This document shows, in pieces, positions 1 to 64,000 of a stretch of 64,000 nt of DNA (positions are counted from its first letter, which is position 1; every line of letters begins with the position of its first letter). This DNA is from Saccharicrinis aurantiacus (GTDB lineage Bacteria; Bacteroidota; Bacteroidia; Bacteroidales; Marinilabiliaceae), in NCBI RefSeq assembly GCF_001660705.2, contig NZ_LYBV02000038.1:62001-126000 (forward strand), read 5' to 3'. The position numbers and the translations under genes were made by a program. The notes under the pieces are model-generated. The model did no database searches. It was not told the DNA's origin and saw only the letters and a program-made list of their open reading frames with translations.

Positions 1-693
1 ATATCTAAGGATAAGAATGGTGTTGAAGTTTATGTCAAGGAAACCAATAACGGTGCCGGAAGAGTGTGGATAGGTGGTTTAGGTGAAGATACATACACTT
101 ACGAACTTTTTGGAACCAATACTTTATCAGGTACAGTTGACTTTACTGCAACTAACAGAACTGTTCGAGTACAGGAAAGCATGTATAATGTAAACCTAGC
201 AGTTATTAATTATGATTCGGGTATTGATATTAAAACAGCAATTGTTTCATTAACTGATGGAGCAGGTAATGATGTTTCATTAACGCAAGTTGATGCCGAA
301 TTTTATCACAATGGAGATGCTTTAACTCCGGGAACATTCTCGTATACAGTTAATGCCGATGGTTTTAATGAAGCAACAGGTTCTTTTGTCTTAGCTGATA
401 TGAATAATATCGACCTCCGCTACATTAAATTAGAGGAAACATCTACTAATATTAGTAATCCAAGCGATTTTGATCATGCAGTTTATCCAAACCCTGCAAC
501 ATCTGTTGTAAATGTTGCAACGCCTGCGGGAAGTGTTGTTTCGTTCTATTCAATTTCGGGTAATAAAGCAAAAGTTATTAATACTACTTCTGAGCTAACA
601 TCAATTAGTGTTACTGATTTGGCTAAGGGCTTATACATTGTAGAAATAGTGAGCGAAGGTTCTAAAATAATTGAGAAGATTCAGATACAATAA
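1..693 (+). CDS. T9SS-exported protein, C-terminal part
   Basis: The reading frame is open from the first base of the window, so this is the 3' part of a longer gene; the GTG/TGG region near base 64 is not a convincing start. The visible ~230 residues hold a beta-rich region with a PEGA/carboxypeptidase-regulatory-like stretch (around 'GTFSYTVNADGFNEATGSF') followed by a type A T9SS sorting domain: YPNPATSVVNV, then SGNKAKV, then GLYIVEI near the C-terminus. The protein is therefore expected to cross the outer membrane through the type IX system and be anchored at the surface or released. The sorting domain closely resembles that of the next gene, so the two are probably paralogous secreted proteins. 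The N-terminal catalytic or binding part lies outside the window, so no enzymatic role can be given. Confidence 0.85.
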   Translation: MSKDKNGVEVYVKETNNGAGRVWIGGLGEDTYTYELFGTNTLSGTVDFTATNRTVRVQESMYNVNLAVINYDSGIDIKTAIVSLTDGAGNDVSLTQVDAEFYHNGDALTPGTFSYTVNADGFNEATGSFVLADMNNIDLRYIKLEETSTNISNPSDFDHAVYPNPATSVVNVATPAGSVVSFYSISGNKAKVINTTSELTSISVTDLAKGLYIVEIVSEGSKIIEKIQIQ

Positions 694-714
694 AAATACA
701 TTGAATAAATATTT

Positions 715-750
715 AAAAGCTGATAAGAGCCACTCTTATCAGCTTTTTTT
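715..750 (+). terminator. Rho-independent terminator
   Basis: A perfect 15-bp stem (715-729 with 733-747), CCA loop and a T run, starting 22 bases after the stop codon of the T9SS gene. Confidence 0.9.
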
Positions 751-888
751 GTTTGTGTTTTGCTTGGTAAAAGGAAATGATTGTTAATGTCTTTTGCTTG
801 TAAGTTATAGGTTGTGAGTAGTGTATAAGTGTGATTATTCTTAAGTACACGGTATTTATTCAGCTATACATATTAACAAAATATCAAG

Positions 889-902
889 TGTTAATTTGTG
901 TA
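889..902 (+). promoter_or_regulatory. Promoter-like 14-mer shared with base 3001
   Basis: TGTTAATTTGTGTA lies 33 bases before the start codon at 935, and the identical 14-mer occurs at 3001-3014 ahead of the ECF sigma gene. It contains TTaaTTTG, one mismatch from the Bacteroidota -7 element TAnnTTTG. Whether it is a housekeeping or an ECF-specific promoter cannot be decided from sequence. Confidence 0.35.
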
Positions 903-934
903 TAAACGTAAGTTGAATAAGTAAAAATTACACT

Positions 935-2602
935 ATGAACAAACAATTACAATTAGTAATGGCAATGGCATTATTGTTACTTTCAGTAAATACTAATGCG
1001 CAATATTTGCAATCAGATTATTATGGATTTGAAGATGCAGATATTAATGGAGATGGATCAAACTTAGCTTTTGGATGGTGGATTACGGCTGATGCTAATA
1101 ACCATATGATACAAAGTAATGAGTTTGCATCAGAAGGTACTTATAGTTTAAAAATTGGGTCAGATGATTATTCGCTTAATGCAGATAAGGAGTGGCGTGC
1201 TGACTGCGGTGCTACAGCAAAAATAGGCTCAGAACCAAGTGTAACAATTCCAGGAGATTATGTGTTATCTTTCAAGGTTTATATACCATCTGGAGACAAT
1301 ACCATTGTAGATAAAATAAAAACTATTTATTCTGACCCTAAGGATAATTATGATGATGGTGTTACAAATGTATGGGCGCAAACGCAATGGGATTTATCAA
1401 GTGTTACTGTTCGTGATGCTTGGGTTACGCTTAGAGCAACTATAAATATACCAACAGTAGGTACAAAAGCAGAAAAACCAAAGCAGATACAGCTTCGTGT
1501 CTTAGGAGATTATCGTCCAAATTCAGGAGCAGGTTATATATATATTGATGATATAAAACTTGAAGATCCAATTGACACTGATAATCCTGATTTTATTATG
1601 GATTACTCTTATTTTGGTTTTGAGTATGGGCCAGATTCTTGGTGGATTAATGAAAAACACAGAACTCATGCAATGCTAAGTACTGATGAAGTAGCTACTG
1701 GAGCTTATGCTTTGGAGGTGATTGCAGATCCTGACTTTGCAGAAGATACAAAATTGCCTGTCTCTTCAACTTCAGGAAAAGGAGGTTACTTTAAGGTAAT
1801 TAGCGGGTCTTATTATGCTGCATCTTTAAAAGTATTTGTAGAGAGTAATAAAACGTATTTTAGCGAATTCTTAACCAACGTGAAAGCAGCCTCTGGATCT
1901 GGTTATCAAACTATAAAGTGGGAAGTGCCTAGTGATATAGCAAGAGATGAGTGGGTTGAGTTAACACAGTTGGTGTACTATAATCCTGATGATGTAGTAG
2001 CTGGTGAGCCTGTTTTAACAGAAATGGCTATGACATTTAATATACCTAACGTAGTTGGTACAAATGTAGGCAGTATGTATATAGATGATATTTCGTTTGT
2101 GAAAACAGAGGCTCACCCTGTAACCTTTACTTTGGTAAGAAACGACAATGGTAATCCTGTATCAGGAGCGTCTGTGTCTATTAATAATCAAAACTACATA
2201 ACCGATAATCAGGGTATGTGCACAACAGATGCGCTTGAAGTAGGAGAGTATTCTTATACAGCTACAAAGAATGGGTTTTATGATGCTACATCAACCATAA
2301 CAGTTTCTGATGCCAGCACTGATTTTACTGTACCATTAACTGCTGATGATGCTACAATGGTAGATGGAAACGAGGATTTTGATTATAAAATATATCCTAA
2401 TCCTGCAAGCGCATTAATTAATGTAGCTTCGCCTGTAGGAAGTACAATTACTATATATTCTATTTCGGGTAATAAAATTAAAGTTTTGACTAATAGTTCA
2501 AGCTTAACTACAATTAATGTAAGCGATATGGCCAAAGGTTTATACATTGTTGAAATTGTAAGTAATGAAACTAAAGTGATTGAAAAAGTACAGATAAAAT
2601 AG
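935..2602 (+). CDS. T9SS-exported carbohydrate-binding-like protein
   Basis: A 555-residue secreted protein. The N-terminus is a signal peptide ending in NTNAQ. Two related beta-sandwich domains follow (about residues 25-215 and 225-390); each begins with a 'YYGFE/YFGFE' strand and ends in 'YIYIDDIKLED' or 'SMYIDDISFVK', the pattern of CBM-like jelly rolls that cap glycan-active proteins. A PEGA/carboxypeptidase-regulatory-like domain (about 395-470, GASVSINNQNY) and a type A T9SS sorting domain (YPNPASALINV ... GLYIVEIVS) end the protein. No catalytic motif is visible, so a glycan- or surface-binding role is inferred. It follows a related T9SS gene and is monocistronic, being bounded by terminators on both sides. 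Confidence 0.85.
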   Translation: MNKQLQLVMAMALLLLSVNTNAQYLQSDYYGFEDADINGDGSNLAFGWWITADANNHMIQSNEFASEGTYSLKIGSDDYSLNADKEWRADCGATAKIGSEPSVTIPGDYVLSFKVYIPSGDNTIVDKIKTIYSDPKDNYDDGVTNVWAQTQWDLSSVTVRDAWVTLRATINIPTVGTKAEKPKQIQLRVLGDYRPNSGAGYIYIDDIKLEDPIDTDNPDFIMDYSYFGFEYGPDSWWINEKHRTHAMLSTDEVATGAYALEVIADPDFAEDTKLPVSSTSGKGGYFKVISGSYYAASLKVFVESNKTYFSEFLTNVKAASGSGYQTIKWEVPSDIARDEWVELTQLVYYNPDDVVAGEPVLTEMAMTFNIPNVVGTNVGSMYIDDISFVKTEAHPVTFTLVRNDNGNPVSGASVSINNQNYITDNQGMCTTDALEVGEYSYTATKNGFYDATSTITVSDASTDFTVPLTADDATMVDGNEDFDYKIYPNPASALINVASPVGSTITIYSISGNKIKVLTNSSSLTTINVSDMAKGLYIVEIVSNETKVIEKVQIK

Positions 2603-2620
2603 TCTAATACTTATCGTAAT

Positions 2621-2657
2621 AAAAACCTCAATGGAATAATTTCTATTGAGGTTTTTT
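2621..2657 (+). terminator. Rho-independent terminator
   Basis: AAAAACCTCAAT (2621-2632) pairs with ATTGAGGTTTTT (2645-2656) and a T run follows, 18 bases after the stop codon of the T9SS gene. Confidence 0.85.
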
Positions 2658-2717
2658 TATTGTTTACAGGCAAGCTTTATCAAAAAAAAGCTCTGCAAGT
2701 CGCGAAAGGACTATAGG

Positions 2718-2930
2718 TTTAGTGAAATATTGGGTATCAACCTGAAATATTAGAGATTTTATTGAAAGGGTAATATCCAATGAAGAAAGGAGTGGGAATA
2801 TCTTGATAAGATTGTACTCCAACATTGAAATATCAGCTTGCAAGTTGATGAGATTAATATGTAGTAGTGAAATATTGGCTTGCTAAATGAAAGGGAGGTA
2901 TTCGTTAATGAAATCATTAAAAATAATGAG
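2718..2930. repeat. Degenerate ~21-bp periodic repeat in intergenic region
   Basis: The 2658-3056 gap holds no convincing gene. TGAAA recurs at 2723, 2743, 2763, 2826, 2847, 2868, 2888 and 2909, that is every 20-21 bases with a 63-base gap between 2763 and 2826. The best-kept units share GAAATATyrGCTTGC (around 2827 and 2868). AGCTTGCAA also appears in the 21-bp array near 42.9 kb, so the two may be related. A 67-codon minus-strand frame here (2759-2962) merely follows the repeat and has no family features. Confidence 0.45.
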
Positions 2931-3056
2931 AGGATAATTGTATTCATGACTCGCAGGTACATTATATAAACCTTCAGACACGATTATATTTACAAATAAA
3001 TGTTAATTTGTGTAAATATTAGTATTGATAGTTTAATTAGTCACCTGATTTTAGAT

Positions 3057-3650
3057 ATGCATTTAGTTCCATTCAAAATTGATTTAGTTTCACTTAAGCG
3101 AGGTAATAAGCATGCTTACGAGGCTATATACTTTGAGTTTTACGATGTTTTATACCACCTAGCACTGCAATATTTAAATAATCAGCAGCATGCACAAGAA
3201 ATAGTGCAAGATGCTTTTTTAAAATTATGGGAGATAAGAGAGAGTATTAACGACAATACTAATATTCGCAACTTCTTATATACCATTGTAAAAAACAATA
3301 GTCTCAACTTTATCAGGAACAAGCAAACGGCGATAAGGCATTATGATATTATACAGCATCATGAGTTGGAAATGCAATACCAATCATTACAACGTATTGG
3401 TGATGAAGTGATGATTGCCGATGAATTACAAATTAAAATAGAAGCAGCCTTAGATAAATTACCAGAAGAGGTGCGAACTGTTTTTGAGATGAGTAGATTC
3501 GAAGACCTAAAGAATGCTGAGATAGCCGATAAACTTGGAATCAGTAAAAAAACTGTTGAGGCCCGAATGACCCGAGCATTAAAACATTTAAAGCTCGAGC
3601 TAAAGGATTATTTGTTGCTATTTCCATTAATATGGCAACAGCTGAGCTAG
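3057..3650 (+). CDS. ECF RNA polymerase sigma factor, no adjacent FecR
   Basis: A 197-residue ECF sigma factor of the type expanded in Bacteroidetes. Region 2 is visible at 'ALQYLNNQQHAQEIVQDAF', followed by LKLWE. Region 4 is the helix-turn-helix around 'LDKLPEEVRTVFEMSRFE' with NAEIADKLGISKKTVEARM. An upstream in-frame ATG at 3000 would add 19 residues without family character, so the ATG at 3057 (MHLVPFKIDLVSL) is preferred. Most such sigma factors in this phylum sit next to a FecR anti-sigma factor and a SusC-like transporter. Here neither is adjacent: the downstream gene is ftsE on the opposite strand, with only five bases between the stop codons. Its regulon is unknown. Confidence 0.85.
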   Translation: MHLVPFKIDLVSLKRGNKHAYEAIYFEFYDVLYHLALQYLNNQQHAQEIVQDAFLKLWEIRESINDNTNIRNFLYTIVKNNSLNFIRNKQTAIRHYDIIQHHELEMQYQSLQRIGDEVMIADELQIKIEAALDKLPEEVRTVFEMSRFEDLKNAEIADKLGISKKTVEARMTRALKHLKLELKDYLLLFPLIWQQLS

Positions 3651-3655
3651 TTAAA

Positions 3656-4381
3656 TTAGTTATCTAGTTCTAGTTCACTTGTTTCAGGTTCTTTTAGTTT
3701 AGCATCCTGACAAAGCAAAGTTCTTCCTTTGTATTTTTTAATAATATTGTAGTTGTGGGTAGCCATTATCACTGTTTTCCCTAACGAGGAAATCTCGTGT
3801 AATAATTTCATTAAATCATCAGTAGTTTCTGGGTCAAGGTTACCTGTTGGCTCATCTGCTAAAATAAGTTCTGGCTCATTTAATAAAGCTCTAGCAATAC
3901 CAATGCGTTGCTGTTCGCCACCAGATAACATGTGTGGTTTTTTGTAACCCTTATGAACCATATCTACCTGTGATAAAACTTCACGGATCCTGATATCCAT
4001 TTCCTTTTTATTTTTCCAACCAGTAGCTTTTAAAACAAAGTTCAGGTTTTCATAAACTGTTCTATCACTCAATAATTGAAAATCTTGAAAAATAATACCC
4101 ATTTTTCGTCTTAAAAAGGGTATTTGTTTTGATTTAATACTCTTTAATTTATAACCAACAGCAAAGCCGTAACCTTCATGCAGCATCAATTCGGCATACA
4201 TGGCCTTTAGTAAACTCGACTTTCCGCTACCAACCTTACCTATTAAATAAACAAACTCACCTTGCTTTACTTCAAGGTTAACATCCTTGAGTATAATATT
4301 TTCGCTGTGTCTGATTAGGGTATTCTTAAACTCAACAATATTTTGGTTGTCGTTTTCTATAGCTACTGCTTGCTTGCTCAT
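3656..4381 (-). CDS. ftsE: Cell-division ABC transporter ATPase FtsE
   Basis: A 241-residue ABC ATPase with Walker A GKVGSGKSS, Q-loop FQDFQLL, signature LSGGEQQR, Walker B LILADEPTGNLD and switch His in ATHNYNI. The DRTVYENLNFVL stretch and overall length fit FtsE, which with the membrane protein FtsX controls septal peptidoglycan hydrolases. No ftsX-like gene lies beside it; separation of ftsE and ftsX is common in Bacteroidota. The start MSKQAVAIEND is the only ATG upstream of the conserved 'IVEFKNTLIRH' strand. It is convergent with the ECF sigma gene and divergent from the TPR gene at 4601. A LolD/MacB-type ATPase is the main alternative. Confidence 0.8.
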   Translation of the reverse strand: MSKQAVAIENDNQNIVEFKNTLIRHSENIILKDVNLEVKQGEFVYLIGKVGSGKSSLLKAMYAELMLHEGYGFAVGYKLKSIKSKQIPFLRRKMGIIFQDFQLLSDRTVYENLNFVLKATGWKNKKEMDIRIREVLSQVDMVHKGYKKPHMLSGGEQQRIGIARALLNEPELILADEPTGNLDPETTDDLMKLLHEISSLGKTVIMATHNYNIIKKYKGRTLLCQDAKLKEPETSELELDN

Positions 4382-4550
4382 ATTTAAAGCTTAATTAAAT
4401 TCTGCTGTGAAAATATAAAAATAATTAGGATTATTCGCGTTCACCCTCCCTAAATTAATAGGTTTAAATATGACTGTATAGAGCTCTTTAATCAACGTGG
4501 ATACTAATAAAACTTTTATATCTTTAGCGCCGTTAAAAAATAAATCATTA

Positions 4551-4565
4551 TGATAATCGTTATCA
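4551..4565. promoter_or_regulatory. Fur-box-like palindrome
   Basis: TGATAATCGTTATCA is a 7-1-7 inverted repeat differing from the classical Fur 7-1-7 consensus TGATAATnATTATCA at one base. It ends 35 bases before the start of the TPR gene at 4601, between divergent ftsE and the TPR/outer-membrane operon. A TAnnTTTG-like element (TATCTTTA, 4519-4526) lies just upstream, so a bound repressor would sit over the early transcribed region. Binding by Fur is inference. Confidence 0.4.
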
Positions 4566-4600
4566 TAGTGAAGAATAGAATGACTTTAATCTTATATTGA

Positions 4601-7600
4601 ATGATAAACATTAAGCAGCTATCCGTAATAGTTCTCACTCTTTTAGTATTCAGTAATATAGAAGCTCAAAAATCATTGGGCGTTGTGCAGCCAATAAATT
4701 TATTTGATGAAGGTGTAGAATTATATCGTCTTGGAAAATATGGTTCGGCACGCGATCAGTTTGAAAAAGCTTTGAAAAATTGGCGCGATGCAGAAACCAA
4801 TCAGTATGCCGAAGCAAAATATTACAGAGCTTTATGTGCTAAAGAACTTGAGAACGATGACGCAACTTATTTGTTTGAGAAGTTTATACATAATCACCCC
4901 GAGAGTAATAAAAAGGATTATGCGTATTTTCATTTAGGAGATCTTCAATTAAAGAACAAAAAATATCGCTCTGCACTTCGTCAGTTCGAAAAAGTAAACT
5001 CTCGAAGTCTCGATAAAGAAACACTTCAAGAATATAAATTTAAGAAAGGCTATTGTCATTTTGAGCAAGAAGAATTTGATGTGGCAAATCGTTATTTTAA
5101 CGATCTGAAGAATATAGATGGTAAATATTACGAAGCTTCCAATTATTATTACGCGCACATACAATATCGCAAAGAAAATTACGACACTGCATTAAAGAGC
5201 TTTAATAAGCTTAACGATTCTCCATCTTTCTCAAAGGTAGTTCCGTTTTATATTGCACAAATATACTTTCTTCAGAAAGAGTATGATAAGGCCATAGAAT
5301 ACGCTTTGCCAATGCTCGATAATGGCAGTAACAAGCGCAAGGCAGATATGTATCGTATTGTTGGCGAAGCTTATTTTGCGAAAAAAGAATATGCCAAATC
5401 AATAGAGTATCTCGAAGAAACCATTCGTTTGTCGTCAAAGGCACGTCGCGAGGATTATTACCACCTTGGTTTCTCTTTCTATTATATGAAGGATTATTCA
5501 AAAGCTGCTGATAATTTATCTCGTGTAACGGGCGAAGCCGATGAAATGTCTCAAAATGCCTTTTATCATTTGGCAGATTGTTATATTAAGTCTGATGAAA
5601 AGAAGCGTGCACGTGTTGCATTTGATGCTGCATCAAAATATAGTTTTGATAAAGATATTCAGGAGGATGCTTTATTTAACACGATTAAATTAAACTATGA
5701 ATTATCGTTTTCTCCGTTTAACGAAACCATCAATTCTTTTCTCGATTTTATTGAGAAATTTCCGAATAGCGATAAAATTGATTTGGCATACGATTATTTG
5801 GGTAGAGTATTCTTAACCACAAAAAATTACAAAAGTGCTTTAGATGCCCTCGAAAATATTCAAATGAAAAATGCGCGTATATACGAGGCGCTTCAGCGCG
5901 TAGCCTATTTTCATGCAATAGATTTATTTACAAACCTTCGTTTTGCTGATGCGATAGATTACTTTTCGTACAGTTTAAAATACAAAACATACAATCATAA
6001 TTTAGAACTTAAAGCTTATTATTGGAGGGGCGAAGCAAAGTATCGATTAAGAAAATATGAAGCTGCAGTTGCTGATTATAATACGTATATTTTAAATCCG
6101 GGAAGCTTTAATACTGAACACTTCGATTTGGCACATTATAATATTGCTTACGCCGAGTTTAAACAGAAAAATTATACAGAGGCTCAATCGTGGTGGCGAA
6201 AATATATCAGTTTAGAAAAAGATAAATCATCTAGGACCATTGGTGATGCCTATAACCGAATTGGAGATTGCTATTTTGTACAGCGCGATTTTAATACCGC
6301 AATTTCTTATTATAATCAAGGGGCTTCTATTTCTAAATCATCTCCCGATTATGCAATGTATCAAGAGGCTATTTCTTTAGGGATTTTGAAAAAGCACGAT
6401 GCTAAAATTGCAGAACTTCAGGATATTGTTCAAAAATATCCAAGTTCGCCCTATGTAGATGATGCCTTATATGAGATGGGACAATCCTATGTAACTATTG
6501 GGAAATATGATGATGCGATTCGAAAATTTAAAACAATTAAAGAAAAGTACCCATCAAGTAGTTATAGTAAAAAGGCGATGCTACAATTAGGTTTGGTTTA
6601 CTATAATAATAACGATTATAATAATTCATTATCCTTTTATAAAAGAGTGATAAATGAGTATCCAAATTCTGAAGAAGCTCAGGCTTCGTTGCAAGGTGTG
6701 AGAAACATTTACATGGATCGTAACGATTTAAATGGATACGTAAAATATACAAAAGGCTTGGGTAGTTTTGCACAAATTGATGTTCGTGAGCAAGATTCAC
6801 TAAGTTATGTTTCTGCTGAAAAATATTATATGGAGGGGAATAGCGAAGCAGCCGTTTCAAGTTTCAGAAAATACCTCGATAAATATCCTCAAGGTTTATT
6901 TGAAACAAATGCCAATTATTATTTGGCTGATTGCTTGTATAAAAAAGGAGCTAAAGCAGAAGCTTTACAGGCCTTTACAAATGTTACTCAGCGCGGTAAG
7001 AATATCTTTTCAGAAGATGCTTTATTACGCAAAGGCGAGATTAGTTTTGGGATGCAAAAATTTGCTGATGCCCTTCAGGCTTTTAAAGAATTAGAAAGTA
7101 TCGCAGAGATTGCTGAAAATAAGGTAGAGGCTCAAATTGGAGTAATGCGCTGTTATAACGAATTAACCAATTACAACGATTGTATTGAAGCTGCCGATAA
7201 GTTAATGCTTAATAATAGGGTAGCTGCTGAAATTGTACGCGAGGCAAGATATCTAAAAGCAAAAGCTTTATTAAATAAAGGTCAGAAAGAATTAGCCATT
7301 GAAGAATTTAAGGTGTTGTCAGAGAGTCCACAAAGTGCTGAGGGCGCTGAATCAAGATACATTGTAGCCAATTATTATTTCGAAAAAGGTGAAAAAGAAA
7401 AGGCTGAGAATGAGGTGTTCGATCTTGCAAACAAAGGCACTTCGCACCAATATTGGTTAGCCCGATGCTTTATTCTTCTATCTGATATATATGAATCGGG
7501 TTCAGAGTATTTTCAAGCTAAGCAATACCTCGAAAGTATTAATGAAAACTATCAAGCAACCGACGATGATATTAAACCAATGGTTAAGGAGCGTTTGAAA

Positions 7601-7663
7601 CTATTGGAAAGAAAAATGGCAGTAGTTAGCGAGCTAAAATCAGACAGTATCACTATTCAGTAA
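4601..7663 (+). CDS. Periplasmic tetratricopeptide-repeat protein
   Basis: A 1020-residue protein with a signal peptide (MINIKQLSVIVLTLLVFSNIEAQ) followed by about twenty TPR helices from end to end, for example 'FDEGVELYRLGKYGSARDQF' and 'DDALYEMGQSYVTIGKYDDA'. Several repeats resemble the YbgF/BamD class that works in the cell envelope. No catalytic domain is present, so a scaffold or assembly role in the periplasm is inferred. The gene at 7689 starts 25 bases after its stop codon and encodes a beta-barrel, so the pair is almost certainly one transcript and may form an envelope complex. A Fur-like palindrome precedes it. Confidence 0.85.
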   Translation: MINIKQLSVIVLTLLVFSNIEAQKSLGVVQPINLFDEGVELYRLGKYGSARDQFEKALKNWRDAETNQYAEAKYYRALCAKELENDDATYLFEKFIHNHPESNKKDYAYFHLGDLQLKNKKYRSALRQFEKVNSRSLDKETLQEYKFKKGYCHFEQEEFDVANRYFNDLKNIDGKYYEASNYYYAHIQYRKENYDTALKSFNKLNDSPSFSKVVPFYIAQIYFLQKEYDKAIEYALPMLDNGSNKRKADMYRIVGEAYFAKKEYAKSIEYLEETIRLSSKARREDYYHLGFSFYYMKDYSKAADNLSRVTGEADEMSQNAFYHLADCYIKSDEKKRARVAFDAASKYSFDKDIQEDALFNTIKLNYELSFSPFNETINSFLDFIEKFPNSDKIDLAYDYLGRVFLTTKNYKSALDALENIQMKNARIYEALQRVAYFHAIDLFTNLRFADAIDYFSYSLKYKTYNHNLELKAYYWRGEAKYRLRKYEAAVADYNTYILNPGSFNTEHFDLAHYNIAYAEFKQKNYTEAQSWWRKYISLEKDKSSRTIGDAYNRIGDCYFVQRDFNTAISYYNQGASISKSSPDYAMYQEAISLGILKKHDAKIAELQDIVQKYPSSPYVDDALYEMGQSYVTIGKYDDAIRKFKTIKEKYPSSSYSKKAMLQLGLVYYNNNDYNNSLSFYKRVINEYPNSEEAQASLQGVRNIYMDRNDLNGYVKYTKGLGSFAQIDVREQDSLSYVSAEKYYMEGNSEAAVSSFRKYLDKYPQGLFETNANYYLADCLYKKGAKAEALQAFTNVTQRGKNIFSEDALLRKGEISFGMQKFADALQAFKELESIAEIAENKVEAQIGVMRCYNELTNYNDCIEAADKLMLNNRVAAEIVREARYLKAKALLNKGQKELAIEEFKVLSESPQSAEGAESRYIVANYYFEKGEKEKAENEVFDLANKGTSHQYWLARCFILLSDIYESGSEYFQAKQYLESINENYQATDDDIKPMVKERLKLLERKMAVVSELKSDSITIQ

Positions 7664-7688
7664 ATTGACCTATTGTAATAAAATCCTT

Positions 7689-9464
7689 ATGAATTCAACA
7701 TACATCAATAAAATATCAATCTCAATTTGTTTCATTGTTTTATCAGCAAATTTATTTGCTCAAGATGATGTAAATAAAGATGTGAAAGTAGTGCGAGAAT
7801 ATACGCCTATTATATCTGATGCTTTTAAAATAAATGAGCTACCCAATGCTGAGGATGACAGTAATCAGCCTAACATGGATTTTGATTACGAAATACTTAC
7901 CAAAGCAATGTCATCGGGTATAAGTATTGAGCCAATTACAGCAGCTAAATTAAAACCAGAACATAAAACGATTCTTGATAAGTCTTATGCCAAAGGTAGT
8001 TTAGGAAATTATACTACTGTTAATGGTGAGTTGTACTATAACATATTAAGGTCGAAAGATTATGCATTAGGATTAAATGTGGCGCATACCACTTCAATGG
8101 GCAAAGTAACATTAGAGGATGATACTAAATCAGAAGCACCTTTTCACGATACTTATGCATCAATGTATTTTCGTCGTTTTCTTAAAAAGAGCACCTTTTC
8201 TTTAGATGCTGATTTTTTACATAATGTATACCGATACTATGGATATCAAACTATTGATGAAGCGGCTAAATACACCAGTAACATTGGAAATAATGTATTA
8301 GGTAGTGATTTATTGCATGATGATAGACAACGCTTAAGTGGCTTTAAAACCACACTTGGCTTTAATAACAAAGAAATAGAAAGTAAGGATACTCCATATA
8401 GCATTAAACTAAATCTGGGTACATTCTCAAACGTAACTGGTGTGAGCGAAGGAAATATAGGTATACAGGGTGATGTTAAGTTTCTTGTGTCTAAAAACCT
8501 ATCGGTAAACATTGATGGTGGTTTTGATTATTTTGGTGCTTCAGTTCCTGATTCTGACGAGATTTATCAATTTAACGAACGCAAAATGACTGTTGCCAAC
8601 TTGTCTCCTAATATTGAATACGGATTTGATATGGGTAGCATTAGGATAGGATTTGATATGTTTGCTCAAACGGGAGTTGATGGTGAAAATGTTGGCGATG
8701 ATTTTAATATTGCGCCTCATATCGAGGGTGATTTAGTTATTGCTGAAGGTATCGTAACTGCTTTTGGTGGTGTAAAAGGAGATTATTTTGTAAATAATTA
8801 CGAAAAAATGCAGCGCGAAAATCAATTTATAGCAGCGGATCAAATGGTAGCTAATAGTTTTCATGGCTTACATTTATTTGGTGGTGTAAAAGGAAATTTT
8901 AGCTCATCGGTAAGTTTTGTAGCGCGTGTCGATCATTCTGTTTTTACTAATGAGCATTTTTATGTAAATAGATCTTATAGTACTTTTATTCCAGAGGATG
9001 CTAATGTTCTAAAATTTACCCATCAAACCAACTTATTTGATGTTGTGTATGATGATGGTAATTTGTTTAGTGCTTCAGGAGAATTGAAATATGAGCCTAC
9101 TAAAAAGTTAAATGTGTTGTTTTTTGCAAAATACAATGGATGGAACTTAAATGATTTAGAATACGCTTGGCATAAACCAGAAGTTGAGATAAATGCACGT
9201 GCAAACTTTTCTCCAATGGAAGATCTTTGGATTACTATCGGCTTGAATACTCAAGGTAAAAGATATGCTTATGATGCAGCAACTAATGAAGCTAAAGAGT
9301 TAGCTGCTGTTTATGACTTTAATGTAGGAGGGCAGTATTTCATCAGTTCTAAATGGAATGTATTTGCTAACATTAATAATATGTTTGCATCAAAGTATTA
9401 CCAATGGAATGGCTACCCGATGCAACGCCTTAATATGCATGTAGGGGTAGGTTATAGTTTCTAA
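7689..9464 (+). CDS. Outer-membrane beta-barrel protein, TonB-receptor-like
   Basis: About 591 residues. The ATG at 7689 gives MNSTYINKISISICFIVLSANLFAQ, a clear signal peptide; a TTG at 7665 would add eight residues ahead of it and is not preferred. The mature N-terminus carries 'VKVVREYTPIISDAFKI', a motif I associate with a family of Bacteroidota outer-membrane proteins. The remainder alternates polar and aromatic residues in strand-length runs and ends in an aromatic residue (VGVGYSF), as expected for a barrel. No plug domain or TonB box is obvious. The close upstream TPR gene suggests a joint envelope function; the substrate is unknown. Confidence 0.75.
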   Translation: MNSTYINKISISICFIVLSANLFAQDDVNKDVKVVREYTPIISDAFKINELPNAEDDSNQPNMDFDYEILTKAMSSGISIEPITAAKLKPEHKTILDKSYAKGSLGNYTTVNGELYYNILRSKDYALGLNVAHTTSMGKVTLEDDTKSEAPFHDTYASMYFRRFLKKSTFSLDADFLHNVYRYYGYQTIDEAAKYTSNIGNNVLGSDLLHDDRQRLSGFKTTLGFNNKEIESKDTPYSIKLNLGTFSNVTGVSEGNIGIQGDVKFLVSKNLSVNIDGGFDYFGASVPDSDEIYQFNERKMTVANLSPNIEYGFDMGSIRIGFDMFAQTGVDGENVGDDFNIAPHIEGDLVIAEGIVTAFGGVKGDYFVNNYEKMQRENQFIAADQMVANSFHGLHLFGGVKGNFSSSVSFVARVDHSVFTNEHFYVNRSYSTFIPEDANVLKFTHQTNLFDVVYDDGNLFSASGELKYEPTKKLNVLFFAKYNGWNLNDLEYAWHKPEVEINARANFSPMEDLWITIGLNTQGKRYAYDAATNEAKELAAVYDFNVGGQYFISSKWNVFANINNMFASKYYQWNGYPMQRLNMHVGVGYSF

Positions 9465-9574
9465 AAAACTCATTTACTTAAGTTAAAGAAAAGTGGTTTA
9501 AGCTGCTAAAGTGAGATTCGGTTTCTTTAAAGAGTAATTTTCCGAATTACAGGCTTGTCAAATCAATGTATCCG

Positions 9575-9604
9575 TTGTTTCAATCAGTAAATATTTTATC
9601 TTTG
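9575..9604 (+). promoter_or_regulatory. Bacteroidota-type promoter for dnaX
   Basis: A TTG at 9575-9577 is separated by 19 bases from TATCTTTG (9597-9604), a perfect TAnnTTTG -7 element. The dnaX start codon is 20 bases downstream, giving a very short leader. Confidence 0.65.
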
Positions 9605-9624
9605 CATTCAGCAAAAAATATACT

Positions 9625-10725
9625 ATGGATTATATTGTTTCAGCCCGAAAATACCGTCCTTCTACATTTGTTTCAGTAGTAGGACAACAAAACATAACAA
9701 CCACATTAAAAAATGCGATAATAGGAAGTCAGTTAGCACATGCATATCTATTTTGTGGTCCGCGAGGTGTTGGAAAAACCACTTGTGCTCGTATTTTTGC
9801 TAAAACCATCAACTGTTCTAATATTACAGATGAACACGAAGCCTGTAATGAGTGTGAGTCGTGTATCTCGTTTAATGAAAATAGGTCTTACAATATTCAT
9901 GAGCTTGATGGAGCCTCTAATAACTCAGTAGAAGATATTCGTAGCTTAATTGATAAAGTACGTGTTCCTCCTCAAATAGGAACATATAGTGTATATATAA
10001 TCGATGAGGTTCATATGTTATCTCAGGCAGCATTTAATGCGTTTCTTAAAACCTTAGAAGAGCCACCAAAGCATGCTATTTTTATTTTAGCTACAACTGA
10101 GAAACACAAAATACTACCTACGATTTTATCGCGATGTCAGATTTACGATTTTAATAGAATCACTATTGAAGATGCTGTAGGGCATTTAAAATATGTTGCT
10201 AAAAGTGAATCTGCTGAAATAGAAGAGGAGGGATTAACAGTTATTGCTCAAAAGGCAGATGGTGCCATGCGTGACGCTCTATCTATTTTTGATCAGATCA
10301 TTGCCTTTTCAGGGAAGTCGGTAAGCTATCAACAAGTTATTGATAATTTAAATGTATTAGATTACGATTTCTATTTTAGATTGATTGATGCCTGTTTACA
10401 AGAGAATACATCCGATGTGTTGTTACTCTTCGATGAAATATTGAAACGAGGTTTTGATGCCCATCACTTTATATCTGGCTTAAATTCTCACATAAGAGAT
10501 GTGCTAGTTTGTAAAGATCCGGCCACAATACAATTATTGGATGTTGGTACTAAAACCAAAGAACGATATGGCGAGCAGGCCAACAAGTGTGATGTGAATT
10601 TTTTAATGGATGCATTAGAAATAGTAAATGCATGCGACTTACAATATAGGGTAGCAAAAAATAAGAGGTTACATGTTGAGTTCTCCCTCTTAAAAGTTGC
10701 CCGGATATTAACTGAAAAAAAGTAA
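9625..10725 (+). CDS. dnaX: DNA polymerase III gamma (short DnaX form)
   Basis: The zero-frame product is 366 residues: the complete AAA+ clamp-loader part of DnaX. Walker A GPRGVGKTT begins at residue 45, the zinc-binding cysteines follow (CNECESC), Walker B is YIIDEVHML, sensor 1 is ILATTEKH and the arginine-finger region is LSRC. Domain III continues to 'HVEFSLLKVARILTEKK', where the frame stops at TAA. This is where E. coli gamma also lacks the tau C-terminus. The stop codon directly follows the heptamer A-AAA-AAG (10716-10722), and the reading frame one base back stays open for 209 more codons that look like the normal Bacteroidota DnaX C-terminus. Either programmed frameshifting yields both forms, or one A was lost from a homopolymer. 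Confidence 0.92.
   Translation: MDYIVSARKYRPSTFVSVVGQQNITTTLKNAIIGSQLAHAYLFCGPRGVGKTTCARIFAKTINCSNITDEHEACNECESCISFNENRSYNIHELDGASNNSVEDIRSLIDKVRVPPQIGTYSVYIIDEVHMLSQAAFNAFLKTLEEPPKHAIFILATTEKHKILPTILSRCQIYDFNRITIEDAVGHLKYVAKSESAEIEEEGLTVIAQKADGAMRDALSIFDQIIAFSGKSVSYQQVIDNLNVLDYDFYFRLIDACLQENTSDVLLLFDEILKRGFDAHHFISGLNSHIRDVLVCKDPATIQLLDVGTKTKERYGEQANKCDVNFLMDALEIVNACDLQYRVAKNKRLHVEFSLLKVARILTEKK
10716..10722 (+). promoter_or_regulatory. Candidate -1 frameshift site A-AAA-AAG in dnaX
   Basis: The last zero-frame codons of gamma are GAA AAA AAG followed at once by TAA. A-AAA-AAG in this phase is the slippery heptamer known from E. coli dnaX. Slipping one base back continues as GTA AAG AAA AAG GCT into the tau extension with no stop. 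Downstream pairing candidates are modest: CGGTT (10748-10752) with AACCG (10781-10785), and a 6-bp GCGA-loop hairpin at 10799-10814. Confidence 0.6.
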
Positions 10726-11351
10726 AGAAAAAGGCTGAGTTAAAACGCGGTTCCGGAACAAAGCAAGCCCCAAAGGTTGCAACCGGTACTCAAGCCACAG
10801 GTGTGCGAACACCTGCTAAGCCCGCAGTAAAAGCAAATAAACCAGAAGTAACACGTCAACCATTAAAAACCATTTCATTAAAGGCGGCCTTAAGCAATAA
10901 TCCGCCTGCCCCTAATCCGCAGGTAAATCCTGAGAAAAGTAAGCAGGTTATAACCAGTAAGTTGTTTGTTGATCCTAATTGGAATACTGCTTTTAATCAG
11001 GACCAATTACGCGATGTTTGGTTGAAATTTGGTAGAGGCATAGAACAGAAAAATCCTAGGTTTGCTAGTATTATAGCTGTGCATGTTCCAAATATTATCG
11101 AAGGGAATAATATTGAGTTGAGTTTAAAAAATGTAACTCAAGAAAACGAAATAAAAACCAATAAGGGCTTGATATTGCAGCACCTTAGGCATCATTTACA
11201 AAATGCCAATGTGCAATTAGAAACAAAGTTGGTATTAGATAATAGTAATGATGGAAAAGCATTTACAGCAGCAGATAAAGCAAAAGTAATGCTAAAGAAA
11301 AACCCAATGTTACTCGAGTTAACAAAGAAGTTTAATCTTGATGTTGAGTAA
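10722..11351 (+). CDS. dnaX: DnaX tau-specific C-terminal extension (-1 frame)
   Basis: In the -1 frame relative to gamma, an uninterrupted 209-codon extension follows the slippery site. It has a Lys/Ala/Pro-rich linker (to about 10960), then 'LRDVWLKFGRGIEQKNPRFA' and a C-terminal globular end 'AKVMLKKNPMLLELTKKFNL' typical of full-length DnaX in this phylum. Joined to gamma it gives a 575-residue tau, a normal length for the family. There is no good start codon or separate promoter, so this is not an independent gene. Its intact, family-like sequence argues that it is still expressed. Tau would link the clamp loader to the polymerase core and the helicase. Confidence 0.85.
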   Translation, partial: VKKKAELKRGSGTKQAPKVATGTQATGVRTPAKPAVKANKPEVTRQPLKTISLKAALSNNPPAPNPQVNPEKSKQVITSKLFVDPNWNTAFNQDQLRDVWLKFGRGIEQKNPRFASIIAVHVPNIIEGNNIELSLKNVTQENEIKTNKGLILQHLRHHLQNANVQLETKLVLDNSNDGKAFTAADKAKVMLKKNPMLLELTKKFNLDVE

Positions 11352-11503
11352 TTAAACAACGCATGTATTTAGAATTTAAATTTGGAGCATTTATACTTGA
11401 TTGTATATTGAACCCTTCTTAAATTTACTTGTTAATTCTTTGGTTTGATATTGTTTAAACCAGAAATATTATAAAATTGATAAACTATAATAAGTCTATA
11501 TAA

Positions 11504-13771
<2,268 letters not shown>

Positions 13772-13832
13772 AAGTTGATAAATTTATTTTGTACCAATAT
13801 ATAATTACATATATGGTAAGTACAATATTTTT

Positions 13833-13862
13833 GAACGCCTCAAGGTTATCCTTGGGGCGTTC
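13833..13862 (+). terminator. Hairpin terminator downstream of icd
   Basis: GAACGCCTCAAGG (13833-13845) pairs over 13 positions, one of them a G-T wobble, with CCTTGGGGCGTTC (13850-13862). No long T run follows on the plus strand, so termination may be imperfect. Confidence 0.6.
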
Positions 13863-14014
13863 GCCGTTTAATATATAATTAACGGGTTGTAATGAAAACA
13901 CTGTTGATGGTGATGAATTTAATTAACGTGAATTCGACGTAAGAAAAGTTCTATTTGAAGAGAAAATAAATAAAGTATTTGTTGTATTTATATGTCCGAC
14001 TTTTAAATATATAG

Positions 14015-14321
14015 TGGCAAAAATTCAATCCCCATAGAGCATGTTATATTAAAAGAGAAAAGCAGAATAAGGTATTTGAAGACCTCGCTTAGAGAGGCAA
14101 ATACTCAATGGGATGGTTTTACGGATTCAAACTACACTTTCATTGAAACGGTAAATGATGATCTAAAAAATATCTATCAGGTTGAACATACAAGAAAATG
14201 GTCATTTGAAAACTTTCTCGCAAATTTAATTGTCAGTTTAATAGCATATCATTTCTCACCTAAGAGGCCCTTTGTAAATATATACATCATAGATGATGAC
14301 TATATTAATAAGGCTACTTAG
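14015..14321 (+). pseudogene. IS982-type transposase remnant
   Basis: Two reading frames together match an IS982-family transposase as I recall it. The first (14015-14134) reads 'CYIKREKQNKVFEDLA', a TAG stop, then RGKYSMGWFYGFKLH. The second, from about 14135, reads ETVNDDLKNIYQVEHTRKW, then SFENFLANLIVSLIAYHF, and stops at 14321. In intact elements these blocks are separated by roughly 80-100 residues, including catalytic positions, so the copy carries an internal deletion, a frame change and a nonsense codon. The N-terminal third is missing. No terminal inverted repeats were recognised. Confidence 0.7.
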
Positions 14322-14428
14322 ATCGAACTCAGCTTATTTATTCTTTTTATCCCTTCATAAAAGTTATTTTCTCTTGAGTATATCCTTAAAATTCGATTAC
14401 TAGCCTATCAACAAAAGCTGTATAACGA

Positions 14429-14686
14429 TCATATGATTTTGTAATCTTGACCGTTTGCTTTTAAGTCTTTTCTGTTCATTTTGTTATTCATATCATCTTG
14501 TATTCTTAATACTATTGATGTGATATAATAATGGGTTTCTATTTTATGTGTTTTTTTACTTAAAGGTATTGTAATAAATGCTGCTTGAAAAAAAGAATCA
14601 TCTGTTTTTGCAAAGCTATTAATAGTCTGCGATATTATTCCTAAGTCACTTTTATTAGAAATAGTTTTAATGTACGTAACTTTTAT
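14429..14686 (-). pseudogene. Unassigned 85-codon open frame without start codon
   Basis: On the minus strand, 85 codons run stop to stop with coding-like composition (for example 'TDDSFFQAAFITIPLSKKTH' then IETHYYITSIVLRI) and end in DYKII. There is no ATG, GTG or TTG near the beginning, where a TAA immediately precedes. It lies 100 bases past the transposase remnant in a region without intact genes, so a decayed gene tail is the likeliest reading. I do not recognise the family. Confidence 0.35.
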
Positions 14687-15099
14687 TTAACAGTATGTAC
14701 ATAAGTGTCCTTAATTACGTAAATTATGTTTACTATAAATTTGTGTATAATATGAGATTAGTGGAGTGATTATGTTTATTTATCACTACCAATTTTGTGT
14801 TCGTCAAATTAGATAGTTTATTAATGTAAAATATATATCGAGTTTTATCTAATTAATTTTACATATAAAAATAACGTCCTCTGAGTTGTAGGTAAATCAC
14901 TGTAGCCCTGTGTTTACGGGCTTAATAGTAACAAAAGGTTAGTATTAAAACCAAATCAAAATATATGTTGTATAACATATAAAAAGTATTCTCATTATGA
15001 AAGCCCATGTATAGTTACTTACAACACTAAAAAAAACGACCATAAAAATGAATATCATTTATGTGTGTGTATTCTATTTTGAATATAACATAATTGTAA
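14687..15099. other. Gene-free AT-rich stretch
   Basis: No coding frame of note. It holds a TAAATTTG -7-like element at 14736-14743 with no obvious gene behind it, a 9-bp inverted repeat ATGTAAAAT/ATTTTACAT (14824-14864, 23-base spacer) and a small AGCCC/GGGCT hairpin (14904-14922). None can be assigned a role. Confidence 0.4.
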
Positions 15100-15107
15100 T
15101 ATTTTTG
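15078..15107 (+). promoter_or_regulatory. Promoter for the 15.1-25.3 kb operon
   Basis: TTTG (15078-15081), an 18-base spacer and TATTTTTG (15100-15107) match the Bacteroidota -33/-7 arrangement. The first start codon follows 38 bases later. Confidence 0.55.
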
Positions 15108-15145
15108 TCGCGTCATTTATTTTATTAATAATTATAATCTATTTT

Positions 15146-15781
15146 ATGAGAAATTATGTTGCAACAGGTGCGTTGTTCTTAATTTTTTCCATTGGAGTAT
15201 TTGCGCAAGGAAATTCTGATCGTACTGCTTCATTTGAAATTGGAACATCGCCATTTGTGGACAGCGAGGCGTTACTCACGCCCTCGTTTTTAAAAGCACG
15301 TTACTTCTTTTCTGATTTTGCAGCTCGTTTGAGCATTGGCACTGATATGCTTTTTGTAAGCGATCAGGAAAATAACGCAGAATCGGTAAAGAATTTGGCT
15401 GACTTTGAGATTAGGCCTGGTATTGAGTATCATATCTCGGCTAGTGAGAATGCTATACCTTTTATAGGTGTAGATTTTATTTATGCATCGCAAGCAAAAA
15501 GTTTTGATACAGAAGCTGGAGCTCCTGTTGATGGCGCTTGGGATGTAGATGATTACGAGAATTCAAGAGGCTTTAATGCCTGGGGTGTTAACCTAGTGGC
15601 TGGTGGCGACTACTTTATCAAAGGTGGTAATTTTTATGTAGGAGCTGAAGTTGGATTCGAGTTTTTAAACATTGATTACGCTGAAGTAAAATGGAACGAA
15701 CAAGTGTTGAGTTCTTCTACTACTATGCGTCAATTTAAACCAACATTAAGTAGTATGCTACGTATTGGTGTTGCGTTTTAA
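15146..15781 (+). CDS. Small outer-membrane beta-barrel protein
   Basis: A 211-residue protein with signal peptide MRNYVATGALFLIFSIGVFAQ. The mature part has alternating hydrophobic/polar strands of an 8-10-stranded barrel ('FLKARYFFSDFAARLSIG', 'FEIRPGIEYHIS', 'NFYVGAEVGFEFLNIDYAEV') and ends in an aromatic residue (LRIGVAF), the usual barrel-insertion signal. It resembles OmpW/OmpA-barrel-like proteins, but no named family can be assigned. Only 28 bases separate it from the giant T9SS gene, which suggests a shared transcript and perhaps a role in anchoring or exporting that protein. Confidence 0.8.
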   Translation: MRNYVATGALFLIFSIGVFAQGNSDRTASFEIGTSPFVDSEALLTPSFLKARYFFSDFAARLSIGTDMLFVSDQENNAESVKNLADFEIRPGIEYHISASENAIPFIGVDFIYASQAKSFDTEAGAPVDGAWDVDDYENSRGFNAWGVNLVAGGDYFIKGGNFYVGAEVGFEFLNIDYAEVKWNEQVLSSSTTMRQFKPTLSSMLRIGVAF

Positions 15782-15809
15782 ACCTTTACTTAATTTTTAA
15801 AAGAAAATC

Positions 15810-18800
15810 ATGAGAAACAAAAATTACACATTTAATGTGTATAGGTTGTTGATTGTATGTACCTTGCTATTTGGAGCAGTACATAACAATTCCTATGCGC
15901 AAAATTTTAGCATTGATGCAAGTCAAAGCTCAGACCCTGCTGATTCCAAGCCGGATAATGACGATGATAATCGAGTTTATCAATACGTTGCAGGGGAAAC
16001 ACTAATTAAAGCTGTTTTAGAAAACTTTGTTGGCCTAGATAATGGAGATCCACTTTATCTTTATTATAATAAGAGCAATGATGCATCTGATTTAAATAAA
16101 GAACAAATCATTAATACTCAAAATTTCGATACAAATTGGTCATCACGTTCTTTAAACGGTTTGATTAATACGGTAGGAGAGTATTCTGTATTTGCTGGTC
16201 ACTTTTTAGGTCGTTTCGATAATTTAAGTGAATTGAATTATACGGATGATATAAATGATCTTGTTGGAGGTGAAAAGTTTGAAGGTTATGTGCTTGGTAG
16301 TGCAACAAGTACTTATACTTCTGGGCATATTCCAACATCATATAATAGCGTTAATTGTGACCCAAAGGCTCAATTAATAGTGACAATACCAGAAGGGGCT
16401 GAAGTTACTAGTGTAGATGTTAGCTATTCTATGACAGCTACTAATGGCGCTTATATGAGTGAGCAATATTCTAAGATTTCGTGTATCACTACAGGAGGTT
16501 TAAGCGAAAGTTCTTATTCTTCTGGAACAGGAAATAGTACAGGTACTTATTCTTACACTCGTTCGTTAGATATTGCTAATGGGGTTACAGCAGGTGGCTC
16601 TATTGTTTTTGAAATGGATGCATATAGAACCTGGGATTCAAATTCTGATACTGGAGGATGTGGAACTTCATTTAATAAGGTTGATAATGGAACTTGGACA
16701 ATAACAGTAAACTATAGAGAAGCAGTTGTTGATTTCCCTATATCATTTACTAAAAGTGGTAACCGTTACCTAACTACTAATGCTTTTGCATTAAATGCTG
16801 AAATAGAAGGAGATGTAAATTTAGTTGTTGATTTTGATCTGCAAAATTCACAAACTTATCCTCTTGTGGTTGAGTATTCAACAAACGGAGGTAGTTCTTT
16901 TACCGCTTTAGAGTATAATAATGGTACTGAAGATGTAAGCGAAATATTCCCAACATCAAACTTCCCTGATGCATTTGAACTACCAGCTGCAGCTTTAAAA
17001 TCAGCAACATTGTTTCGTGTACGTCAGGTCGATGCATCTGCTCTAACGCCTAATAGTAATTCTTTTACAATAAATTCTATGTCAATTGTAAAAGGAGAGG
17101 CTATTCAAGCAATTTACACGCAAAAATTAGGCGATTTTGAAATTGTATCAGAACATGTTAATACTGATCCAGTACCGTCCGTTAAAAGTATTTCTGCTGT
17201 AAATAACAGTGTTAAATACCCTGGAGAAGAGGTAGAATTCCAAATGGAAATTGAAAATATTGATGATTTTAATGGTTTATCTTTATTTGTAAAAGGGCCT
17301 TTAAGTGCATACCAAAAAGTAGTACCTTCTTCTACTGATTTAGCAAATGATCAATTGAATTTTAAGTACGTACTACCAAGTAACATTGAAATGTATTACG
17401 GTCAGGGAATGACAATTGATGCAATGTTAGTTGAGGGTGACGAAATTGTTGAAGGTTCTAACGGATACGATAATATTATTACTTACACAGAAATGTTCTT
17501 TGATGCGGAAAACTTAATGGGTTCTAATTCAATTGCTGGTAACGATATTGATTTTACCTTATCAGGTACAAGACAATATACAACTCTACCTATTGAGATT
17601 ACTAACGCAAGTAATGCCATATTATCTGCAACAATAACACGTTTAAACGAAGCAGTACCTACTACAGGTAGTGATATTGTTATTGAGTATACCACAAATG
17701 GTACTACCTGGTTACAACTCGGTGATAACATAGCCTTAGGTGGAGATGATGGTGTTGGCTTATCAGGTAAAAGTTTCGAGTTTAGTCTTGATGAGAGTAT
17801 TGTTTCTGAAATAACACAATTCCGTGCCCGTCAGATAACGGATAATAATCGTGAAGATATTAACACATGGCAGTTAAGAAATTTCCATTTGTTTATTTCT
17901 GGTAGAGGGGGGAATATTATTGAGAACCCTGTTTCTGCAGCTGTTTCGATTGCTTCTCCAACTATGACTGTTGAGTTAAAAGACAATAGCAATGAGCTTA
18001 TTTATTCTGGTGATGAAGTAACATTTACTATTAAGGATGTAGACTCTGACTTTGTATTGCCTGACTATGCGTATATTGAAGTTACTTACACAAGTTACGA
18101 TGATAATAGTAATGTTGTTGATAATAGGTTCTTACAAACTTTAGATGAGTTAAAGGACGGTGATTTTGATGTAAAGATCCCATTTGATAACGGAGGGTTT
18201 AAAAACTTATTTGTAAGTGTTGTGGCAGACGGATTTTCTAATAAGGCATCTGCACCGTTTACTGTTCAGTCTCCTTCGGTTGAAATTACATCTGTTTCTA
18301 ATGATCTTGTTGATAATGATACTGAATTTAATGTTGCAGGCAAAAACATTGAGGTAGCATTTAAATTAGATGGTAATGTTGGTAGCGATATCGCTTATTT
18401 ATCATTAGAGTATTTTGATGGTTCTGAGTGGATGAGTATTGCGCAACAAGAGCTTACTTCTGGAACAACAGGTACAATAGCAGGTGAATTACCAGTTGCT
18501 TATTTTGGTGATGTTTCTAGTATAAGAGTAGCATTATTACCAAAAGAGTGTGAGGATAGTTTTACTTGTTATTCATACGAAGATCAAACTTCGCATTTTC
18601 GTGATGATGAATACAGGTGGTACGATTTTTCATCGGCACTACCAGGCTCAAAGTATTTAACTGATGTTACAGTAATTACAGAAATAGAAACTGAGAGTTT
18701 TGATAATGTTTATCAGTATAGTTCTGATTGGGAAGTAATTTCAACAAATCCAATTGTTTCTAGCAATGTTTATCAATCATCCGTAATTAATTTTAATGAT

Positions 18801-21800
18801 TATATCGCTGTTCCTGAAGATTTATTAGGTACTAGTGGTAAATTAGGAATTACTTATGATGCAGATGTTAATCTACGCAAGTTAAGAGTAATTACTCCTT
18901 ACCAAGGAAAAGTTATATCTGCAGCAGAAGAAATTAATGTTGCTTATCCAACAGTTTCACTTTCTGATATTAATGAGTTTTATGGCTCACAGTTTTATTC
19001 AGCCCAAGAAATGGAGTTTCAATACTCTACCTTTGCTATAGAAGAGGGCGACGCTAAGTTTGCTATCTATCTTGAGCAAGGTTCTGAGTATATTATGTTA
19101 GATATTAATTCTAGCGTTGGTTTAGTAAATCGAATAGTAACAATGCCTACAAGCGCGGCTTTAACAGAGGCAGGTTTTGATCTGAATAGCAAATTTGATG
19201 TTCAAATTGTTGCTTTTGATCCAGCTGATGAAGAGGCTATAATCTCAGATATTGACAAAACGTTTGTAACAAGTGATTTTACAGGATATGGATATACCAT
19301 TAATTCTGATGGATATGATTTTTATTTCTCTAAAGAAGGACAGCGTTCTATTGTAATAGTTGAGAAACTTGAAAATTTAGCTGATTATAATGAAACAGTT
19401 ACTTTATCTTTTGATTATTACGCAAGCATCCAATATCCAACAGAGAGCACCTTACCAAAGGTTCAAATTTCAAGTGATAATGGAGAAACTTATACAAGTA
19501 TAGAGATTCCTGAATCAGAATATGCTTCATTGGCTTGTCTTGATGCTTCAGGAACACACTCTTACGAAGTAGAGATACCTGTAGAGTATCTATCTGAAGG
19601 TAATTATATACGTTTTATACAAGATGTAGTAGCAGGAGCTGATATTAATACTTGGAGAGTGAGTAATGTACACCTTTCTGGAATTAATAATCTATTGGAT
19701 TATGTACTTCGTTTACCTGGAGAGCGCGAAATTAATTACTTCGAGAATGATGAGTATGCATCATATATCAACTTTGATGCTTACCAAATGTCGGTAACTA
19801 GCTTCGATTATGATAATGAAAATAGCTTTTTACCAGAGGTTCATGAAGGGGAAACAATTACATTAGATTGGAAACCAGTTTATGACGAAGAAGGTGAGTT
19901 AGTACAAGGTATTGAGTGGCCAGCAAACACAATGTTTGAGTTCATGTTACCATGTAACAATGACGACGGCTATCATACTGTAACAGTTGACGCTGCAACA
20001 CAAGAGTTTGATTTTACTTTAGCAGATTCAGTAGATGTTACTACAGGGCTTTATAATATTAAAGTTAAAGCTACTATTGTAGATGAAGAAGGAGAGGTAC
20101 TTTATCAATATCCTTCTGAAGGGGCTTCATATTCGCATGTTAATATATTTACACGTGAGTGGGCAGATATGCAATTGTTATTTACTAACGAAACTACACC
20201 AACCTTACTTCGTTTAAATGCTGAACAATTAACAAGTACTGATTTCTATTTAGCAGATACAGCTGTAGTTAAATACGAATTACATGGTGAGTGGACTGAG
20301 GATATTCAAATGGCAGGTGTACTTGAGTTGTTTGACGCGTCAGATGATTTAATTGAAAGACAAGTGCTTGAAATAGCTGATGAACTAATTGGAGATTCAA
20401 TAGCTGTTAAGATACCTAATTCGGTAGAAGAAGCTAATCGTTATGAATTAAAACTATACCCATATATTGGCGATGCTATCGAGTTTGGAACTACTATAAA
20501 TATTGAAAATGATGAGCTAATTGTTGAAGGAGGTATTGATAATTCTTATTGGTACATGAATGCAGAAGGTAACAGATCTGTTACAACACCTTCATATGAT
20601 TTATTCGGTAAGAATAATATGACATTGTCTTTTGTATATGCAACAAACTCTATTACTGAAAACCCAGCAACCTTACCTAGGTTAGAAGTTTCAATTGATG
20701 GAGAAAACTTTACGTTCTTAGAAATAAGTGAAGATCAATCTCAATTTGGAAATCTAGGTTACCTTCCTGAATCAGAAAACTGGAGAACATTTACTGTAGA
20801 TGTACCTGAGGAATATTTGTCTTCTGCTACTCAGTTCCGTATTGCTCAAGAAACAAGTTTTGATGCAGACGAAGAAGTGTGGGCTGTATATAATTTTAAA
20901 TATACTTACGGTACTTATAATATTGTAGAACCAAGTATTAATGTAAATGATGACGCTGAGGAAGAATTTAGATCTCAGGAAGTTAATATTCTTCAACCAT
21001 TAGTTTCTGATTATACTTTCGAACTTGTGCGCGATGAAGATGGTTTTGAACCGGTATTATTCCCAACTGATGAAGCACAGTTTACTTTTACAACAGAGGC
21101 TGTAAACTATCCTGAAGGTACAGAGTTCTCTTTTTATATCGAAGATTATATCGAAGAGCCATTTATGATCGCTTCAGCGGCCGATACTGTATTTACATTT
21201 ACATTGCCTAACGATATTGAGCGTGGCACTTACGATGTGTACGTACATGTTGCAAATGGTGAGTATGTATACGAGGAGTTATTGGATGAAGATGGTGATT
21301 TAAGATCATATGCTGGTTCAATTAATGTTTACAACCCAGTTCTTAAAACAGTAGTTAATGAAGAGGAAGTAATCTATGCAGGTAACACAGTGAGTGTATC
21401 TGGTGTTTACGAAAACTCTGATCGCACGCCAAATGCCGATTATTACTATAACCTAGTATTAACAGATCAAATTGGTGATCAGTGGTTATTAGCTACTAAA
21501 CAAGGCAATGCTGAATTTAACAATGTTGTTATACCTACATTTGTTGGTGGTGCAAATCGTACATTCGAGATTGTAGTATCAATGAATAGTGCAGTTGGTG
21601 TTGTTGGCGAAAAATATGAGTCAATAGATGATAAAGTACTTAACAGTTCTGATGATTTTGAAGAGAGTAGAATTAATCTTCCAAATTATTCTGAAGGTAC
21701 ACGTGTTACATTAACTACTACAACAGAATTAGATTTAACAGATAAAGCTTTTGTTAAATTTGATATAGCAGCAACAGAATTAGCTGTTACTGATAATCAA

Positions 21801-24800
21801 AAAGTAGTTCTTGAGTATTCTATTGATGGTGGTTATACCTACGTTGCAATGGCTTCTTATCCTGATGAGCGTTTCGATGAAGAAAACATGAGTCAAGAAG
21901 AAAGAATTGCTATTCCATCTGAAGCTAATATCGAAGGTGCTCTTCTTCGTTGGAGAATTGAAGAGTTTAAAGAGTCATTTAACTTATCTAACATTGCGCT
22001 TGAGTATATGTCTACTGATTATACATACGCTCCAGTTATTTCTCAATCTGTTAGTGAGTTTGTATCATCTCAAAAAATTAACATTGAGGATGTGGTATAT
22101 ACACCAGGTTGTGAAGGTGGTGTACTTGATTTAACTTATAGTATTAAAGGTAAATTTGGAGCAGATGCAGAGCTTAAGTTAAAATCTACAAATGGTAGTT
22201 ACTATGAAGATCTAGAAGGTGAAGATATTGTATGGACTAGTATTACAGAAGGTTCAGGTATTATCACGCTTCATTTAAATACAGTTGATTATTTCAGCGA
22301 GAGCGAGAATCAGACATTTGAATTTGATGTTAAAGATGAAACTGCTTCTGAATTATATGAAGAATCAGATTATGAGGTGTCTATATCAGGTGAGTCAAGT
22401 CGTATGACTGCAAGCTTATATAAAGTAGCTGAAATTAATAATGTTACTTTAAGCGCAGATAATCGTAATTGCGTTGAGGCTGATCGTATTGCAACTATTT
22501 CAGGGGTGCAAGAGCACTTTATTTATCAGCTACGTAATTATGTAACTGGTGAGCTTGTTGGAGATGCTGTTGTTGTAGATACAGAGGATGAAGACCTTAT
22601 GGATAAAGAAACGTTCCCTTATTATAATGGATCTTCTTTAGATATTAACTTAGGTCTACTTACAGAAGAGTTAACTGTAGAGGTTCAAGTTACTTCTCAA
22701 GCTAACGATCATTCATTTACATGTGTTACTGAAATACCTAATGAACAAGCTAAATTTTATATAAATCCAATTCCGGCTATTCACTATACCGATGGTACAA
22801 ATAGTGTAAAACAGCCTATTACGGAAGCTCAATTATTTGAAGTATGCGAAGGTACTTATCCTTATACTTTCTACTTTGGTTATTATAAAGATGGTGCTTG
22901 GAATTCGGTTTCTACAAAATGGTTACGTAATGGTACTACGGTAGCAACTTCATCTTACTACAATGATTATTCAACTAATGGTAATTATACTATTGAGTAT
23001 GACTTAAATGAAAACTGTAGTTTACTAGAACCAGTAACATTCGCTATCGAAATATACGAAGTTCCAGAACAACCTACTGTTACAATGCCTGAAGAAGAGT
23101 TTACTTGTGAAACTGAAACAGTAACATTAACTGCAACAGAAGGGTACACATTCTATCGTTGGTACAAAGATGGTTCACAGCAGTATACTTATAACCAAAC
23201 TCTTGAAGTTAATGAATCAGGAGTTTATCAAGTTGAAGTATCTAATGTTGCATTTGACAAAGAATGTGTAAGTGCTATATCAACTCCTGTAGCTATTGAT
23301 TTACATACTTTTAATGATATTTCATTGTCTGCAACTTACATTTCTTTATGTGGCGATGATAATGTGGGCGAGTTAACAATGTATAACACTCAGGCAGAAG
23401 TTACTTACCTACTTAAGGATGAGGTTTCAAATGAGGTATTTGCCACTGTGGTTGGAACAGGTTCGACTGTAACATTTACTACAGAAGCCTTTGAGAAAGA
23501 CATGCAACAACTATATGTTGAAGCTGTTTGGGATAACGACGAAAACTGTACTAAAATATTTGAAGAATTACTAGTTACGGTTGAGTTTACTCCTGAGTAT
23601 GTGATGTTTGTAAATCATGAAACTGTAAATTCTTATACTGAGGTAACTGAGGATATGCAAGTTTGTTATGGTGCTAGCTTAAAAGTTTCAACAGCAGATG
23701 AGCAAAGTAACGGAACGAACATCACTTGGCACAAAGATGGATATACTTATTCTAGTTCGTATTATATTAATGAAGTTCCTGAAGGAATCTATAAAGCACG
23801 CTTTAGCAATGGTAATTGTGAGTATGATATCGCTACAGTTACAGTATTGCCAAAAGTTGAGAAACCTATGTTAACTGCTGATGGTGAGTCTCAATTCTGT
23901 GAAGGAGAAGGTGAGTATACTTTAATTGCTCCAGAAGATTTTGCTGGATATATTTGGTATAGAAACAGTACTTCAATGACAGATTATCCTTCAGATGTAA
24001 ATACACTATCGCTAACCAATGGTGGAGGTTCGTACTATGTAAAAGTAAAGAACGAAGCTGGTTGTGTAAGTCCTATGTCTGATGCTGTTAGTGTTGAGAT
24101 TTATTCTAAACCATCAGTTCCAGAGGCATCTCAAATTTGTGATCCAGAAATGGTTAAAGTTTCTGTGTCGAGTGTAACAACAAATGCAATTTATTCAATC
24201 ATTAACTACGAAACTGGTGAGACTTTAAGTAACTCATATGTTGCAACAAGTAGCAGTAGTTTCACAATGCAGCTTTCTTCTGAAATATCGGGTAGAGTAA
24301 CTGCTGCAATAGTTGCGCAAAAGGTTGGAGAAGAAGCTTGTTCTGTAGAGTCATTACCATTTGAAGTTAGTCCAAGTATGATAGAAATTGTTGCGTACGG
24401 TAATGTACTTGAAGTTGAAACAACTATTTCAGGATCGTACAGTTACGTTTGGTTCCGCAACGGAAATCGTATGAACAATCAATCAGGAAGTTCAATTACT
24501 ATTTACGATGATGCTCAATATTCAGTTATTGCAACACCAAATAGTTCAGATGGATGTAAATTAGAAGCTACATTTGGTGAATTAGCAACTACTGAACCTG
24601 ATACTGAGATCGAAGCATCAATTTATCCTAATCCAGCCACTAATTTTGTAAATCTTAAGCTTGCTAATTATGAAGGCGATGTAAATGTGAAGATTTACGA
24701 TGTATCTGGTACTCTTTTCGGGTCATATACTTACGAGGCTGATGCTAGCTCTGATAAACAGATTGATTTAAGTAACGTTAGCAAAGGTTACTTTAACCTT

Positions 24801-24851
24801 GAGGTTACAGCTGGTGACAAAACTATTGTTGAGCGTTTTATTAAAAACTAA
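15810..24851 (+). CDS. Giant modular T9SS surface protein, 3013 residues
   Basis: A 3013-residue secreted protein. The signal peptide region is followed by a mature N-terminus 'NFSIDASQSSDPADSKPDND'. Five copies of a jelly-roll-like module start near residues 308, 580, 1158, 1576 and 1955. Each has a 'G.R.+T' entry strand, a central 'VEYSTNGGSSF / VEVSIDGENF' strand and an 'FR.RQ...INTWQL.N' exit, resembling reelin-type or MAM-like sandwiches. Ig-like domains with 'GEEVEF' or 'GDEVTF' strands lie between them. The last ~900 residues are Cys-containing Ig/PKD-like repeats ('FYRWYKDGSQ', 'YIWYRNST', 'YVWFRNGN'). The C-terminus is a type A T9SS sorting domain (YPNPATNFVNLKL ... KGYFNLEV). A role as adhesin or cell-surface stalk is inferred; no enzyme motif was seen. 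Confidence 0.85.
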   Translation: MRNKNYTFNVYRLLIVCTLLFGAVHNNSYAQNFSIDASQSSDPADSKPDNDDDNRVYQYVAGETLIKAVLENFVGLDNGDPLYLYYNKSNDASDLNKEQIINTQNFDTNWSSRSLNGLINTVGEYSVFAGHFLGRFDNLSELNYTDDINDLVGGEKFEGYVLGSATSTYTSGHIPTSYNSVNCDPKAQLIVTIPEGAEVTSVDVSYSMTATNGAYMSEQYSKISCITTGGLSESSYSSGTGNSTGTYSYTRSLDIANGVTAGGSIVFEMDAYRTWDSNSDTGGCGTSFNKVDNGTWTITVNYREAVVDFPISFTKSGNRYLTTNAFALNAEIEGDVNLVVDFDLQNSQTYPLVVEYSTNGGSSFTALEYNNGTEDVSEIFPTSNFPDAFELPAAALKSATLFRVRQVDASALTPNSNSFTINSMSIVKGEAIQAIYTQKLGDFEIVSEHVNTDPVPSVKSISAVNNSVKYPGEEVEFQMEIENIDDFNGLSLFVKGPLSAYQKVVPSSTDLANDQLNFKYVLPSNIEMYYGQGMTIDAMLVEGDEIVEGSNGYDNIITYTEMFFDAENLMGSNSIAGNDIDFTLSGTRQYTTLPIEITNASNAILSATITRLNEAVPTTGSDIVIEYTTNGTTWLQLGDNIALGGDDGVGLSGKSFEFSLDESIVSEITQFRARQITDNNREDINTWQLRNFHLFISGRGGNIIENPVSAAVSIASPTMTVELKDNSNELIYSGDEVTFTIKDVDSDFVLPDYAYIEVTYTSYDDNSNVVDNRFLQTLDELKDGDFDVKIPFDNGGFKNLFVSVVADGFSNKASAPFTVQSPSVEITSVSNDLVDNDTEFNVAGKNIEVAFKLDGNVGSDIAYLSLEYFDGSEWMSIAQQELTSGTTGTIAGELPVAYFGDVSSIRVALLPKECEDSFTCYSYEDQTSHFRDDEYRWYDFSSALPGSKYLTDVTVITEIETESFDNVYQYSSDWEVISTNPIVSSNVYQSSVINFNDYIAVPEDLLGTSGKLGITYDADVNLRKLRVITPYQGKVISAAEEINVAYPTVSLSDINEFYGSQFYSAQEMEFQYSTFAIEEGDAKFAIYLEQGSEYIMLDINSSVGLVNRIVTMPTSAALTEAGFDLNSKFDVQIVAFDPADEEAIISDIDKTFVTSDFTGYGYTINSDGYDFYFSKEGQRSIVIVEKLENLADYNETVTLSFDYYASIQYPTESTLPKVQISSDNGETYTSIEIPESEYASLACLDASGTHSYEVEIPVEYLSEGNYIRFIQDVVAGADINTWRVSNVHLSGINNLLDYVLRLPGEREINYFENDEYASYINFDAYQMSVTSFDYDNENSFLPEVHEGETITLDWKPVYDEEGELVQGIEWPANTMFEFMLPCNNDDGYHTVTVDAATQEFDFTLADSVDVTTGLYNIKVKATIVDEEGEVLYQYPSEGASYSHVNIFTREWADMQLLFTNETTPTLLRLNAEQLTSTDFYLADTAVVKYELHGEWTEDIQMAGVLELFDASDDLIERQVLEIADELIGDSIAVKIPNSVEEANRYELKLYPYIGDAIEFGTTINIENDELIVEGGIDNSYWYMNAEGNRSVTTPSYDLFGKNNMTLSFVYATNSITENPATLPRLEVSIDGENFTFLEISEDQSQFGNLGYLPESENWRTFTVDVPEEYLSSATQFRIAQETSFDADEEVWAVYNFKYTYGTYNIVEPSINVNDDAEEEFRSQEVNILQPLVSDYTFELVRDEDGFEPVLFPTDEAQFTFTTEAVNYPEGTEFSFYIEDYIEEPFMIASAADTVFTFTLPNDIERGTYDVYVHVANGEYVYEELLDEDGDLRSYAGSINVYNPVLKTVVNEEEVIYAGNTVSVSGVYENSDRTPNADYYYNLVLTDQIGDQWLLATKQGNAEFNNVVIPTFVGGANRTFEIVVSMNSAVGVVGEKYESIDDKVLNSSDDFEESRINLPNYSEGTRVTLTTTTELDLTDKAFVKFDIAATELAVTDNQKVVLEYSIDGGYTYVAMASYPDERFDEENMSQEERIAIPSEANIEGALLRWRIEEFKESFNLSNIALEYMSTDYTYAPVISQSVSEFVSSQKINIEDVVYTPGCEGGVLDLTYSIKGKFGADAELKLKSTNGSYYEDLEGEDIVWTSITEGSGIITLHLNTVDYFSESENQTFEFDVKDETASELYEESDYEVSISGESSRMTASLYKVAEINNVTLSADNRNCVEADRIATISGVQEHFIYQLRNYVTGELVGDAVVVDTEDEDLMDKETFPYYNGSSLDINLGLLTEELTVEVQVTSQANDHSFTCVTEIPNEQAKFYINPIPAIHYTDGTNSVKQPITEAQLFEVCEGTYPYTFYFGYYKDGAWNSVSTKWLRNGTTVATSSYYNDYSTNGNYTIEYDLNENCSLLEPVTFAIEIYEVPEQPTVTMPEEEFTCETETVTLTATEGYTFYRWYKDGSQQYTYNQTLEVNESGVYQVEVSNVAFDKECVSAISTPVAIDLHTFNDISLSATYISLCGDDNVGELTMYNTQAEVTYLLKDEVSNEVFATVVGTGSTVTFTTEAFEKDMQQLYVEAVWDNDENCTKIFEELLVTVEFTPEYVMFVNHETVNSYTEVTEDMQVCYGASLKVSTADEQSNGTNITWHKDGYTYSSSYYINEVPEGIYKARFSNGNCEYDIATVTVLPKVEKPMLTADGESQFCEGEGEYTLIAPEDFAGYIWYRNSTSMTDYPSDVNTLSLTNGGGSYYVKVKNEAGCVSPMSDAVSVEIYSKPSVPEASQICDPEMVKVSVSSVTTNAIYSIINYETGETLSNSYVATSSSSFTMQLSSEISGRVTAAIVAQKVGEEACSVESLPFEVSPSMIEIVAYGNVLEVETTISGSYSYVWFRNGNRMNNQSGSSITIYDDAQYSVIATPNSSDGCKLEATFGELATTEPDTEIEASIYPNPATNFVNLKLANYEGDVNVKIYDVSGTLFGSYTYEADASSDKQIDLSNVSKGYFNLEVTAGDKTIVERFIKN

Positions 24852-24866
24852 AAAAACAGTATTAAA

Positions 24867-25259
24867 ATGAAGAATATAAAAATAGCAGTGTTATTGTTAT
24901 TCATTGCAGGAGCTTTAAGCTCCTGCCTTGAAACAGAAACACCAGAGCCTGCAAGTATTTTAACAGGTGAATGGGAAGTTGAAAATGTAATGGCAGACGG
25001 AGAAGTAGAGTTTGTATCCATGTCATCACTACATTTAAATAATAATGGTAAATTTTTATTTATTAATGTAGATAATTTCGCTTCTGCTGGAGATTGGCAA
25101 TCTGAAAGCACAGATAAGTTAACCTTAACGGGAGATGATGATTATATACAAGAGTATACAGTTGCATATGTTGATTGGGATAAGCTTGAAATATTTAGAG
25201 CTATGACAATTGGTGAAAGTACCGTAACAATTAGGTATTTGATGCGAAGAATAAACTAA
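24867..25259 (+). CDS. Lipocalin-like lipoprotein
   Basis: A 130-residue lipoprotein with lipobox ALSSC after a hydrophobic leader, so it should be lipid-anchored. The mature part reads 'ILTGEWEVENVMADGEVEF', then LHLNNNGKFLF and 'DKLTLTGDD', the layout of small lipocalin-like lipoproteins common in Bacteroidota. It begins 15 bases after the stop of the giant T9SS gene and ends before a strong terminator, so it is the last gene of that operon. It may assist surface display of the giant protein; ligand unknown. Confidence 0.75.
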   Translation: MKNIKIAVLLLFIAGALSSCLETETPEPASILTGEWEVENVMADGEVEFVSMSSLHLNNNGKFLFINVDNFASAGDWQSESTDKLTLTGDDDYIQEYTVAYVDWDKLEIFRAMTIGESTVTIRYLMRRIN

Positions 25260-25288
25260 GAACTAGTTTATTGTAATTTTTAATAATG

Positions 25289-25321
25289 ATGCCTGGTAGT
25301 ATTTTGCTACCAGGCATTTTT
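25289..25321 (+). terminator. Rho-independent terminator
   Basis: A perfect 11-bp stem ATGCCTGGTAG (25289-25299) with CTACCAGGCAT (25307-25317) and a T run; it ends the three-gene operon. Confidence 0.9.
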
Positions 25322-25730
25322 GTTTACTTATCTTTAAATTAAAATCTACTAAAAATAATAACCAAAGGCTTGTAATCTTTACTTAAAACCAATCTGCCAG
25401 AAATAAAATGTAAGTTCAATCGTTTGAAACGGCTTTTTTAAAAATATCTCTACTAGCTAGCACATAGAGCTTTTTATCTGCCAATAGCAGTTTATTTTTT
25501 AGTAGGTGCATTTATTTTAAAAATACAGCACTAATCAATTACGCAAAATTGTATTATAACATGCATAAGTTGATTTTAACCATGGTCTAGAAATGTACCT
25601 TTAATTTGTGTTAATTTAGGGGGGTGTATTGGTGTGTACATATATTGCTAAGTATTAATTCTTGAGTTATTGATCAAAGATTTTCATCTTTCAGGTAATA
25701 ATCATTTTAAATAAATTAACTCTAATTGAT
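25322..25730. other. Intergenic region upstream of the GH43 gene
   Basis: About 410 bases with no coding frame. TTTAATTTGTGTTA (25600-25613) resembles the 14-mer at 889 and 3001 but lies about 120 bases from the start codon. A G run (GGGGGG) follows at 25619. No other element is recognisable. Confidence 0.4.
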
Positions 25731-27371
25731 ATGTTATTTAAAAATTTCCATTTATTCTTTCTGTTGATGATATTTGGCACATTAGAAAGTCAAATAACTA
25801 ATGAAACATTTAAAAATCCTATTTTATCTGGGTTCTACCCTGATCCGTCTATTTGCAGAGTGGATGACACCTATTATATGGTAAATTCTACATTTGAATG
25901 GTTTCCTGGATTGCCAATTCATAGAAGCAAGGATTTGGTAAATTGGGAAAAAATTGGGCATGGCTTACATCGTCCTGATCAGATAAAGTATAATGATGGC
26001 TTAAGAAACTCAAACGGGATTTTTGCGCCAAGTATTAGGTATAATAATGGTACCTTTTATATTATAACTACGATGGTAGGACAAAAGGGGAATTTTATAA
26101 TTACTGCGAAATATCCTGCAGGACCATGGAGTGATCCAATGTGGATTAAGGATGCTCCGGGTATTGATCCATCATTATTTTGGGATGACGATGGCAAATG
26201 TTATTACACAGGAGCTGGTATTGTTGATGGAACCCAAGGGGAATGGCCCGGCAAAAATGGTGTTTGGATGCAAGAAATTGATCCGGATAAAGGTTTGTTA
26301 TTAGGCAAGAAAAAGCAGTTAACTTATGGCCACGCTTCAAATGCACGTTGGGCTGAAGGACCGCATTTGTATAAAATTAATGGAGAATATGTATTACTAA
26401 TAGGAGAGGGCGGAACAAGTGAGTTCCATGCTGTAACTATTTTTAATAGTAAAGATTTATGGGGGCCGTATGTGCCAAATCATGCAAACCCAGTATTAAC
26501 GCATCGCCATTTGGGCTATACTTATCCCATCACACAAACTGGGCATGCTGATTTAGTACAAACCCAAAATGGAGAATGGTGGAGTGTTATGTTGGCAAAA
26601 CGTCCTGTTGAAAAGCATGCAATTTTAGCACGAGAAACTTTTCTTGCAAAGGTTGAGCTTTGGAATAACGAAAGTGGATTAACATTAATGTACAATCCTG
26701 GTTTCGGATTACTGAAGGAAAAGATGCAAAGACCAAATTTACCCTGGACGCCAGTACCTGCTGTAAAAGAGCTTGATAATTTTGATGGCGACAATATTGA
26801 TTTAGAATGGAATTGTTTGCGCACGCCAAATGTATCATGGTATGAGCAGGTAAAAGGTAAAATGCAAATTGATTTACGTCCGGAAACGGTTAATGAGTGG
26901 AAAAACCCTTCTTATTTAGCGCGCCGAGTTAAAAGTCATTATTGTGAAGCATCCACTCAAATGGAGTTTTCTTCTAAAAAGGATAATGAGAAAGCGGGTT
27001 TAGTGCTTTATCGTAAATCATCAACTCATTATCAATTACTTCGTCAGAAAAATGAGATTGTTTTGCTTAAAACAACGGCAAAAACAGTAAAAGGTGAAAA
27101 AGGAATAAGCGAAGAAATAGCTCGTTTGCCTTATAAAGGGAAACAAGTAATATTAAAAACTGTAGGCGATGGTTTGAATGTAACATTCTTCTTTGGAAGT
27201 TCAGACAAAGACTTAACACAAATTGGAGGAGTACAAGATATGTCTTCATTTAGTGATGAAGTAGCTTGGGGATTTAATGGAACCTATATTGGAATGTATG
27301 CCACGTCAGAAGGTAGTGAGAGTAATAAAAAGGCAGCTTTTGATTGGTTTAAGTTAAAGTCAAAAAAATAA
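25731..27371 (+). CDS. GH43 beta-xylosidase/arabinofuranosidase-type enzyme
   Basis: A 546-residue secreted glycosidase. After the leader the family 43 five-bladed propeller carries the canonical triad: base Asp38 in FYPDPSI, pKa-modulating Asp146 in GIDPSLFWDDDG and acid Glu209 in WAEGPHLYKINGEY. The second half (about residue 345 onward, 'LDNFDGDNIDLEWNCLRTPN') is the C-terminal concanavalin-like domain (now CBM91) of two-domain beta-xylosidases such as GH43 subfamily 12. Hydrolysis of xylan- or arabinan-derived oligosaccharides is inferred. It stands apart from the GH cluster at 32-38 kb and has its own terminator, so regulation by the HTCS there is uncertain. Confidence 0.9.
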   Translation: MLFKNFHLFFLLMIFGTLESQITNETFKNPILSGFYPDPSICRVDDTYYMVNSTFEWFPGLPIHRSKDLVNWEKIGHGLHRPDQIKYNDGLRNSNGIFAPSIRYNNGTFYIITTMVGQKGNFIITAKYPAGPWSDPMWIKDAPGIDPSLFWDDDGKCYYTGAGIVDGTQGEWPGKNGVWMQEIDPDKGLLLGKKKQLTYGHASNARWAEGPHLYKINGEYVLLIGEGGTSEFHAVTIFNSKDLWGPYVPNHANPVLTHRHLGYTYPITQTGHADLVQTQNGEWWSVMLAKRPVEKHAILARETFLAKVELWNNESGLTLMYNPGFGLLKEKMQRPNLPWTPVPAVKELDNFDGDNIDLEWNCLRTPNVSWYEQVKGKMQIDLRPETVNEWKNPSYLARRVKSHYCEASTQMEFSSKKDNEKAGLVLYRKSSTHYQLLRQKNEIVLLKTTAKTVKGEKGISEEIARLPYKGKQVILKTVGDGLNVTFFFGSSDKDLTQIGGVQDMSSFSDEVAWGFNGTYIGMYATSEGSESNKKAAFDWFKLKSKK

Positions 27372-27399
27372 GCTTTTAGTAACTTTTTAAATGCATCAG

Positions 27400-27435
27400 A
27401 GCCAATAGTATTAAACTGTTGGCTTTGTTGTTTTT
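27400..27435 (+). terminator. Rho-independent terminator
   Basis: AGCCAATAGT (27400-27409) pairs with ACTGTTGGCT (27415-27424) with one wobble, followed by a T-rich tract; it is 28 bases past the GH43 stop. Confidence 0.75.
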
Positions 27436-27552
27436 AATAATAAAGTAATACACTAATAAATAGTTTAATATCTAGAGTTATTAAAACAAGTTTGCGATAT
27501 CCTTTTTTTTAGTTTAAAATCTAGTAATTTTATGGTTACTTATAAATTGTAA

Positions 27553-28677
27553 ATGAGAGCCAGTTTTCTTTTAATTTCCTTTGTATTTAGTCTTTTTCAT
27601 TTGAGTAGTCAAAATAAATCTGATTCGCTTTATTTTACGGGTGATATAGGTACTTGGGTTCATAGTAATAATAACTATCCATTATCATTAGGAGCGCGTA
27701 TAGTACCAAGCTTAACATATGACTATTCAAGTGAAAATAAGCATAAGTTTAGTGTTAATGCAGCTGCATATGCCTGGGGAGTTATAAATACTAATTTTGA
27801 TGATTATACTTCTGATGGAGAAATTAGTTTGTATCGCTTAGCCGGAAGTTACTCGTATGATAACTTCTCATTTTCATTAGGCTTACAAGATATTAGTTTT
27901 GGATCGGCGCGTATGTTACGGCCATTAATGTGGTTTGATCTTCTCGATCCTCGAGATCCGATGAAGATTACAGATGGTGTTTATTCAGCCTATGGAACTT
28001 ACACTTTCACCAACTCATCCAAGTTGAGTTTATGGTCACTTTATGGGAATAATAATCTTAGGGGATGGGATTGGTCTCCAAGCGTACCCACTATTCCCGA
28101 ATTTGGCGGACGTTATAAGTACCCATTCGAGCGGGGACATATGGCCTTTAGTTATCATCATAGAATGATAAATGTGGAGCAAGAATCTCAATCAACCGTA
28201 TTAGGAGAGCGAAAATACGGATTTGATATGAGACTAAACTATACTTTTGGCGCTTGGGTTGAAGCATCATGGAATAATATAAACAATAAAGGCTTATACT
28301 TATTTTCTAATCAATCACTGCTTACTATTGGTATTGATAGAGAGATTGAATTAGGAAATGGTCTTTACTTTGCTTTTGAGCATATGTTGGTATCCTATCA
28401 TCAATCTGCTTTTTCTTTTGATAACAGCAGTAATATTTCTGCTTTAGAAGTTTCTTATCCTATTTCAAATAGAGATAAGTTTAAATCCATAATATTTTAC
28501 GATTGGGATAATAAGCAAGGGTATACTTTTGTTGAGTGGGAGCGTACCTTCAAAAGATTATCGGCACATTTAATGGCCTATGTAAATGCTGATGATACTC
28601 GATTACCTAATCTGCGAAATTTGAAAAACATGTATCAAGGGCCTGGTATTCAATTAATGTTTGTGTACCGATTTTAA
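27553..28677 (+). CDS. Outer-membrane porin-like beta-barrel protein
   Basis: A 374-residue protein with leader MRASFLLISFVFSLFHLSSQ. The whole mature length consists of amphipathic strands with aromatic girdles (YSYDNFSFSLGLQDISFG, YGFDMRLNYTFGAWVEASWN) and the protein ends LMFVYRF, a typical barrel C-terminus. The length fits a 14-18-strand porin, and the 'RMLRPLMWFDLLDPRDP' loop resembles porin-like or export-channel proteins of the alginate-export type. Substrate unknown. It is convergent with the phosphodiesterase gene at 28721. Confidence 0.7.
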   Translation: MRASFLLISFVFSLFHLSSQNKSDSLYFTGDIGTWVHSNNNYPLSLGARIVPSLTYDYSSENKHKFSVNAAAYAWGVINTNFDDYTSDGEISLYRLAGSYSYDNFSFSLGLQDISFGSARMLRPLMWFDLLDPRDPMKITDGVYSAYGTYTFTNSSKLSLWSLYGNNNLRGWDWSPSVPTIPEFGGRYKYPFERGHMAFSYHHRMINVEQESQSTVLGERKYGFDMRLNYTFGAWVEASWNNINNKGLYLFSNQSLLTIGIDREIELGNGLYFAFEHMLVSYHQSAFSFDNSSNISALEVSYPISNRDKFKSIIFYDWDNKQGYTFVEWERTFKRLSAHLMAYVNADDTRLPNLRNLKNMYQGPGIQLMFVYRF

Positions 28678-28720
28678 TTGAAGTTTTTAATATAACTTTT
28701 AATAACATCAATTAATAAAG

Positions 28721-29230
28721 TTATTTGCCACCAAATCTTTTGTTCTCTAATTCTATGATTTCAAGATCTTTAACTTTTCCATTGTCTAAATTAAACCGAA
28801 CAGCTGTTCTTACAGCATGAAACCCGCTAATGCCTGCTGCACCAGGATTGATATGTAAGCATTGCAATTTCTCATCATATATAACTTTCAATATATGAGA
28901 ATGTCCTGCAATAAATAAATCTGGTGGATTATTAAATAATTCAGCTTTAACTCTTCGGTCATACTTTCCAGGATATCCACCAATGTGAGTAATCCAAACA
29001 TCAACTCCTTCAATCATAAAACGCTCATTTTCTTTAATAGAACGCCTTATAATTGCATCATCAATATTACCATAAACTGCTCTTGTTTCCTTTAGCTGTT
29101 GTAATTTATCTAAAACTTTAATGTCGCCAATATCACCAGCATGCCATATTTCATCGCAGTCTGCAAAGAGATCGATGAATCGAGGGTCGAAATGAGAGTG
29201 GGTATCCGAAAGTAAACCAATTTTTATCAT
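28721..29230 (-). CDS. YfcE/MJ0936-type metallophosphoesterase
   Basis: A 169-residue cytoplasmic calcineurin-like phosphoesterase of the small YfcE class. All metal motifs are present: DTHSH near the N-terminus, GDIGD, GNID, THIGG and GHSH. Such enzymes hydrolyse phosphodiesters in a di-metal centre; the physiological substrate is unknown. The start is placed at the ATG giving MIKIGLLSDTHSH, because an ATG nine codons upstream (29257) falls inside the -7 promoter element CAAAAATA read on the minus strand. Confidence 0.9.
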   Translation of the reverse strand: MIKIGLLSDTHSHFDPRFIDLFADCDEIWHAGDIGDIKVLDKLQQLKETRAVYGNIDDAIIRRSIKENERFMIEGVDVWITHIGGYPGKYDRRVKAELFNNPPDLFIAGHSHILKVIYDEKLQCLHINPGAAGISGFHAVRTAVRFNLDNGKVKDLEIIELENKRFGGK

Positions 29231-29254
29231 TAAAAATATATTAGTAAGTCGCTT

Positions 29255-29262
29255 CAAAAATA
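29255..29262 (-). promoter_or_regulatory. -7 element of the phosphodiesterase gene
   Basis: On the minus strand this reads TATTTTTG, a perfect TAnnTTTG, 24 bases ahead of the start codon at 29230; it excludes the longer start. Confidence 0.55.
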
Positions 29263-29334
29263 GGTAGAAATTTGTTTAACTCACAAAGTACTTTTTTAAC
29301 TTAGCCATGTTAATAGTAAATAATAAAAAGACAA

Positions 29335-29844
29335 ATGAAAAAGCTCATACTAGTTAGGCATGCTAAAACAGAACAGTTGTTTGATTATTCCAGATCAGAT
29401 TATGATCGCAATCTCCTCCCAAGGGGCATTGAGGATAGTAAACTTATTGCAACACAACTTAAGGAAATTGGTTGCAAGCCAGATATATATATAAGCAGCA
29501 GCGCTAATAGAGCTAAACAAACTTGTGAATTGTTTTTAGAATACCTTGGTCCTATGGGAACAGAAGTTTTTTATGAGCGCTTTATATATGAAGGGTACAC
29601 AACCGAAACGATGTTAAAATACTTATCTGGTATAGATAATAAGAAAGAGTCTGCAATTCTCTTTGGCCATAATCCTGATATTGCTGGGTTTACCGTAAAT
29701 TTAACCTCCGAAGATTTAATTCACTTTCCAACAGGTGTGGCTGTAGTATTAAAATTTGATGTAGATTTTTGGGATCAAATAGAGGCCAGGCAAGGACGTG
29801 TTGAAACTTATTTATATCCTAGTATGTTTAAGGGTTCAAATTAA
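29335..29844 (+). CDS. sixA: SixA-type histidine phosphatase
   Basis: A 169-residue member of the histidine (RHG) phosphatase superfamily. The catalytic LVRHAKTE motif is at the N-terminus, SSSANRAKQT supplies the second phosphate-binding arginine and LFGHNPD the second histidine. The short length and 'RSDYDRNLLPRGIEDS' region match SixA, which removes phosphate from phosphohistidine on HPt or PTS-type proteins. The target here is not shown; a hybrid kinase with an HPt domain lies at 57-61 kb but is unlinked. Divergent from the phosphodiesterase gene. Confidence 0.85.
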   Translation: MKKLILVRHAKTEQLFDYSRSDYDRNLLPRGIEDSKLIATQLKEIGCKPDIYISSSANRAKQTCELFLEYLGPMGTEVFYERFIYEGYTTETMLKYLSGIDNKKESAILFGHNPDIAGFTVNLTSEDLIHFPTGVAVVLKFDVDFWDQIEARQGRVETYLYPSMFKGSN

Positions 29845-29894
29845 TTGGAAAACTAAAATTGCAGATGCTTGTTTCATATTAAATGCAAGTAATT

Positions 29895-30332
29895 ATGAAA
29901 GCAATCAATTTTATTATTTTACTATTGTTAATCTCTGTAAGTATGGTATCGCAAAATAAGAATTATAATAAGCTTACTGAAGAAGAACAGCGTGTTATAA
30001 TAAACAAAGGAACAGAAATGCCTAATACAGGCAAATATAATAAACACAAGGCAAAAGGAGTTTATCAATGCAAGCGTTGTAATGCACCATTATATTTATC
30101 GCAAGATAAATTTGAATCTAATTGTGGTTGGCCTAGTTTCGATGATGAAATAGAAGGTGCTGTTAAAAAGGTTAGAGATGCCGATGGGTATAGAGTTGAA
30201 ATTATTTGCAGTAACTGTGATGGGCATTTAGGGCATGTTTTCTATGGAGAAGGATTTACCGATAAAAACACACGTCATTGTGTAAATTCAATTTCATTAA
30301 TTTTTAAGCCTTTAAAAATTGAAGACAAATAA
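29895..30332 (+). CDS. msrB: Exported peptide-methionine (R)-S-oxide reductase MsrB
   Basis: About 145 residues: a signal peptide ([20 protein letters not shown]) and a complete MsrB domain. Zinc is held by CKRC and CSNC, the substrate site is NCGWPSF, and the catalytic cysteine lies in RHCVNSISL. The enzyme reduces methionine-R-sulfoxide in proteins; the leader places it in the periplasm, suggesting repair of envelope proteins. The ATG at 29895 is preferred to one four codons upstream because it begins the leader directly. It is 50 bases downstream of sixA and may share its transcript. Confidence 0.9.
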
Positions 30333-30389
30333 AAAGCTTTATTTAAACTTCATTATTCTTGTTATTAACTTAATTTATCAAAAAAAAAC

Positions 30390-30397
30390 TATTTTTG
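30390..30397 (+). promoter_or_regulatory. -7 element upstream of the DUF3078 gene
   Basis: TATTTTTG, a perfect TAnnTTTG, lies 24 bases before the start codon at 30422. No clear -33 element is seen. Confidence 0.45.
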
Positions 30398-30421
30398 CTC
30401 AAATTTTGATTTGTAATAAAG

Positions 30422-31816
30422 ATGTGTATTCCCTTGCGTTATCTACTTCAAGTATCTTGTATTTTTGTTTATGTATTTTTGTTAAATAGTTCTATCTATT
30501 CACAAGATAGCCTTCGTAATTCCACTCAAACTATCATTTTAAATGATAGTTTTGATTATGATGAAACTTTATTGCTATTTAAGAATTTAAATTTACAGGA
30601 TTTTGAAGATCCACACGTATACCTTTCTGATTCAAATAGTATAATTAGAAATCAAATATTATTTAAAAATTTGGATGATTCTGATTACAGGGGCTATTCT
30701 TTATCGCTTAAGTATTATTCCGATGATAATTTAAAAATTGCTTACCAACCTACTCTTGAAAAAACTTATCTTTTAAGTTCTAAGCAGGGTTTTTTAGATA
30801 GTCTAGCCTACTTTAATAAAACAAGTAGTTTAATTGGAGAACCACTTAACCTTGTAAAAAGTAGTGAAAAGCTATTTGCAACCAATCCCGAGCTAGTTGA
30901 ATTTGTTTGGAGTGAAATACCAGAACCACATCGTACAATAACAGATAGGAAGTATTTGAGTAAACGCTCTGCTGAAGAGGGTATTGCACTATTGTTAGAT
31001 TATGATAACTATGAAACAAAAAAGCAATTAGAAAAGCGCGTTAGAAAAGAAGGTCCGTGGTACACCGGAGGCACAGAAAGTCTGCAGTTCGCACAAACTC
31101 ACTTAAGTAATTGGACCAAAGGTGGAGAGAGTACCATTTCATTACAGAGTGATTTAATATTAAAGGCAGATTATAAACAGGGAAATGTTGAATGGGAAAA
31201 TTATATAAGGCAGAAACTAGGTATTATTAGCTCTGAATCAGATCCTGCAAGGATTAATACGGATCAAATTGAGCTTTTCAATAAATATGGCTTAAAGGCA
31301 TCTGAAAAATGGTACTATAGTTTGGTATCTAATTTTAAGTCGCAATTGTTTACTGTAGATGGTGATGAGGGAGAAAAGGCCGTATCTTCATTATTGGCTC
31401 CTGCATATATTACATTCTCGCTGGGTATGGATTATAAACCAAATGAGAATTTTACATTGTTATTTTCTCCTTTGTCTACTAAATTTACCTATGTGATGGA
31501 CACGGTCAAAGTAGATCAAACTCGATATTCCATATCTGAAGATAAGAAATCTGCAAATAATACAGGTTTTTCGATGCTGAATACATTTGTATGGGATATA
31601 TCAACAGAGTTTAAATTAGTATCTAATTTAGATGCTTTTGTTGATTATCGAATAGCACAAAACTTTTACCAAGTAGATTGGGAATTAATTTTTGACATGC
31701 GCATAAATAGGTATTTGTCTACTCGAATAAACACCCAGTTGCGATATTTTACTAATGAGTCTGATAAACTGCAGTTTAGAGAGTATTTTTCGGTAAGTTT
31801 CAATTATGAATTTTAA
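30422..31816 (+). CDS. DUF3078 outer-membrane protein
   Basis: A 464-residue protein with a leader ending at YSQ. The C-terminal half (from about residue 210) has the DUF3078 hallmark: WYTGGTESLQF followed by HLSNWTKGGESTISL, then alternating strands to 'FREYFSVSFNYEF'. This family is Bacteroidota-specific, predicted to form an outer-membrane barrel, and of unknown function. The N-terminal ~190 residues are less conserved and look like a soluble extension. The gene has its own promoter-like element and is followed by three tandem hairpin units that may terminate it. Confidence 0.8.
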   Translation: MCIPLRYLLQVSCIFVYVFLLNSSIYSQDSLRNSTQTIILNDSFDYDETLLLFKNLNLQDFEDPHVYLSDSNSIIRNQILFKNLDDSDYRGYSLSLKYYSDDNLKIAYQPTLEKTYLLSSKQGFLDSLAYFNKTSSLIGEPLNLVKSSEKLFATNPELVEFVWSEIPEPHRTITDRKYLSKRSAEEGIALLLDYDNYETKKQLEKRVRKEGPWYTGGTESLQFAQTHLSNWTKGGESTISLQSDLILKADYKQGNVEWENYIRQKLGIISSESDPARINTDQIELFNKYGLKASEKWYYSLVSNFKSQLFTVDGDEGEKAVSSLLAPAYITFSLGMDYKPNENFTLLFSPLSTKFTYVMDTVKVDQTRYSISEDKKSANNTGFSMLNTFVWDISTEFKLVSNLDAFVDYRIAQNFYQVDWELIFDMRINRYLSTRINTQLRYFTNESDKLQFREYFSVSFNYEF

Positions 31817-31966
31817 GAAAAATGTGATTTTTTTGACATTTATTTGCTTAAATATTTGGTGGATTAAAAAACAGACCATATATTTGTATCACACAATCAG
31901 AACAAACAATAGCAAGTAATGATTTGCTAAACAAAATATTAAAGGTCTTAAATTTTCTCATAGTTT

Positions 31967-32210
31967 AGGGTTAGGTTTGGTTAAAGATTGGAAATCGTCG
32001 AGGGTTCTGCCTGAGACGATTTCTTTATATAAGACTTAAAAAGAGGGTTAGGTTTGGTTAAAGATTGGAAATCGCCAAAGGCTCCTGCTGGAGGCGATTT
32101 CTTTTAATCAACTTCAAAATATTAGAGAGCAATCTCTTAAAGATAGGGTTAGGTTTGGTTAAAGATTGAAAGCCGTGATTAGATTAATCTAATCGCGGTT
32201 TTCTTTTTTA
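31967..32210 (+). repeat. Three tandem leader-plus-hairpin units
   Basis: A conserved 24-base leader containing GGGTTAGGTTTGGTTAAAG starts at 31967, 32044 and 32145 (spacings 77 and 101). Each is followed by a hairpin of different sequence: 9 bp (31991-31999 with 32015-32023), 9 bp (32068-32076 with 32093-32101) and a 16-18 bp stem (32168-32203). A T-rich tract follows each, strongest after the third (32204-32209). The leaders contain TAGGTTTG, which fits TAnnTTTG, but no -33 element is placed correctly. The array lies between convergent genes. Tandem terminators or a small-RNA family are both possible. Confidence 0.75.
32174..32210 (+). terminator. Strong terminator at the end of the hairpin array
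   Basis: A long stem around GTGATTAGATT/AATCTAATCGC followed by CTTTTTT; the most terminator-like of the three hairpins. Confidence 0.7.
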
Positions 32211-32267
32211 TAAACACAGCCTAAAATATTATGGGATCACCGGCAAAAGTTCCGGATCACGGATACT

Positions 32268-34871
32268 TTACTTCACTAATTCCAACTTTACTTTTTGTCG
32301 GATATCGGCAGAAGAACTACCTATCCAAATTTCAAATCCTCCTGCTTCGGTAATCCATTTGTTTTCGTTTTCGCTGAAGAAAGAGAAAGACTCAGGAGCT
32401 AATTCTATGTCAATCACTTTTGTTTCATTGGGTGCTAATTGTACTTTTTTAAATGCTTTTAATTCCTTTAGTGGACGAGGTTCGCTCGATTTTTTATCTC
32501 GTACATAAACTTGAACTACTTCTTTACCAGCTATAGTTCCCATATTACTCAAGGGTACTTTTAGCTTAACAACTTCGCCTATTTTAGCTTTTGCTGATAA
32601 ATTAGGTTTACCATAATTGAATTGTGAATAGCTTAAGCCATGACCAAAAGGAAATGCGGGTTCTTTTTTATACTTATCAAAAAATCTGTAGCCCACATAA
32701 ATGCCTTCATCGTAAGAAATAGTTTCCTTGTTAGAATACCACTTATCAGGGAATTGCGAAACTGATTTAGGTATAGAAACTGTAAGTTTAGCCGAAGGAT
32801 TAACGTCTCCAAAGAGTATGCTTGCCAATGCGTTTCCACCTTCTTGTCCTGGGAATCCTGCGTATAAGATTGCTGATACATTGTTTTTCCATTGCTCGCA
32901 AACTACACCGGCGGTAAAAGTAACCACAACCACATTCTTATTCACTCTGGAGACTTCTTTTATTAACCTTTCTTGTGCAGCTGATAAGGCTAAGCTCTCT
33001 GATCTGTTTAGTTTTTCATCGCGGTCTACTGCCTCGCGCTCCAGACTGCCAGATGTTCCAATAGGCATAATTACTACATCTGATTTTTTAGCCAACTCAA
33101 TTGCTTTATCTAAATAGACATCGTTACCATAATCCCACATTAAGTGCAGTTGGTTGCGAGATGCTGATTTACGGAACTCTACTTTGATATCGTGATTTCC
33201 CTGTTCTAAATAAGCAGAGCCCATAGCATATCTATCCCATCCAACATCAGGCTTGGTTTTGTCAAGCACTAATTTTCCATCAATAAATACTTTGGTAAGT
33301 CCCTGTGCTTCCACTTCAAAAGTATATTTTCTGCTTATTGGAGCTTTTAATTTGCCTGTCCACTCTACCGAGAATCCGTCTTCAGAACCATTTTGTTTAT
33401 CGTTACCTTGTTCTATAATTTCAGGTGTCTTTTGCCAGAAAAAACGAATGTTCTTATCGACCTTTACATTGGGTTTACCTTTTAGATTACTGTTGGCATA
33501 GTATTTAGCCTCTAGTCCTGGTTTATTATCTGTAGTTGTGAAAAATTCAGGTTGAATAGTTGTACATCCGTGGTCGCCATAACAGCCTGGTTCAAAAGTA
33601 ACCTCAATTCCTCTGGATGCATTTTTAATTCCGGCAAACGGCGTTATCATTCGTCCTTGTTGTGGAGAAATAGAGGCACTACCTCCTCCTTGTAATAGCT
33701 GATAGCTTTTTTGTCCGTTACGGAAATGAGCTCCAAATTCACCATTAGGACCAATTACGGCAATGCTTTTCACCTTACCTCTGTCAAGTGGAAGAATATC
33801 ATCGTCATTCTTAAGAAGAACAATCGCTTCTTCCGCCATTTTTCGTGCTAGTTCAATTGTTTCTGGTGTTGCCATTTCTTCAGGACGAATTTCTGGTTTA
33901 GCATCCATAACTCCAGTAAAATAGCTTACATAAAGAATACGTCTGACTTTCTCGTCGATTTCTGCTTCGCTTATTTCCCCTTGTTTTAGTGCCTTTAGAA
34001 CATTGGCTGAAGTCAATGTTTTTGGTCTTGGCATCTCTAAATCAAGGCCAGCATTCAGCATTTGTGCTGCGTCATCATCAGAGCCAGACCAGTCTGTCAT
34101 TACAATACCTTTAAAGCCCCATTCATCTTTCAAAATATCTTGAATTAGGTGCTTGTTGGCCGAACTATGGGAGCTGTTTACTGTATTATAACCCGTCATT
34201 ACACCAAGTACTCCACCATCAATAACAGCCTGCTTATATCCCGGGAGATAAATTTCTCTCAAAGCTCTTTCGCCAACATTAACATCCATGTAATTTCTTT
34301 CGCGTTCCTGATTGTTACAGATAAAGTGCTTCATTATGGCAAAATTCCCTGGCGACTGAATCCCTTTTACATAAGCAGCAGCAATTTGTCCGTTCAAATA
34401 AGGGTCTTCGGTAAAGTATTCCATGCTTCGTCCTCCTCGCAAATCACGAATGATGTTCATTGCAGGTCCTGCGTTCGATTGTCCGCCTGCTGCCTTCAAT
34501 TCTTTTCCCATTGATGTTGCAACTTCTTGCACCAATTCAGGATTCCATGTGCATGCCATATTAATGGATGATGGATAATAAGTACCATTCTTCTTAACAT
34601 ATCTGAGTGCACCAATGCCATAAGGGCCGTGATAAATTTTTATTGGCTCAATACCCAAGCGTTTGTTTTCTTTGGTGCCATCCCATTTGTTAGGGCCGTG
34701 TCCGCCAATGCGCATTCCGCTAATGTAATCAACCTTTTCTTCCAAGGTCATTCGCTTAAGCATATGATCCACTTTTGCATCAATTTCACTTGCTGTTTGC
34801 TGTGCAGAAACTCCAAAGCAAATGGCAAATGCAAAAGATGCGAAGATCAATTTTTGTAATTTTTTTCTCAT
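32268..34871 (-). CDS. GH3 glycosidase with inserted PA14 domain
   Basis: An 867-residue exported glycosidase. The ATG at 34871 gives leader MRKKLQKLIFASFAFAICFGVSAQ; an ATG 14 codons upstream lacks leader character. The N-terminal TIM barrel carries the catalytic nucleophile Asp in VMTDWSGSDD and substrate motifs KHFICNNQE and GRSMEYFTEDP. The alpha/beta sandwich domain is interrupted by a PA14 domain (about residues 450-590: GLEAKYYANSNL ... GFSVEWTGKL), a carbohydrate-binding insert seen in many beta-glucosidases. The C-terminus is a fibronectin-III-like domain. Likely activity is beta-glucosidase or beta-xylosidase. It is the last gene of a three-gene GH operon. Confidence 0.93.
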   Translation of the reverse strand: MRKKLQKLIFASFAFAICFGVSAQQTASEIDAKVDHMLKRMTLEEKVDYISGMRIGGHGPNKWDGTKENKRLGIEPIKIYHGPYGIGALRYVKKNGTYYPSSINMACTWNPELVQEVATSMGKELKAAGGQSNAGPAMNIIRDLRGGRSMEYFTEDPYLNGQIAAAYVKGIQSPGNFAIMKHFICNNQERERNYMDVNVGERALREIYLPGYKQAVIDGGVLGVMTGYNTVNSSHSSANKHLIQDILKDEWGFKGIVMTDWSGSDDDAAQMLNAGLDLEMPRPKTLTSANVLKALKQGEISEAEIDEKVRRILYVSYFTGVMDAKPEIRPEEMATPETIELARKMAEEAIVLLKNDDDILPLDRGKVKSIAVIGPNGEFGAHFRNGQKSYQLLQGGGSASISPQQGRMITPFAGIKNASRGIEVTFEPGCYGDHGCTTIQPEFFTTTDNKPGLEAKYYANSNLKGKPNVKVDKNIRFFWQKTPEIIEQGNDKQNGSEDGFSVEWTGKLKAPISRKYTFEVEAQGLTKVFIDGKLVLDKTKPDVGWDRYAMGSAYLEQGNHDIKVEFRKSASRNQLHLMWDYGNDVYLDKAIELAKKSDVVIMPIGTSGSLEREAVDRDEKLNRSESLALSAAQERLIKEVSRVNKNVVVVTFTAGVVCEQWKNNVSAILYAGFPGQEGGNALASILFGDVNPSAKLTVSIPKSVSQFPDKWYSNKETISYDEGIYVGYRFFDKYKKEPAFPFGHGLSYSQFNYGKPNLSAKAKIGEVVKLKVPLSNMGTIAGKEVVQVYVRDKKSSEPRPLKELKAFKKVQLAPNETKVIDIELAPESFSFFSENENKWITEAGGFEIWIGSSSADIRQKVKLELVK

Positions 34872-34928
34872 TTCATAGAAGTTTGAAGCATTGGGCAGCT
34901 TGTTGCTGCCCAATTGCTATGTCTGTTG

Positions 34929-37187
34929 TTATTCAATAATAATCTCTTCAATCTCCCATGTTCCGTTGTAGGTATTCACAGCAGGTTGAACAGCCACTTG
35001 AAGCAGTCTGTCTTTGATATCTTTAAATTGAGAAAGTTTTATTTCGTAAGTCTGAAACTCAGTATCGTTAGCACTGATTGGTATGTTTATCCATTCTTGC
35101 TCATCCCAATTAACCGGATTTGCTGCACTGTTCCAAAAGTCTTGCCCCTTATTACGAGTAGCAAGAGAAATTTTCAGTATATCGGCATAACTTTGGTTAC
35201 GAATTTTAATAATGACTTTTGTACAACCATCCATCGGTGTGAAAAGTACAGGCGCACTTGTCAGTAGAGCTTTCGGCTCTGAAATCTTACCAGATAATTT
35301 ACCATCGTTCATGTAAATGCTGGTTCCATTTAAGGCTTTCCAGCCCATAGTACTGTTCTCAAAATGGAAAGTTCTTCCCGGTCCCGGATAAAATCTATCG
35401 CTTTTAGGAATGCGTATTGTTCCATCCTCATTAAAGAATACAGGTTTTAAGCTAGCTCCGCGATAGAATGCGCTAATATCGTGGTTTTCTTGCAGCACAT
35501 ATTTCTGACCGTGCCAATCGAAGAAACTGGTATGTCCGCCACTTAAAAAGGCGCCCTCGAAGGTATAGGGGCCATATAAATTATCGGACATCGCATAGCG
35601 AGAGCCAAAAACCAGATAGTAAATATTATTGCGCTTAAATAGGGTAGGCTTGTCTTCTGATCGGAATGGCTTGCCATCTTTATATTTTATCTCAACAGCT
35701 TTAGGTTCTGTTGTTAGCGACATCATATCTTCGGCCAAAGTTGCCATGTAGTATGTTCCTGCACCAAAACAGATTGTGTAAACGTCCTCCTCCTCATATA
35801 TTTCAGGATCGTATGGGTTTACAGGAACAATATCTGCAGGCAATAATGGTTTGCTTAGTAGGTCTTTATAATCGCCATCAATTTTATCGGCTACAGCCAC
35901 GCCAGTATCGATATGCTGATTGGAGAAGAACCAGTAATACTTGCCGTTGCGTTTTGTGATATCGCCTGCCCAGCAATGCGGAAGATCGCCAATGTAGGTA
36001 TCCTTTGGTAAAATGCTATTGTGATATTTGTAGTTCTTCAGGTCTGTTGTTGACCATATTTCCCATCTGTCCATTGGGAATTTGTGTGAAGGTTCCCAGC
36101 TCTTATCATGGCCACAAATAAACCAAAGCGTATCGTTTTCAACCCATGCATGCGGATCAGCCATGCCGTGTTCCGGAACAATAAGATCTACTTTAATGGC
36201 ATCAGGATTATAACCTGCAGCAGCATTGGAACGACGTAACAGTTCATCGCGCATTGCTTTTGCATTTTTAGCAAATGCCTCTTCGTTTCGTTTTTCAACA
36301 TCTGGAAAGTTTAATCCATTGCTGGCGATATTATTTAAGGATACACCCCAATTACCTAGCAATGTCCAGTAGGTTGCACAATCAGAATCATCAACACGGT
36401 TTTTATTGAATTTCCCTTCGCGGAAGATCTTACCTAATTTACTTTCTGTAAATAGGTCGTAATACTGAGCACCTTTTTGAGCATTTTCAACGATGCCATA
36501 TTGGCCAATTCCGCCACATTCGTAAAATTCGAAGCGACCATTTAGCGCCATTTTTTTTATGTAATCGCAAGCAATAGGATCGCCCATGCAATTGTGCGTG
36601 CGCTCAGGGTTAGCCTCATTACCCACATGAAAGTTTGATGAAGTCCAGTGACTAATAAACCGAAGTTTATTTAATAAATCGGTACGCTTTTTTTGAATAC
36701 AGTAACTTACCAATATGGCTTGTTCGGTTAATGGGCCGAAACATAATACGTTTAGTGTTCCTTTGGTTTTTTCTAGCTCTTTGTATAGGGCCTGAATACT
36801 TGGGTAATCACTTAAATTATAGTTTTCGTTCCATGCGAAATTTTTGCCTTGTCCTTTAATGGATGACTCCATAAAACGAAACTTACTTTGGTATCCACCG
36901 ATGTATTTGTTTAAGTTCGGAAGGTCGGCAGCATAAGCCTTTCCGTAGGTTTCTTCAGCCCAAAGTTTCATATCTTCGGTATCTTTGTTCCACGGGTGGG
37001 TTGTGCTTCCCAACACAATGGCCCGCGTATCAAACTCATTCGACATGAGTATATAGCTGGCTATTGCCGAAATATCATCTGGGTCGTTAATGTTTTTGCC
37101 GCCATCGCTAATTAACCAAACAGCAGGCTTTTGTGCATATAGGTTAAATGAAATGGCGAGTAGTAGAAGTAGTAGTAGCTTTTTCAT
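34929..37187 (-). CDS. Nucleoside-hydrolase-like domain fused to GH43 propeller
   Basis: A 752-residue exported protein with two different catalytic folds. Residues ~20-320 resemble the DUF1593/inosine-uridine hydrolase fold: WLISDGGKNINDPDDISA with the metal-ligand aspartates, then ILMSNEFDTRAIVLG. Residues ~330-620 form a GH43 propeller: Asp344 in GMADPHAW, Asp460 in YDPEIYEEED, and SEDKPTLFKRNNIYYL, where canonical spacing puts Asp512 rather than Glu at the acid position (Glu511 is next to it). The last ~130 residues are a CBM-like beta-sandwich. Such a fusion is unusual; cleavage of a glycosidic bond in a modified polysaccharide is inferred. Confidence 0.8.
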   Translation of the reverse strand: MKKLLLLLLLAISFNLYAQKPAVWLISDGGKNINDPDDISAIASYILMSNEFDTRAIVLGSTTHPWNKDTEDMKLWAEETYGKAYAADLPNLNKYIGGYQSKFRFMESSIKGQGKNFAWNENYNLSDYPSIQALYKELEKTKGTLNVLCFGPLTEQAILVSYCIQKKRTDLLNKLRFISHWTSSNFHVGNEANPERTHNCMGDPIACDYIKKMALNGRFEFYECGGIGQYGIVENAQKGAQYYDLFTESKLGKIFREGKFNKNRVDDSDCATYWTLLGNWGVSLNNIASNGLNFPDVEKRNEEAFAKNAKAMRDELLRRSNAAAGYNPDAIKVDLIVPEHGMADPHAWVENDTLWFICGHDKSWEPSHKFPMDRWEIWSTTDLKNYKYHNSILPKDTYIGDLPHCWAGDITKRNGKYYWFFSNQHIDTGVAVADKIDGDYKDLLSKPLLPADIVPVNPYDPEIYEEEDVYTICFGAGTYYMATLAEDMMSLTTEPKAVEIKYKDGKPFRSEDKPTLFKRNNIYYLVFGSRYAMSDNLYGPYTFEGAFLSGGHTSFFDWHGQKYVLQENHDISAFYRGASLKPVFFNEDGTIRIPKSDRFYPGPGRTFHFENSTMGWKALNGTSIYMNDGKLSGKISEPKALLTSAPVLFTPMDGCTKVIIKIRNQSYADILKISLATRNKGQDFWNSAANPVNWDEQEWINIPISANDTEFQTYEIKLSQFKDIKDRLLQVAVQPAVNTYNGTWEIEEIIIE

Positions 37188-37219
37188 TGTAATGTCATTA
37201 TTTTTTTAATAGTTGGTAA

Positions 37220-38584
37220 TTAGTACTTCTTTGATTTAATCTCGAAATAGTCTAAACGCATCAATTCACCCTCTTTACCTTTAAAAACTAAGTACAAGTT
37301 TTGCGGTGTTTTGAGTTTAGGCAATGCACAGCCCACATTTACGTATTTGTTCCAAGCGCCTGTAGGTTTAATTTTGCAAGAGGCAAGCAGTTTTCCTCCA
37401 GTACTTTCTGAACGTACCTCAATAGTTCCTCCTTTGGGGTGAGCACTTGAAACGCTGAATTCTATCTGAGCGTCATCAGTAATATTATATACTTTGGGAT
37501 AAAATAAATAGCTTTTATTTGTGATGTTCTGAACCTCAAAACCTGTTGCGCCTTCCTTTTTCAGAAGTTCATCAGAAGCAGCAAAATAGCACTCGGCCTC
37601 AATATTTCCCAAACTCGCATCATATCGTGCAACACCTAAATCTACTTTGCCATTTAGTGGTCGCTTAACAACAATTTCTCCATTGTTTTTATAGTGTGCG
37701 TAGCATAAAAAGGTATATCTGAAATAGGGAGCTTGCCATGCTCCGGCGGTGTAGTAAGTTTGGTTGTGCCACGTAAAAAAAGTGCCATGGTCGCCGCCAG
37801 CTTCAAGTTCCCCTCGGTATTCATACGGGCCATAAAGATTATCAGAGCTTGCGTATTGGCCATGGTGGGCATTTAAATAGTATCTTCCGTTGTGCTTGTG
37901 CAGGTAACTGGCATCGCGTTTTATCTTGGTGTTGTCAGCCATTACCAAATCACGAGGTTCAGACTTAATGCTAAGCATATCTTCGTTAAGTTCGGCTATT
38001 TGGTACGAATTGTTATTCCAACCCGTTTGTCCCCAAATGATATAATGTTTACCATCATCATCTATAAATATGGTTGGGTCGTATTTTTTATTCTTTAAAG
38101 GCTTTATATCCTTTGTTAAAACAGGTTTTCCGGTATCAGTATAAGGCCCTCCTGGATGGTCACTAACAGCAACACCAGTGCTAATATTGAAATTGCTGAA
38201 ATAGAAATAGTATTTGCCATTTCGGCTTGCTCCATCGGTAGCAAAGCATTTATCTATTTTCTTACCTATGTAGGTGTTTTCAGGATACAAAACAAACTCC
38301 TTCTCCCAATGCACCAAATCCTGCGAAGAGTAAATGTTCCAATTGGGCATCATGTAAGTGGTGTTTTTATCGCCAATAATGGTATCGTGACTGGCAAACA
38401 AATAGGCCTTATTATTAAAAATATGAATGTGCGGATCGTTTACTCCCGCATCGGGGATGATCCCTTTACCCAAATGGCCAATGTTATTGTTTGACCCAAC
38501 ATCTATTTTTATATCTTTCTGAGCACTGATTAAGCAAGTGCTTAATAGAGCTGATACGATTAGAATAAAATTTAGAAATTTCAT
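37220..38584 (-). CDS. GH43-like glycosidase with CBM6-type domain
   Basis: A 454-residue exported protein. The propeller has the expected base Asp50 (GVNDPHIHIF) and Asp169 (KKYDPTIFIDDDG). At the acid position it reads IKRDASYLHKHNGRYYL, with Asp224 where family 43 has Glu. The last ~120 residues begin IEAECYFAAS and end LMRLDYFEIKS, the pattern of a CBM6 domain. It is first in the minus-strand operon: 32 bases precede the fusion gene and GH3 follows. The operon diverges from the HTCS regulator. It may be an active glycosidase of an undefined GH43 subgroup or a weakened enzyme. Confidence 0.82.
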   Translation of the reverse strand: MKFLNFILIVSALLSTCLISAQKDIKIDVGSNNNIGHLGKGIIPDAGVNDPHIHIFNNKAYLFASHDTIIGDKNTTYMMPNWNIYSSQDLVHWEKEFVLYPENTYIGKKIDKCFATDGASRNGKYYFYFSNFNISTGVAVSDHPGGPYTDTGKPVLTKDIKPLKNKKYDPTIFIDDDGKHYIIWGQTGWNNNSYQIAELNEDMLSIKSEPRDLVMADNTKIKRDASYLHKHNGRYYLNAHHGQYASSDNLYGPYEYRGELEAGGDHGTFFTWHNQTYYTAGAWQAPYFRYTFLCYAHYKNNGEIVVKRPLNGKVDLGVARYDASLGNIEAECYFAASDELLKKEGATGFEVQNITNKSYLFYPKVYNITDDAQIEFSVSSAHPKGGTIEVRSESTGGKLLASCKIKPTGAWNKYVNVGCALPKLKTPQNLYLVFKGKEGELMRLDYFEIKSKKY

Positions 38585-38607
38585 AGTGTATATGTTTATT
38601 GCATTTA

Positions 38608-38620
38608 CGGTATTTTACCG
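38608..38620. promoter_or_regulatory. Inverted repeat in the HTCS/GH divergent region
   Basis: CGGTA-TTT-TACCG is a perfect 5-3-5 palindrome 24 bases upstream of the GH43-like start on the minus strand. It could be an operator or a small hairpin in the leader. Confidence 0.3.
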
Positions 38621-38662
38621 CTTACAAATGAATGTAAAAGCCTCTGTTTTTGGCTATGGTTA

Positions 38663-38688
38663 TTGACCGGATTCTTTTAATTTTGACC
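38663..38688 (+). promoter_or_regulatory. Direct repeat TTGACC, candidate HTCS operator
   Basis: TTGACC at 38663-38668 and again at 38683-38688, a 20-base period (two helical turns). Direct half-sites of this spacing suit an AraC-type dimer, and the site lies in the only intergenic region between the HTCS gene and the GH operon. Confidence 0.4.
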
Positions 38689-38724
38689 ACACAAATAATT
38701 TACCCCCTGTTGAGAGCGTGCATT

Positions 38725-41700
38725 ATGACTGATTTAAAATTATTATATACTCAAAAATTAGTGAGGCTAAGAGTAATGTTGACTTTTATGTTTTTGTGCG
38801 TTTGTGCTTGTGTTTCATTAGCATCATCAACGCAAGTTTTTACGGTTAACGAAGGGCTTAGCTTAAATGAAGTTAGGGGAGTTTATCAGGATAAATATTT
38901 AAAGTACATCTGGATTTATACCCAAAATGGTTTGAATTGCTATAATGGGCACAGCATTGAGAAACTATATCTTGAGCGTGATAGTTTAAAGTCGAATAAC
39001 TTTATAAATGATATTACTGAAGATAATTTGAATCAGCTTTGGCTTGCCACCAATATTGGTTTGGCTTGTTATAACTATGTGAGTAAGGAATGGATGCCAT
39101 TACCACTTTATTTGCAGAAGGAGAAATACCAGCATATATGTATGTTTAATGATAGCTTATTATATGGAATAAGAAATCATGAGTTGGTAGAGCTTAAAAT
39201 TCAGGGCGAAAATGTCTCTATGCATGAAGTATCTATCCCCGCCAAAGCGGTAAATGATATTACTGTTGTAGATGATCAACTTATTATAGCCTCGTCGAGA
39301 GGAATATTCGCATACAAACCCAATGAAAAGCAAGTAGAAAGTATCATCCCTGCAATAAAAAAATGTACTCAGTTAAAATACTTAGCTAAAACTAATAGTA
39401 TTTGGATTAAGCAAAATAGTAGCAGTTTTATTATCCCAATAGAAAATGGGCACTTTGATGTTTCGGGCATGAAAGACTACCATATTTATTTGCGGAAACA
39501 GACTGGTATTGATTATAAAATTGGAGATGTTGCTTTTTCGGATGGTAAATATTGGTTTGCTACGCAGCAAGGTTTGATTTCGGTTGATAATGCAAGCCAA
39601 AATATTAAGTTTAAGAATCCTCCAAACTATTGGATGAATTCCTTGCTTGCGGATAATAAAGGTAATTTATGGTGCGGAACATGGCAAAAGGGCGTGGTGA
39701 AATATGCCAATCGAGAAACGCTTTTTAATACTTACAGAAAGACGGATACGGATAGTAAGATACCATCAGGCTTAATCAGTAGCATTTTAGAAATAGACAG
39801 CAATAGCATTGCTTTGGCTACAGAAACAGCAGGTTTAGTAATATATGACAGAGCCAAGGGCCAATTTAAAAGCGCAAAAGGCAATGACTACCAATTAAGC
39901 AGCAACATTATGCACTGCGTTAAAAAAGATTGGGAGGGAAGAGTTTGGAGCGGATATTACGACAATGGTTTTAATATTATTTCAGGAAAGAATAAAGAAA
40001 TTTACAATACCGTAATTAATGCTTTCTTAAGTAGGAATGCTCGCATAACCTGTGATGATTTTTGCTTTGATGATAAGAACAAGATCATATACATTGCTAC
40101 TACTTTTGGTGTGCTAAGCTTCGATACCGAATCGCTACAGATATCAACTTTGATAAAAAGTAATGAGGGATATATTTCCTCCCTTTTTAAGGATGAGAAA
40201 GATAACCTTTGGATAGCCTCTAAAAACGGATTGAAGATCTATGATTTAAAATCAGATTCATACAATATAGAATTGGAAAAGAAGGCTCAAAAAATGGGGC
40301 TAACTTCCGTTGGGATAACCTCCATTTACTGCGATTCAAAAAATAATATTTGGATTGGAACCTATGGCGATGGGCTTTATTATTACCAAACAAATAAGGG
40401 TTTTATTGAAGCAATACAACAGGCTGAGCATATCGATTTTAAGGTTGTATACAGTATTGTTGAAGATGATTTGGGTAGAATTTGGTTGGGCACAAATTCC
40501 GGTTTAGTAGCTTTTGATTATTCTACCAAACGCTTTTTAAATTATAAAAAGGTAGATGGCATACAAGACAATCAGTTTAACTATAATGCTGCAGCAAAAG
40601 CTAGTGACGGAACTCTATTTATGGGTGGTATCAATGGGTTTACTTATTTTAATCCTAAAAACATCAAAGCCAATATAGAGCTTCCTAGTCCTGTTGTTTC
40701 AGATATTACTATTGGAAACGATCACTACAACGTTGGTCAACTCGCCACTGGGTTGTCAACCAGCTACGATAAAAATAGCTTCGAAATTTCTTTTTTTACA
40801 CCAGATTATACCTTTTCTGAAAGCTATATCTATAAATATTTTTTAGAGGGTTATTCAAGCGAGGAGCGGCTTTGTACTAAAGGAACCAATAAAGTCTTTT
40901 TTTCCAATGTTCCACCCGGCAAGTATAAGCTAAAGTTATGGGTTGCACTTCCTAATTCGGCATGGTCAGCGCCTACTTATAGTCCTGAAATTATTATACA
41001 TCCTCCGTGGTATAAATCAAATGTGGCTTATATCCTTTATGTAGTTATTTTACTTGCACTATTTTTTATTACTTATCGCATTACTCGAAAGCAAGCCTTA
41101 TACAAAAGTTCCATTGCATTGGCTAAATTAGAGAAGAAGCAAGCAGAAGAAATCAATCAGGCAAAACTTCGTTTCTTTACTGATATTGCACATGAAATCC
41201 GAACACCTCTGACTCTAATTTTGGGTCCGATAAAAGAAATATTTGTAAGCAGAAAGCTTGATTATGAATTGCAGCATTCATTAAGCACGGTGCATAAAAG
41301 TGCCAATAAGCTCACAAACTTAATGGATGAATTGCTCTTGTTTCGGAAAGCTGAAAACGGCGCACTTCCTTTAAAGCTGCAGGAATGTAATATTGCCCAT
41401 CTTATTAAGGATAATTGCGAGTTGTATCAATATGAGTTGTCTGGCAAAAACATCGAGATCCATTATTTTATTGATGAGAATATAAAAATGGTATGCGATG
41501 CAGATAAAATTGAAAAAGTAATCACTAATCTTCTTAGTAATGCCATTAAACACACACCGAAGGACGGCACAATTAATATAAAGGTTGAGGAATTAAATAA
41601 GGGAATTGAACTTTCGGTACAAGATACTGGCAAAGGCATATCTTCCGATGAGATTAATACTATTTTTAATCGTTTTTACCAAACAGATAACAATAATCAG

Positions 41701-42648
41701 CATGGTTTTGGAATAGGATTGGCTCTTGCTAAAAAGATTATTGAGGCACATAATGGAACTCTGAATGCAGAAAGTTCACTAGAAAATGGTAGTACTTTTA
41801 GGGCTTTTATTCCTCAGCTTGTAGCTAATGTTCCGGGAGAATATAAATACGATAAGAATACCTCAGGTAAAGTATCTACTCAGAATACAGAAAAGGTGAC
41901 GATGAAGAATGCTCTTAAAGGAAGCATACTAATTGTGGAAGATAATGATGAAATCAGTAAGTACATTGCAAGCATATTTGAAAAGTATTACAACGTGACC
42001 GTAAAGCCTAATGGTAAAGAGGGTTTTGAATATGCTACCAATCACATTCCTGACATTATTATTTCTGATTATCAGATGCCCGAAATGAATGGAATTACCA
42101 TGTGCCAAAAGCTAAAGAGCGCGTTTATAACTTCGCATATTCCTGTTGTATTACTCTCTGCATACAACGAAGTGGAAGAACAACTTAAAGGCCTAGAGGT
42201 TGGTGCCGATGATTATATAGGAAAGCCCTTTAATAGTGATATTTTGTTACAGAAAATCAATAATATTCTTCAATCGCGTAAGCAATTAATTGAATCATTT
42301 AAAAAGGGTGATCATGTTGATTTATCTAATTTTGAGCAGCAAGACCAACGTTTTTTAGACAAGCTTAATAAAATTATTATGCGCGAAATGAAGCACGAGT
42401 ATTTTGGTGTGCCCTTGTTATGTGAGCAAATTGGAATTGGCAAAACCACATTAAACGATAAGCTAAGGCGTATGCTTGATGTTTCAACAGCAGAATATAT
42501 TAGAAAGATGCGCTTAAAAGAAGGTTATAGGTTAATTACTGAAGAGAATTTTTCGCCTTCAGATGCTGCTTATGCCTTGGGTTTTTCTCCTGCTTACTTT
42601 TCAAGTTGTTTTAAGAAAGAGTACGGTGTTTCACCGGGGAAGATTTAA
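38725..42648 (+). CDS. Hybrid two-component system regulator (HTCS)
   Basis: About 1307 residues in one polypeptide. A signal/TM segment (MLTFMFLCVCACVSLA) is followed by a periplasmic sensor made of Reg_prop propeller repeats (LWCGTWQKGVV, IWIGTYGDGLYYY, IWLGTNSGLVAF) and a Y_Y_Y domain. A TM helix comes at about residue 775 (VAYILYVVILLALFFITY). The cytoplasmic part has HisKA with His823 in AHEIRTPLTL, an HATPase, a receiver with Asp1115 in IIISDYQMPEMNG, and a C-terminal AraC-type DNA-binding domain. Such HTCS proteins sense oligosaccharides and activate nearby utilisation genes; the divergent GH operon is the obvious target. The start at 38725 is preferred; 38650 adds 25 residues. Confidence 0.93.
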   Translation: MTDLKLLYTQKLVRLRVMLTFMFLCVCACVSLASSTQVFTVNEGLSLNEVRGVYQDKYLKYIWIYTQNGLNCYNGHSIEKLYLERDSLKSNNFINDITEDNLNQLWLATNIGLACYNYVSKEWMPLPLYLQKEKYQHICMFNDSLLYGIRNHELVELKIQGENVSMHEVSIPAKAVNDITVVDDQLIIASSRGIFAYKPNEKQVESIIPAIKKCTQLKYLAKTNSIWIKQNSSSFIIPIENGHFDVSGMKDYHIYLRKQTGIDYKIGDVAFSDGKYWFATQQGLISVDNASQNIKFKNPPNYWMNSLLADNKGNLWCGTWQKGVVKYANRETLFNTYRKTDTDSKIPSGLISSILEIDSNSIALATETAGLVIYDRAKGQFKSAKGNDYQLSSNIMHCVKKDWEGRVWSGYYDNGFNIISGKNKEIYNTVINAFLSRNARITCDDFCFDDKNKIIYIATTFGVLSFDTESLQISTLIKSNEGYISSLFKDEKDNLWIASKNGLKIYDLKSDSYNIELEKKAQKMGLTSVGITSIYCDSKNNIWIGTYGDGLYYYQTNKGFIEAIQQAEHIDFKVVYSIVEDDLGRIWLGTNSGLVAFDYSTKRFLNYKKVDGIQDNQFNYNAAAKASDGTLFMGGINGFTYFNPKNIKANIELPSPVVSDITIGNDHYNVGQLATGLSTSYDKNSFEISFFTPDYTFSESYIYKYFLEGYSSEERLCTKGTNKVFFSNVPPGKYKLKLWVALPNSAWSAPTYSPEIIIHPPWYKSNVAYILYVVILLALFFITYRITRKQALYKSSIALAKLEKKQAEEINQAKLRFFTDIAHEIRTPLTLILGPIKEIFVSRKLDYELQHSLSTVHKSANKLTNLMDELLLFRKAENGALPLKLQECNIAHLIKDNCELYQYELSGKNIEIHYFIDENIKMVCDADKIEKVITNLLSNAIKHTPKDGTINIKVEELNKGIELSVQDTGKGISSDEINTIFNRFYQTDNNNQHGFGIGLALAKKIIEAHNGTLNAESSLENGSTFRAFIPQLVANVPGEYKYDKNTSGKVSTQNTEKVTMKNALKGSILIVEDNDEISKYIASIFEKYYNVTVKPNGKEGFEYATNHIPDIIISDYQMPEMNGITMCQKLKSAFITSHIPVVLLSAYNEVEEQLKGLEVGADDYIGKPFNSDILLQKINNILQSRKQLIESFKKGDHVDLSNFEQQDQRFLDKLNKIIMREMKHEYFGVPLLCEQIGIGKTTLNDKLRRMLDVSTAEYIRKMRLKEGYRLITEENFSPSDAAYALGFSPAYFSSCFKKEYGVSPGKI

Positions 42649-42796
42649 TGATGTAATCCTTGATAATCAACTCTCCTGAGTCTTCGTCCAATAGAATAGT
42701 ACTAATTATCTTACACTTATAATTAATATAAGAACGTAATTGCGCCTTGCTCTTGTCTTCTTCAGTATAAATATGGTAATGCTTCGTTGTTGGTAG
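42646..42796 (-). other. Short coding-like open frame, possible gene remnant
   Basis: A minus-strand frame reads KHYHIYTEEDKSKAQLRSY, then INYKCKIISTILLDEDSGEL, and continues into the antisense of the HTCS 3' end. It has no start codon, and the family is not recognised. It may be the eroded tail of a lost gene. Confidence 0.2.
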
Positions 42797-42848
42797 TTAC
42801 TAATACGCGCTTATATGGTTCAAAATTTATGAGAAAATGTATATTAAG

Positions 42849-42997
42849 TAGGAAAAAATGTCTACCGAGCTTGCAAAAATGTCTACCAAGGAGGAAGAAA
42901 TGTCTACCGAAGGCGAAAAAATGTTTACCAGATAGGAAGGAGACTCTACCAGACAGGAAGTAGTGTCTACCGAGCTTGACATTGTATCTACCGAATA
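42849..42997. repeat. 21-bp tandem repeat, seven units
   Basis: The core TGTCTACC, or a close variant, occurs at 42859, 42880, 42901, 42922, 42943, 42964 and 42985, exactly every 21 bases. The unit resembles tgtctaccgagcttgcaaaa. Because 21 is seven codons, each frame gives heptads: KMSTExx in one, KKCLPxx in another (ATG at 42829, 44 codons to a TAG), KNVYxxx in the third and LGRHFFx on the minus strand. All frames contain stops, so the array is probably non-coding. It sits between the HTCS and Sua5 genes. Confidence 0.85.
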
Positions 42998-43172
42998 GGA
43001 AGAAGCCTATATTACATACAATTGATGAAGTATATGGGTCTATTCAATAAACTGAATTACAGACTATGTGTGTAGTTCTGCCCTTTTAATGCACAGTGCC
43101 GAAGTTTTCGTGTCACTTATAAAGTTGGTCCAAAACAGACTCAGTAAATCGTTAGTGCAGGAAGTATTAATG

Positions 43173-44132
43173 CTAAAGTATTGTTGAATCAGAAGCAGCT
43201 CGTTGTAATCTATCATTTATTGTTTTTCCTAAGCCATTGTCAGGGAATCGCTCAGCAATAATTACATCTAAATTCATTTTATCCAAATTATGAAGCGTAC
43301 TGAATAAATTGGAGGCAGCCTCTTCGAGGTCATTTTTATTGGATAAAGCAATTTGGTAAAAAACAGAATTACTATTTACTGTTGAATTGAATGTTATTAA
43401 ACCAATGCGTTTGTTTCTATATTGTTCTATGCTCTGTTCAATGTTATCCGATAAACAAAATTTAGTTGTGGGAGAGTAGTGCTTTAATAACATTCCCGGA
43501 GCATCAGGGGTGTTTTCTGATGTGTTTAATACAGTTAATTCACCTGCAACTTCTTCAATATCTTCCATTGATAAAGCTCCTAAACGAAATAGGATAGGGG
43601 TATTATTCTTAAAACCAATAATAGTAGATTCAACGCCTTTTTCACAGTTACCACCATCTAAAATGTAAGGTATTTTGTCGCCTAATTGCTCTTCAACATG
43701 GTGTGCACTGGTTGGACTTAAATAGTTAAAAGGGTTCGCACTTGGGGCTACAAGGGGGAAATCCAATTGGTTTAATAACTCTAATGTAACAGGGTGTCCT
43801 GGTAATCTTACCGCAACAGTTGATTTCCCTCCCGTAACTAAATCCGAAATACAATCCTGCTTATCAAGCACCATTGTCAGTGGTCCGGGCCAAAAGGCAT
43901 CTGCTAACTTATAAGCTAAAGGAGGAATATTTGTAGCTATTTTGGCTAAGTCATCAATACTTTTAATATGAACAATAAGCGGGTTGTAGAAAGGACGATT
44001 TTTTACTTCAAATATTTTCTTAATCGCTTTTTCACTGTAAGCACTACCTGCTAAACCATATACAGTTTCAGTGGGTATGGCTACTACGTCTTCTTGTTTT
44101 AAAAATTCCGCTGCTTGTTCTATATTGTTCAT
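43173..44132 (-). CDS. L-threonylcarbamoyladenylate synthase, Sua5 type
   Basis: A 319-residue Sua5-type enzyme that makes threonylcarbamoyl-AMP for the t6A37 modification of tRNAs reading ANN codons. The YrdC domain occupies about residues 1-200 (AIPTETVYGLAG, NRPFYNPLIVHI, FPLVAPSAN, GVESTIIGF), followed by the Sua5 C-terminal domain (GMLLKHYSP linker, then IGLITFNS ... ERFPDNGLGKTINDRL). The start MNNIEQAAEFLKQEDVVAIP is preferred to an ATG ten codons upstream, as it matches the family's N-terminus. Confidence 0.95.
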   Translation of the reverse strand: MNNIEQAAEFLKQEDVVAIPTETVYGLAGSAYSEKAIKKIFEVKNRPFYNPLIVHIKSIDDLAKIATNIPPLAYKLADAFWPGPLTMVLDKQDCISDLVTGGKSTVAVRLPGHPVTLELLNQLDFPLVAPSANPFNYLSPTSAHHVEEQLGDKIPYILDGGNCEKGVESTIIGFKNNTPILFRLGALSMEDIEEVAGELTVLNTSENTPDAPGMLLKHYSPTTKFCLSDNIEQSIEQYRNKRIGLITFNSTVNSNSVFYQIALSNKNDLEEAASNLFSTLHNLDKMNLDVIIAERFPDNGLGKTINDRLQRAASDSTIL

Positions 44133-44298
44133 TTGATGGTATTGATATTTTTGAGAGCACAAATGTATAGTATTCCTTGATAATCTTAAAATACTGACAC
44201 TTAATATTTATAGAAGTTGTTAAAAGTCATGCCGACAAACTGCGAGTAACATCTTAATTTTATGAGATTGAAACATGTATTTTATTTTGTCTCATAGA

Positions 44299-44395
44299 AC
44301 TCTCGTTTCATTGACTTCAGCTAATTTTTATTCCGTAGCTAAGGCTACGCAAGAAAAATTGAGCTTTGCCACTGAAAACCAATAGGTCACTCTCG
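44299..44395. mobile_element. MITE-like hairpin element with 7-bp flanking repeats
   Basis: A ~19-bp imperfect hairpin (44319-44339 with 44344-44365, core CGTAGC/GCTACG) lies inside longer imperfect inverted arms (ATTGaCTTCAG on the left; ATTGgTTTTCAG on the right read in reverse). ACTCTCG occurs in direct orientation at 44299-44305 and 44389-44395, as a target duplication would. It codes for nothing. Without a second copy it could be an ordinary intergenic hairpin. The rest of the 44133-44511 gap holds only the DUF4914 terminator. Confidence 0.35.
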
Positions 44396-44424
44396 AAATT
44401 TCCAGATAACATTAAACAACTTTA

Positions 44425-44464
44425 TAAAAAAGAAATACGGTAACTGCATAAAGCAATTACCGTA
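44425..44464 (-). terminator. Terminator of the DUF4914 gene
   Basis: On the minus strand TACGGTAATTGC pairs with GCAGTTACCGTA through a UUUAU loop (one wobble), followed by a T-rich run; it lies 48 bases past the stop codon. Confidence 0.8.
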
Positions 44465-44511
44465 ATTTAGGTCATCTGAGTTAATTATAAATTACTCAGT
44501 ATTTCGTAATC

Positions 44512-46443
44512 TTATTTAAAATCTTCTACTTTTTTGAACGAGTAATCGTACTCAAAACTCATTGGTACAATTTGGTTGTACTCTTCAATAGTTGCATCAT
44601 TTAAACAAGCCTCAATAATCTTACGTCCTGTTTCCATTAATCCTGGTTGTAAGTATTGCTTTAATTCTTTTTTAAAGAATTCAGTTAACTCAGCAGCACC
44701 TGCATCATAACCTTCAACACCAACTTCTGGTTGCTTGTAAACTTTTAATAATTGCTTAGGAATTTTAGAACCTTCAATTGTTAAGTAGTTTAACTCATAT
44801 CCTAATAAAGGACAACGAGAATCTTGGTATTGATCTTCGCGTAACTTAGCAGCACCACGACGCGTCATGTACTCACGCATTAATAACTGAGGTTTGAAAC
44901 CTACTTTCCAAGAACCAATGTTTTGATTAGGTACTAATGTAAATGTAGTACGTGGCGTATCAATAATTTGCTTTAATAACATGTTAGCATGATCCACTTT
45001 TTTACCAGTAGCAAATGGCCAGTATGAACCAACACCTTCACTCTGCATAGAACCATCACTTACAATAGATGGGTTTTTGTGTCCACGAGGAGCAACCAAA
45101 CGCCATAACCAAGCTAATGCTGGCGGTAAAATATGGAACATACCTGCAATACCGTAAGTAGGCTCTCCTTTAGTACACTGAGGAGCACGTAAACCAAATG
45201 AGCGAACATCAACAGCTACTGGGCGGTCAATTACGTTTGGCATAATCTTACGAGGGATTACCACACGTGGGTTCGGACACTTTTTACCTGGCTCATCTTC
45301 GATGTGATCCCAAATAAGAGCAGTAGAATCTGGATTAGTATCAATGTTTAAGAATAATAATGGCTCTTTAGGATTAATACAAGTTTTCTCTAGTGTTGGA
45401 TCATCACCATATTCGTTTACTGAATCCACACGAACGAACCAAGAGTTCTCAGCATCAACGATACGTAATTTACCATCAGCTTCTTGAACAGAAGGGTGAC
45501 AGAAAGCCATATCATCAGCAACCGGACGGAAAGCACAAGACTTAGGAATCTCAACGTGCTTAGTTTCGCCAGTAACAATGTTCTGACCTAATAAAATACC
45601 ACCTTCAGGCTCACGTAAAAGGTGTTGGTGTAACTCTGATTTACCACCACCAGAAGCACCCTCGTGCATAAACGTAGTAATGTTATCGTAAGGAGAAATA
45701 GCCTCTACTGCAGAACAGTGAGCTGTTACCCATCCTTCTTTTTCACCTTGAGTTAATAATACTCCGTAAACACCTTTTTTAGCAGATGGTCCTGGGTATA
45801 AGTTATATGAATATAATTCGTGAACTTCGTCAGTACGGTTGTGAACTACAACTTGTTTACCTTCAAAGTGTGTATGACGGAATACAGGAGCTACAAAAAT
45901 AGAAGACTTAATTTCCATTCCTTCTTTCAAATCCTCAAGCGATTTCATTTCCTGAAGCATAGCCAAACCTAAAGCGAAGAATCCAGCATTAGCAGGAGCA
46001 ATAGCAATACCTAAAGAACCAATTCCGGCACGACCTGCAAAATAGAAGAATACAGCTAGGTCTTGTGCTTTCATCCATTCAAATGTTTCGCCTTGAATTT
46101 TTGAGAACTCATACCCAAACTTATCTTTAAATTTAGTTTTGTCTGTTGGTTTATCATCAGCAATGGCCATAGTTCCAGGGTCTCTACGACGCATGTATGA
46201 CTCTGTGTAGTTTGCTGAAATACCATTCTTTACACGATGAACAACAGCTTCTGTGTATTCACCTTTTCCAGGTACATCATATTTAACTTCGAATTCTAAA
46301 TTTTCTTTACCATTGGTTGCAGCATTTGCAAGCTCCTCAGTACTATTAAAAAAAGTAACACTTTTTGCTTCATTTAAAAGCGTAGCAACATTATCTGGTA
46401 ATGCAATCTTTAGTTTCTCAAGATGTTGTTGTAAGTCTGTCAT
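44512..46443 (-). CDS. DUF4914 protein, PEPCK-like P-loop protein
   Basis: A 643-residue soluble protein matching my recollection of DUF4914. Its most telling motif is HEGASGGGKSELHQHL (about residues 258-273), a kinase-1-like loop of the kind seen in phosphoenolpyruvate carboxykinases. The same GGGKSE core occurs in the 1151-residue PEPCK-like protein 1 kb upstream on the same strand. Other conserved-looking blocks are FAGRAGIGSLGIAIAPANAG and GSYWPFATGKKVDHANMLLK. There is no leader, so it is cytoplasmic. It lies 59 bases downstream of an XRE-cupin regulator and is probably co-transcribed. Function is unknown; a phosphoryl-transfer or decarboxylase role in C3/C4 metabolism is inference. Confidence 0.75.
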   Translation of the reverse strand: MTDLQQHLEKLKIALPDNVATLLNEAKSVTFFNSTEELANAATNGKENLEFEVKYDVPGKGEYTEAVVHRVKNGISANYTESYMRRRDPGTMAIADDKPTDKTKFKDKFGYEFSKIQGETFEWMKAQDLAVFFYFAGRAGIGSLGIAIAPANAGFFALGLAMLQEMKSLEDLKEGMEIKSSIFVAPVFRHTHFEGKQVVVHNRTDEVHELYSYNLYPGPSAKKGVYGVLLTQGEKEGWVTAHCSAVEAISPYDNITTFMHEGASGGGKSELHQHLLREPEGGILLGQNIVTGETKHVEIPKSCAFRPVADDMAFCHPSVQEADGKLRIVDAENSWFVRVDSVNEYGDDPTLEKTCINPKEPLLFLNIDTNPDSTALIWDHIEDEPGKKCPNPRVVIPRKIMPNVIDRPVAVDVRSFGLRAPQCTKGEPTYGIAGMFHILPPALAWLWRLVAPRGHKNPSIVSDGSMQSEGVGSYWPFATGKKVDHANMLLKQIIDTPRTTFTLVPNQNIGSWKVGFKPQLLMREYMTRRGAAKLREDQYQDSRCPLLGYELNYLTIEGSKIPKQLLKVYKQPEVGVEGYDAGAAELTEFFKKELKQYLQPGLMETGRKIIEACLNDATIEEYNQIVPMSFEYDYSFKKVEDFK

Positions 46444-46492
46444 CTTTCTTGTTTATTTTATGATTAATGTTATAATTTTCTATATTTCACTT

Positions 46493-46511
46493 ATGCATTT
46501 GATTAATGCAT
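46493..46511. promoter_or_regulatory. Palindrome between the regulator and DUF4914 genes
   Basis: ATGCATT-TGATT-AATGCAT (7-5-7) overlaps the stop codon of the XRE-cupin gene, about 50 bases ahead of the DUF4914 start. It may be an operator or a processing hairpin. Confidence 0.3.
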
Positions 46512-47057
46512 GTCAGGAGGGGTTATTACCCATATCACTTCAGTGGTTTCATCAGATTCATTGTAGGCTTCGTGCGATCTATTTGAATTAAAATAGAAGC
46601 TGTCTTTTTCCTGAAGTGTATATTTCTTTTCTTTGAATTGAAGTACTATTTCTCCCTTTAAAACAAAGCAAAATTCTTGTCCAGGATGCGTTCTCATAAT
46701 GTTTTTAGAGTTTGAACCCGGTTTAAACTCAATTAAAAAAGCTTCCATTTGTTTACCATTGCCATGATTCGATAACAAATACAAAGATGCACCTGATTGA
46801 TTCTGCTCAACAAAATGCTTTTCATCAAATTTAACTAGGGGATTGTTCGTTACAACTTCATTCTCTCCAATTAGTTCTCCAACGGATGAGTGTAGGTTAT
46901 CTGCAATAGATTTTAGAGTAACAATTGAAGGCGATGCTTTAGCATTTTCAATCTGAGATAAGGCACTTGAGCTAATACCAACTCTTTTTGCCAAATCATT
47001 AAGTTGCATATGTAATGCCTCTCTTTTTCTCTTTATTCTAATGCCCAATCTCTTCAT
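46503..47057 (-). CDS. XRE-family regulator with C-terminal cupin
   Basis: A 184-residue transcription factor. Residues ~1-60 are an XRE helix-turn-helix (LNDLAKRVGISSSALSQIEN, then ASPSIVTLKSIADNL). Residues ~105-184 are a small-ligand-binding cupin (MRTHPGQEFCFVLKGEIVLQ, then LQEKDSFYFNSNRSHEAYN). Members often sense a metabolite of the neighbouring pathway. The start is fixed by the promoter: a -7 element at 47082-47089 lies inside the longer alternative reading (47111), so MKRLGIRIKRKREAL is correct. Repeated AATTAAGCAA sites overlap the -33 region, suggesting autoregulation. Confidence 0.9.
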   Translation of the reverse strand: MKRLGIRIKRKREALHMQLNDLAKRVGISSSALSQIENAKASPSIVTLKSIADNLHSSVGELIGENEVVTNNPLVKFDEKHFVEQNQSGASLYLLSNHGNGKQMEAFLIEFKPGSNSKNIMRTHPGQEFCFVLKGEIVLQFKEKKYTLQEKDSFYFNSNRSHEAYNESDETTEVIWVITPPDMH

Positions 47058-47081
47058 TAATGTATGATTTTGTAATCGTTG

Positions 47082-47112
47082 CAAAGGTAATAATCGAAGG
47101 TAATTAAGCAAA
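47082..47112 (-). promoter_or_regulatory. Promoter of the XRE-cupin gene
   Basis: On the minus strand TTTG (47112-47109), 19 bases, then TACCTTTG (47089-47082): a textbook Bacteroidota promoter 24 bases before the start codon at 47057. Confidence 0.75.
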
Positions 47113-47140
47113 GTTAAATGGAATTAAGCAATACTTAATT
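47102..47140. promoter_or_regulatory. Two-site operator overlapping the XRE-cupin promoter
   Basis: AATTAAGCAA begins at 47102 and 47122, a 20-base period. The upstream copy is a perfect 7-5-7 inverted repeat (AATTAAG-CAATA-CTTAATT, 47122-47140). The other is imperfect (AATTAAGCAAAGTTAA, 47102-47117) and covers the -33 element. This suits an autorepressing XRE protein. Confidence 0.55.
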
Positions 47141-47412
47141 TCTATGTTATTGAGCATAATTTGTTAATATCAGATGTAATATGCTTACAATCTAGTTGTT
47201 TGTGTAGTTGTTTTGTTAAGAAGTGTAAATGAACTTCATTAAGTATCCAAGGATTTTTGGATAGTAGATACTAGTTATTAGTTTACTTAAATGGGAATGC
47301 GATTATGTAAATCTTATGCCTTGAAATCAATCTCTATCAGCGCATATACTTTACTATAAAGATAATGATATCAGGAGATCATTAAACGTGATATCAAAGG
47401 TTATTGTATGGA
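47141..47412. other. Gene-free stretch ahead of the XRE-cupin promoter
   Basis: The part of the 47058-47468 gap between the operator and the PEPCK-like terminator; I see no gene or structured element in it. Confidence 0.4.
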
Positions 47413-47447
47413 GCAAAAAAAAGGCTACCTGTTTCCAGATAGCCTTT
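47413..47447 (-). terminator. Terminator of the PEPCK-like gene
   Basis: On the minus strand AAAGGCTATCTG pairs with CAGGTAGCCTTT (12 bp, one wobble) followed by a T8 run, 22 bases past the stop codon. Confidence 0.88.
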
Positions 47448-47468
47448 GTATATATAATCAATTATTGA

Positions 47469-50400
47469 TTATGCTTTGTAAAGAGGGTCAGCACCAATTG
47501 TACCAACAAGATCAGCCATGTAAGCATCAGAAGTGATGTAAGCTAATTTAGTTTTAGCAATTTCAATTCTTGAAGCCACATTCATATCAACAACTAACTC
47601 TGCATTTTCTGGCTGAGCAGCAAAATCTTCAAGATTTGCTAACTGAGAAGTGATAAATGCAGCAGATTGAGACTGACGTAAAGCCAAACGCTCTTTGTAC
47701 CAATCGCTATTTACAACGTACTCACGATCGAAATATTTACGTAATTCAGGATCAGAAATTTCTTTTCCTTCGTACTCGCCGTAAGCCATAATGTTTAATA
47801 GAATCTTCAATGGAGGAATAGCTGCATCAATAGAACCATCAGCAAAATAAGCTTTTGCTACTTTCTCTTGTGCTTCGCAGATGTTGTTAATACCATCCAC
47901 AAAATCTTCCATGCTTTGTACCTCAGGCTTCAACATTTCCTCGCTAAATACAGCTTTAGGCTCATCGAATAAACGGTTCATACAACGGAATGCGAAGTTT
48001 TCAGTAATTCTGTATCCTAAACGGCTACCTAATATTTTTTTACCTTCAAACTCGAAGTCTTCAATTTTCTCTAAACAACCTGTTTTAATTAATAACTCAG
48101 GATCTCTATCTTCAGGTACTAAACGTGCCCAAATTTCAGGAATAAGAAGACTGATATCGTGATCGAAACGGTTTTTACCCACATAACCTGCAGCAGAACT
48201 AAAGCCTTGGTACTCTGTTAAGATGTACGATAATAAAGCATTGTTAAGGTCAGCAGTTGGTGCTAACATGTTAAAAGGACCTTTTGTTAAGGCACCCTCT
48301 GAACCTGCACCTGTTGTTGATGGAGATTTACCAGTTAAACTACAGATGAAATCCATAAATAACTCTGGTAACTCTTGGTAATGAATCGGGTTATAAACAC
48401 TTAATGGTCTAATACCGTTTTCTTTATCAACTGGGTTGTTTCTACGTCCTGGTAATACAGCATTTACTGGGTGAACAACTGCATCAGTAGCAGCAATTCT
48501 TCTGCGTAAACGGATACCTATTTCAGCTAAATAACTATCTTCAGTTTCTGTAGCGTAAACGTTTTTCTCTAAGTAACGTGGGTTTTTGGTAGGACCATCA
48601 GCCACAACACGTGTATGAGATGGAGTTACAAAATAACCGTCTTTATCGCTGTTAGCTACCTTAGTAATAAGATCTTTAACAGGTTGTGTATACTTATCAA
48701 AGTTGATTGCATCTTCAACTAACTCAATAGCATCTGCTTTACGCATAGGCTCATAGTTAGTTAGGAATGTTCCTGGAGTAACAATATCAAGCTCAGCACC
48801 TATATCGTAACCTCTAATTACAGCCTCATCCGGACGTTGGAATAAGTGAGCCTCACAGTTCTTAGTAATTTTCACACTCTTGTTAGCGTACTCTCCGTTT
48901 AAGTTAGGAATGCTGCTAGCAGGTAATGTAATAGAAGCTGTGATATCATCTTCCATCTGAATTTTATGAGAAGGAACAAAGTCAGAGCGTAACTTGTGTA
49001 CTAACCAGTTGCCATCTTCTTTAAATCCAATACGAACGTAGCTACCCATTACTGGGTTGTTTTTGTAAAGTAATGTTGTGCCTTCGCGACCATTTACATA
49101 CTCTACAGTCATATAATCTTTCCAGTTACCTGTTTCTTTATCGTTTCTGTAAAGACGTTTTACAAAAAGAACTAAAGTACGGATGTGTGCTGGAATGTTA
49201 TTTAAGAATTCGTTGTACTCATCGCTATACTGTTCTGATGGCGTTAATAATTTAACTGCAGAACCTAAAGTACGTTTTGGGCTTAAGAAAGAACGGCTCT
49301 CACCACCTTCTCTTACCTCTTTCCAACGATCAGAGTAATCTTTATTGATTACTTCATCAGCTAATTTAAAATCAGCCTCTAAGTTTTGTATGTTAAAAGT
49401 ACCATACTTAATAGCGTTTTGTAGTGATTTAGAAATCTCTGATTTACCACCACCAGATACTGTACATGGTTTGTGACAGAACATACCTTCTGCACTTGTG
49501 TGTACAATGCGCCATAATGCTTGAGTAGGGTGTTTTACCAACTGAAACTTGTCACCAGAAGGGTGTACGTAAGTTTTTTCAGGAGATAATTTTAAAGATC
49601 CGCCATCCCAGCTAACTGTAGATTTTTGGATATCGATATCAGCCGACTCAGGAATATAAATGATATTTGGATATTTTTTATCGATAGCATAACCTTCAGC
49701 TTTTACTTCAGCTTTGCTATTAATAAGGCTCATAGCCTCTTTGAAGCTGTATTTGTAATCGAATTTATCAGAGAATACATCCCCAAATACATTTTCACTC
49801 ATAATACCACGAGGGAATGCAATGGCACCACCAGCATGCTCTTCTTCAACTAAACCGTAAAGGTTAGCAGAGAAACCGATTTGAGTTTTTACTTCTTTTT
49901 TAGAATAACCATAATAGTTATCTGCGATAAGCGTTATTACTTGTCCTTTTTCAGTTCTACAAGTTAATTTAAACGCACCACCTTCGTTGTATAATTCATC
50001 TTCGCTCTCGTAGCACATACCGTCTTTTTTCTGACGCTCTGTAGCTTCGCTAATATGCGGAAGACCAACATCTTTTTTCTTTAACTTAGTTAACTGAGGT
50101 GCAAGTACTACACAACCAGTATGACCAGTCCAGTGCTCTACATCTAATGCAGCATCGTTTTCTGCTAGGTTATGATCTCCAGCGTTACCGAAAATATTCT
50201 CAACAAAGTCAAGGTTACTAGCTAAACAACCAGGAGCGAAGAAACGAATCTCCATGCTTTTTTGCTCAATTACACCTGGAACCTCAGGACAAACAACCGG
50301 ACGTAACATTAATGATAACATTACATTGGCTTTTTTCTCTTGATTGGCAGTAAAAGGCAATTGTTTTGACTCTACATCCGGATTTAATGCTGAATGTAAT

Positions 50401-50924
50401 AAGTGTGCAAAAGTTACTCTTGGTACCTCTTTCTTGTCCAAAGGCACTGGCATACCACCATCAACAATGTGGAAAGTACCTTTAGTAGTTCTTTTATCAG
50501 CTTTAGGGTTGTTAAGAATACCTTGCTTTACTCTATAAGAGCTTACTAAATCATTCTTAAAAGTATCGCCGTTAGGTGGTAAACTAATTTCGCGAGCTAA
50601 ACCTTTTTGATTTAATACAAATGTATTGTTAGGAATTTGTAATGATTTTCCGATGTTAACATCTTTAAGATAATCATCAATAAAGTTTTGAATTCTAGTG
50701 TCAACCGGAGAAAGGTGATCGGATAATAAACGTGACTTTTCTCTAAAGCTTTGGATTAAACCATCTGTTAGGTCTAAAAATTTTGCATTAGACAATTTTT
50801 TGTTTGAATCATTTTCATCATGAAACAAAGGTTGTCCAAGTGCAGCCAGCTGAAGATTTATGTACTGGATCATATCCTTACGATCCTTCTTAGTAGGCTT
50901 TAAATTTAATACTTCCTCTTTCAT
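47469..50924 (-). CDS. Large PEPCK-like protein, candidate PPi-dependent PEPCK
   Basis: A 1151-residue cytoplasmic protein. ATP- and GTP-dependent PEP carboxykinases are only 520-640 residues; ~1100-1200 residues is typical of the diphosphate-dependent type described from Entamoeba and Propionibacterium, which interconverts oxaloacetate + PPi with PEP + CO2 + Pi. The loop CHKPCTVSGGGKSEISKSL (about residues 482-500) stands where kinase-1 sits. An NPRYLEKNVY segment and an Arg-rich block (IGIRLRRRIAATDAVVHPVN) are also evident. No other known domain was seen. DUF4914, two genes downstream, shares GGGKSE. Either glycolytic PEP carboxylation or gluconeogenesis would fit. The assignment rests on length, motif and memory of the family. 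Confidence 0.6.
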   Translation of the reverse strand: MKEEVLNLKPTKKDRKDMIQYINLQLAALGQPLFHDENDSNKKLSNAKFLDLTDGLIQSFREKSRLLSDHLSPVDTRIQNFIDDYLKDVNIGKSLQIPNNTFVLNQKGLAREISLPPNGDTFKNDLVSSYRVKQGILNNPKADKRTTKGTFHIVDGGMPVPLDKKEVPRVTFAHLLHSALNPDVESKQLPFTANQEKKANVMLSLMLRPVVCPEVPGVIEQKSMEIRFFAPGCLASNLDFVENIFGNAGDHNLAENDAALDVEHWTGHTGCVVLAPQLTKLKKKDVGLPHISEATERQKKDGMCYESEDELYNEGGAFKLTCRTEKGQVITLIADNYYGYSKKEVKTQIGFSANLYGLVEEEHAGGAIAFPRGIMSENVFGDVFSDKFDYKYSFKEAMSLINSKAEVKAEGYAIDKKYPNIIYIPESADIDIQKSTVSWDGGSLKLSPEKTYVHPSGDKFQLVKHPTQALWRIVHTSAEGMFCHKPCTVSGGGKSEISKSLQNAIKYGTFNIQNLEADFKLADEVINKDYSDRWKEVREGGESRSFLSPKRTLGSAVKLLTPSEQYSDEYNEFLNNIPAHIRTLVLFVKRLYRNDKETGNWKDYMTVEYVNGREGTTLLYKNNPVMGSYVRIGFKEDGNWLVHKLRSDFVPSHKIQMEDDITASITLPASSIPNLNGEYANKSVKITKNCEAHLFQRPDEAVIRGYDIGAELDIVTPGTFLTNYEPMRKADAIELVEDAINFDKYTQPVKDLITKVANSDKDGYFVTPSHTRVVADGPTKNPRYLEKNVYATETEDSYLAEIGIRLRRRIAATDAVVHPVNAVLPGRRNNPVDKENGIRPLSVYNPIHYQELPELFMDFICSLTGKSPSTTGAGSEGALTKGPFNMLAPTADLNNALLSYILTEYQGFSSAAGYVGKNRFDHDISLLIPEIWARLVPEDRDPELLIKTGCLEKIEDFEFEGKKILGSRLGYRITENFAFRCMNRLFDEPKAVFSEEMLKPEVQSMEDFVDGINNICEAQEKVAKAYFADGSIDAAIPPLKILLNIMAYGEYEGKEISDPELRKYFDREYVVNSDWYKERLALRQSQSAAFITSQLANLEDFAAQPENAELVVDMNVASRIEIAKTKLAYITSDAYMADLVGTIGADPLYKA

Positions 50925-50962
50925 TATCTATTGATTTAATGGAATTTCTAATTTAGCGATGA

Positions 50963-50970
50963 CAAAAATA
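50963..50970 (-). promoter_or_regulatory. -7 element of the PEPCK-like gene
   Basis: Reads TATTTTTG on the minus strand, a perfect TAnnTTTG, 38 bases upstream of the start codon at 50924. A -33 element is not clear. Confidence 0.45.
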
Positions 50971-51298
50971 AAAAATTAAAGATATTTTTCTTCATTTACT
51001 TTTAAATAAATAGTAGATAGGGTTTCTTAGATGATTGATTTATTTTTTTTCTTATGATTTAGTTACAGAATATTTTTTGAATAGAGTTTTTATAATCCTT
51101 ATTCTATCATTCTTAAAATCAACCAAATTTACAAAAGGATTTCTTTAAACGGTAGAGATAATTGTTAAATATTAGTGAGCGAAAGTTATTAATTTCTAAA
51201 TTTTGAGCGCGTGAATTATTAACAATGATTAACATCTCAGAAAGTGTTATTTTGAGGGTAGAGGCTTAAAATTACTGAATAAACTTTCATTTTTTGCA
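50971..51298. other. Intergenic region without visible genes
   Basis: AT-rich; no coding frame or structured element seen apart from the flanking promoter and terminator. Confidence 0.4.
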
Positions 51299-51333
51299 TA
51301 AAAAAACGCCAGTATGTATGAAATACTGACGTT
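51299..51333 (-). terminator. Terminator of the DUF4494 gene
   Basis: On the minus strand AACGTCAGTAT pairs with ATACTGGCGTT (11 bp, one wobble) followed by a T run, 27 bases past the stop. Confidence 0.85.
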
Positions 51334-51360
51334 ATTCATGTTTTTTTTGGTTTTTATGAT

Positions 51361-51879
51361 CTATAAAAATTCCGATTCCCCAGTCTCAGAAACTTCTTCT
51401 ACTTCTGAAATAGGTTTTAAGTTTTCAGGAATCTCTTCATTCACATCATCTTTAAAATAAGGGAATACATCCGCTATGGGACTTTCCATTATTTGTGTGA
51501 TATCAAAATCAACAGTCATTCCACTCATTGACTCATTAATGCGCTCGTATGCTTCTTTAAGGTCAGAAGCAAGTACTAACATCATATTTGAAACTTTCTT
51601 TTCTTTACCAGCTTCTTCATCAATACTTACAAAAACAACTTTACATTTATACCACTTGTCTCCATCATCGTAAAAGAATAGGTCGGTATAATTTGCTTTT
51701 TTTATCGAGGGAACTGAAAATTCTCCACTTACGTATTGTTCCATTTCAGCATGAATTCTGCTTTCAGCTTCGGTATATGAAACGGCATCAATTAAATAGG
51801 GTAGGTTAACCTTTTTTTGTTTGCCTGTTTGTTCGTCTATTGCTTCGTATTTTACTTTACACTCAAACCAAGTATTCAT
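51361..51879 (-). CDS. DUF4494 protein
   Basis: A 172-residue cytoplasmic protein of the DUF4494 family, restricted to Bacteroidota as far as I recall. Two similar halves are visible: NTWFECKVKYEAIDEQTGKQ with 'NLPYLIDAVSYTEAESRI', and DKWYKCKVVFVSIDEEAGKE with 'NMMLVLASDLKEAYERI'. This looks like an internal duplication of a small alpha/beta unit. The last ~35 residues are acidic and probably disordered. Function unknown. It has a perfect -7 element upstream and a strong terminator, so it is an independently transcribed gene. Confidence 0.88.
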   Translation of the reverse strand: MNTWFECKVKYEAIDEQTGKQKKVNLPYLIDAVSYTEAESRIHAEMEQYVSGEFSVPSIKKANYTDLFFYDDGDKWYKCKVVFVSIDEEAGKEKKVSNMMLVLASDLKEAYERINESMSGMTVDFDITQIMESPIADVFPYFKDDVNEEIPENLKPISEVEEVSETGESEFL

Positions 51880-51914
51880 TGTTTATCAATTTTCTGTTAT
51901 TTTTTAAAGTATCG

Positions 51915-51922
51915 CAAAGATA
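51915..51922 (-). promoter_or_regulatory. -7 element of the DUF4494 gene
   Basis: Reads TATCTTTG on the minus strand, a perfect TAnnTTTG, 35 bases before the start codon. The rest of the 51880-52183 divergent gap shows no further element. Confidence 0.55.
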
Positions 51923-52183
51923 GAATAATTCATGACTTTTTAATTGATGTTTTTGCGCAACTTTCTGTGCGGATAGTAATAGTAATTTTGGTATTTAATA
52001 GCTGATTTTTAAGATAAGGTGAAAAAATATTCACTCGTAAACTTCAATTATTGAGCGATTTGTAATAAATGTTTAAAATAAATCACATTAGAGTACGTGT
52101 AAAGTAATACTTGATTGTCTTTATTATGAATTACCAATATTGTAAGCTATAAGCATTAGTATATTGGACTAACATTTACCACT

Positions 52184-52423
52184 ATGGAACAAACAGCAAT
52201 AAGAAGAAATTTATATAAGGTTTTAAGAAAAACAGGTATTCCACGCGAAAGCATTTCAGAGGATGCAAATTTGCAAGAAGGAATATTAAAAGATGAGGTT
52301 GATTTAACTTGTTTCTTATTTTTATTGGAAACTAAATTTCAGGTTGAAATTGATAACTCTGAATTGAATAATATCCGATCGGTAGAATCTACAATCGAAT
52401 ATTTACAACAACATTGCGCATAA
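52184..52423 (+). CDS. Acyl-carrier-protein-like protein lacking the Ser site
   Basis: A 79-residue acidic helical protein with the four-helix layout of carrier proteins: helix 1 'TAIRRNLYKVLRKTG', loop DANLQEGI, helix 2 'DLTCFLFLLETKFQVEI' and a terminal 'SVESTIEYLQQHC'. In carrier proteins helix 2 begins with D-S-L, the serine carrying 4'-phosphopantetheine. Here the aligned residues are D37-E38-V39, so the prosthetic group cannot be attached. It may act as a structural or regulatory partner rather than a carrier. It is convergent with the STN-domain gene, and its terminator falls inside that gene's 3' end. Confidence 0.6.
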   Translation: MEQTAIRRNLYKVLRKTGIPRESISEDANLQEGILKDEVDLTCFLFLLETKFQVEIDNSELNNIRSVESTIEYLQQHCA

Positions 52424-52450
52424 TTAGAATAGGTGATTAAATAACAACTA

Positions 52451-53989
52451 TTAAAAACCAGGCTGCTTGTCTGGTTTTTTTACATTAGGGACTAAGTATA
52501 TTGAAATTGGTTTCTTAAAAACATTCTCTAAATCTTCATCGGGGGTGATTACATTATAATCTTTCCAAAAGGCAATATCCGTTTCCTTTATTTCATCTGC
52601 TAAAATATAATGGGTTTTAAACGACTCAGAATTTCTTAAAGGTTCATTATTATAGGTTGCATCGGAAATAAGCAATTCTGCCACAGCATGGTATTCTGAG
52701 CTTTGTTTGTTTCGTTTATCCGACATCCGAATTTTTAGTTCGCCTCTAACATTATTTAAAATCCATTTGTCATTTATGGGTCTGTAATTAACTCGATACT
52801 CTGTAAAGTAGGGGGTTGACTTTATTTTTTTTGCATGTTGTTTTATTAGGTAATCGGCGCTGTTCTTTAAAGAGCGTTTGGTCATTGCAAATTTCACAGA
52901 ACTAAGAGCATAACTTTCTGTATCAATAATAAATTCGCCTTCGTAATACAAGTTATCTTCGGTTATAATAGGTTTAAACGATATTTTATACATGAGCCTA
53001 TCATGTTCAATTATGTAGCCGTTGTGCTTATATACATATTCGGTATCCTTATCATTTGTATTAAAAAAAGATCGGTGTTTTACCACATCAAGTTTGGCAA
53101 ATACAGCGGGGCCGCCAGCTAATTTGAGTCGTGCTACTGATACATCTGTTTCACTTTTTACTTTACGACCTTTAATAAATTTAACTCTTTCTTCATCGAT
53201 GCTATTAGAGTATTCGCTTTTATCAATCTGAAGAACAGCCTCTGCTACATCAATATACTGACCATCCTGAATAATGGTTTCTCTGAAGAATGCTTTAAGC
53301 GTTTGTGGTTCGTTAATATAATTATCATTGAAGGCAGAAATGCAATTCTCAATTACCTCATCAGCTTTAATGTTTTTGATTTTAATTTCTTTAATCTGCA
53401 CAAATTTTTCTCGCAGAGCCACAAATATACTTGTATCAGAATTTGGTACTAGATACCTTTTCTGATTATAACTTAATGACGAAACAACAATTGTGCTATG
53501 AGCCAGCGAATCGGGTATAATCAGAGAGAATTCTCCTTCAGCATTACTTATGGTTCCAAGTGCTTTTCCTAGAATGGAAATATTTGCATACGAAATGGGC
53601 TTATTGGTATTGGCTGAAAAAACAGTTCCGTTTACGATTAGGTTTTTACTACTAAGGACAGATTTCCGTTTTGCAAAATTATTAGTAATAATAATCTGAT
53701 TACCTAAGGTATCTATTTTTGTATTGCTTAGGGTTTTGCCTAGAAGTTCGATTATTGAAATACCTTCCTCATTAATGCTAATGATAGAATCAGTAGGTAT
53801 TGTGTTGGGATCGTATGAGAAGTCTACCTGATATTTTTTATTAAGCGAATCGAGTAGGTTCGAGATAGATATGTTTTCGTATTTAATACGAATTGGTTTT
53901 GTAATTTCCTTTTCACTTTGCGCTATTAGGGGTAATGTAGTAATACTACATAATATTAAGATGATAAGTATGTTTTTGATTTCATGCAC
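52451..53989 (-). CDS. STN/carboxypeptidase-regulatory-like envelope protein
   Basis: A 512-residue exported protein with leader ending LPLIAQ. Residues ~30-105 are a secretin/TonB short N-terminal (STN) domain: IRIKYENISISNLLDSLNKK and VDFSYDPNTIP. Residues ~115-195 are a carboxypeptidase-regulatory-like domain (VNGTVFSANTNKPISYANIS). The rest (YYEGEFIIDTESYALSSVKF) resembles C-terminal regions of DUF5686-type proteins but is too short for a TonB-dependent barrel. It is last in an ECF sigma - FecR operon, 16 bases from the FecR gene. STN domains normally contact FecR, so it may be the signal-input protein of this system. Confidence 0.75.
   Translation of the reverse strand: MHEIKNILIILILCSITTLPLIAQSEKEITKPIRIKYENISISNLLDSLNKKYQVDFSYDPNTIPTDSIISINEEGISIIELLGKTLSNTKIDTLGNQIIITNNFAKRKSVLSSKNLIVNGTVFSANTNKPISYANISILGKALGTISNAEGEFSLIIPDSLAHSTIVVSSLSYNQKRYLVPNSDTSIFVALREKFVQIKEIKIKNIKADEVIENCISAFNDNYINEPQTLKAFFRETIIQDGQYIDVAEAVLQIDKSEYSNSIDEERVKFIKGRKVKSETDVSVARLKLAGGPAVFAKLDVVKHRSFFNTNDKDTEYVYKHNGYIIEHDRLMYKISFKPIITEDNLYYEGEFIIDTESYALSSVKFAMTKRSLKNSADYLIKQHAKKIKSTPYFTEYRVNYRPINDKWILNNVRGELKIRMSDKRNKQSSEYHAVAELLISDATYNNEPLRNSESFKTHYILADEIKETDIAFWKDYNVITPDEDLENVFKKPISIYLVPNVKKPDKQPGF
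52453..52481 (+). terminator. Terminator of the carrier-like gene, inside the opposing CDS
   Basis: AAAAACCAG (52453-52461) pairs with CTGGTTTTT (52471-52479), and a T run follows. It begins 30 bases after the carrier-like stop and overlaps the last codons of the minus-strand STN-domain gene. Confidence 0.75.
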
Positions 53990-54005
53990 AGATTTAGTTT
54001 ATAAT

Positions 54006-54971
54006 TTATATTGAGGTTTTTGAACTACTTACAAAGCTGACACTAATATTAAAGGTTTTTGAAATAACATCGCATATAAAATCAATATTACTTTGATTAA
54101 AGGTGGCACTAATTTGAGCTTCTTCAGAATTAAAATTCTCAGGTAATACAATTTCTACGTCATATATATCTTCAATTAAGCCAATAGCATCATTTAAAGG
54201 TTCTTTTTTAAACTTTAGCTTTTTAGTTTTCCATGCGATAAAATTGTTGTCGGTATTTTTAACTTTAACTAGCTTGTGACTTATCCTATTATAATATATT
54301 TTATCACCTGCAGTTAAATAATAAGCATCATCTTCGTTATTACTTTTAAATACTTCAACCGTGCCTGAAGCAACTGTTACAGCTGTTTGATTTTTGGTTT
54401 CTTTAATATTAAATGAAGTCCCAAGTACCTTAACCTTTATATCGCCAATATCTATGGTAAAAGGGGAAGAGGCGTTTCTTTTAACCTGAAAAAAGGCTTC
54501 TCCCGATAAACTAACTCTTCGTTCATTCTTATTGAAAGTATTATCAATTGATATGCTAGAATTTTTATTAATATCAACAACCGAACCATCAGGTAATTGA
54601 TACTGTTTAACAATTAAATTACTTGTTTCAATTGTTTCAATATTATTAGAATTGAATACCGAGAATATACCAATAAGTAGTATTATTGCAGCTGCAGCAG
54701 CAAATACATAAGCAAAGCGTTGCTTTAATTTACTTTTATTAATTTGTGATTTTACTTTAGTATATGCATCGTCAACGTTGATTTGCTTGGTAAGCATAGC
54801 TTTATCGGTTTCGAATAAACCTGATGCAATTTGCTCCCACTCAACTTTGTTTCTCGGGCTTTGGTTTATCCAATCTTCAATATACAGTTGTTCGTTTTTA
54901 TTGGCTTCACCACTTAAAACTTTGGTGGCAATATCCCAATCTAACTCATTATTTATATTACTAGTCTTCAT
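54006..54971 (-). CDS. FecR-family anti-sigma factor
   Basis: A 321-residue membrane anti-sigma factor. The cytoplasmic N-terminus (DWDIATKVLSGEANKNEQLY) precedes one TM helix at about residues 86-106 (FAYVFAAAAAIILLIGIFSVF). The periplasmic FecR domain follows (YQLPDGSVVDINKNSSISID, then EAFFQVKRNASSPFTIDIGD, then KVLGTSFNI), and the C-terminal DUF4974 domain ends the protein (LKFKKEPLNDAIGLIEDIYD). It should hold the sigma factor encoded 20 bases upstream until an envelope signal arrives, probably through the downstream STN-domain protein. Confidence 0.93.
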   Translation of the reverse strand: MKTSNINNELDWDIATKVLSGEANKNEQLYIEDWINQSPRNKVEWEQIASGLFETDKAMLTKQINVDDAYTKVKSQINKSKLKQRFAYVFAAAAAIILLIGIFSVFNSNNIETIETSNLIVKQYQLPDGSVVDINKNSSISIDNTFNKNERRVSLSGEAFFQVKRNASSPFTIDIGDIKVKVLGTSFNIKETKNQTAVTVASGTVEVFKSNNEDDAYYLTAGDKIYYNRISHKLVKVKNTDNNFIAWKTKKLKFKKEPLNDAIGLIEDIYDVEIVLPENFNSEEAQISATFNQSNIDFICDVISKTFNISVSFVSSSKTSI

Positions 54972-54991
54972 TGTTCTTTCGTCTTTTATAA

Positions 54992-55537
54992 CTACAACAT
55001 TATTTGATATACTTGCTTCTTCAACTCACTAAGATTTACCCTTAGGTATTTTAGAGCTTTGCCCATTTGATTTTCTACTGTTTTGGGCGATATATTTAAC
55101 TTGTTTGCAATTTCTTTGTATTTAAGTCCGTCAATCCTATTTAGCTTAAAGATTTTTTTCCTCTGTTCGGGTAATGTATCTATGATCGAATTTATTTTTC
55201 CTAGTACTGTTGAATCAGAATAATTGAGATATTCGATTTGAGATTCAGGATTTATTTTCGATCTGTATTTTTGTTCGTATTGTATCCGCTTTAGCTCATT
55301 ATTACATCTATTTCTAACGGCGGAGAATAAATAGGCTTTTATCGATTGTATTTGGTATTTATGCTTCTTTTCCCACAAGAGCACAAATATCTCTTGGGTT
55401 ATGCTTTCAGCCTTATCAATATCGTGCAGGTATTTATTGGCGAAAGCAACTAACCCGATATAATGCTCCTTAAAAAGCTTCTCGAATGCCCTTTCGTCTC
55501 CCTTTTTTATTAGTTCTATTAGTTCACTGTCCTTCAT
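54992..55537 (-). CDS. ECF RNA polymerase sigma factor, FecI-like
   Basis: A 181-residue ECF sigma factor. Region 2 is ANKYLHDIDKAESITQEIF, followed by VLLWEKK; region 4 is IIDTLPEQRKKIFKLNRIDG with YKEIANKLNISPKTVENQM. It belongs to the Bacteroidetes expansion that pairs with FecR anti-sigma factors, and the FecR gene follows 20 bases later. It heads the three-gene operon. The usual partner, a SusC-like TonB receptor, is absent here, so the signal may come from the STN/CPD protein. Target promoters are not evident. Confidence 0.93.
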   Translation of the reverse strand: MKDSELIELIKKGDERAFEKLFKEHYIGLVAFANKYLHDIDKAESITQEIFVLLWEKKHKYQIQSIKAYLFSAVRNRCNNELKRIQYEQKYRSKINPESQIEYLNYSDSTVLGKINSIIDTLPEQRKKIFKLNRIDGLKYKEIANKLNISPKTVENQMGKALKYLRVNLSELKKQVYQIML

Positions 55538-55648
55538 TAATCAAGGTGTTTATAGTATGACAAGGGAAAAAGAAAAATCCCCTATTAAAGTTATAACTTT
55601 TTTTAGAGGATGTGAATAAATAGGATTAATAATGAATTGTATAATAGG

Positions 55649-57229
55649 CTATTCCGTTATTTTAAAGGTGGTTAGTAGTGCACCTCGTTTTGAAGGAAAG
55701 AATGACTTTGAGCTGGTGATTACTTCTGCTTCTATGGGTTTTATAGAGGTGCCTTTGTAGTAGGTGTAATCCAATCTATCTTGGTATCCCTCAGTAAAAA
55801 TAGGAGAGAATGTTGTGCCAAATACCTTAGTTTCATCAGGGAATATCTCGCGAAAGCTATCGGTATATCCCATTTTTTCAAAGTACATTGTGGCAGGGAA
55901 GGGGATTACAAGTCCATTCTTGTGGTCTTTGTTTTCAGCAGTCCAATCTAAATGAGATCCTGAATTAAGATCCCCCGAAATTATAAAGGCATCTCTTTTA
56001 CTACCTTTATTACTTAATTGCTTCATTTCATTTAGAATGAACTGGACTTCTTTGCCTCGTGTGCTTTTCTCTTTTGAAACAATAGAATCTACATTAGATA
56101 ATGAATTCATTAGTAATCCTCTAATGTTGGGTTTGTTGTTAAGCTTAATACTAGCAAGGTATAAGGATAAGTCTTTCTCAATATTAATTTTAACTACCCC
56201 AAAATTAGTTTCCTTATAAATATCAAAAGTTTGTTCGATGGGGTATTTACTTAAGAAAGAAAGGTTATTACTTCGTTTAAAATGATAGTATCCCAGTTTG
56301 TCTGCTATATATTCACCAGAATTATTAGTCTCCTGAAGGCTAACAAAATCAGCTTTAGAATTTTTTATAATTTCTGAAACCATATCTAGACCGGCTTCTC
56401 TTCCTTTTTCTTTACCACCATTCCATATGTTCCAACTCAGTACTTTAAAATCATTTTTGATAGGTTTTGTTCTGTCTACATCAATGCTTGAATTAAATTT
56501 ATAGTACGATTCCTTAATGTTTGAAGGGAATAAAACTTTCGTCCATAAGCCTACCTCATCAATGCAACCGTAAAAGGAATCTTGTGCATAGTTTTTAGAA
56601 TCAGGATCACAACCAATATGTATATTTCTGTTTCCAGATAAACTAGTTAGTTGAGCAATACTTAAAATGCCAACATTGTTGCCATCGTAATACAAATGAA
56701 TTTCTTTTTGTGTTTTATTAACTACAACAGCAAGTTGGTGCCAGTTGCCATCGTTAATAATCTGTCGATAAGAGCTAGCTTTATAATTCCAAGTATTGGT
56801 GCCATCAGATATCTCAAATTTCCACGACCCTTCTTTGGTGGTTGATAGCATCCAGCCTTTTTCATTAGGCTTGTTTAAACTTTTATTTCCGATTATGGCA
56901 TACTCTTCAAACGAACCGGATACTTGTTTAACCCATACAGCCATCGAGAATCCATTATACCGATCTAAATGCATTTTTTCTTTCGTATTTATAATCATCG
57001 GGATTCTTTGTTTGGCCGATAAGGATAAATCGAAGCACGAATCATTGATTCCACTTGCGTAGCTTAAGTATTGGCTTCCAATAGATGAAAACATTTCGAT
57101 GCCAGTGTTTTTAACGCTGCCGTTAAAAGAATAATAAATTAAAGGGACTGAAGGGAGTTCTGTTTTGGTTTCAATAAAACGACAATTGGTAAATAAAAAA
57201 ATAGATAAGATAATGTAGGTATACTTCAT
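55649..57229 (-). CDS. Lipoprotein with LamG and endonuclease/phosphatase domains
   Basis: About 526 residues starting MKYTYIILSIFLFTNCRF, with lipobox LFTNC; longer starts upstream overlap a terminator region and lack leader character. Residues ~25-240 form a LamG/concanavalin-like jelly roll (MAVWVKQVSGS, NDGNWHQLAVVVNK, IDEVGLW). Residues ~255-526 are an endonuclease/exonuclease/phosphatase fold: LSWNIWNGG, FVSLQETN, then ISGDLNSGSHLDW and a C-terminal DRLDYTYYKG. The catalytic Asn, Glu, Asp and Asn positions look present. It would be a lipid-anchored phosphodiesterase or nuclease at the cell surface, with LamG for targeting. Substrate unknown. Confidence 0.82.
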   Translation of the reverse strand: MKYTYIILSIFLFTNCRFIETKTELPSVPLIYYSFNGSVKNTGIEMFSSIGSQYLSYASGINDSCFDLSLSAKQRIPMIINTKEKMHLDRYNGFSMAVWVKQVSGSFEEYAIIGNKSLNKPNEKGWMLSTTKEGSWKFEISDGTNTWNYKASSYRQIINDGNWHQLAVVVNKTQKEIHLYYDGNNVGILSIAQLTSLSGNRNIHIGCDPDSKNYAQDSFYGCIDEVGLWTKVLFPSNIKESYYKFNSSIDVDRTKPIKNDFKVLSWNIWNGGKEKGREAGLDMVSEIIKNSKADFVSLQETNNSGEYIADKLGYYHFKRSNNLSFLSKYPIEQTFDIYKETNFGVVKINIEKDLSLYLASIKLNNKPNIRGLLMNSLSNVDSIVSKEKSTRGKEVQFILNEMKQLSNKGSKRDAFIISGDLNSGSHLDWTAENKDHKNGLVIPFPATMYFEKMGYTDSFREIFPDETKVFGTTFSPIFTEGYQDRLDYTYYKGTSIKPIEAEVITSSKSFFPSKRGALLTTFKITE

Positions 57230-57262
57230 TAAATAGGGATTTATGTGTAGGTACTCCAATAA

Positions 57263-57312
57263 AAAGAATACTACTATTTTACGGTGTGTAGGTAACACCG
57301 TAAAAATAGTAT
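57263..57312 (-). terminator. Terminator of the hybrid histidine kinase gene
   Basis: On the minus strand TACTATTTTTACGGTGT pairs with ACACCGTAAAATAGTA across a 7-base loop (one A/T bulge), followed by a T-rich tract; it starts four bases past the stop codon. Confidence 0.8.
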
Positions 57313-57315
57313 TTA

Positions 57316-60300
57316 TTATTCAATTTCTAAATATGGGGTATTTTTTAGCTTAAGAAGGAGCGCCTCTAGTTTTACTTCAAACAATTCTAATAATTCTTCA
57401 AAACGGGGATCTTTCTTTAAAAAAGCATTCTCCATTTCTATGGAAAGCGGATAAAGTTCAGTAGCTGCAATAGAGCCTGATATACCTTTGAAAGAATGTA
57501 AAAAACGAGAGGTAGTTTCTTTGTCCTTTTCTTTTATAATACTTTTTAGTTCCTCCATAAAACCAACATGGTCGTAATAGAAATTAACCAATAAGCGTTT
57601 GAAAAAGTGGTTTTTTTGCATAAATCGGTTTAATCCTTCTTGGATATTAATTCCATCAATTTGTGGGAATGTATCGGGAGTATCTTTAGATTCTTTTGCC
57701 TCCGATGAGGCACTAATTTCAATATTATTTTCATTTTTGAGGCTAGCGCAATACTTATAAATAGTTTTATAAAGCACTTCTGGTTCAATAGGTTTTGCCA
57801 CTAAGCTATTCATGCCATAGCTGATACATTTTTCTCTTGTTTTTTCAACAGCATCAGCTGTTAAGGCAACAATAGGCAAATCTTGAGCATGTGGCAATTG
57901 TCTAATCTTTTTAGCAGACTCGTAACCATCCATAACAGGCATTTGAATATCCATCAATACTAAGTCGTATTGATTTGGGTCTTTTTTAACAGCTTGTAAG
58001 GCTTCTTGTCCGTTATTGGTTATATCAGCTTTGATATTTACTAAACCGAGTAATTCAGTGGTAATTTGTTGATTAATTGGGTTGTCTTCTGCAACTAATA
58101 GTCGCATTTCGCAAGTGCATTCGCTGAGTTTATTATAATAGAATCCTTCTTGGCTAGAATGTAAACTTCTGCTTTGAACTGATTTTCCCAATGACTTAAG
58201 AATAGCATCAAACAAATCAGAATAAGAAAATGGTTTGTATAAAATGCTGCTTACATTAAGCTCTTCTGATTTTACAATGATGCTTTCGTGCTGGTGGGCA
58301 GTAACCATTAGCATTTGTGGTAATTGAGTTTTAGAGAGTTTTGTAATCTCCTCAATGGTTTCAATGCCATCCATGTTTGGCATCATCCAATCCATTATAA
58401 CCAACTGGAATTGATTACTATCATTCTTCTTTTTGATTTCTTCAAGTGCTTTTGTACCACTATTTACAGTGGTAACATGAAACTTGAAATTGCGAAGCAT
58501 ATCGGCAATGTTATTCAATACATGCTCGTTATCGTCACAGACAAGAATACGCAATCCTTTCATATCTTTAGGAATAACCGTGTTATTCTTTTTCTGAATC
58601 TCTTGCATATTTATGTTACACGTAAAGTAGAAAGTACTACCAACTTTATGCTCGCTTTCAACCCATATAGAACCATCCATTAATTCGGTGAGGTGCTTAC
58701 AAATAGATAATCCTAAACCAGATCCTCCATAACGTCGGGTAGTAGAACTGTCTGCTTGTGTAAACGATTCGAATAATGATTTCTGTTGCTCTTGAGTTAA
58801 ACCAATACCTGTATCCTTAACGGCAAAGAGTAATTCTATTTCATCGTTCTTAATAGAATTGGTTTTAACCTCAACAATAATTTCACCTTTCTCGGTAAAT
58901 TTAATGGCATTGTTTACCAAGTTAACAAGCACCTGACTTAATCTTAAAGGATCTCCAATTAAGTTAAGAGGCACATCGTTATTTATGGCAAATACTAATT
59001 CAAGCTCTTTTTCATGGGCCTTTTGGGTAACTAATGTTGATAGTTCAGAGAATACATTCTCCAAATCAAAGTTTATATTTTCTAGAGTAAGTTTACCTGC
59101 TTCAATCTTTGAAAAGTCTAAAATGTCGTTTATAATCCCAAGAAGTGTTTTAGATGATAATTGTATTTTCTTTAAATAATCGTTTGTGGTATAATCTAAA
59201 TCTTCTTTAACCAATGCTAGATGACTAAGCCCTATAATGGCATTCATAGGAGTTCGGATTTCATGACTCATCCTAGCTAAGAAGTCGCTTTTTGCATGTG
59301 TAGCTTGTTCAGCTGAGTTTTTAGCTTCTTTTAAATCAAGTGCATCATTTTCTTTATCGATAGTTATGCCAATTGTTGCAGTAAAGGCCTTTAGTAAGGA
59401 TATGTTTGATTGAGAGATACTAATTGTACCCGATTGATAACCTAGGCCTAATACACCCCAAAAATGATCTCTGGTATGTATTGGTATTAGTAATAAATTA
59501 GTAAGCTTAAGACTTTTTAATGCAGGTTGGCTATTATCTAAATTAAAATCTATTACACTTTCTTTACCATCTTTTAAGGTAAAGTATTGGTTAGCTCCTA
59601 ATTCTTCAAACGGTATTTTTTGAAGGCTTTGATTCACCGTTGGCTTAATTTGGTTTCTATTCCATTGAAATAACTGTGAAGTGATTACTTCATTGTTTTC
59701 TGTTTTTTCATTTTTCAGGATAAAACCAATATCATAATCGGAGCTGTCGGTGATTATTCGAGTAGCGATAGGCAGTGCCTCTTTTATGTTGGGTCTAGTA
59801 ATTAATTCGTTAACAGAATCAGAGAGTCCAGTAAGGAAACGATCTCTTAATATAATCTCAGAAAATATCTTCTTTTGATCACTAACATCAATAATTACGC
59901 CTTGTAGCACATCCAAGCCATCACCTTTAGAGCGAATAGCCGTTCCTTTCTCACTCACCCAAAATTCTTTGCCAGTATTATCAATTAATCGATATTCAAC
60001 TTTATACGAACTAAAATTAGTTTTTGCTTGAGTAATTATATTATTTACTTTCAGCAGATCATCTGGGTGAATAAAGTCGGTGAAATTAGATTTGCTTTCA
60101 ATAAAATCAGCAGCTTTTGAGCCAGTAAGTTTTTCAACCTCATCACTAATGTAAAACATTTCTCTGTCGTAATCAGTACTCGATTGGAATACAATACCTG
60201 GAACGTTTGCTACAAGATTACGGAAAGTCTCATCACTTTTTTCGAGTGCGCGTTGTATCTTCTTTTGGTCGGATATATCGGTACTTACACCGCAAATGGC

Positions 60301-61596
60301 TGTAATATTTCCTTCTGCATCCTTAATAGGAAATTTGTTTGACAGATAAATAACATCTTGTCCCTTTATAAACAGCTTTTCCTCTTGTAGTAATGGTAGG
60401 CCTGACTCAATTACTTTTTTGTCGTTACGTGAAAAATTTTGGGCATATTCAATATCAAAAAGTTCAAAGTCATTTTTTCCAATAATATCTTCTTCCTTTT
60501 GATCTAATATGTTTAACCATTGTTTGTTAACCATAGTATAAAATCCATCTAAGTTTTTCAGATAAATTAGAGAGTTGCTATTATTTACTATGCTTGATAA
60601 AAGGTGTTTTGATTTTTGTAATTCTTGGTCTGACAAGTTTCTTTTTCTTTCATCAGCTCTAATGCTTTTAATAAAATAATTAAAAAGAAATATAGTCATA
60701 ATAAGCGTTAAGGCTATAATTCCATAGAGTATTAATGCTCTGTTTTTAAGGTAGTAGAGTAGGGTTTGTTCTTCTATTTTGGTAGCCTCTTCTGCATAAT
60801 ATTGGGCTTTGTTAGCTATATTGAATATATGCTCTTCGGTTTTATTAATTTGAGTATTAATACTTCTTAATCGAACTAGAGCTACATCGTATGTTTTAAC
60901 AAACGATTTAAGCTCCCCAAGTTTACTAACTATTAACTGATCAAAGTACTGTTCTTTCTTATTATCTATTCGATAAAATACTTTATTGATTCTATATTCA
61001 AGTTGTTTACTTCTAAATGCAACTGCAGAGTCGTTTGAGTATATAGGTGTAAAGTCTTGTAGTTCTATCAGTTCATAAATAGTGCTTTGTACAAAAGTAG
61101 CGTATGAATTGTAGTCTTTAATATCTACCTCATTCATTTCTTCAGGGGTAAATGCCCTGAGTTTATCGATGTTATTATATATTTTTCTTAAATCCTCAAC
61201 TCTATTATTTCGTCTGTCGAGTAATAAAGAAAGTTCGCTATACAGTGAATTAATATTACTAACCGAAGAACTTACTTTGGTTAACAACTTTTGAGTTGAT
61301 TTTTTAGTTACTTGTTCAGATGCAATTTGGGCTAAACTGTCAATCTTATTAGTAATCTTATACAAATTGTTTATTTCTAAAGTATCTACTCTTACAATGT
61401 CGCTATCATTTGCTAAACGCGCATGATATATGGAGTTTAGAAGAGAATTAACTGAATTATTTCGTTTAAGAATTTTGCTTGTTCTATTTGAACTATCAAC
61501 AATAAGAACTGAGAGTAATATAGTTAACCCAAAGAAAAGTAAGAATCCCCAAAATACCTTTTTATAGGTTGGAGAATTATAGAGTTTATTTTGCAT
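57316..61596 (-). CDS. Hybrid sensor histidine kinase with PAS, GAF, two REC and HPt
   Basis: A 1426-residue multistep phosphorelay kinase. TM1 (about 14-32, [20 protein letters not shown]) and TM2 (about 287-307, [18 protein letters not shown]) flank a helical periplasmic sensor. Two PAS domains (about 330-450 and 455-580) and a GAF domain (about 585-745) follow. The kinase has His~778 in [14 protein letters not shown], an HATPase ([24 protein letters not shown]), receiver 1 with Asp~1069 ([12 protein letters not shown]), receiver 2 with Asp~1215 ([12 protein letters not shown]) and an HPt domain with His~1366 ([10 protein letters not shown]). The final target is not encoded nearby, so phosphate is probably passed to an unlinked regulator. 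Confidence 0.93.
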
Positions 61597-61754
61597 ATAT
61601 AGTAAATGTATGAGTTAGTAAATCTATAAGAATAGATTCTACCAACTATGTTCTAAAAGACTAAAATTTTGTATCATTGCTTTAACAAACCAAGTGCCAA
61701 AATTGTTAAAATATTATAATTTCATTGATGTATTTCGTAACTAATATAGCTTAA

Positions 61755-63212
61755 ATGTTTTACCGTTTTCTTTTTATTGTTTTCTTTTTTTTTAGTTGTA
61801 CTATTTTGTCAGCACAAACCCCTTCTATTGAGCTGCGAGGAGTTTGGGTAGCTTCAATTGCTAATATTGATTGGCCATCAAAAAAAGGCTTAAGCGAAAA
61901 GGAACAAAAGCAAGAGATTATTGATTTATTAGAATATTATAAAAAGTTAAATTTTAATGCTGTTTTTGTGCAAGTTAGGCCTTCAGCCGATGTTTTTTAT
62001 AAATCTAAATTTGAACCTTGGTCAAGGTACCTTACTGGTGAGCAAGGAAAGAAACCTGGATATGATCCTTTAAAGTTTTGGATAAAAGAATCGCACAAAC
62101 GCAATATTGAATTCCATGCTTGGATAAACCCATTTAGGATTACACAAAGTGCTTCAGAACAAATAATTGATAAGCATCCTGCTAAGCGGAATTCGAATTG
62201 GACTTTTAATTATGGAGGTAAATTATACTATAATCCAGGTGTACCTGAAGTAAGAAGGTTTATAGGTAACGTAGTTACTGAAATAGTAAATAAATATGAG
62301 GTGGATGGTATTCATTTCGACGATTATTTTTATCCATATCCTATTGCGGGAGAAGAATTACCCGATGCTGAAACCTTTAAACGATATAATGTAAGAAAAT
62401 TATCAATTGAAGATTGGAGAAGACAAAACGTAAATGAAATTATTAAAGATTTAGGGAATATTATAAAAATAGAAAGCCCAAATGTTAAGTTTGGAATTAG
62501 TCCTTTCGGGGTATGGCGAAATAAAGATAAAGATGATCGCGGAAGTGCTACTAGGGCAGGTGTTACGAATTATGATGATTTGTATGCCGATGTATTACTT
62601 TGGTTAGAGAAAGATTGGATTGATTATATAACACCTCAAGTTTATTGGTCAGATGAAAATAAAGCAGTTCCGTATAATTACTTGGTAAATTGGTGGGCCC
62701 AAAATAGCTTTGGTAAGGACGTTTATGTGGGTCACGCACTTTATAAGGTTGATAGTAAAGATGGCGCTTGGCGAAATCCTTCAGAAATTCCAAATCAAGT
62801 TAAAAAAACAAGAAATACAGAAGGTGTTAAAGGAAGCGTTTTTTTTAGGCATAAATTCTTTTCTCAAAATAGTTTAGGGGTGTCGGATAGTTTATCTGTG
62901 CAATACAAATATCCAGCTTTGTTGCCAGTTTGTATAAATACTCCTAACAAAAAAGTTGCAACTCCTAATAAGTTAAACATCTCTAGAAACGGTAAAATTA
63001 AGTGGAAGTGTAAGGATAAATCGAGCGTGAAATATTATGCACTATATACAATTAAAGAAGGTGGTGTTAGACAATTAAAGTTAATTAATTCCGAAAAAAA
63101 AGCATTGCTAAATTCATTGCTTAAAGATGAAAATGGAGTAGTAGGAATTCAGATTACAGCGATTGATAATGTGAATAGAGAAAGTAAAGGATCGGATATC
63201 TATTATTTGTAA
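61755..63212 (+). CDS. GH10-like (GHL10/DUF187) exported hydrolase
   Basis: A 485-residue exported protein with leader ending ILSAQ. The central TIM barrel matches glycosyl-hydrolase-like family 10 (formerly DUF187): ELRGVWVASIANIDWPS, FNAVFVQVRPSADVFY, FHAWINPFR, GIHFDDYFYPYP and DYITPQVYW. The HFDDYFYP block and the downstream aspartates are the likely active site. Family members such as YngK have been linked to peptidoglycan-type glycan hydrolysis, but I do not regard substrate specificity as settled. The last ~90 residues (about 395-485) are a beta-rich, Fn3-like domain. The gene is monocistronic, divergent from the hybrid kinase. Confidence 0.88.
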   Translation: MFYRFLFIVFFFFSCTILSAQTPSIELRGVWVASIANIDWPSKKGLSEKEQKQEIIDLLEYYKKLNFNAVFVQVRPSADVFYKSKFEPWSRYLTGEQGKKPGYDPLKFWIKESHKRNIEFHAWINPFRITQSASEQIIDKHPAKRNSNWTFNYGGKLYYNPGVPEVRRFIGNVVTEIVNKYEVDGIHFDDYFYPYPIAGEELPDAETFKRYNVRKLSIEDWRRQNVNEIIKDLGNIIKIESPNVKFGISPFGVWRNKDKDDRGSATRAGVTNYDDLYADVLLWLEKDWIDYITPQVYWSDENKAVPYNYLVNWWAQNSFGKDVYVGHALYKVDSKDGAWRNPSEIPNQVKKTRNTEGVKGSVFFRHKFFSQNSLGVSDSLSVQYKYPALLPVCINTPNKKVATPNKLNISRNGKIKWKCKDKSSVKYYALYTIKEGGVRQLKLINSEKKALLNSLLKDENGVVGIQITAIDNVNRESKGSDIYYL

Positions 63213-63449
63213 GTATAGTAAATAATTCTAGAATTGATTTTGATTTTAATTCTGAATCAATTAAGTGTGGTAGGTTAATAAGATATATGTTTATAATTCA
63301 CTTAGAAAAAAGCGATTGATTATAAACAAAAGTAACGTTCAACTCTTTAATTATATGAAAATTGTCTGTAGGGAGTTTTCTTTATCAGCCTCTGAAAAAT
63401 GAGAATAGAAAAGTGATTAACATATAATATTATCCCTAAAGTATTAATT

Positions 63450-64000
63450 ATGAAAAAAATATTGCTTGCCGTATTAGCGGTTATTGTTTTAGCAATTTTA
63501 GGAGTTGCTATTTGGTTATATACCTTAGAATCACACTACAATGTAACACGATCAATTGTAATAAACAAGTCTGTTGACAAGGTTTTTCCTCTTGTAAATA
63601 ATTTCAAAACATGGACCGAATGGTCGCCGTGGTTATGTATGGAGCCAGATGCAAAAGTAGATGTAACCGGAAGTGGTTCAGACATCGGTGATACATACTC
63701 ATGGGAAGGTGAGTTGGTAGGAATAGGAACAATTGAGCATTTACAACTTGAAAGAAATAAACTTATCAACCAAGAGATTCGTTTTAAAACTCCAATGGAA
63801 TCAAAATCGGATGTGTATTGGATATTTGAATCATTAAACGATTCAACATCGAAGGTGACATGGGGTATGAAAGGAGAGATGCCATTTTTTGCTCGATTTA
63901 TGACTAAAATGATGGAGCCTTTAATTGGAATGGATTATGAGCGAGGTTTAAAAATGATAAAAGGATTGGCCGAAAAAGGTTATGTTGCTTCTAAAGTTGA
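63450..64000 (+). CDS. SRPBCC (polyketide-cyclase-like) protein, 3' end outside window
   Basis: The ATG at 63450 begins MKKILLAVLAVIVLAILGVA, a single N-terminal membrane anchor, then an SRPBCC fold: SIVINKSVDKVFPLVNNFKT, WTEWSPW, GDTYSWEG and VYWIFESL. These hydrophobic-pocket proteins bind lipids or small aromatics; many Bacteroidota copies are membrane-anchored and of unknown function. The frame is open to the window edge (183 codons), so the C-terminus, probably short, is missing. Confidence 0.85.
   Translation, partial: MKKILLAVLAVIVLAILGVAIWLYTLESHYNVTRSIVINKSVDKVFPLVNNFKTWTEWSPWLCMEPDAKVDVTGSGSDIGDTYSWEGELVGIGTIEHLQLERNKLINQEIRFKTPMESKSDVYWIFESLNDSTSKVTWGMKGEMPFFARFMTKMMEPLIGMDYERGLKMIKGLAEKGYVASKV

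Follow-up and report, generated by a model that had tools for sequence, protein, structure and literature searches.

In Escherichia coli, dnaX carries the slippery heptamer A_AAA_AAG, one of the most efficient -1 motifs of this bacterium (PMC4066793), followed by a 3′ stem, and the product of the ribosomal frameshift is the shorter protein, gamma; the sole tRNA-Lys, which reads both AAA and AAG, has been linked to this frameshifting, and a second tRNA-Lys has been linked to slippage in Thermus (PMC5009743). In Thermus thermophilus the same two products are obtained from one gene by transcriptional slippage at a tract of nine A, tau being the unshifted product (PMC1088944, PMC5009743). A stem loop that is said to help RNA polymerase slip is located 5′ of its site (PMC5009743). 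Two-ORF dnaX genes, in which recoding into the -1 frame is needed for tau, were reported in the GeneTack survey (17 genes from 12 genera; Antonov et al. 2013, PMC3711429); 12 of them had a poly-A tract, nine with 10 A and the others with 9, 8 and 7, and transcriptional slippage was the favoured explanation. The nine A10 species may include Bacteroidetes, in which case the A10 state of the relatives described below has already been recorded there. Chlorobium phaeobacteroides dnaX, which in that survey has reversed polarity and 7 A, was later put forward as a candidate for ribosomal frameshifting and said to have stimulators similar to those of E. coli dnaX, with reference to unpublished work (Atkins et al. 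2016, PMC5009743). A dnaX of reversed polarity is, in this sense, already published, both in 2013 (PMC3711429) and in 2016 (PMC5009743).

The dnaX gene analyzed here is located in a window of 64,000 nucleotides, i.e., the whole stretch of DNA under study. As in E. coli, the window's genus has A_AAA_AAG in the frameshift phase and a 3′ stem, and a sole tRNA-Lys for AAA and AAG may be a further likeness (PMC5009743), but the polarity is reversed, so that the product of frameshifting would be tau instead of gamma, no SD-like 5′ element is conserved, the spacer is longer, and the 3′ element is larger and has two helices. When compared with T. thermophilus, tau is the shifted instead of the unshifted product, and the long tract (A9 in T. 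thermophilus, A10 in the window's relatives) is missing in the genus (PMC1088944, PMC5009743). The RNA element is located 3′ of the site, unlike the 5′ stem loop connected with polymerase slippage (PMC5009743). The GeneTack two-ORF genes are alike in the -1 recoding needed for tau, but the dnaX section of that paper mentions no 3′ structure (PMC3711429), whereas the window's genus combines an A6/A7 tract with a covarying 3′ RNA. The C. phaeobacteroides gene, compared by its description only, shares the reversed polarity, but belongs to the Chlorobi and not to the Bacteroidota.

The split dnaX gene and its conservation

The features of the gene in the window are as follows:

9625..10725, + strand: dnaX zero-frame ORF, gamma form, with the AAA+ clamp-loader domains I-III, 366 aa
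9625, + strand: zero-frame start ATG (direct sequence reading)
10715-10721, + strand: run of seven A that holds the heptamer (direct sequence reading)
10716..10722, + strand: slippery heptamer A_AAA_AAG in zero-frame phase, present in 9/9 genomes of the genus
10723..10725, + strand: zero-frame stop TAA immediately 3′ of the heptamer, TAA or TAG in 9/9 genomes of the genus
10722..11351, + strand: tau-specific part in the -1 frame, a linker and then the DnaX C-terminal region, 209 codons plus stop
11349-11351, + strand: stop of the -1 frame

The gamma ORF ends with ACT GAA AAA AAG TAA by direct reading, and its product matched the DnaX equivalog models PRK14971 (6e-214) and dnaX_nterm (2e-131). 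For the -1 part alone the match to PRK14971 (gamma/tau; 614 positions) extended from 432 to 613, at 2e-21, and a Pfam search of this part found no model at E 0.1. The fused product would be a tau of about 575 aa if both frames were joined. DnaX domain III had one match in the window's genome, namely the gene described here, and an Rfam search of the whole window at gathering cut-offs gave 0 matches. An earlier note on this DNA had placed the heptamer in this phase and had assigned to the -1 frame 209 codons and a DnaX C-terminus, and direct reading and the PRK14971 match bear out both points; its view that the polarity is the reverse of that of E. coli, with the unshifted frame leading to gamma and the shifted one potentially to tau, is supported by the frames read. 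The next gene downstream (11534-13771) encodes a monomeric isocitrate dehydrogenase, and further on an ORF of 3013 aa (15810-24851) carries Reelin subrepeat B matches and a secretion-system C-terminal sorting domain.

The heptamer and the split frame, whose conservation in close relatives the earlier note had left to an alignment, were both found in the nine genomes of the genus: in all of them the zero frame carries AAAAAAG followed directly by TAR, with tau in a -1 frame of 209-213 codons. The eight sister species read CAA AGA AAA AAG TAR, i.e., a tract of A3-G-A6-G with the same heptamer, and the window reads GAA AAA AAG TAA. The base 5′ of the heptamer is thus a G in 8/9 genomes and the run there is only A6, A7 being present in the window only (in loci L006 and L010 the run at the shift site is A6, and the value of 7 belongs to a neighbouring run). 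The mean dN/dS of the -1 part was 0.23 (36 genome pairs from the nine genomes), with 0.54 in the linker and 0.17 over the final 130 aligned codon columns, and the other two frames across the tau part contained 9-26 stops per genome; the value for gamma was 0.025, over the pairs with computable dS and with synonymous sites near saturation. As judged from these rates, the tau-specific -1 part is under protein-level constraint.

The null hypothesis of the earlier note was that one A had been lost from an A8 run. A sequencing or assembly error, or a recent decay, in a dnaX that truly has one frame with A8 could be suspected, because the site is a homopolymer in a genome of 69 contigs. However, the other eight species of the genus share the split with different bases 5′ of the heptamer, and a miscalled homopolymer is not expected at differently built tracts; one of these sister genomes was assembled in 4 contigs, and the dN/dS of the tau part also speaks against decay. 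The eight sister genomes refute the loss of one A, and the probability that we leave to error or decay is negligible.

The 3′ RNA element and other components of the candidate signal

With the nine genus sequences, RNAalifold predicted a stem 1 of 9 bp, which begins at a distance of 10 nt from the heptamer; the large loop that it closes contains an inner helix of 4 bp, and a 7-bp hairpin follows after one more base. A spacer of 10 nt is long for a bacterial frameshift signal. In the window the element is composed of:

10723..10732, + strand: A-rich spacer between the heptamer and stem 1, 10 nt
10733..10740, + strand: stem 1, 5′ arm GGCTGAGT, paired with 10788-10791 and 10793-10796, with A10792 as a one-base bulge
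10788..10796, + strand: stem 1, 3′ arm ACTC-a-AGCC
10748..10756, + strand: conserved loop motif CGGTTCCGG
10753-10756 with 10783-10786: inner helix, option 1, CCGG with CCGG
10748-10752 with 10781-10785: inner helix, option 2, CGGTT with AACCG
10798..10815, + strand: hairpin 2, CAGGTGT-gcga-ACACCTG, just past stem 1

The two options for the inner helix are mutually exclusive, and the two-sided changes favour neither; two sister species have their hairpin 2 shifted by one position. The loop letters CGGTTC were found in 9/9 genus genomes, and the serine codon in the loop is TCC in 8/9, a codon that accounts for 12% of the serine codons in these genes. Column identity near the element is only about 30% among the nine sequences.

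On a plain MAFFT alignment the RNAalifold energy was -21.4 kcal/mol, with two-sided changes in 9 of the 20 pairs and a small covariation term (-0.31 of -21.38); the nine sequences served both to derive the structure and to test it. In this alignment 87.2% of the cells were paired, a value that fell to 25-45% when the partners were slid by 1-3 columns. The covariation score was 0.322, versus 0.167 +/- 0.024 in shuffled alignments (0/500 as high), 9 pairs were changed on both sides versus 5.3 in the shuffles (2/500 as high), and 18 further pair types were present versus 14.8 (12/500 as high). Fitting the alignment to the model gave 90.0% paired cells and a score of 0.357, and such fitting leans towards the structure. 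The element was the best folding window of dnaX, since 0/148 non-overlapping windows reached its energy. Elsewhere in dnaX, the conserved fold that ranked best was located near the gene start, at about 9645-9755, with -16.0 kcal/mol and 65% identical columns, and it may reflect only the conserved protein.

Between +6 and +106 the mean folding z was -2.72 in the nine genus loci versus -0.78 in 70 other split-type loci. No fold signal was observed in the genus with short windows (mean z of -0.23 at +6..+66 and 0.04 at +20..+90, versus -0.72 and -0.41 in the 70 others), as expected with 60 or 70 nt if stem 1 closes a large loop, so that the element needs about 95 nt. When synonymous codons were shuffled the mean z was -1.94 in the nine genomes, i.e., the fold is only moderately stable: shuffles as low numbered 0, 0, 2 and 5 of 300 in four genomes, and 21-51 of 300 in five, the window having 21. 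The folding z of the window's 108-nt stretch was -1.83.

At the same place, five groups of A10 relatives gave 0.0 to -3.0 kcal/mol and no conserved structure, energies no lower than the average of their own genes; these groups comprised 37 of the 49 family genes that are split and belong to other genera, the remaining 12 being in no group, and three loci were counted in two groups. A covariance model, R1, was built from the nine genus dnaX genes, which it matches by construction. In the 71 family genomes, under stricter filters, R1 returned these nine genes and 6 other matches, none of them at dnaX (E 0.02-0.9), one of the six being a second match in a genus genome. When R1 was run on the 57 dnaX loci from the rest of the family (56 genomes plus one twin locus), it gave 23 weak matches up to E 10, the best at 0.094. 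The match begins at the A tract in six of the 57 loci; in the four of these alignments that were examined the helices were skipped or unpaired, so that the match is carried by AAAAAAGUA and A-rich letters. No independent member of the element was found with R1 among these 57 loci. In one A10 relative (L120, G080; locus positions 1372-1504, minus strand) the sequence UUCCGG...CCGG is located downstream of the tract without stem 1, and it could be a matter of chance or a forerunner of the element. The alignments and searches indicate that a covarying RNA element is present just downstream of the heptamer and that, among the groups examined, it is conserved only in the window's genus.

An SD-like stimulator (AGGA, GGAG or GAGG) within 25 nt upstream was present in 1/9 genus genomes, which was not that of the window, and none was conserved. 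Its absence from 8/9 genomes is in line with the report that Bacteroidia ribosomes do not recognise SD sequences (PMC9976891). With a strict pattern for tRNA-Lys, 21/21 of the matches listed in the nine genus genomes were UUU, an assignment based on the pattern; a relaxed CUU pattern gave 40 matches versus 20 with a reversed control pattern, and ARAGORN, applied to 30 of these 40 loci, found no tRNA on any of them. The A10 genera of the family include some with and some without CUU matches, among the matches listed. Loss of tRNA-Lys(CUU) is therefore insufficient as the cause of the switch, other A10 genera also having UUU only among those matches, and its apparent absence is permissive without explaining the switch.

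dnaX states in the family and in the Bacteroidota

A dnaX match was obtained in 65 of the 71 family genomes; 58 of these had a split gene that continues into tau in the -1 frame, 2 (G017 and G077) had a fused gene, and 5 were uncallable, four of which lie at contig ends or have a gamma ending at A10 there. In the fifth, L020 (G020), the gene is split at A10 and a stop follows in the -1 frame after 5 codons, owing to either a second break or an error of assembly. Outside the window's genus 49 of 56 family dnaX genes were split, the site being A10 in 48 and A11 in one. The dnaX stretch of Saccharicrinis sp. UBA6048 (Marinilabiliaceae) is identical to that of genome G067. In genus g10 of the family, the gene is fused in L019 (G017) and L118 (G077) and split in L012 (G032) and L126 (G078), all four with A10, i.e., the polarity flips and the tract stays. 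A dnaX of this family could easily be mistaken for a truncated or broken gene in annotation.

Among 159 distinct Bacteroidota loci, which were picked by similarity to gamma (L001, L115 and L138 were dropped beforehand as repeats of L002, L086 and L056), 73 were fused, 71 were split with tau in the -1 frame, 5 were split with tau in the +1 frame and 10 were unclear. The +1 loci comprise three with a long A run ahead of tau (L102, L147 of G060 and L149 of G055) and two without an A run (L092 and L152). A10 was the commonest run in both main classes (39/73 fused and 58/71 split -1 loci), 9-11 A were found at the split in 62 of the 71 -1 loci, and A6/A7 with the heptamer kept was found, among these 71, only in the window's genus. 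Runs of A9 or longer start in all three codon phases in fused genes and in two in split -1 genes, as expected if the RNA polymerase, which is blind to codons, slips. The zero-frame A_AAA_AAG is also present in 47 of the 62 split -1 genes with such runs, and ribosomal slippage in those 47 genes is possible. In a quick tree of 82 gamma sequences, from which L146 was omitted because it is short, the A6/A7 rows formed one side of a branch (SH-aLRT 99) among A9+ rows, and the fused, -1 and +1 states required at least 8 changes.

Probable ribosomal frameshifting and the alternatives

These results point to programmed -1 ribosomal frameshifting, of reversed polarity, as the source of two dnaX products in the window's genus, in place of an ancestral transcriptional-slippage site; we assign to this reading a probability of roughly 0.8. 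In the normal reading, ribosomes would stop at the TAA or TAG right after AAA AAG and release gamma. The folded RNA downstream would hold up ribosomes at the heptamer, where two tRNA-Lys(UUU) would re-pair from AAA AAG to AAA AAA, one base back, and the shifted ribosomes would continue in the -1 frame to yield tau. The putative signal would consist of the heptamer and the 3′ element (stem 1 with its large loop, and then hairpin 2), without a conserved SD-like stimulator. Since the in-phase heptamer is already present in 47 of the 62 long-run split relatives, such a gene that gained the 3′ structure could then afford the loss of its long tract. We infer from sequence the occurrence and level of frameshifting, its stimulation by the RNA, the slippage in A10 genes and the order of the switch. 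Somewhat favoured, at lower confidence, is the wider proposal that within one family an essential gene exchanged one level of recoding for another, slippage of RNA polymerase at A10 giving way to a -1 shift of the ribosome at A_AAA_AAG with the two products unchanged, that the passage was via an A10-then-G tract holding both signals, and that the stimulator is of a new type, in which a large-loop stem carrying the conserved loop motif CGGUUCCGG stands beside a second hairpin and acts on ribosomes that make no use of Shine-Dalgarno pairing.

The conserved split would not, by itself, separate ribosomal frameshifting from transcriptional slippage, in which RNA polymerase would add an A in part of the mRNAs and so fuse the frames. 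Slippage agrees with the 9-11 A at the split and with the varied phases of the long runs in the Bacteroidota loci, and it was proposed for two-ORF dnaX with A10 and, arguably, with shorter tracts, the 7-A case being grouped with slippage by Antonov et al. (PMC3711429). Nevertheless, it depends on tract length, and the run of about nine or more A that the family relatives have is not found in the genus clade, with only six A in a row in eight members and seven in one. In E. coli a detectable slippage effect of RNA polymerase requires a run of more than 7 A or T (earlier reports summarised in PMC6260861), and the genus tract is at or below this length, the A7 of the window being borderline. Furthermore, the conserved RNA is located 3′ of the site, and would still be untranscribed at the time of a polymerase slip, and it was not found in the A10 relatives examined. 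The shortened tract and the 3′ structure thus speak for ribosomal frameshifting over transcriptional slippage, as far as sequences can tell, and we consider the latter unlikely in this genus. They also lend support to the claim of the earlier note that -1 slippage is needed for tau, the shift itself being a presumed event.

The tau-specific part could also be a separate protein, initiated anew after termination of gamma, and the ORF list does contain a GTG start at 10803. However, the nine genomes have the first ATG, GTG or TTG of their -1 part at codons 27, 14, 14, 34, 102, 64, 117, 66 and 66, and none is conserved; moreover, a tau C-terminus lacking the AAA+ part and the collar would not enter the clamp loader, which makes separate proteins highly improbable. 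If the genus made gamma only, tau would be dispensable and the RNA element would have another job, e.g., in mRNA stability. Such a situation is very unlikely, albeit slightly less so: the -1 part is open and constrained in 9/9 genomes despite high synonymous divergence, tau is the link between the polymerase and the clamp loader, and a distance of 10 nt separates the element from a zero-frame heptamer upstream.

For programmed ribosomal frameshifting, no paper on dnaX in this group was found among the matches listed in the open-licence PMC literature. The tract loss in a single clade with the heptamer kept, the covarying SD-independent 3′ signal and the switch within one family look new. In Flavobacterium johnsoniae, which does not use Shine-Dalgarno pairing, the prfB frameshift was reported to be inefficient (PMC12421855), and the dnaX element would be a candidate frameshift signal evolved for ribosomes of this kind. 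Until now both solutions have been compared between distant bacteria, e.g., Thermus and E. coli, and the family would offer a natural side-by-side series, A10 without structure versus A6/A7 with structure, for the replacement of transcriptional by translational recoding in an essential gene.
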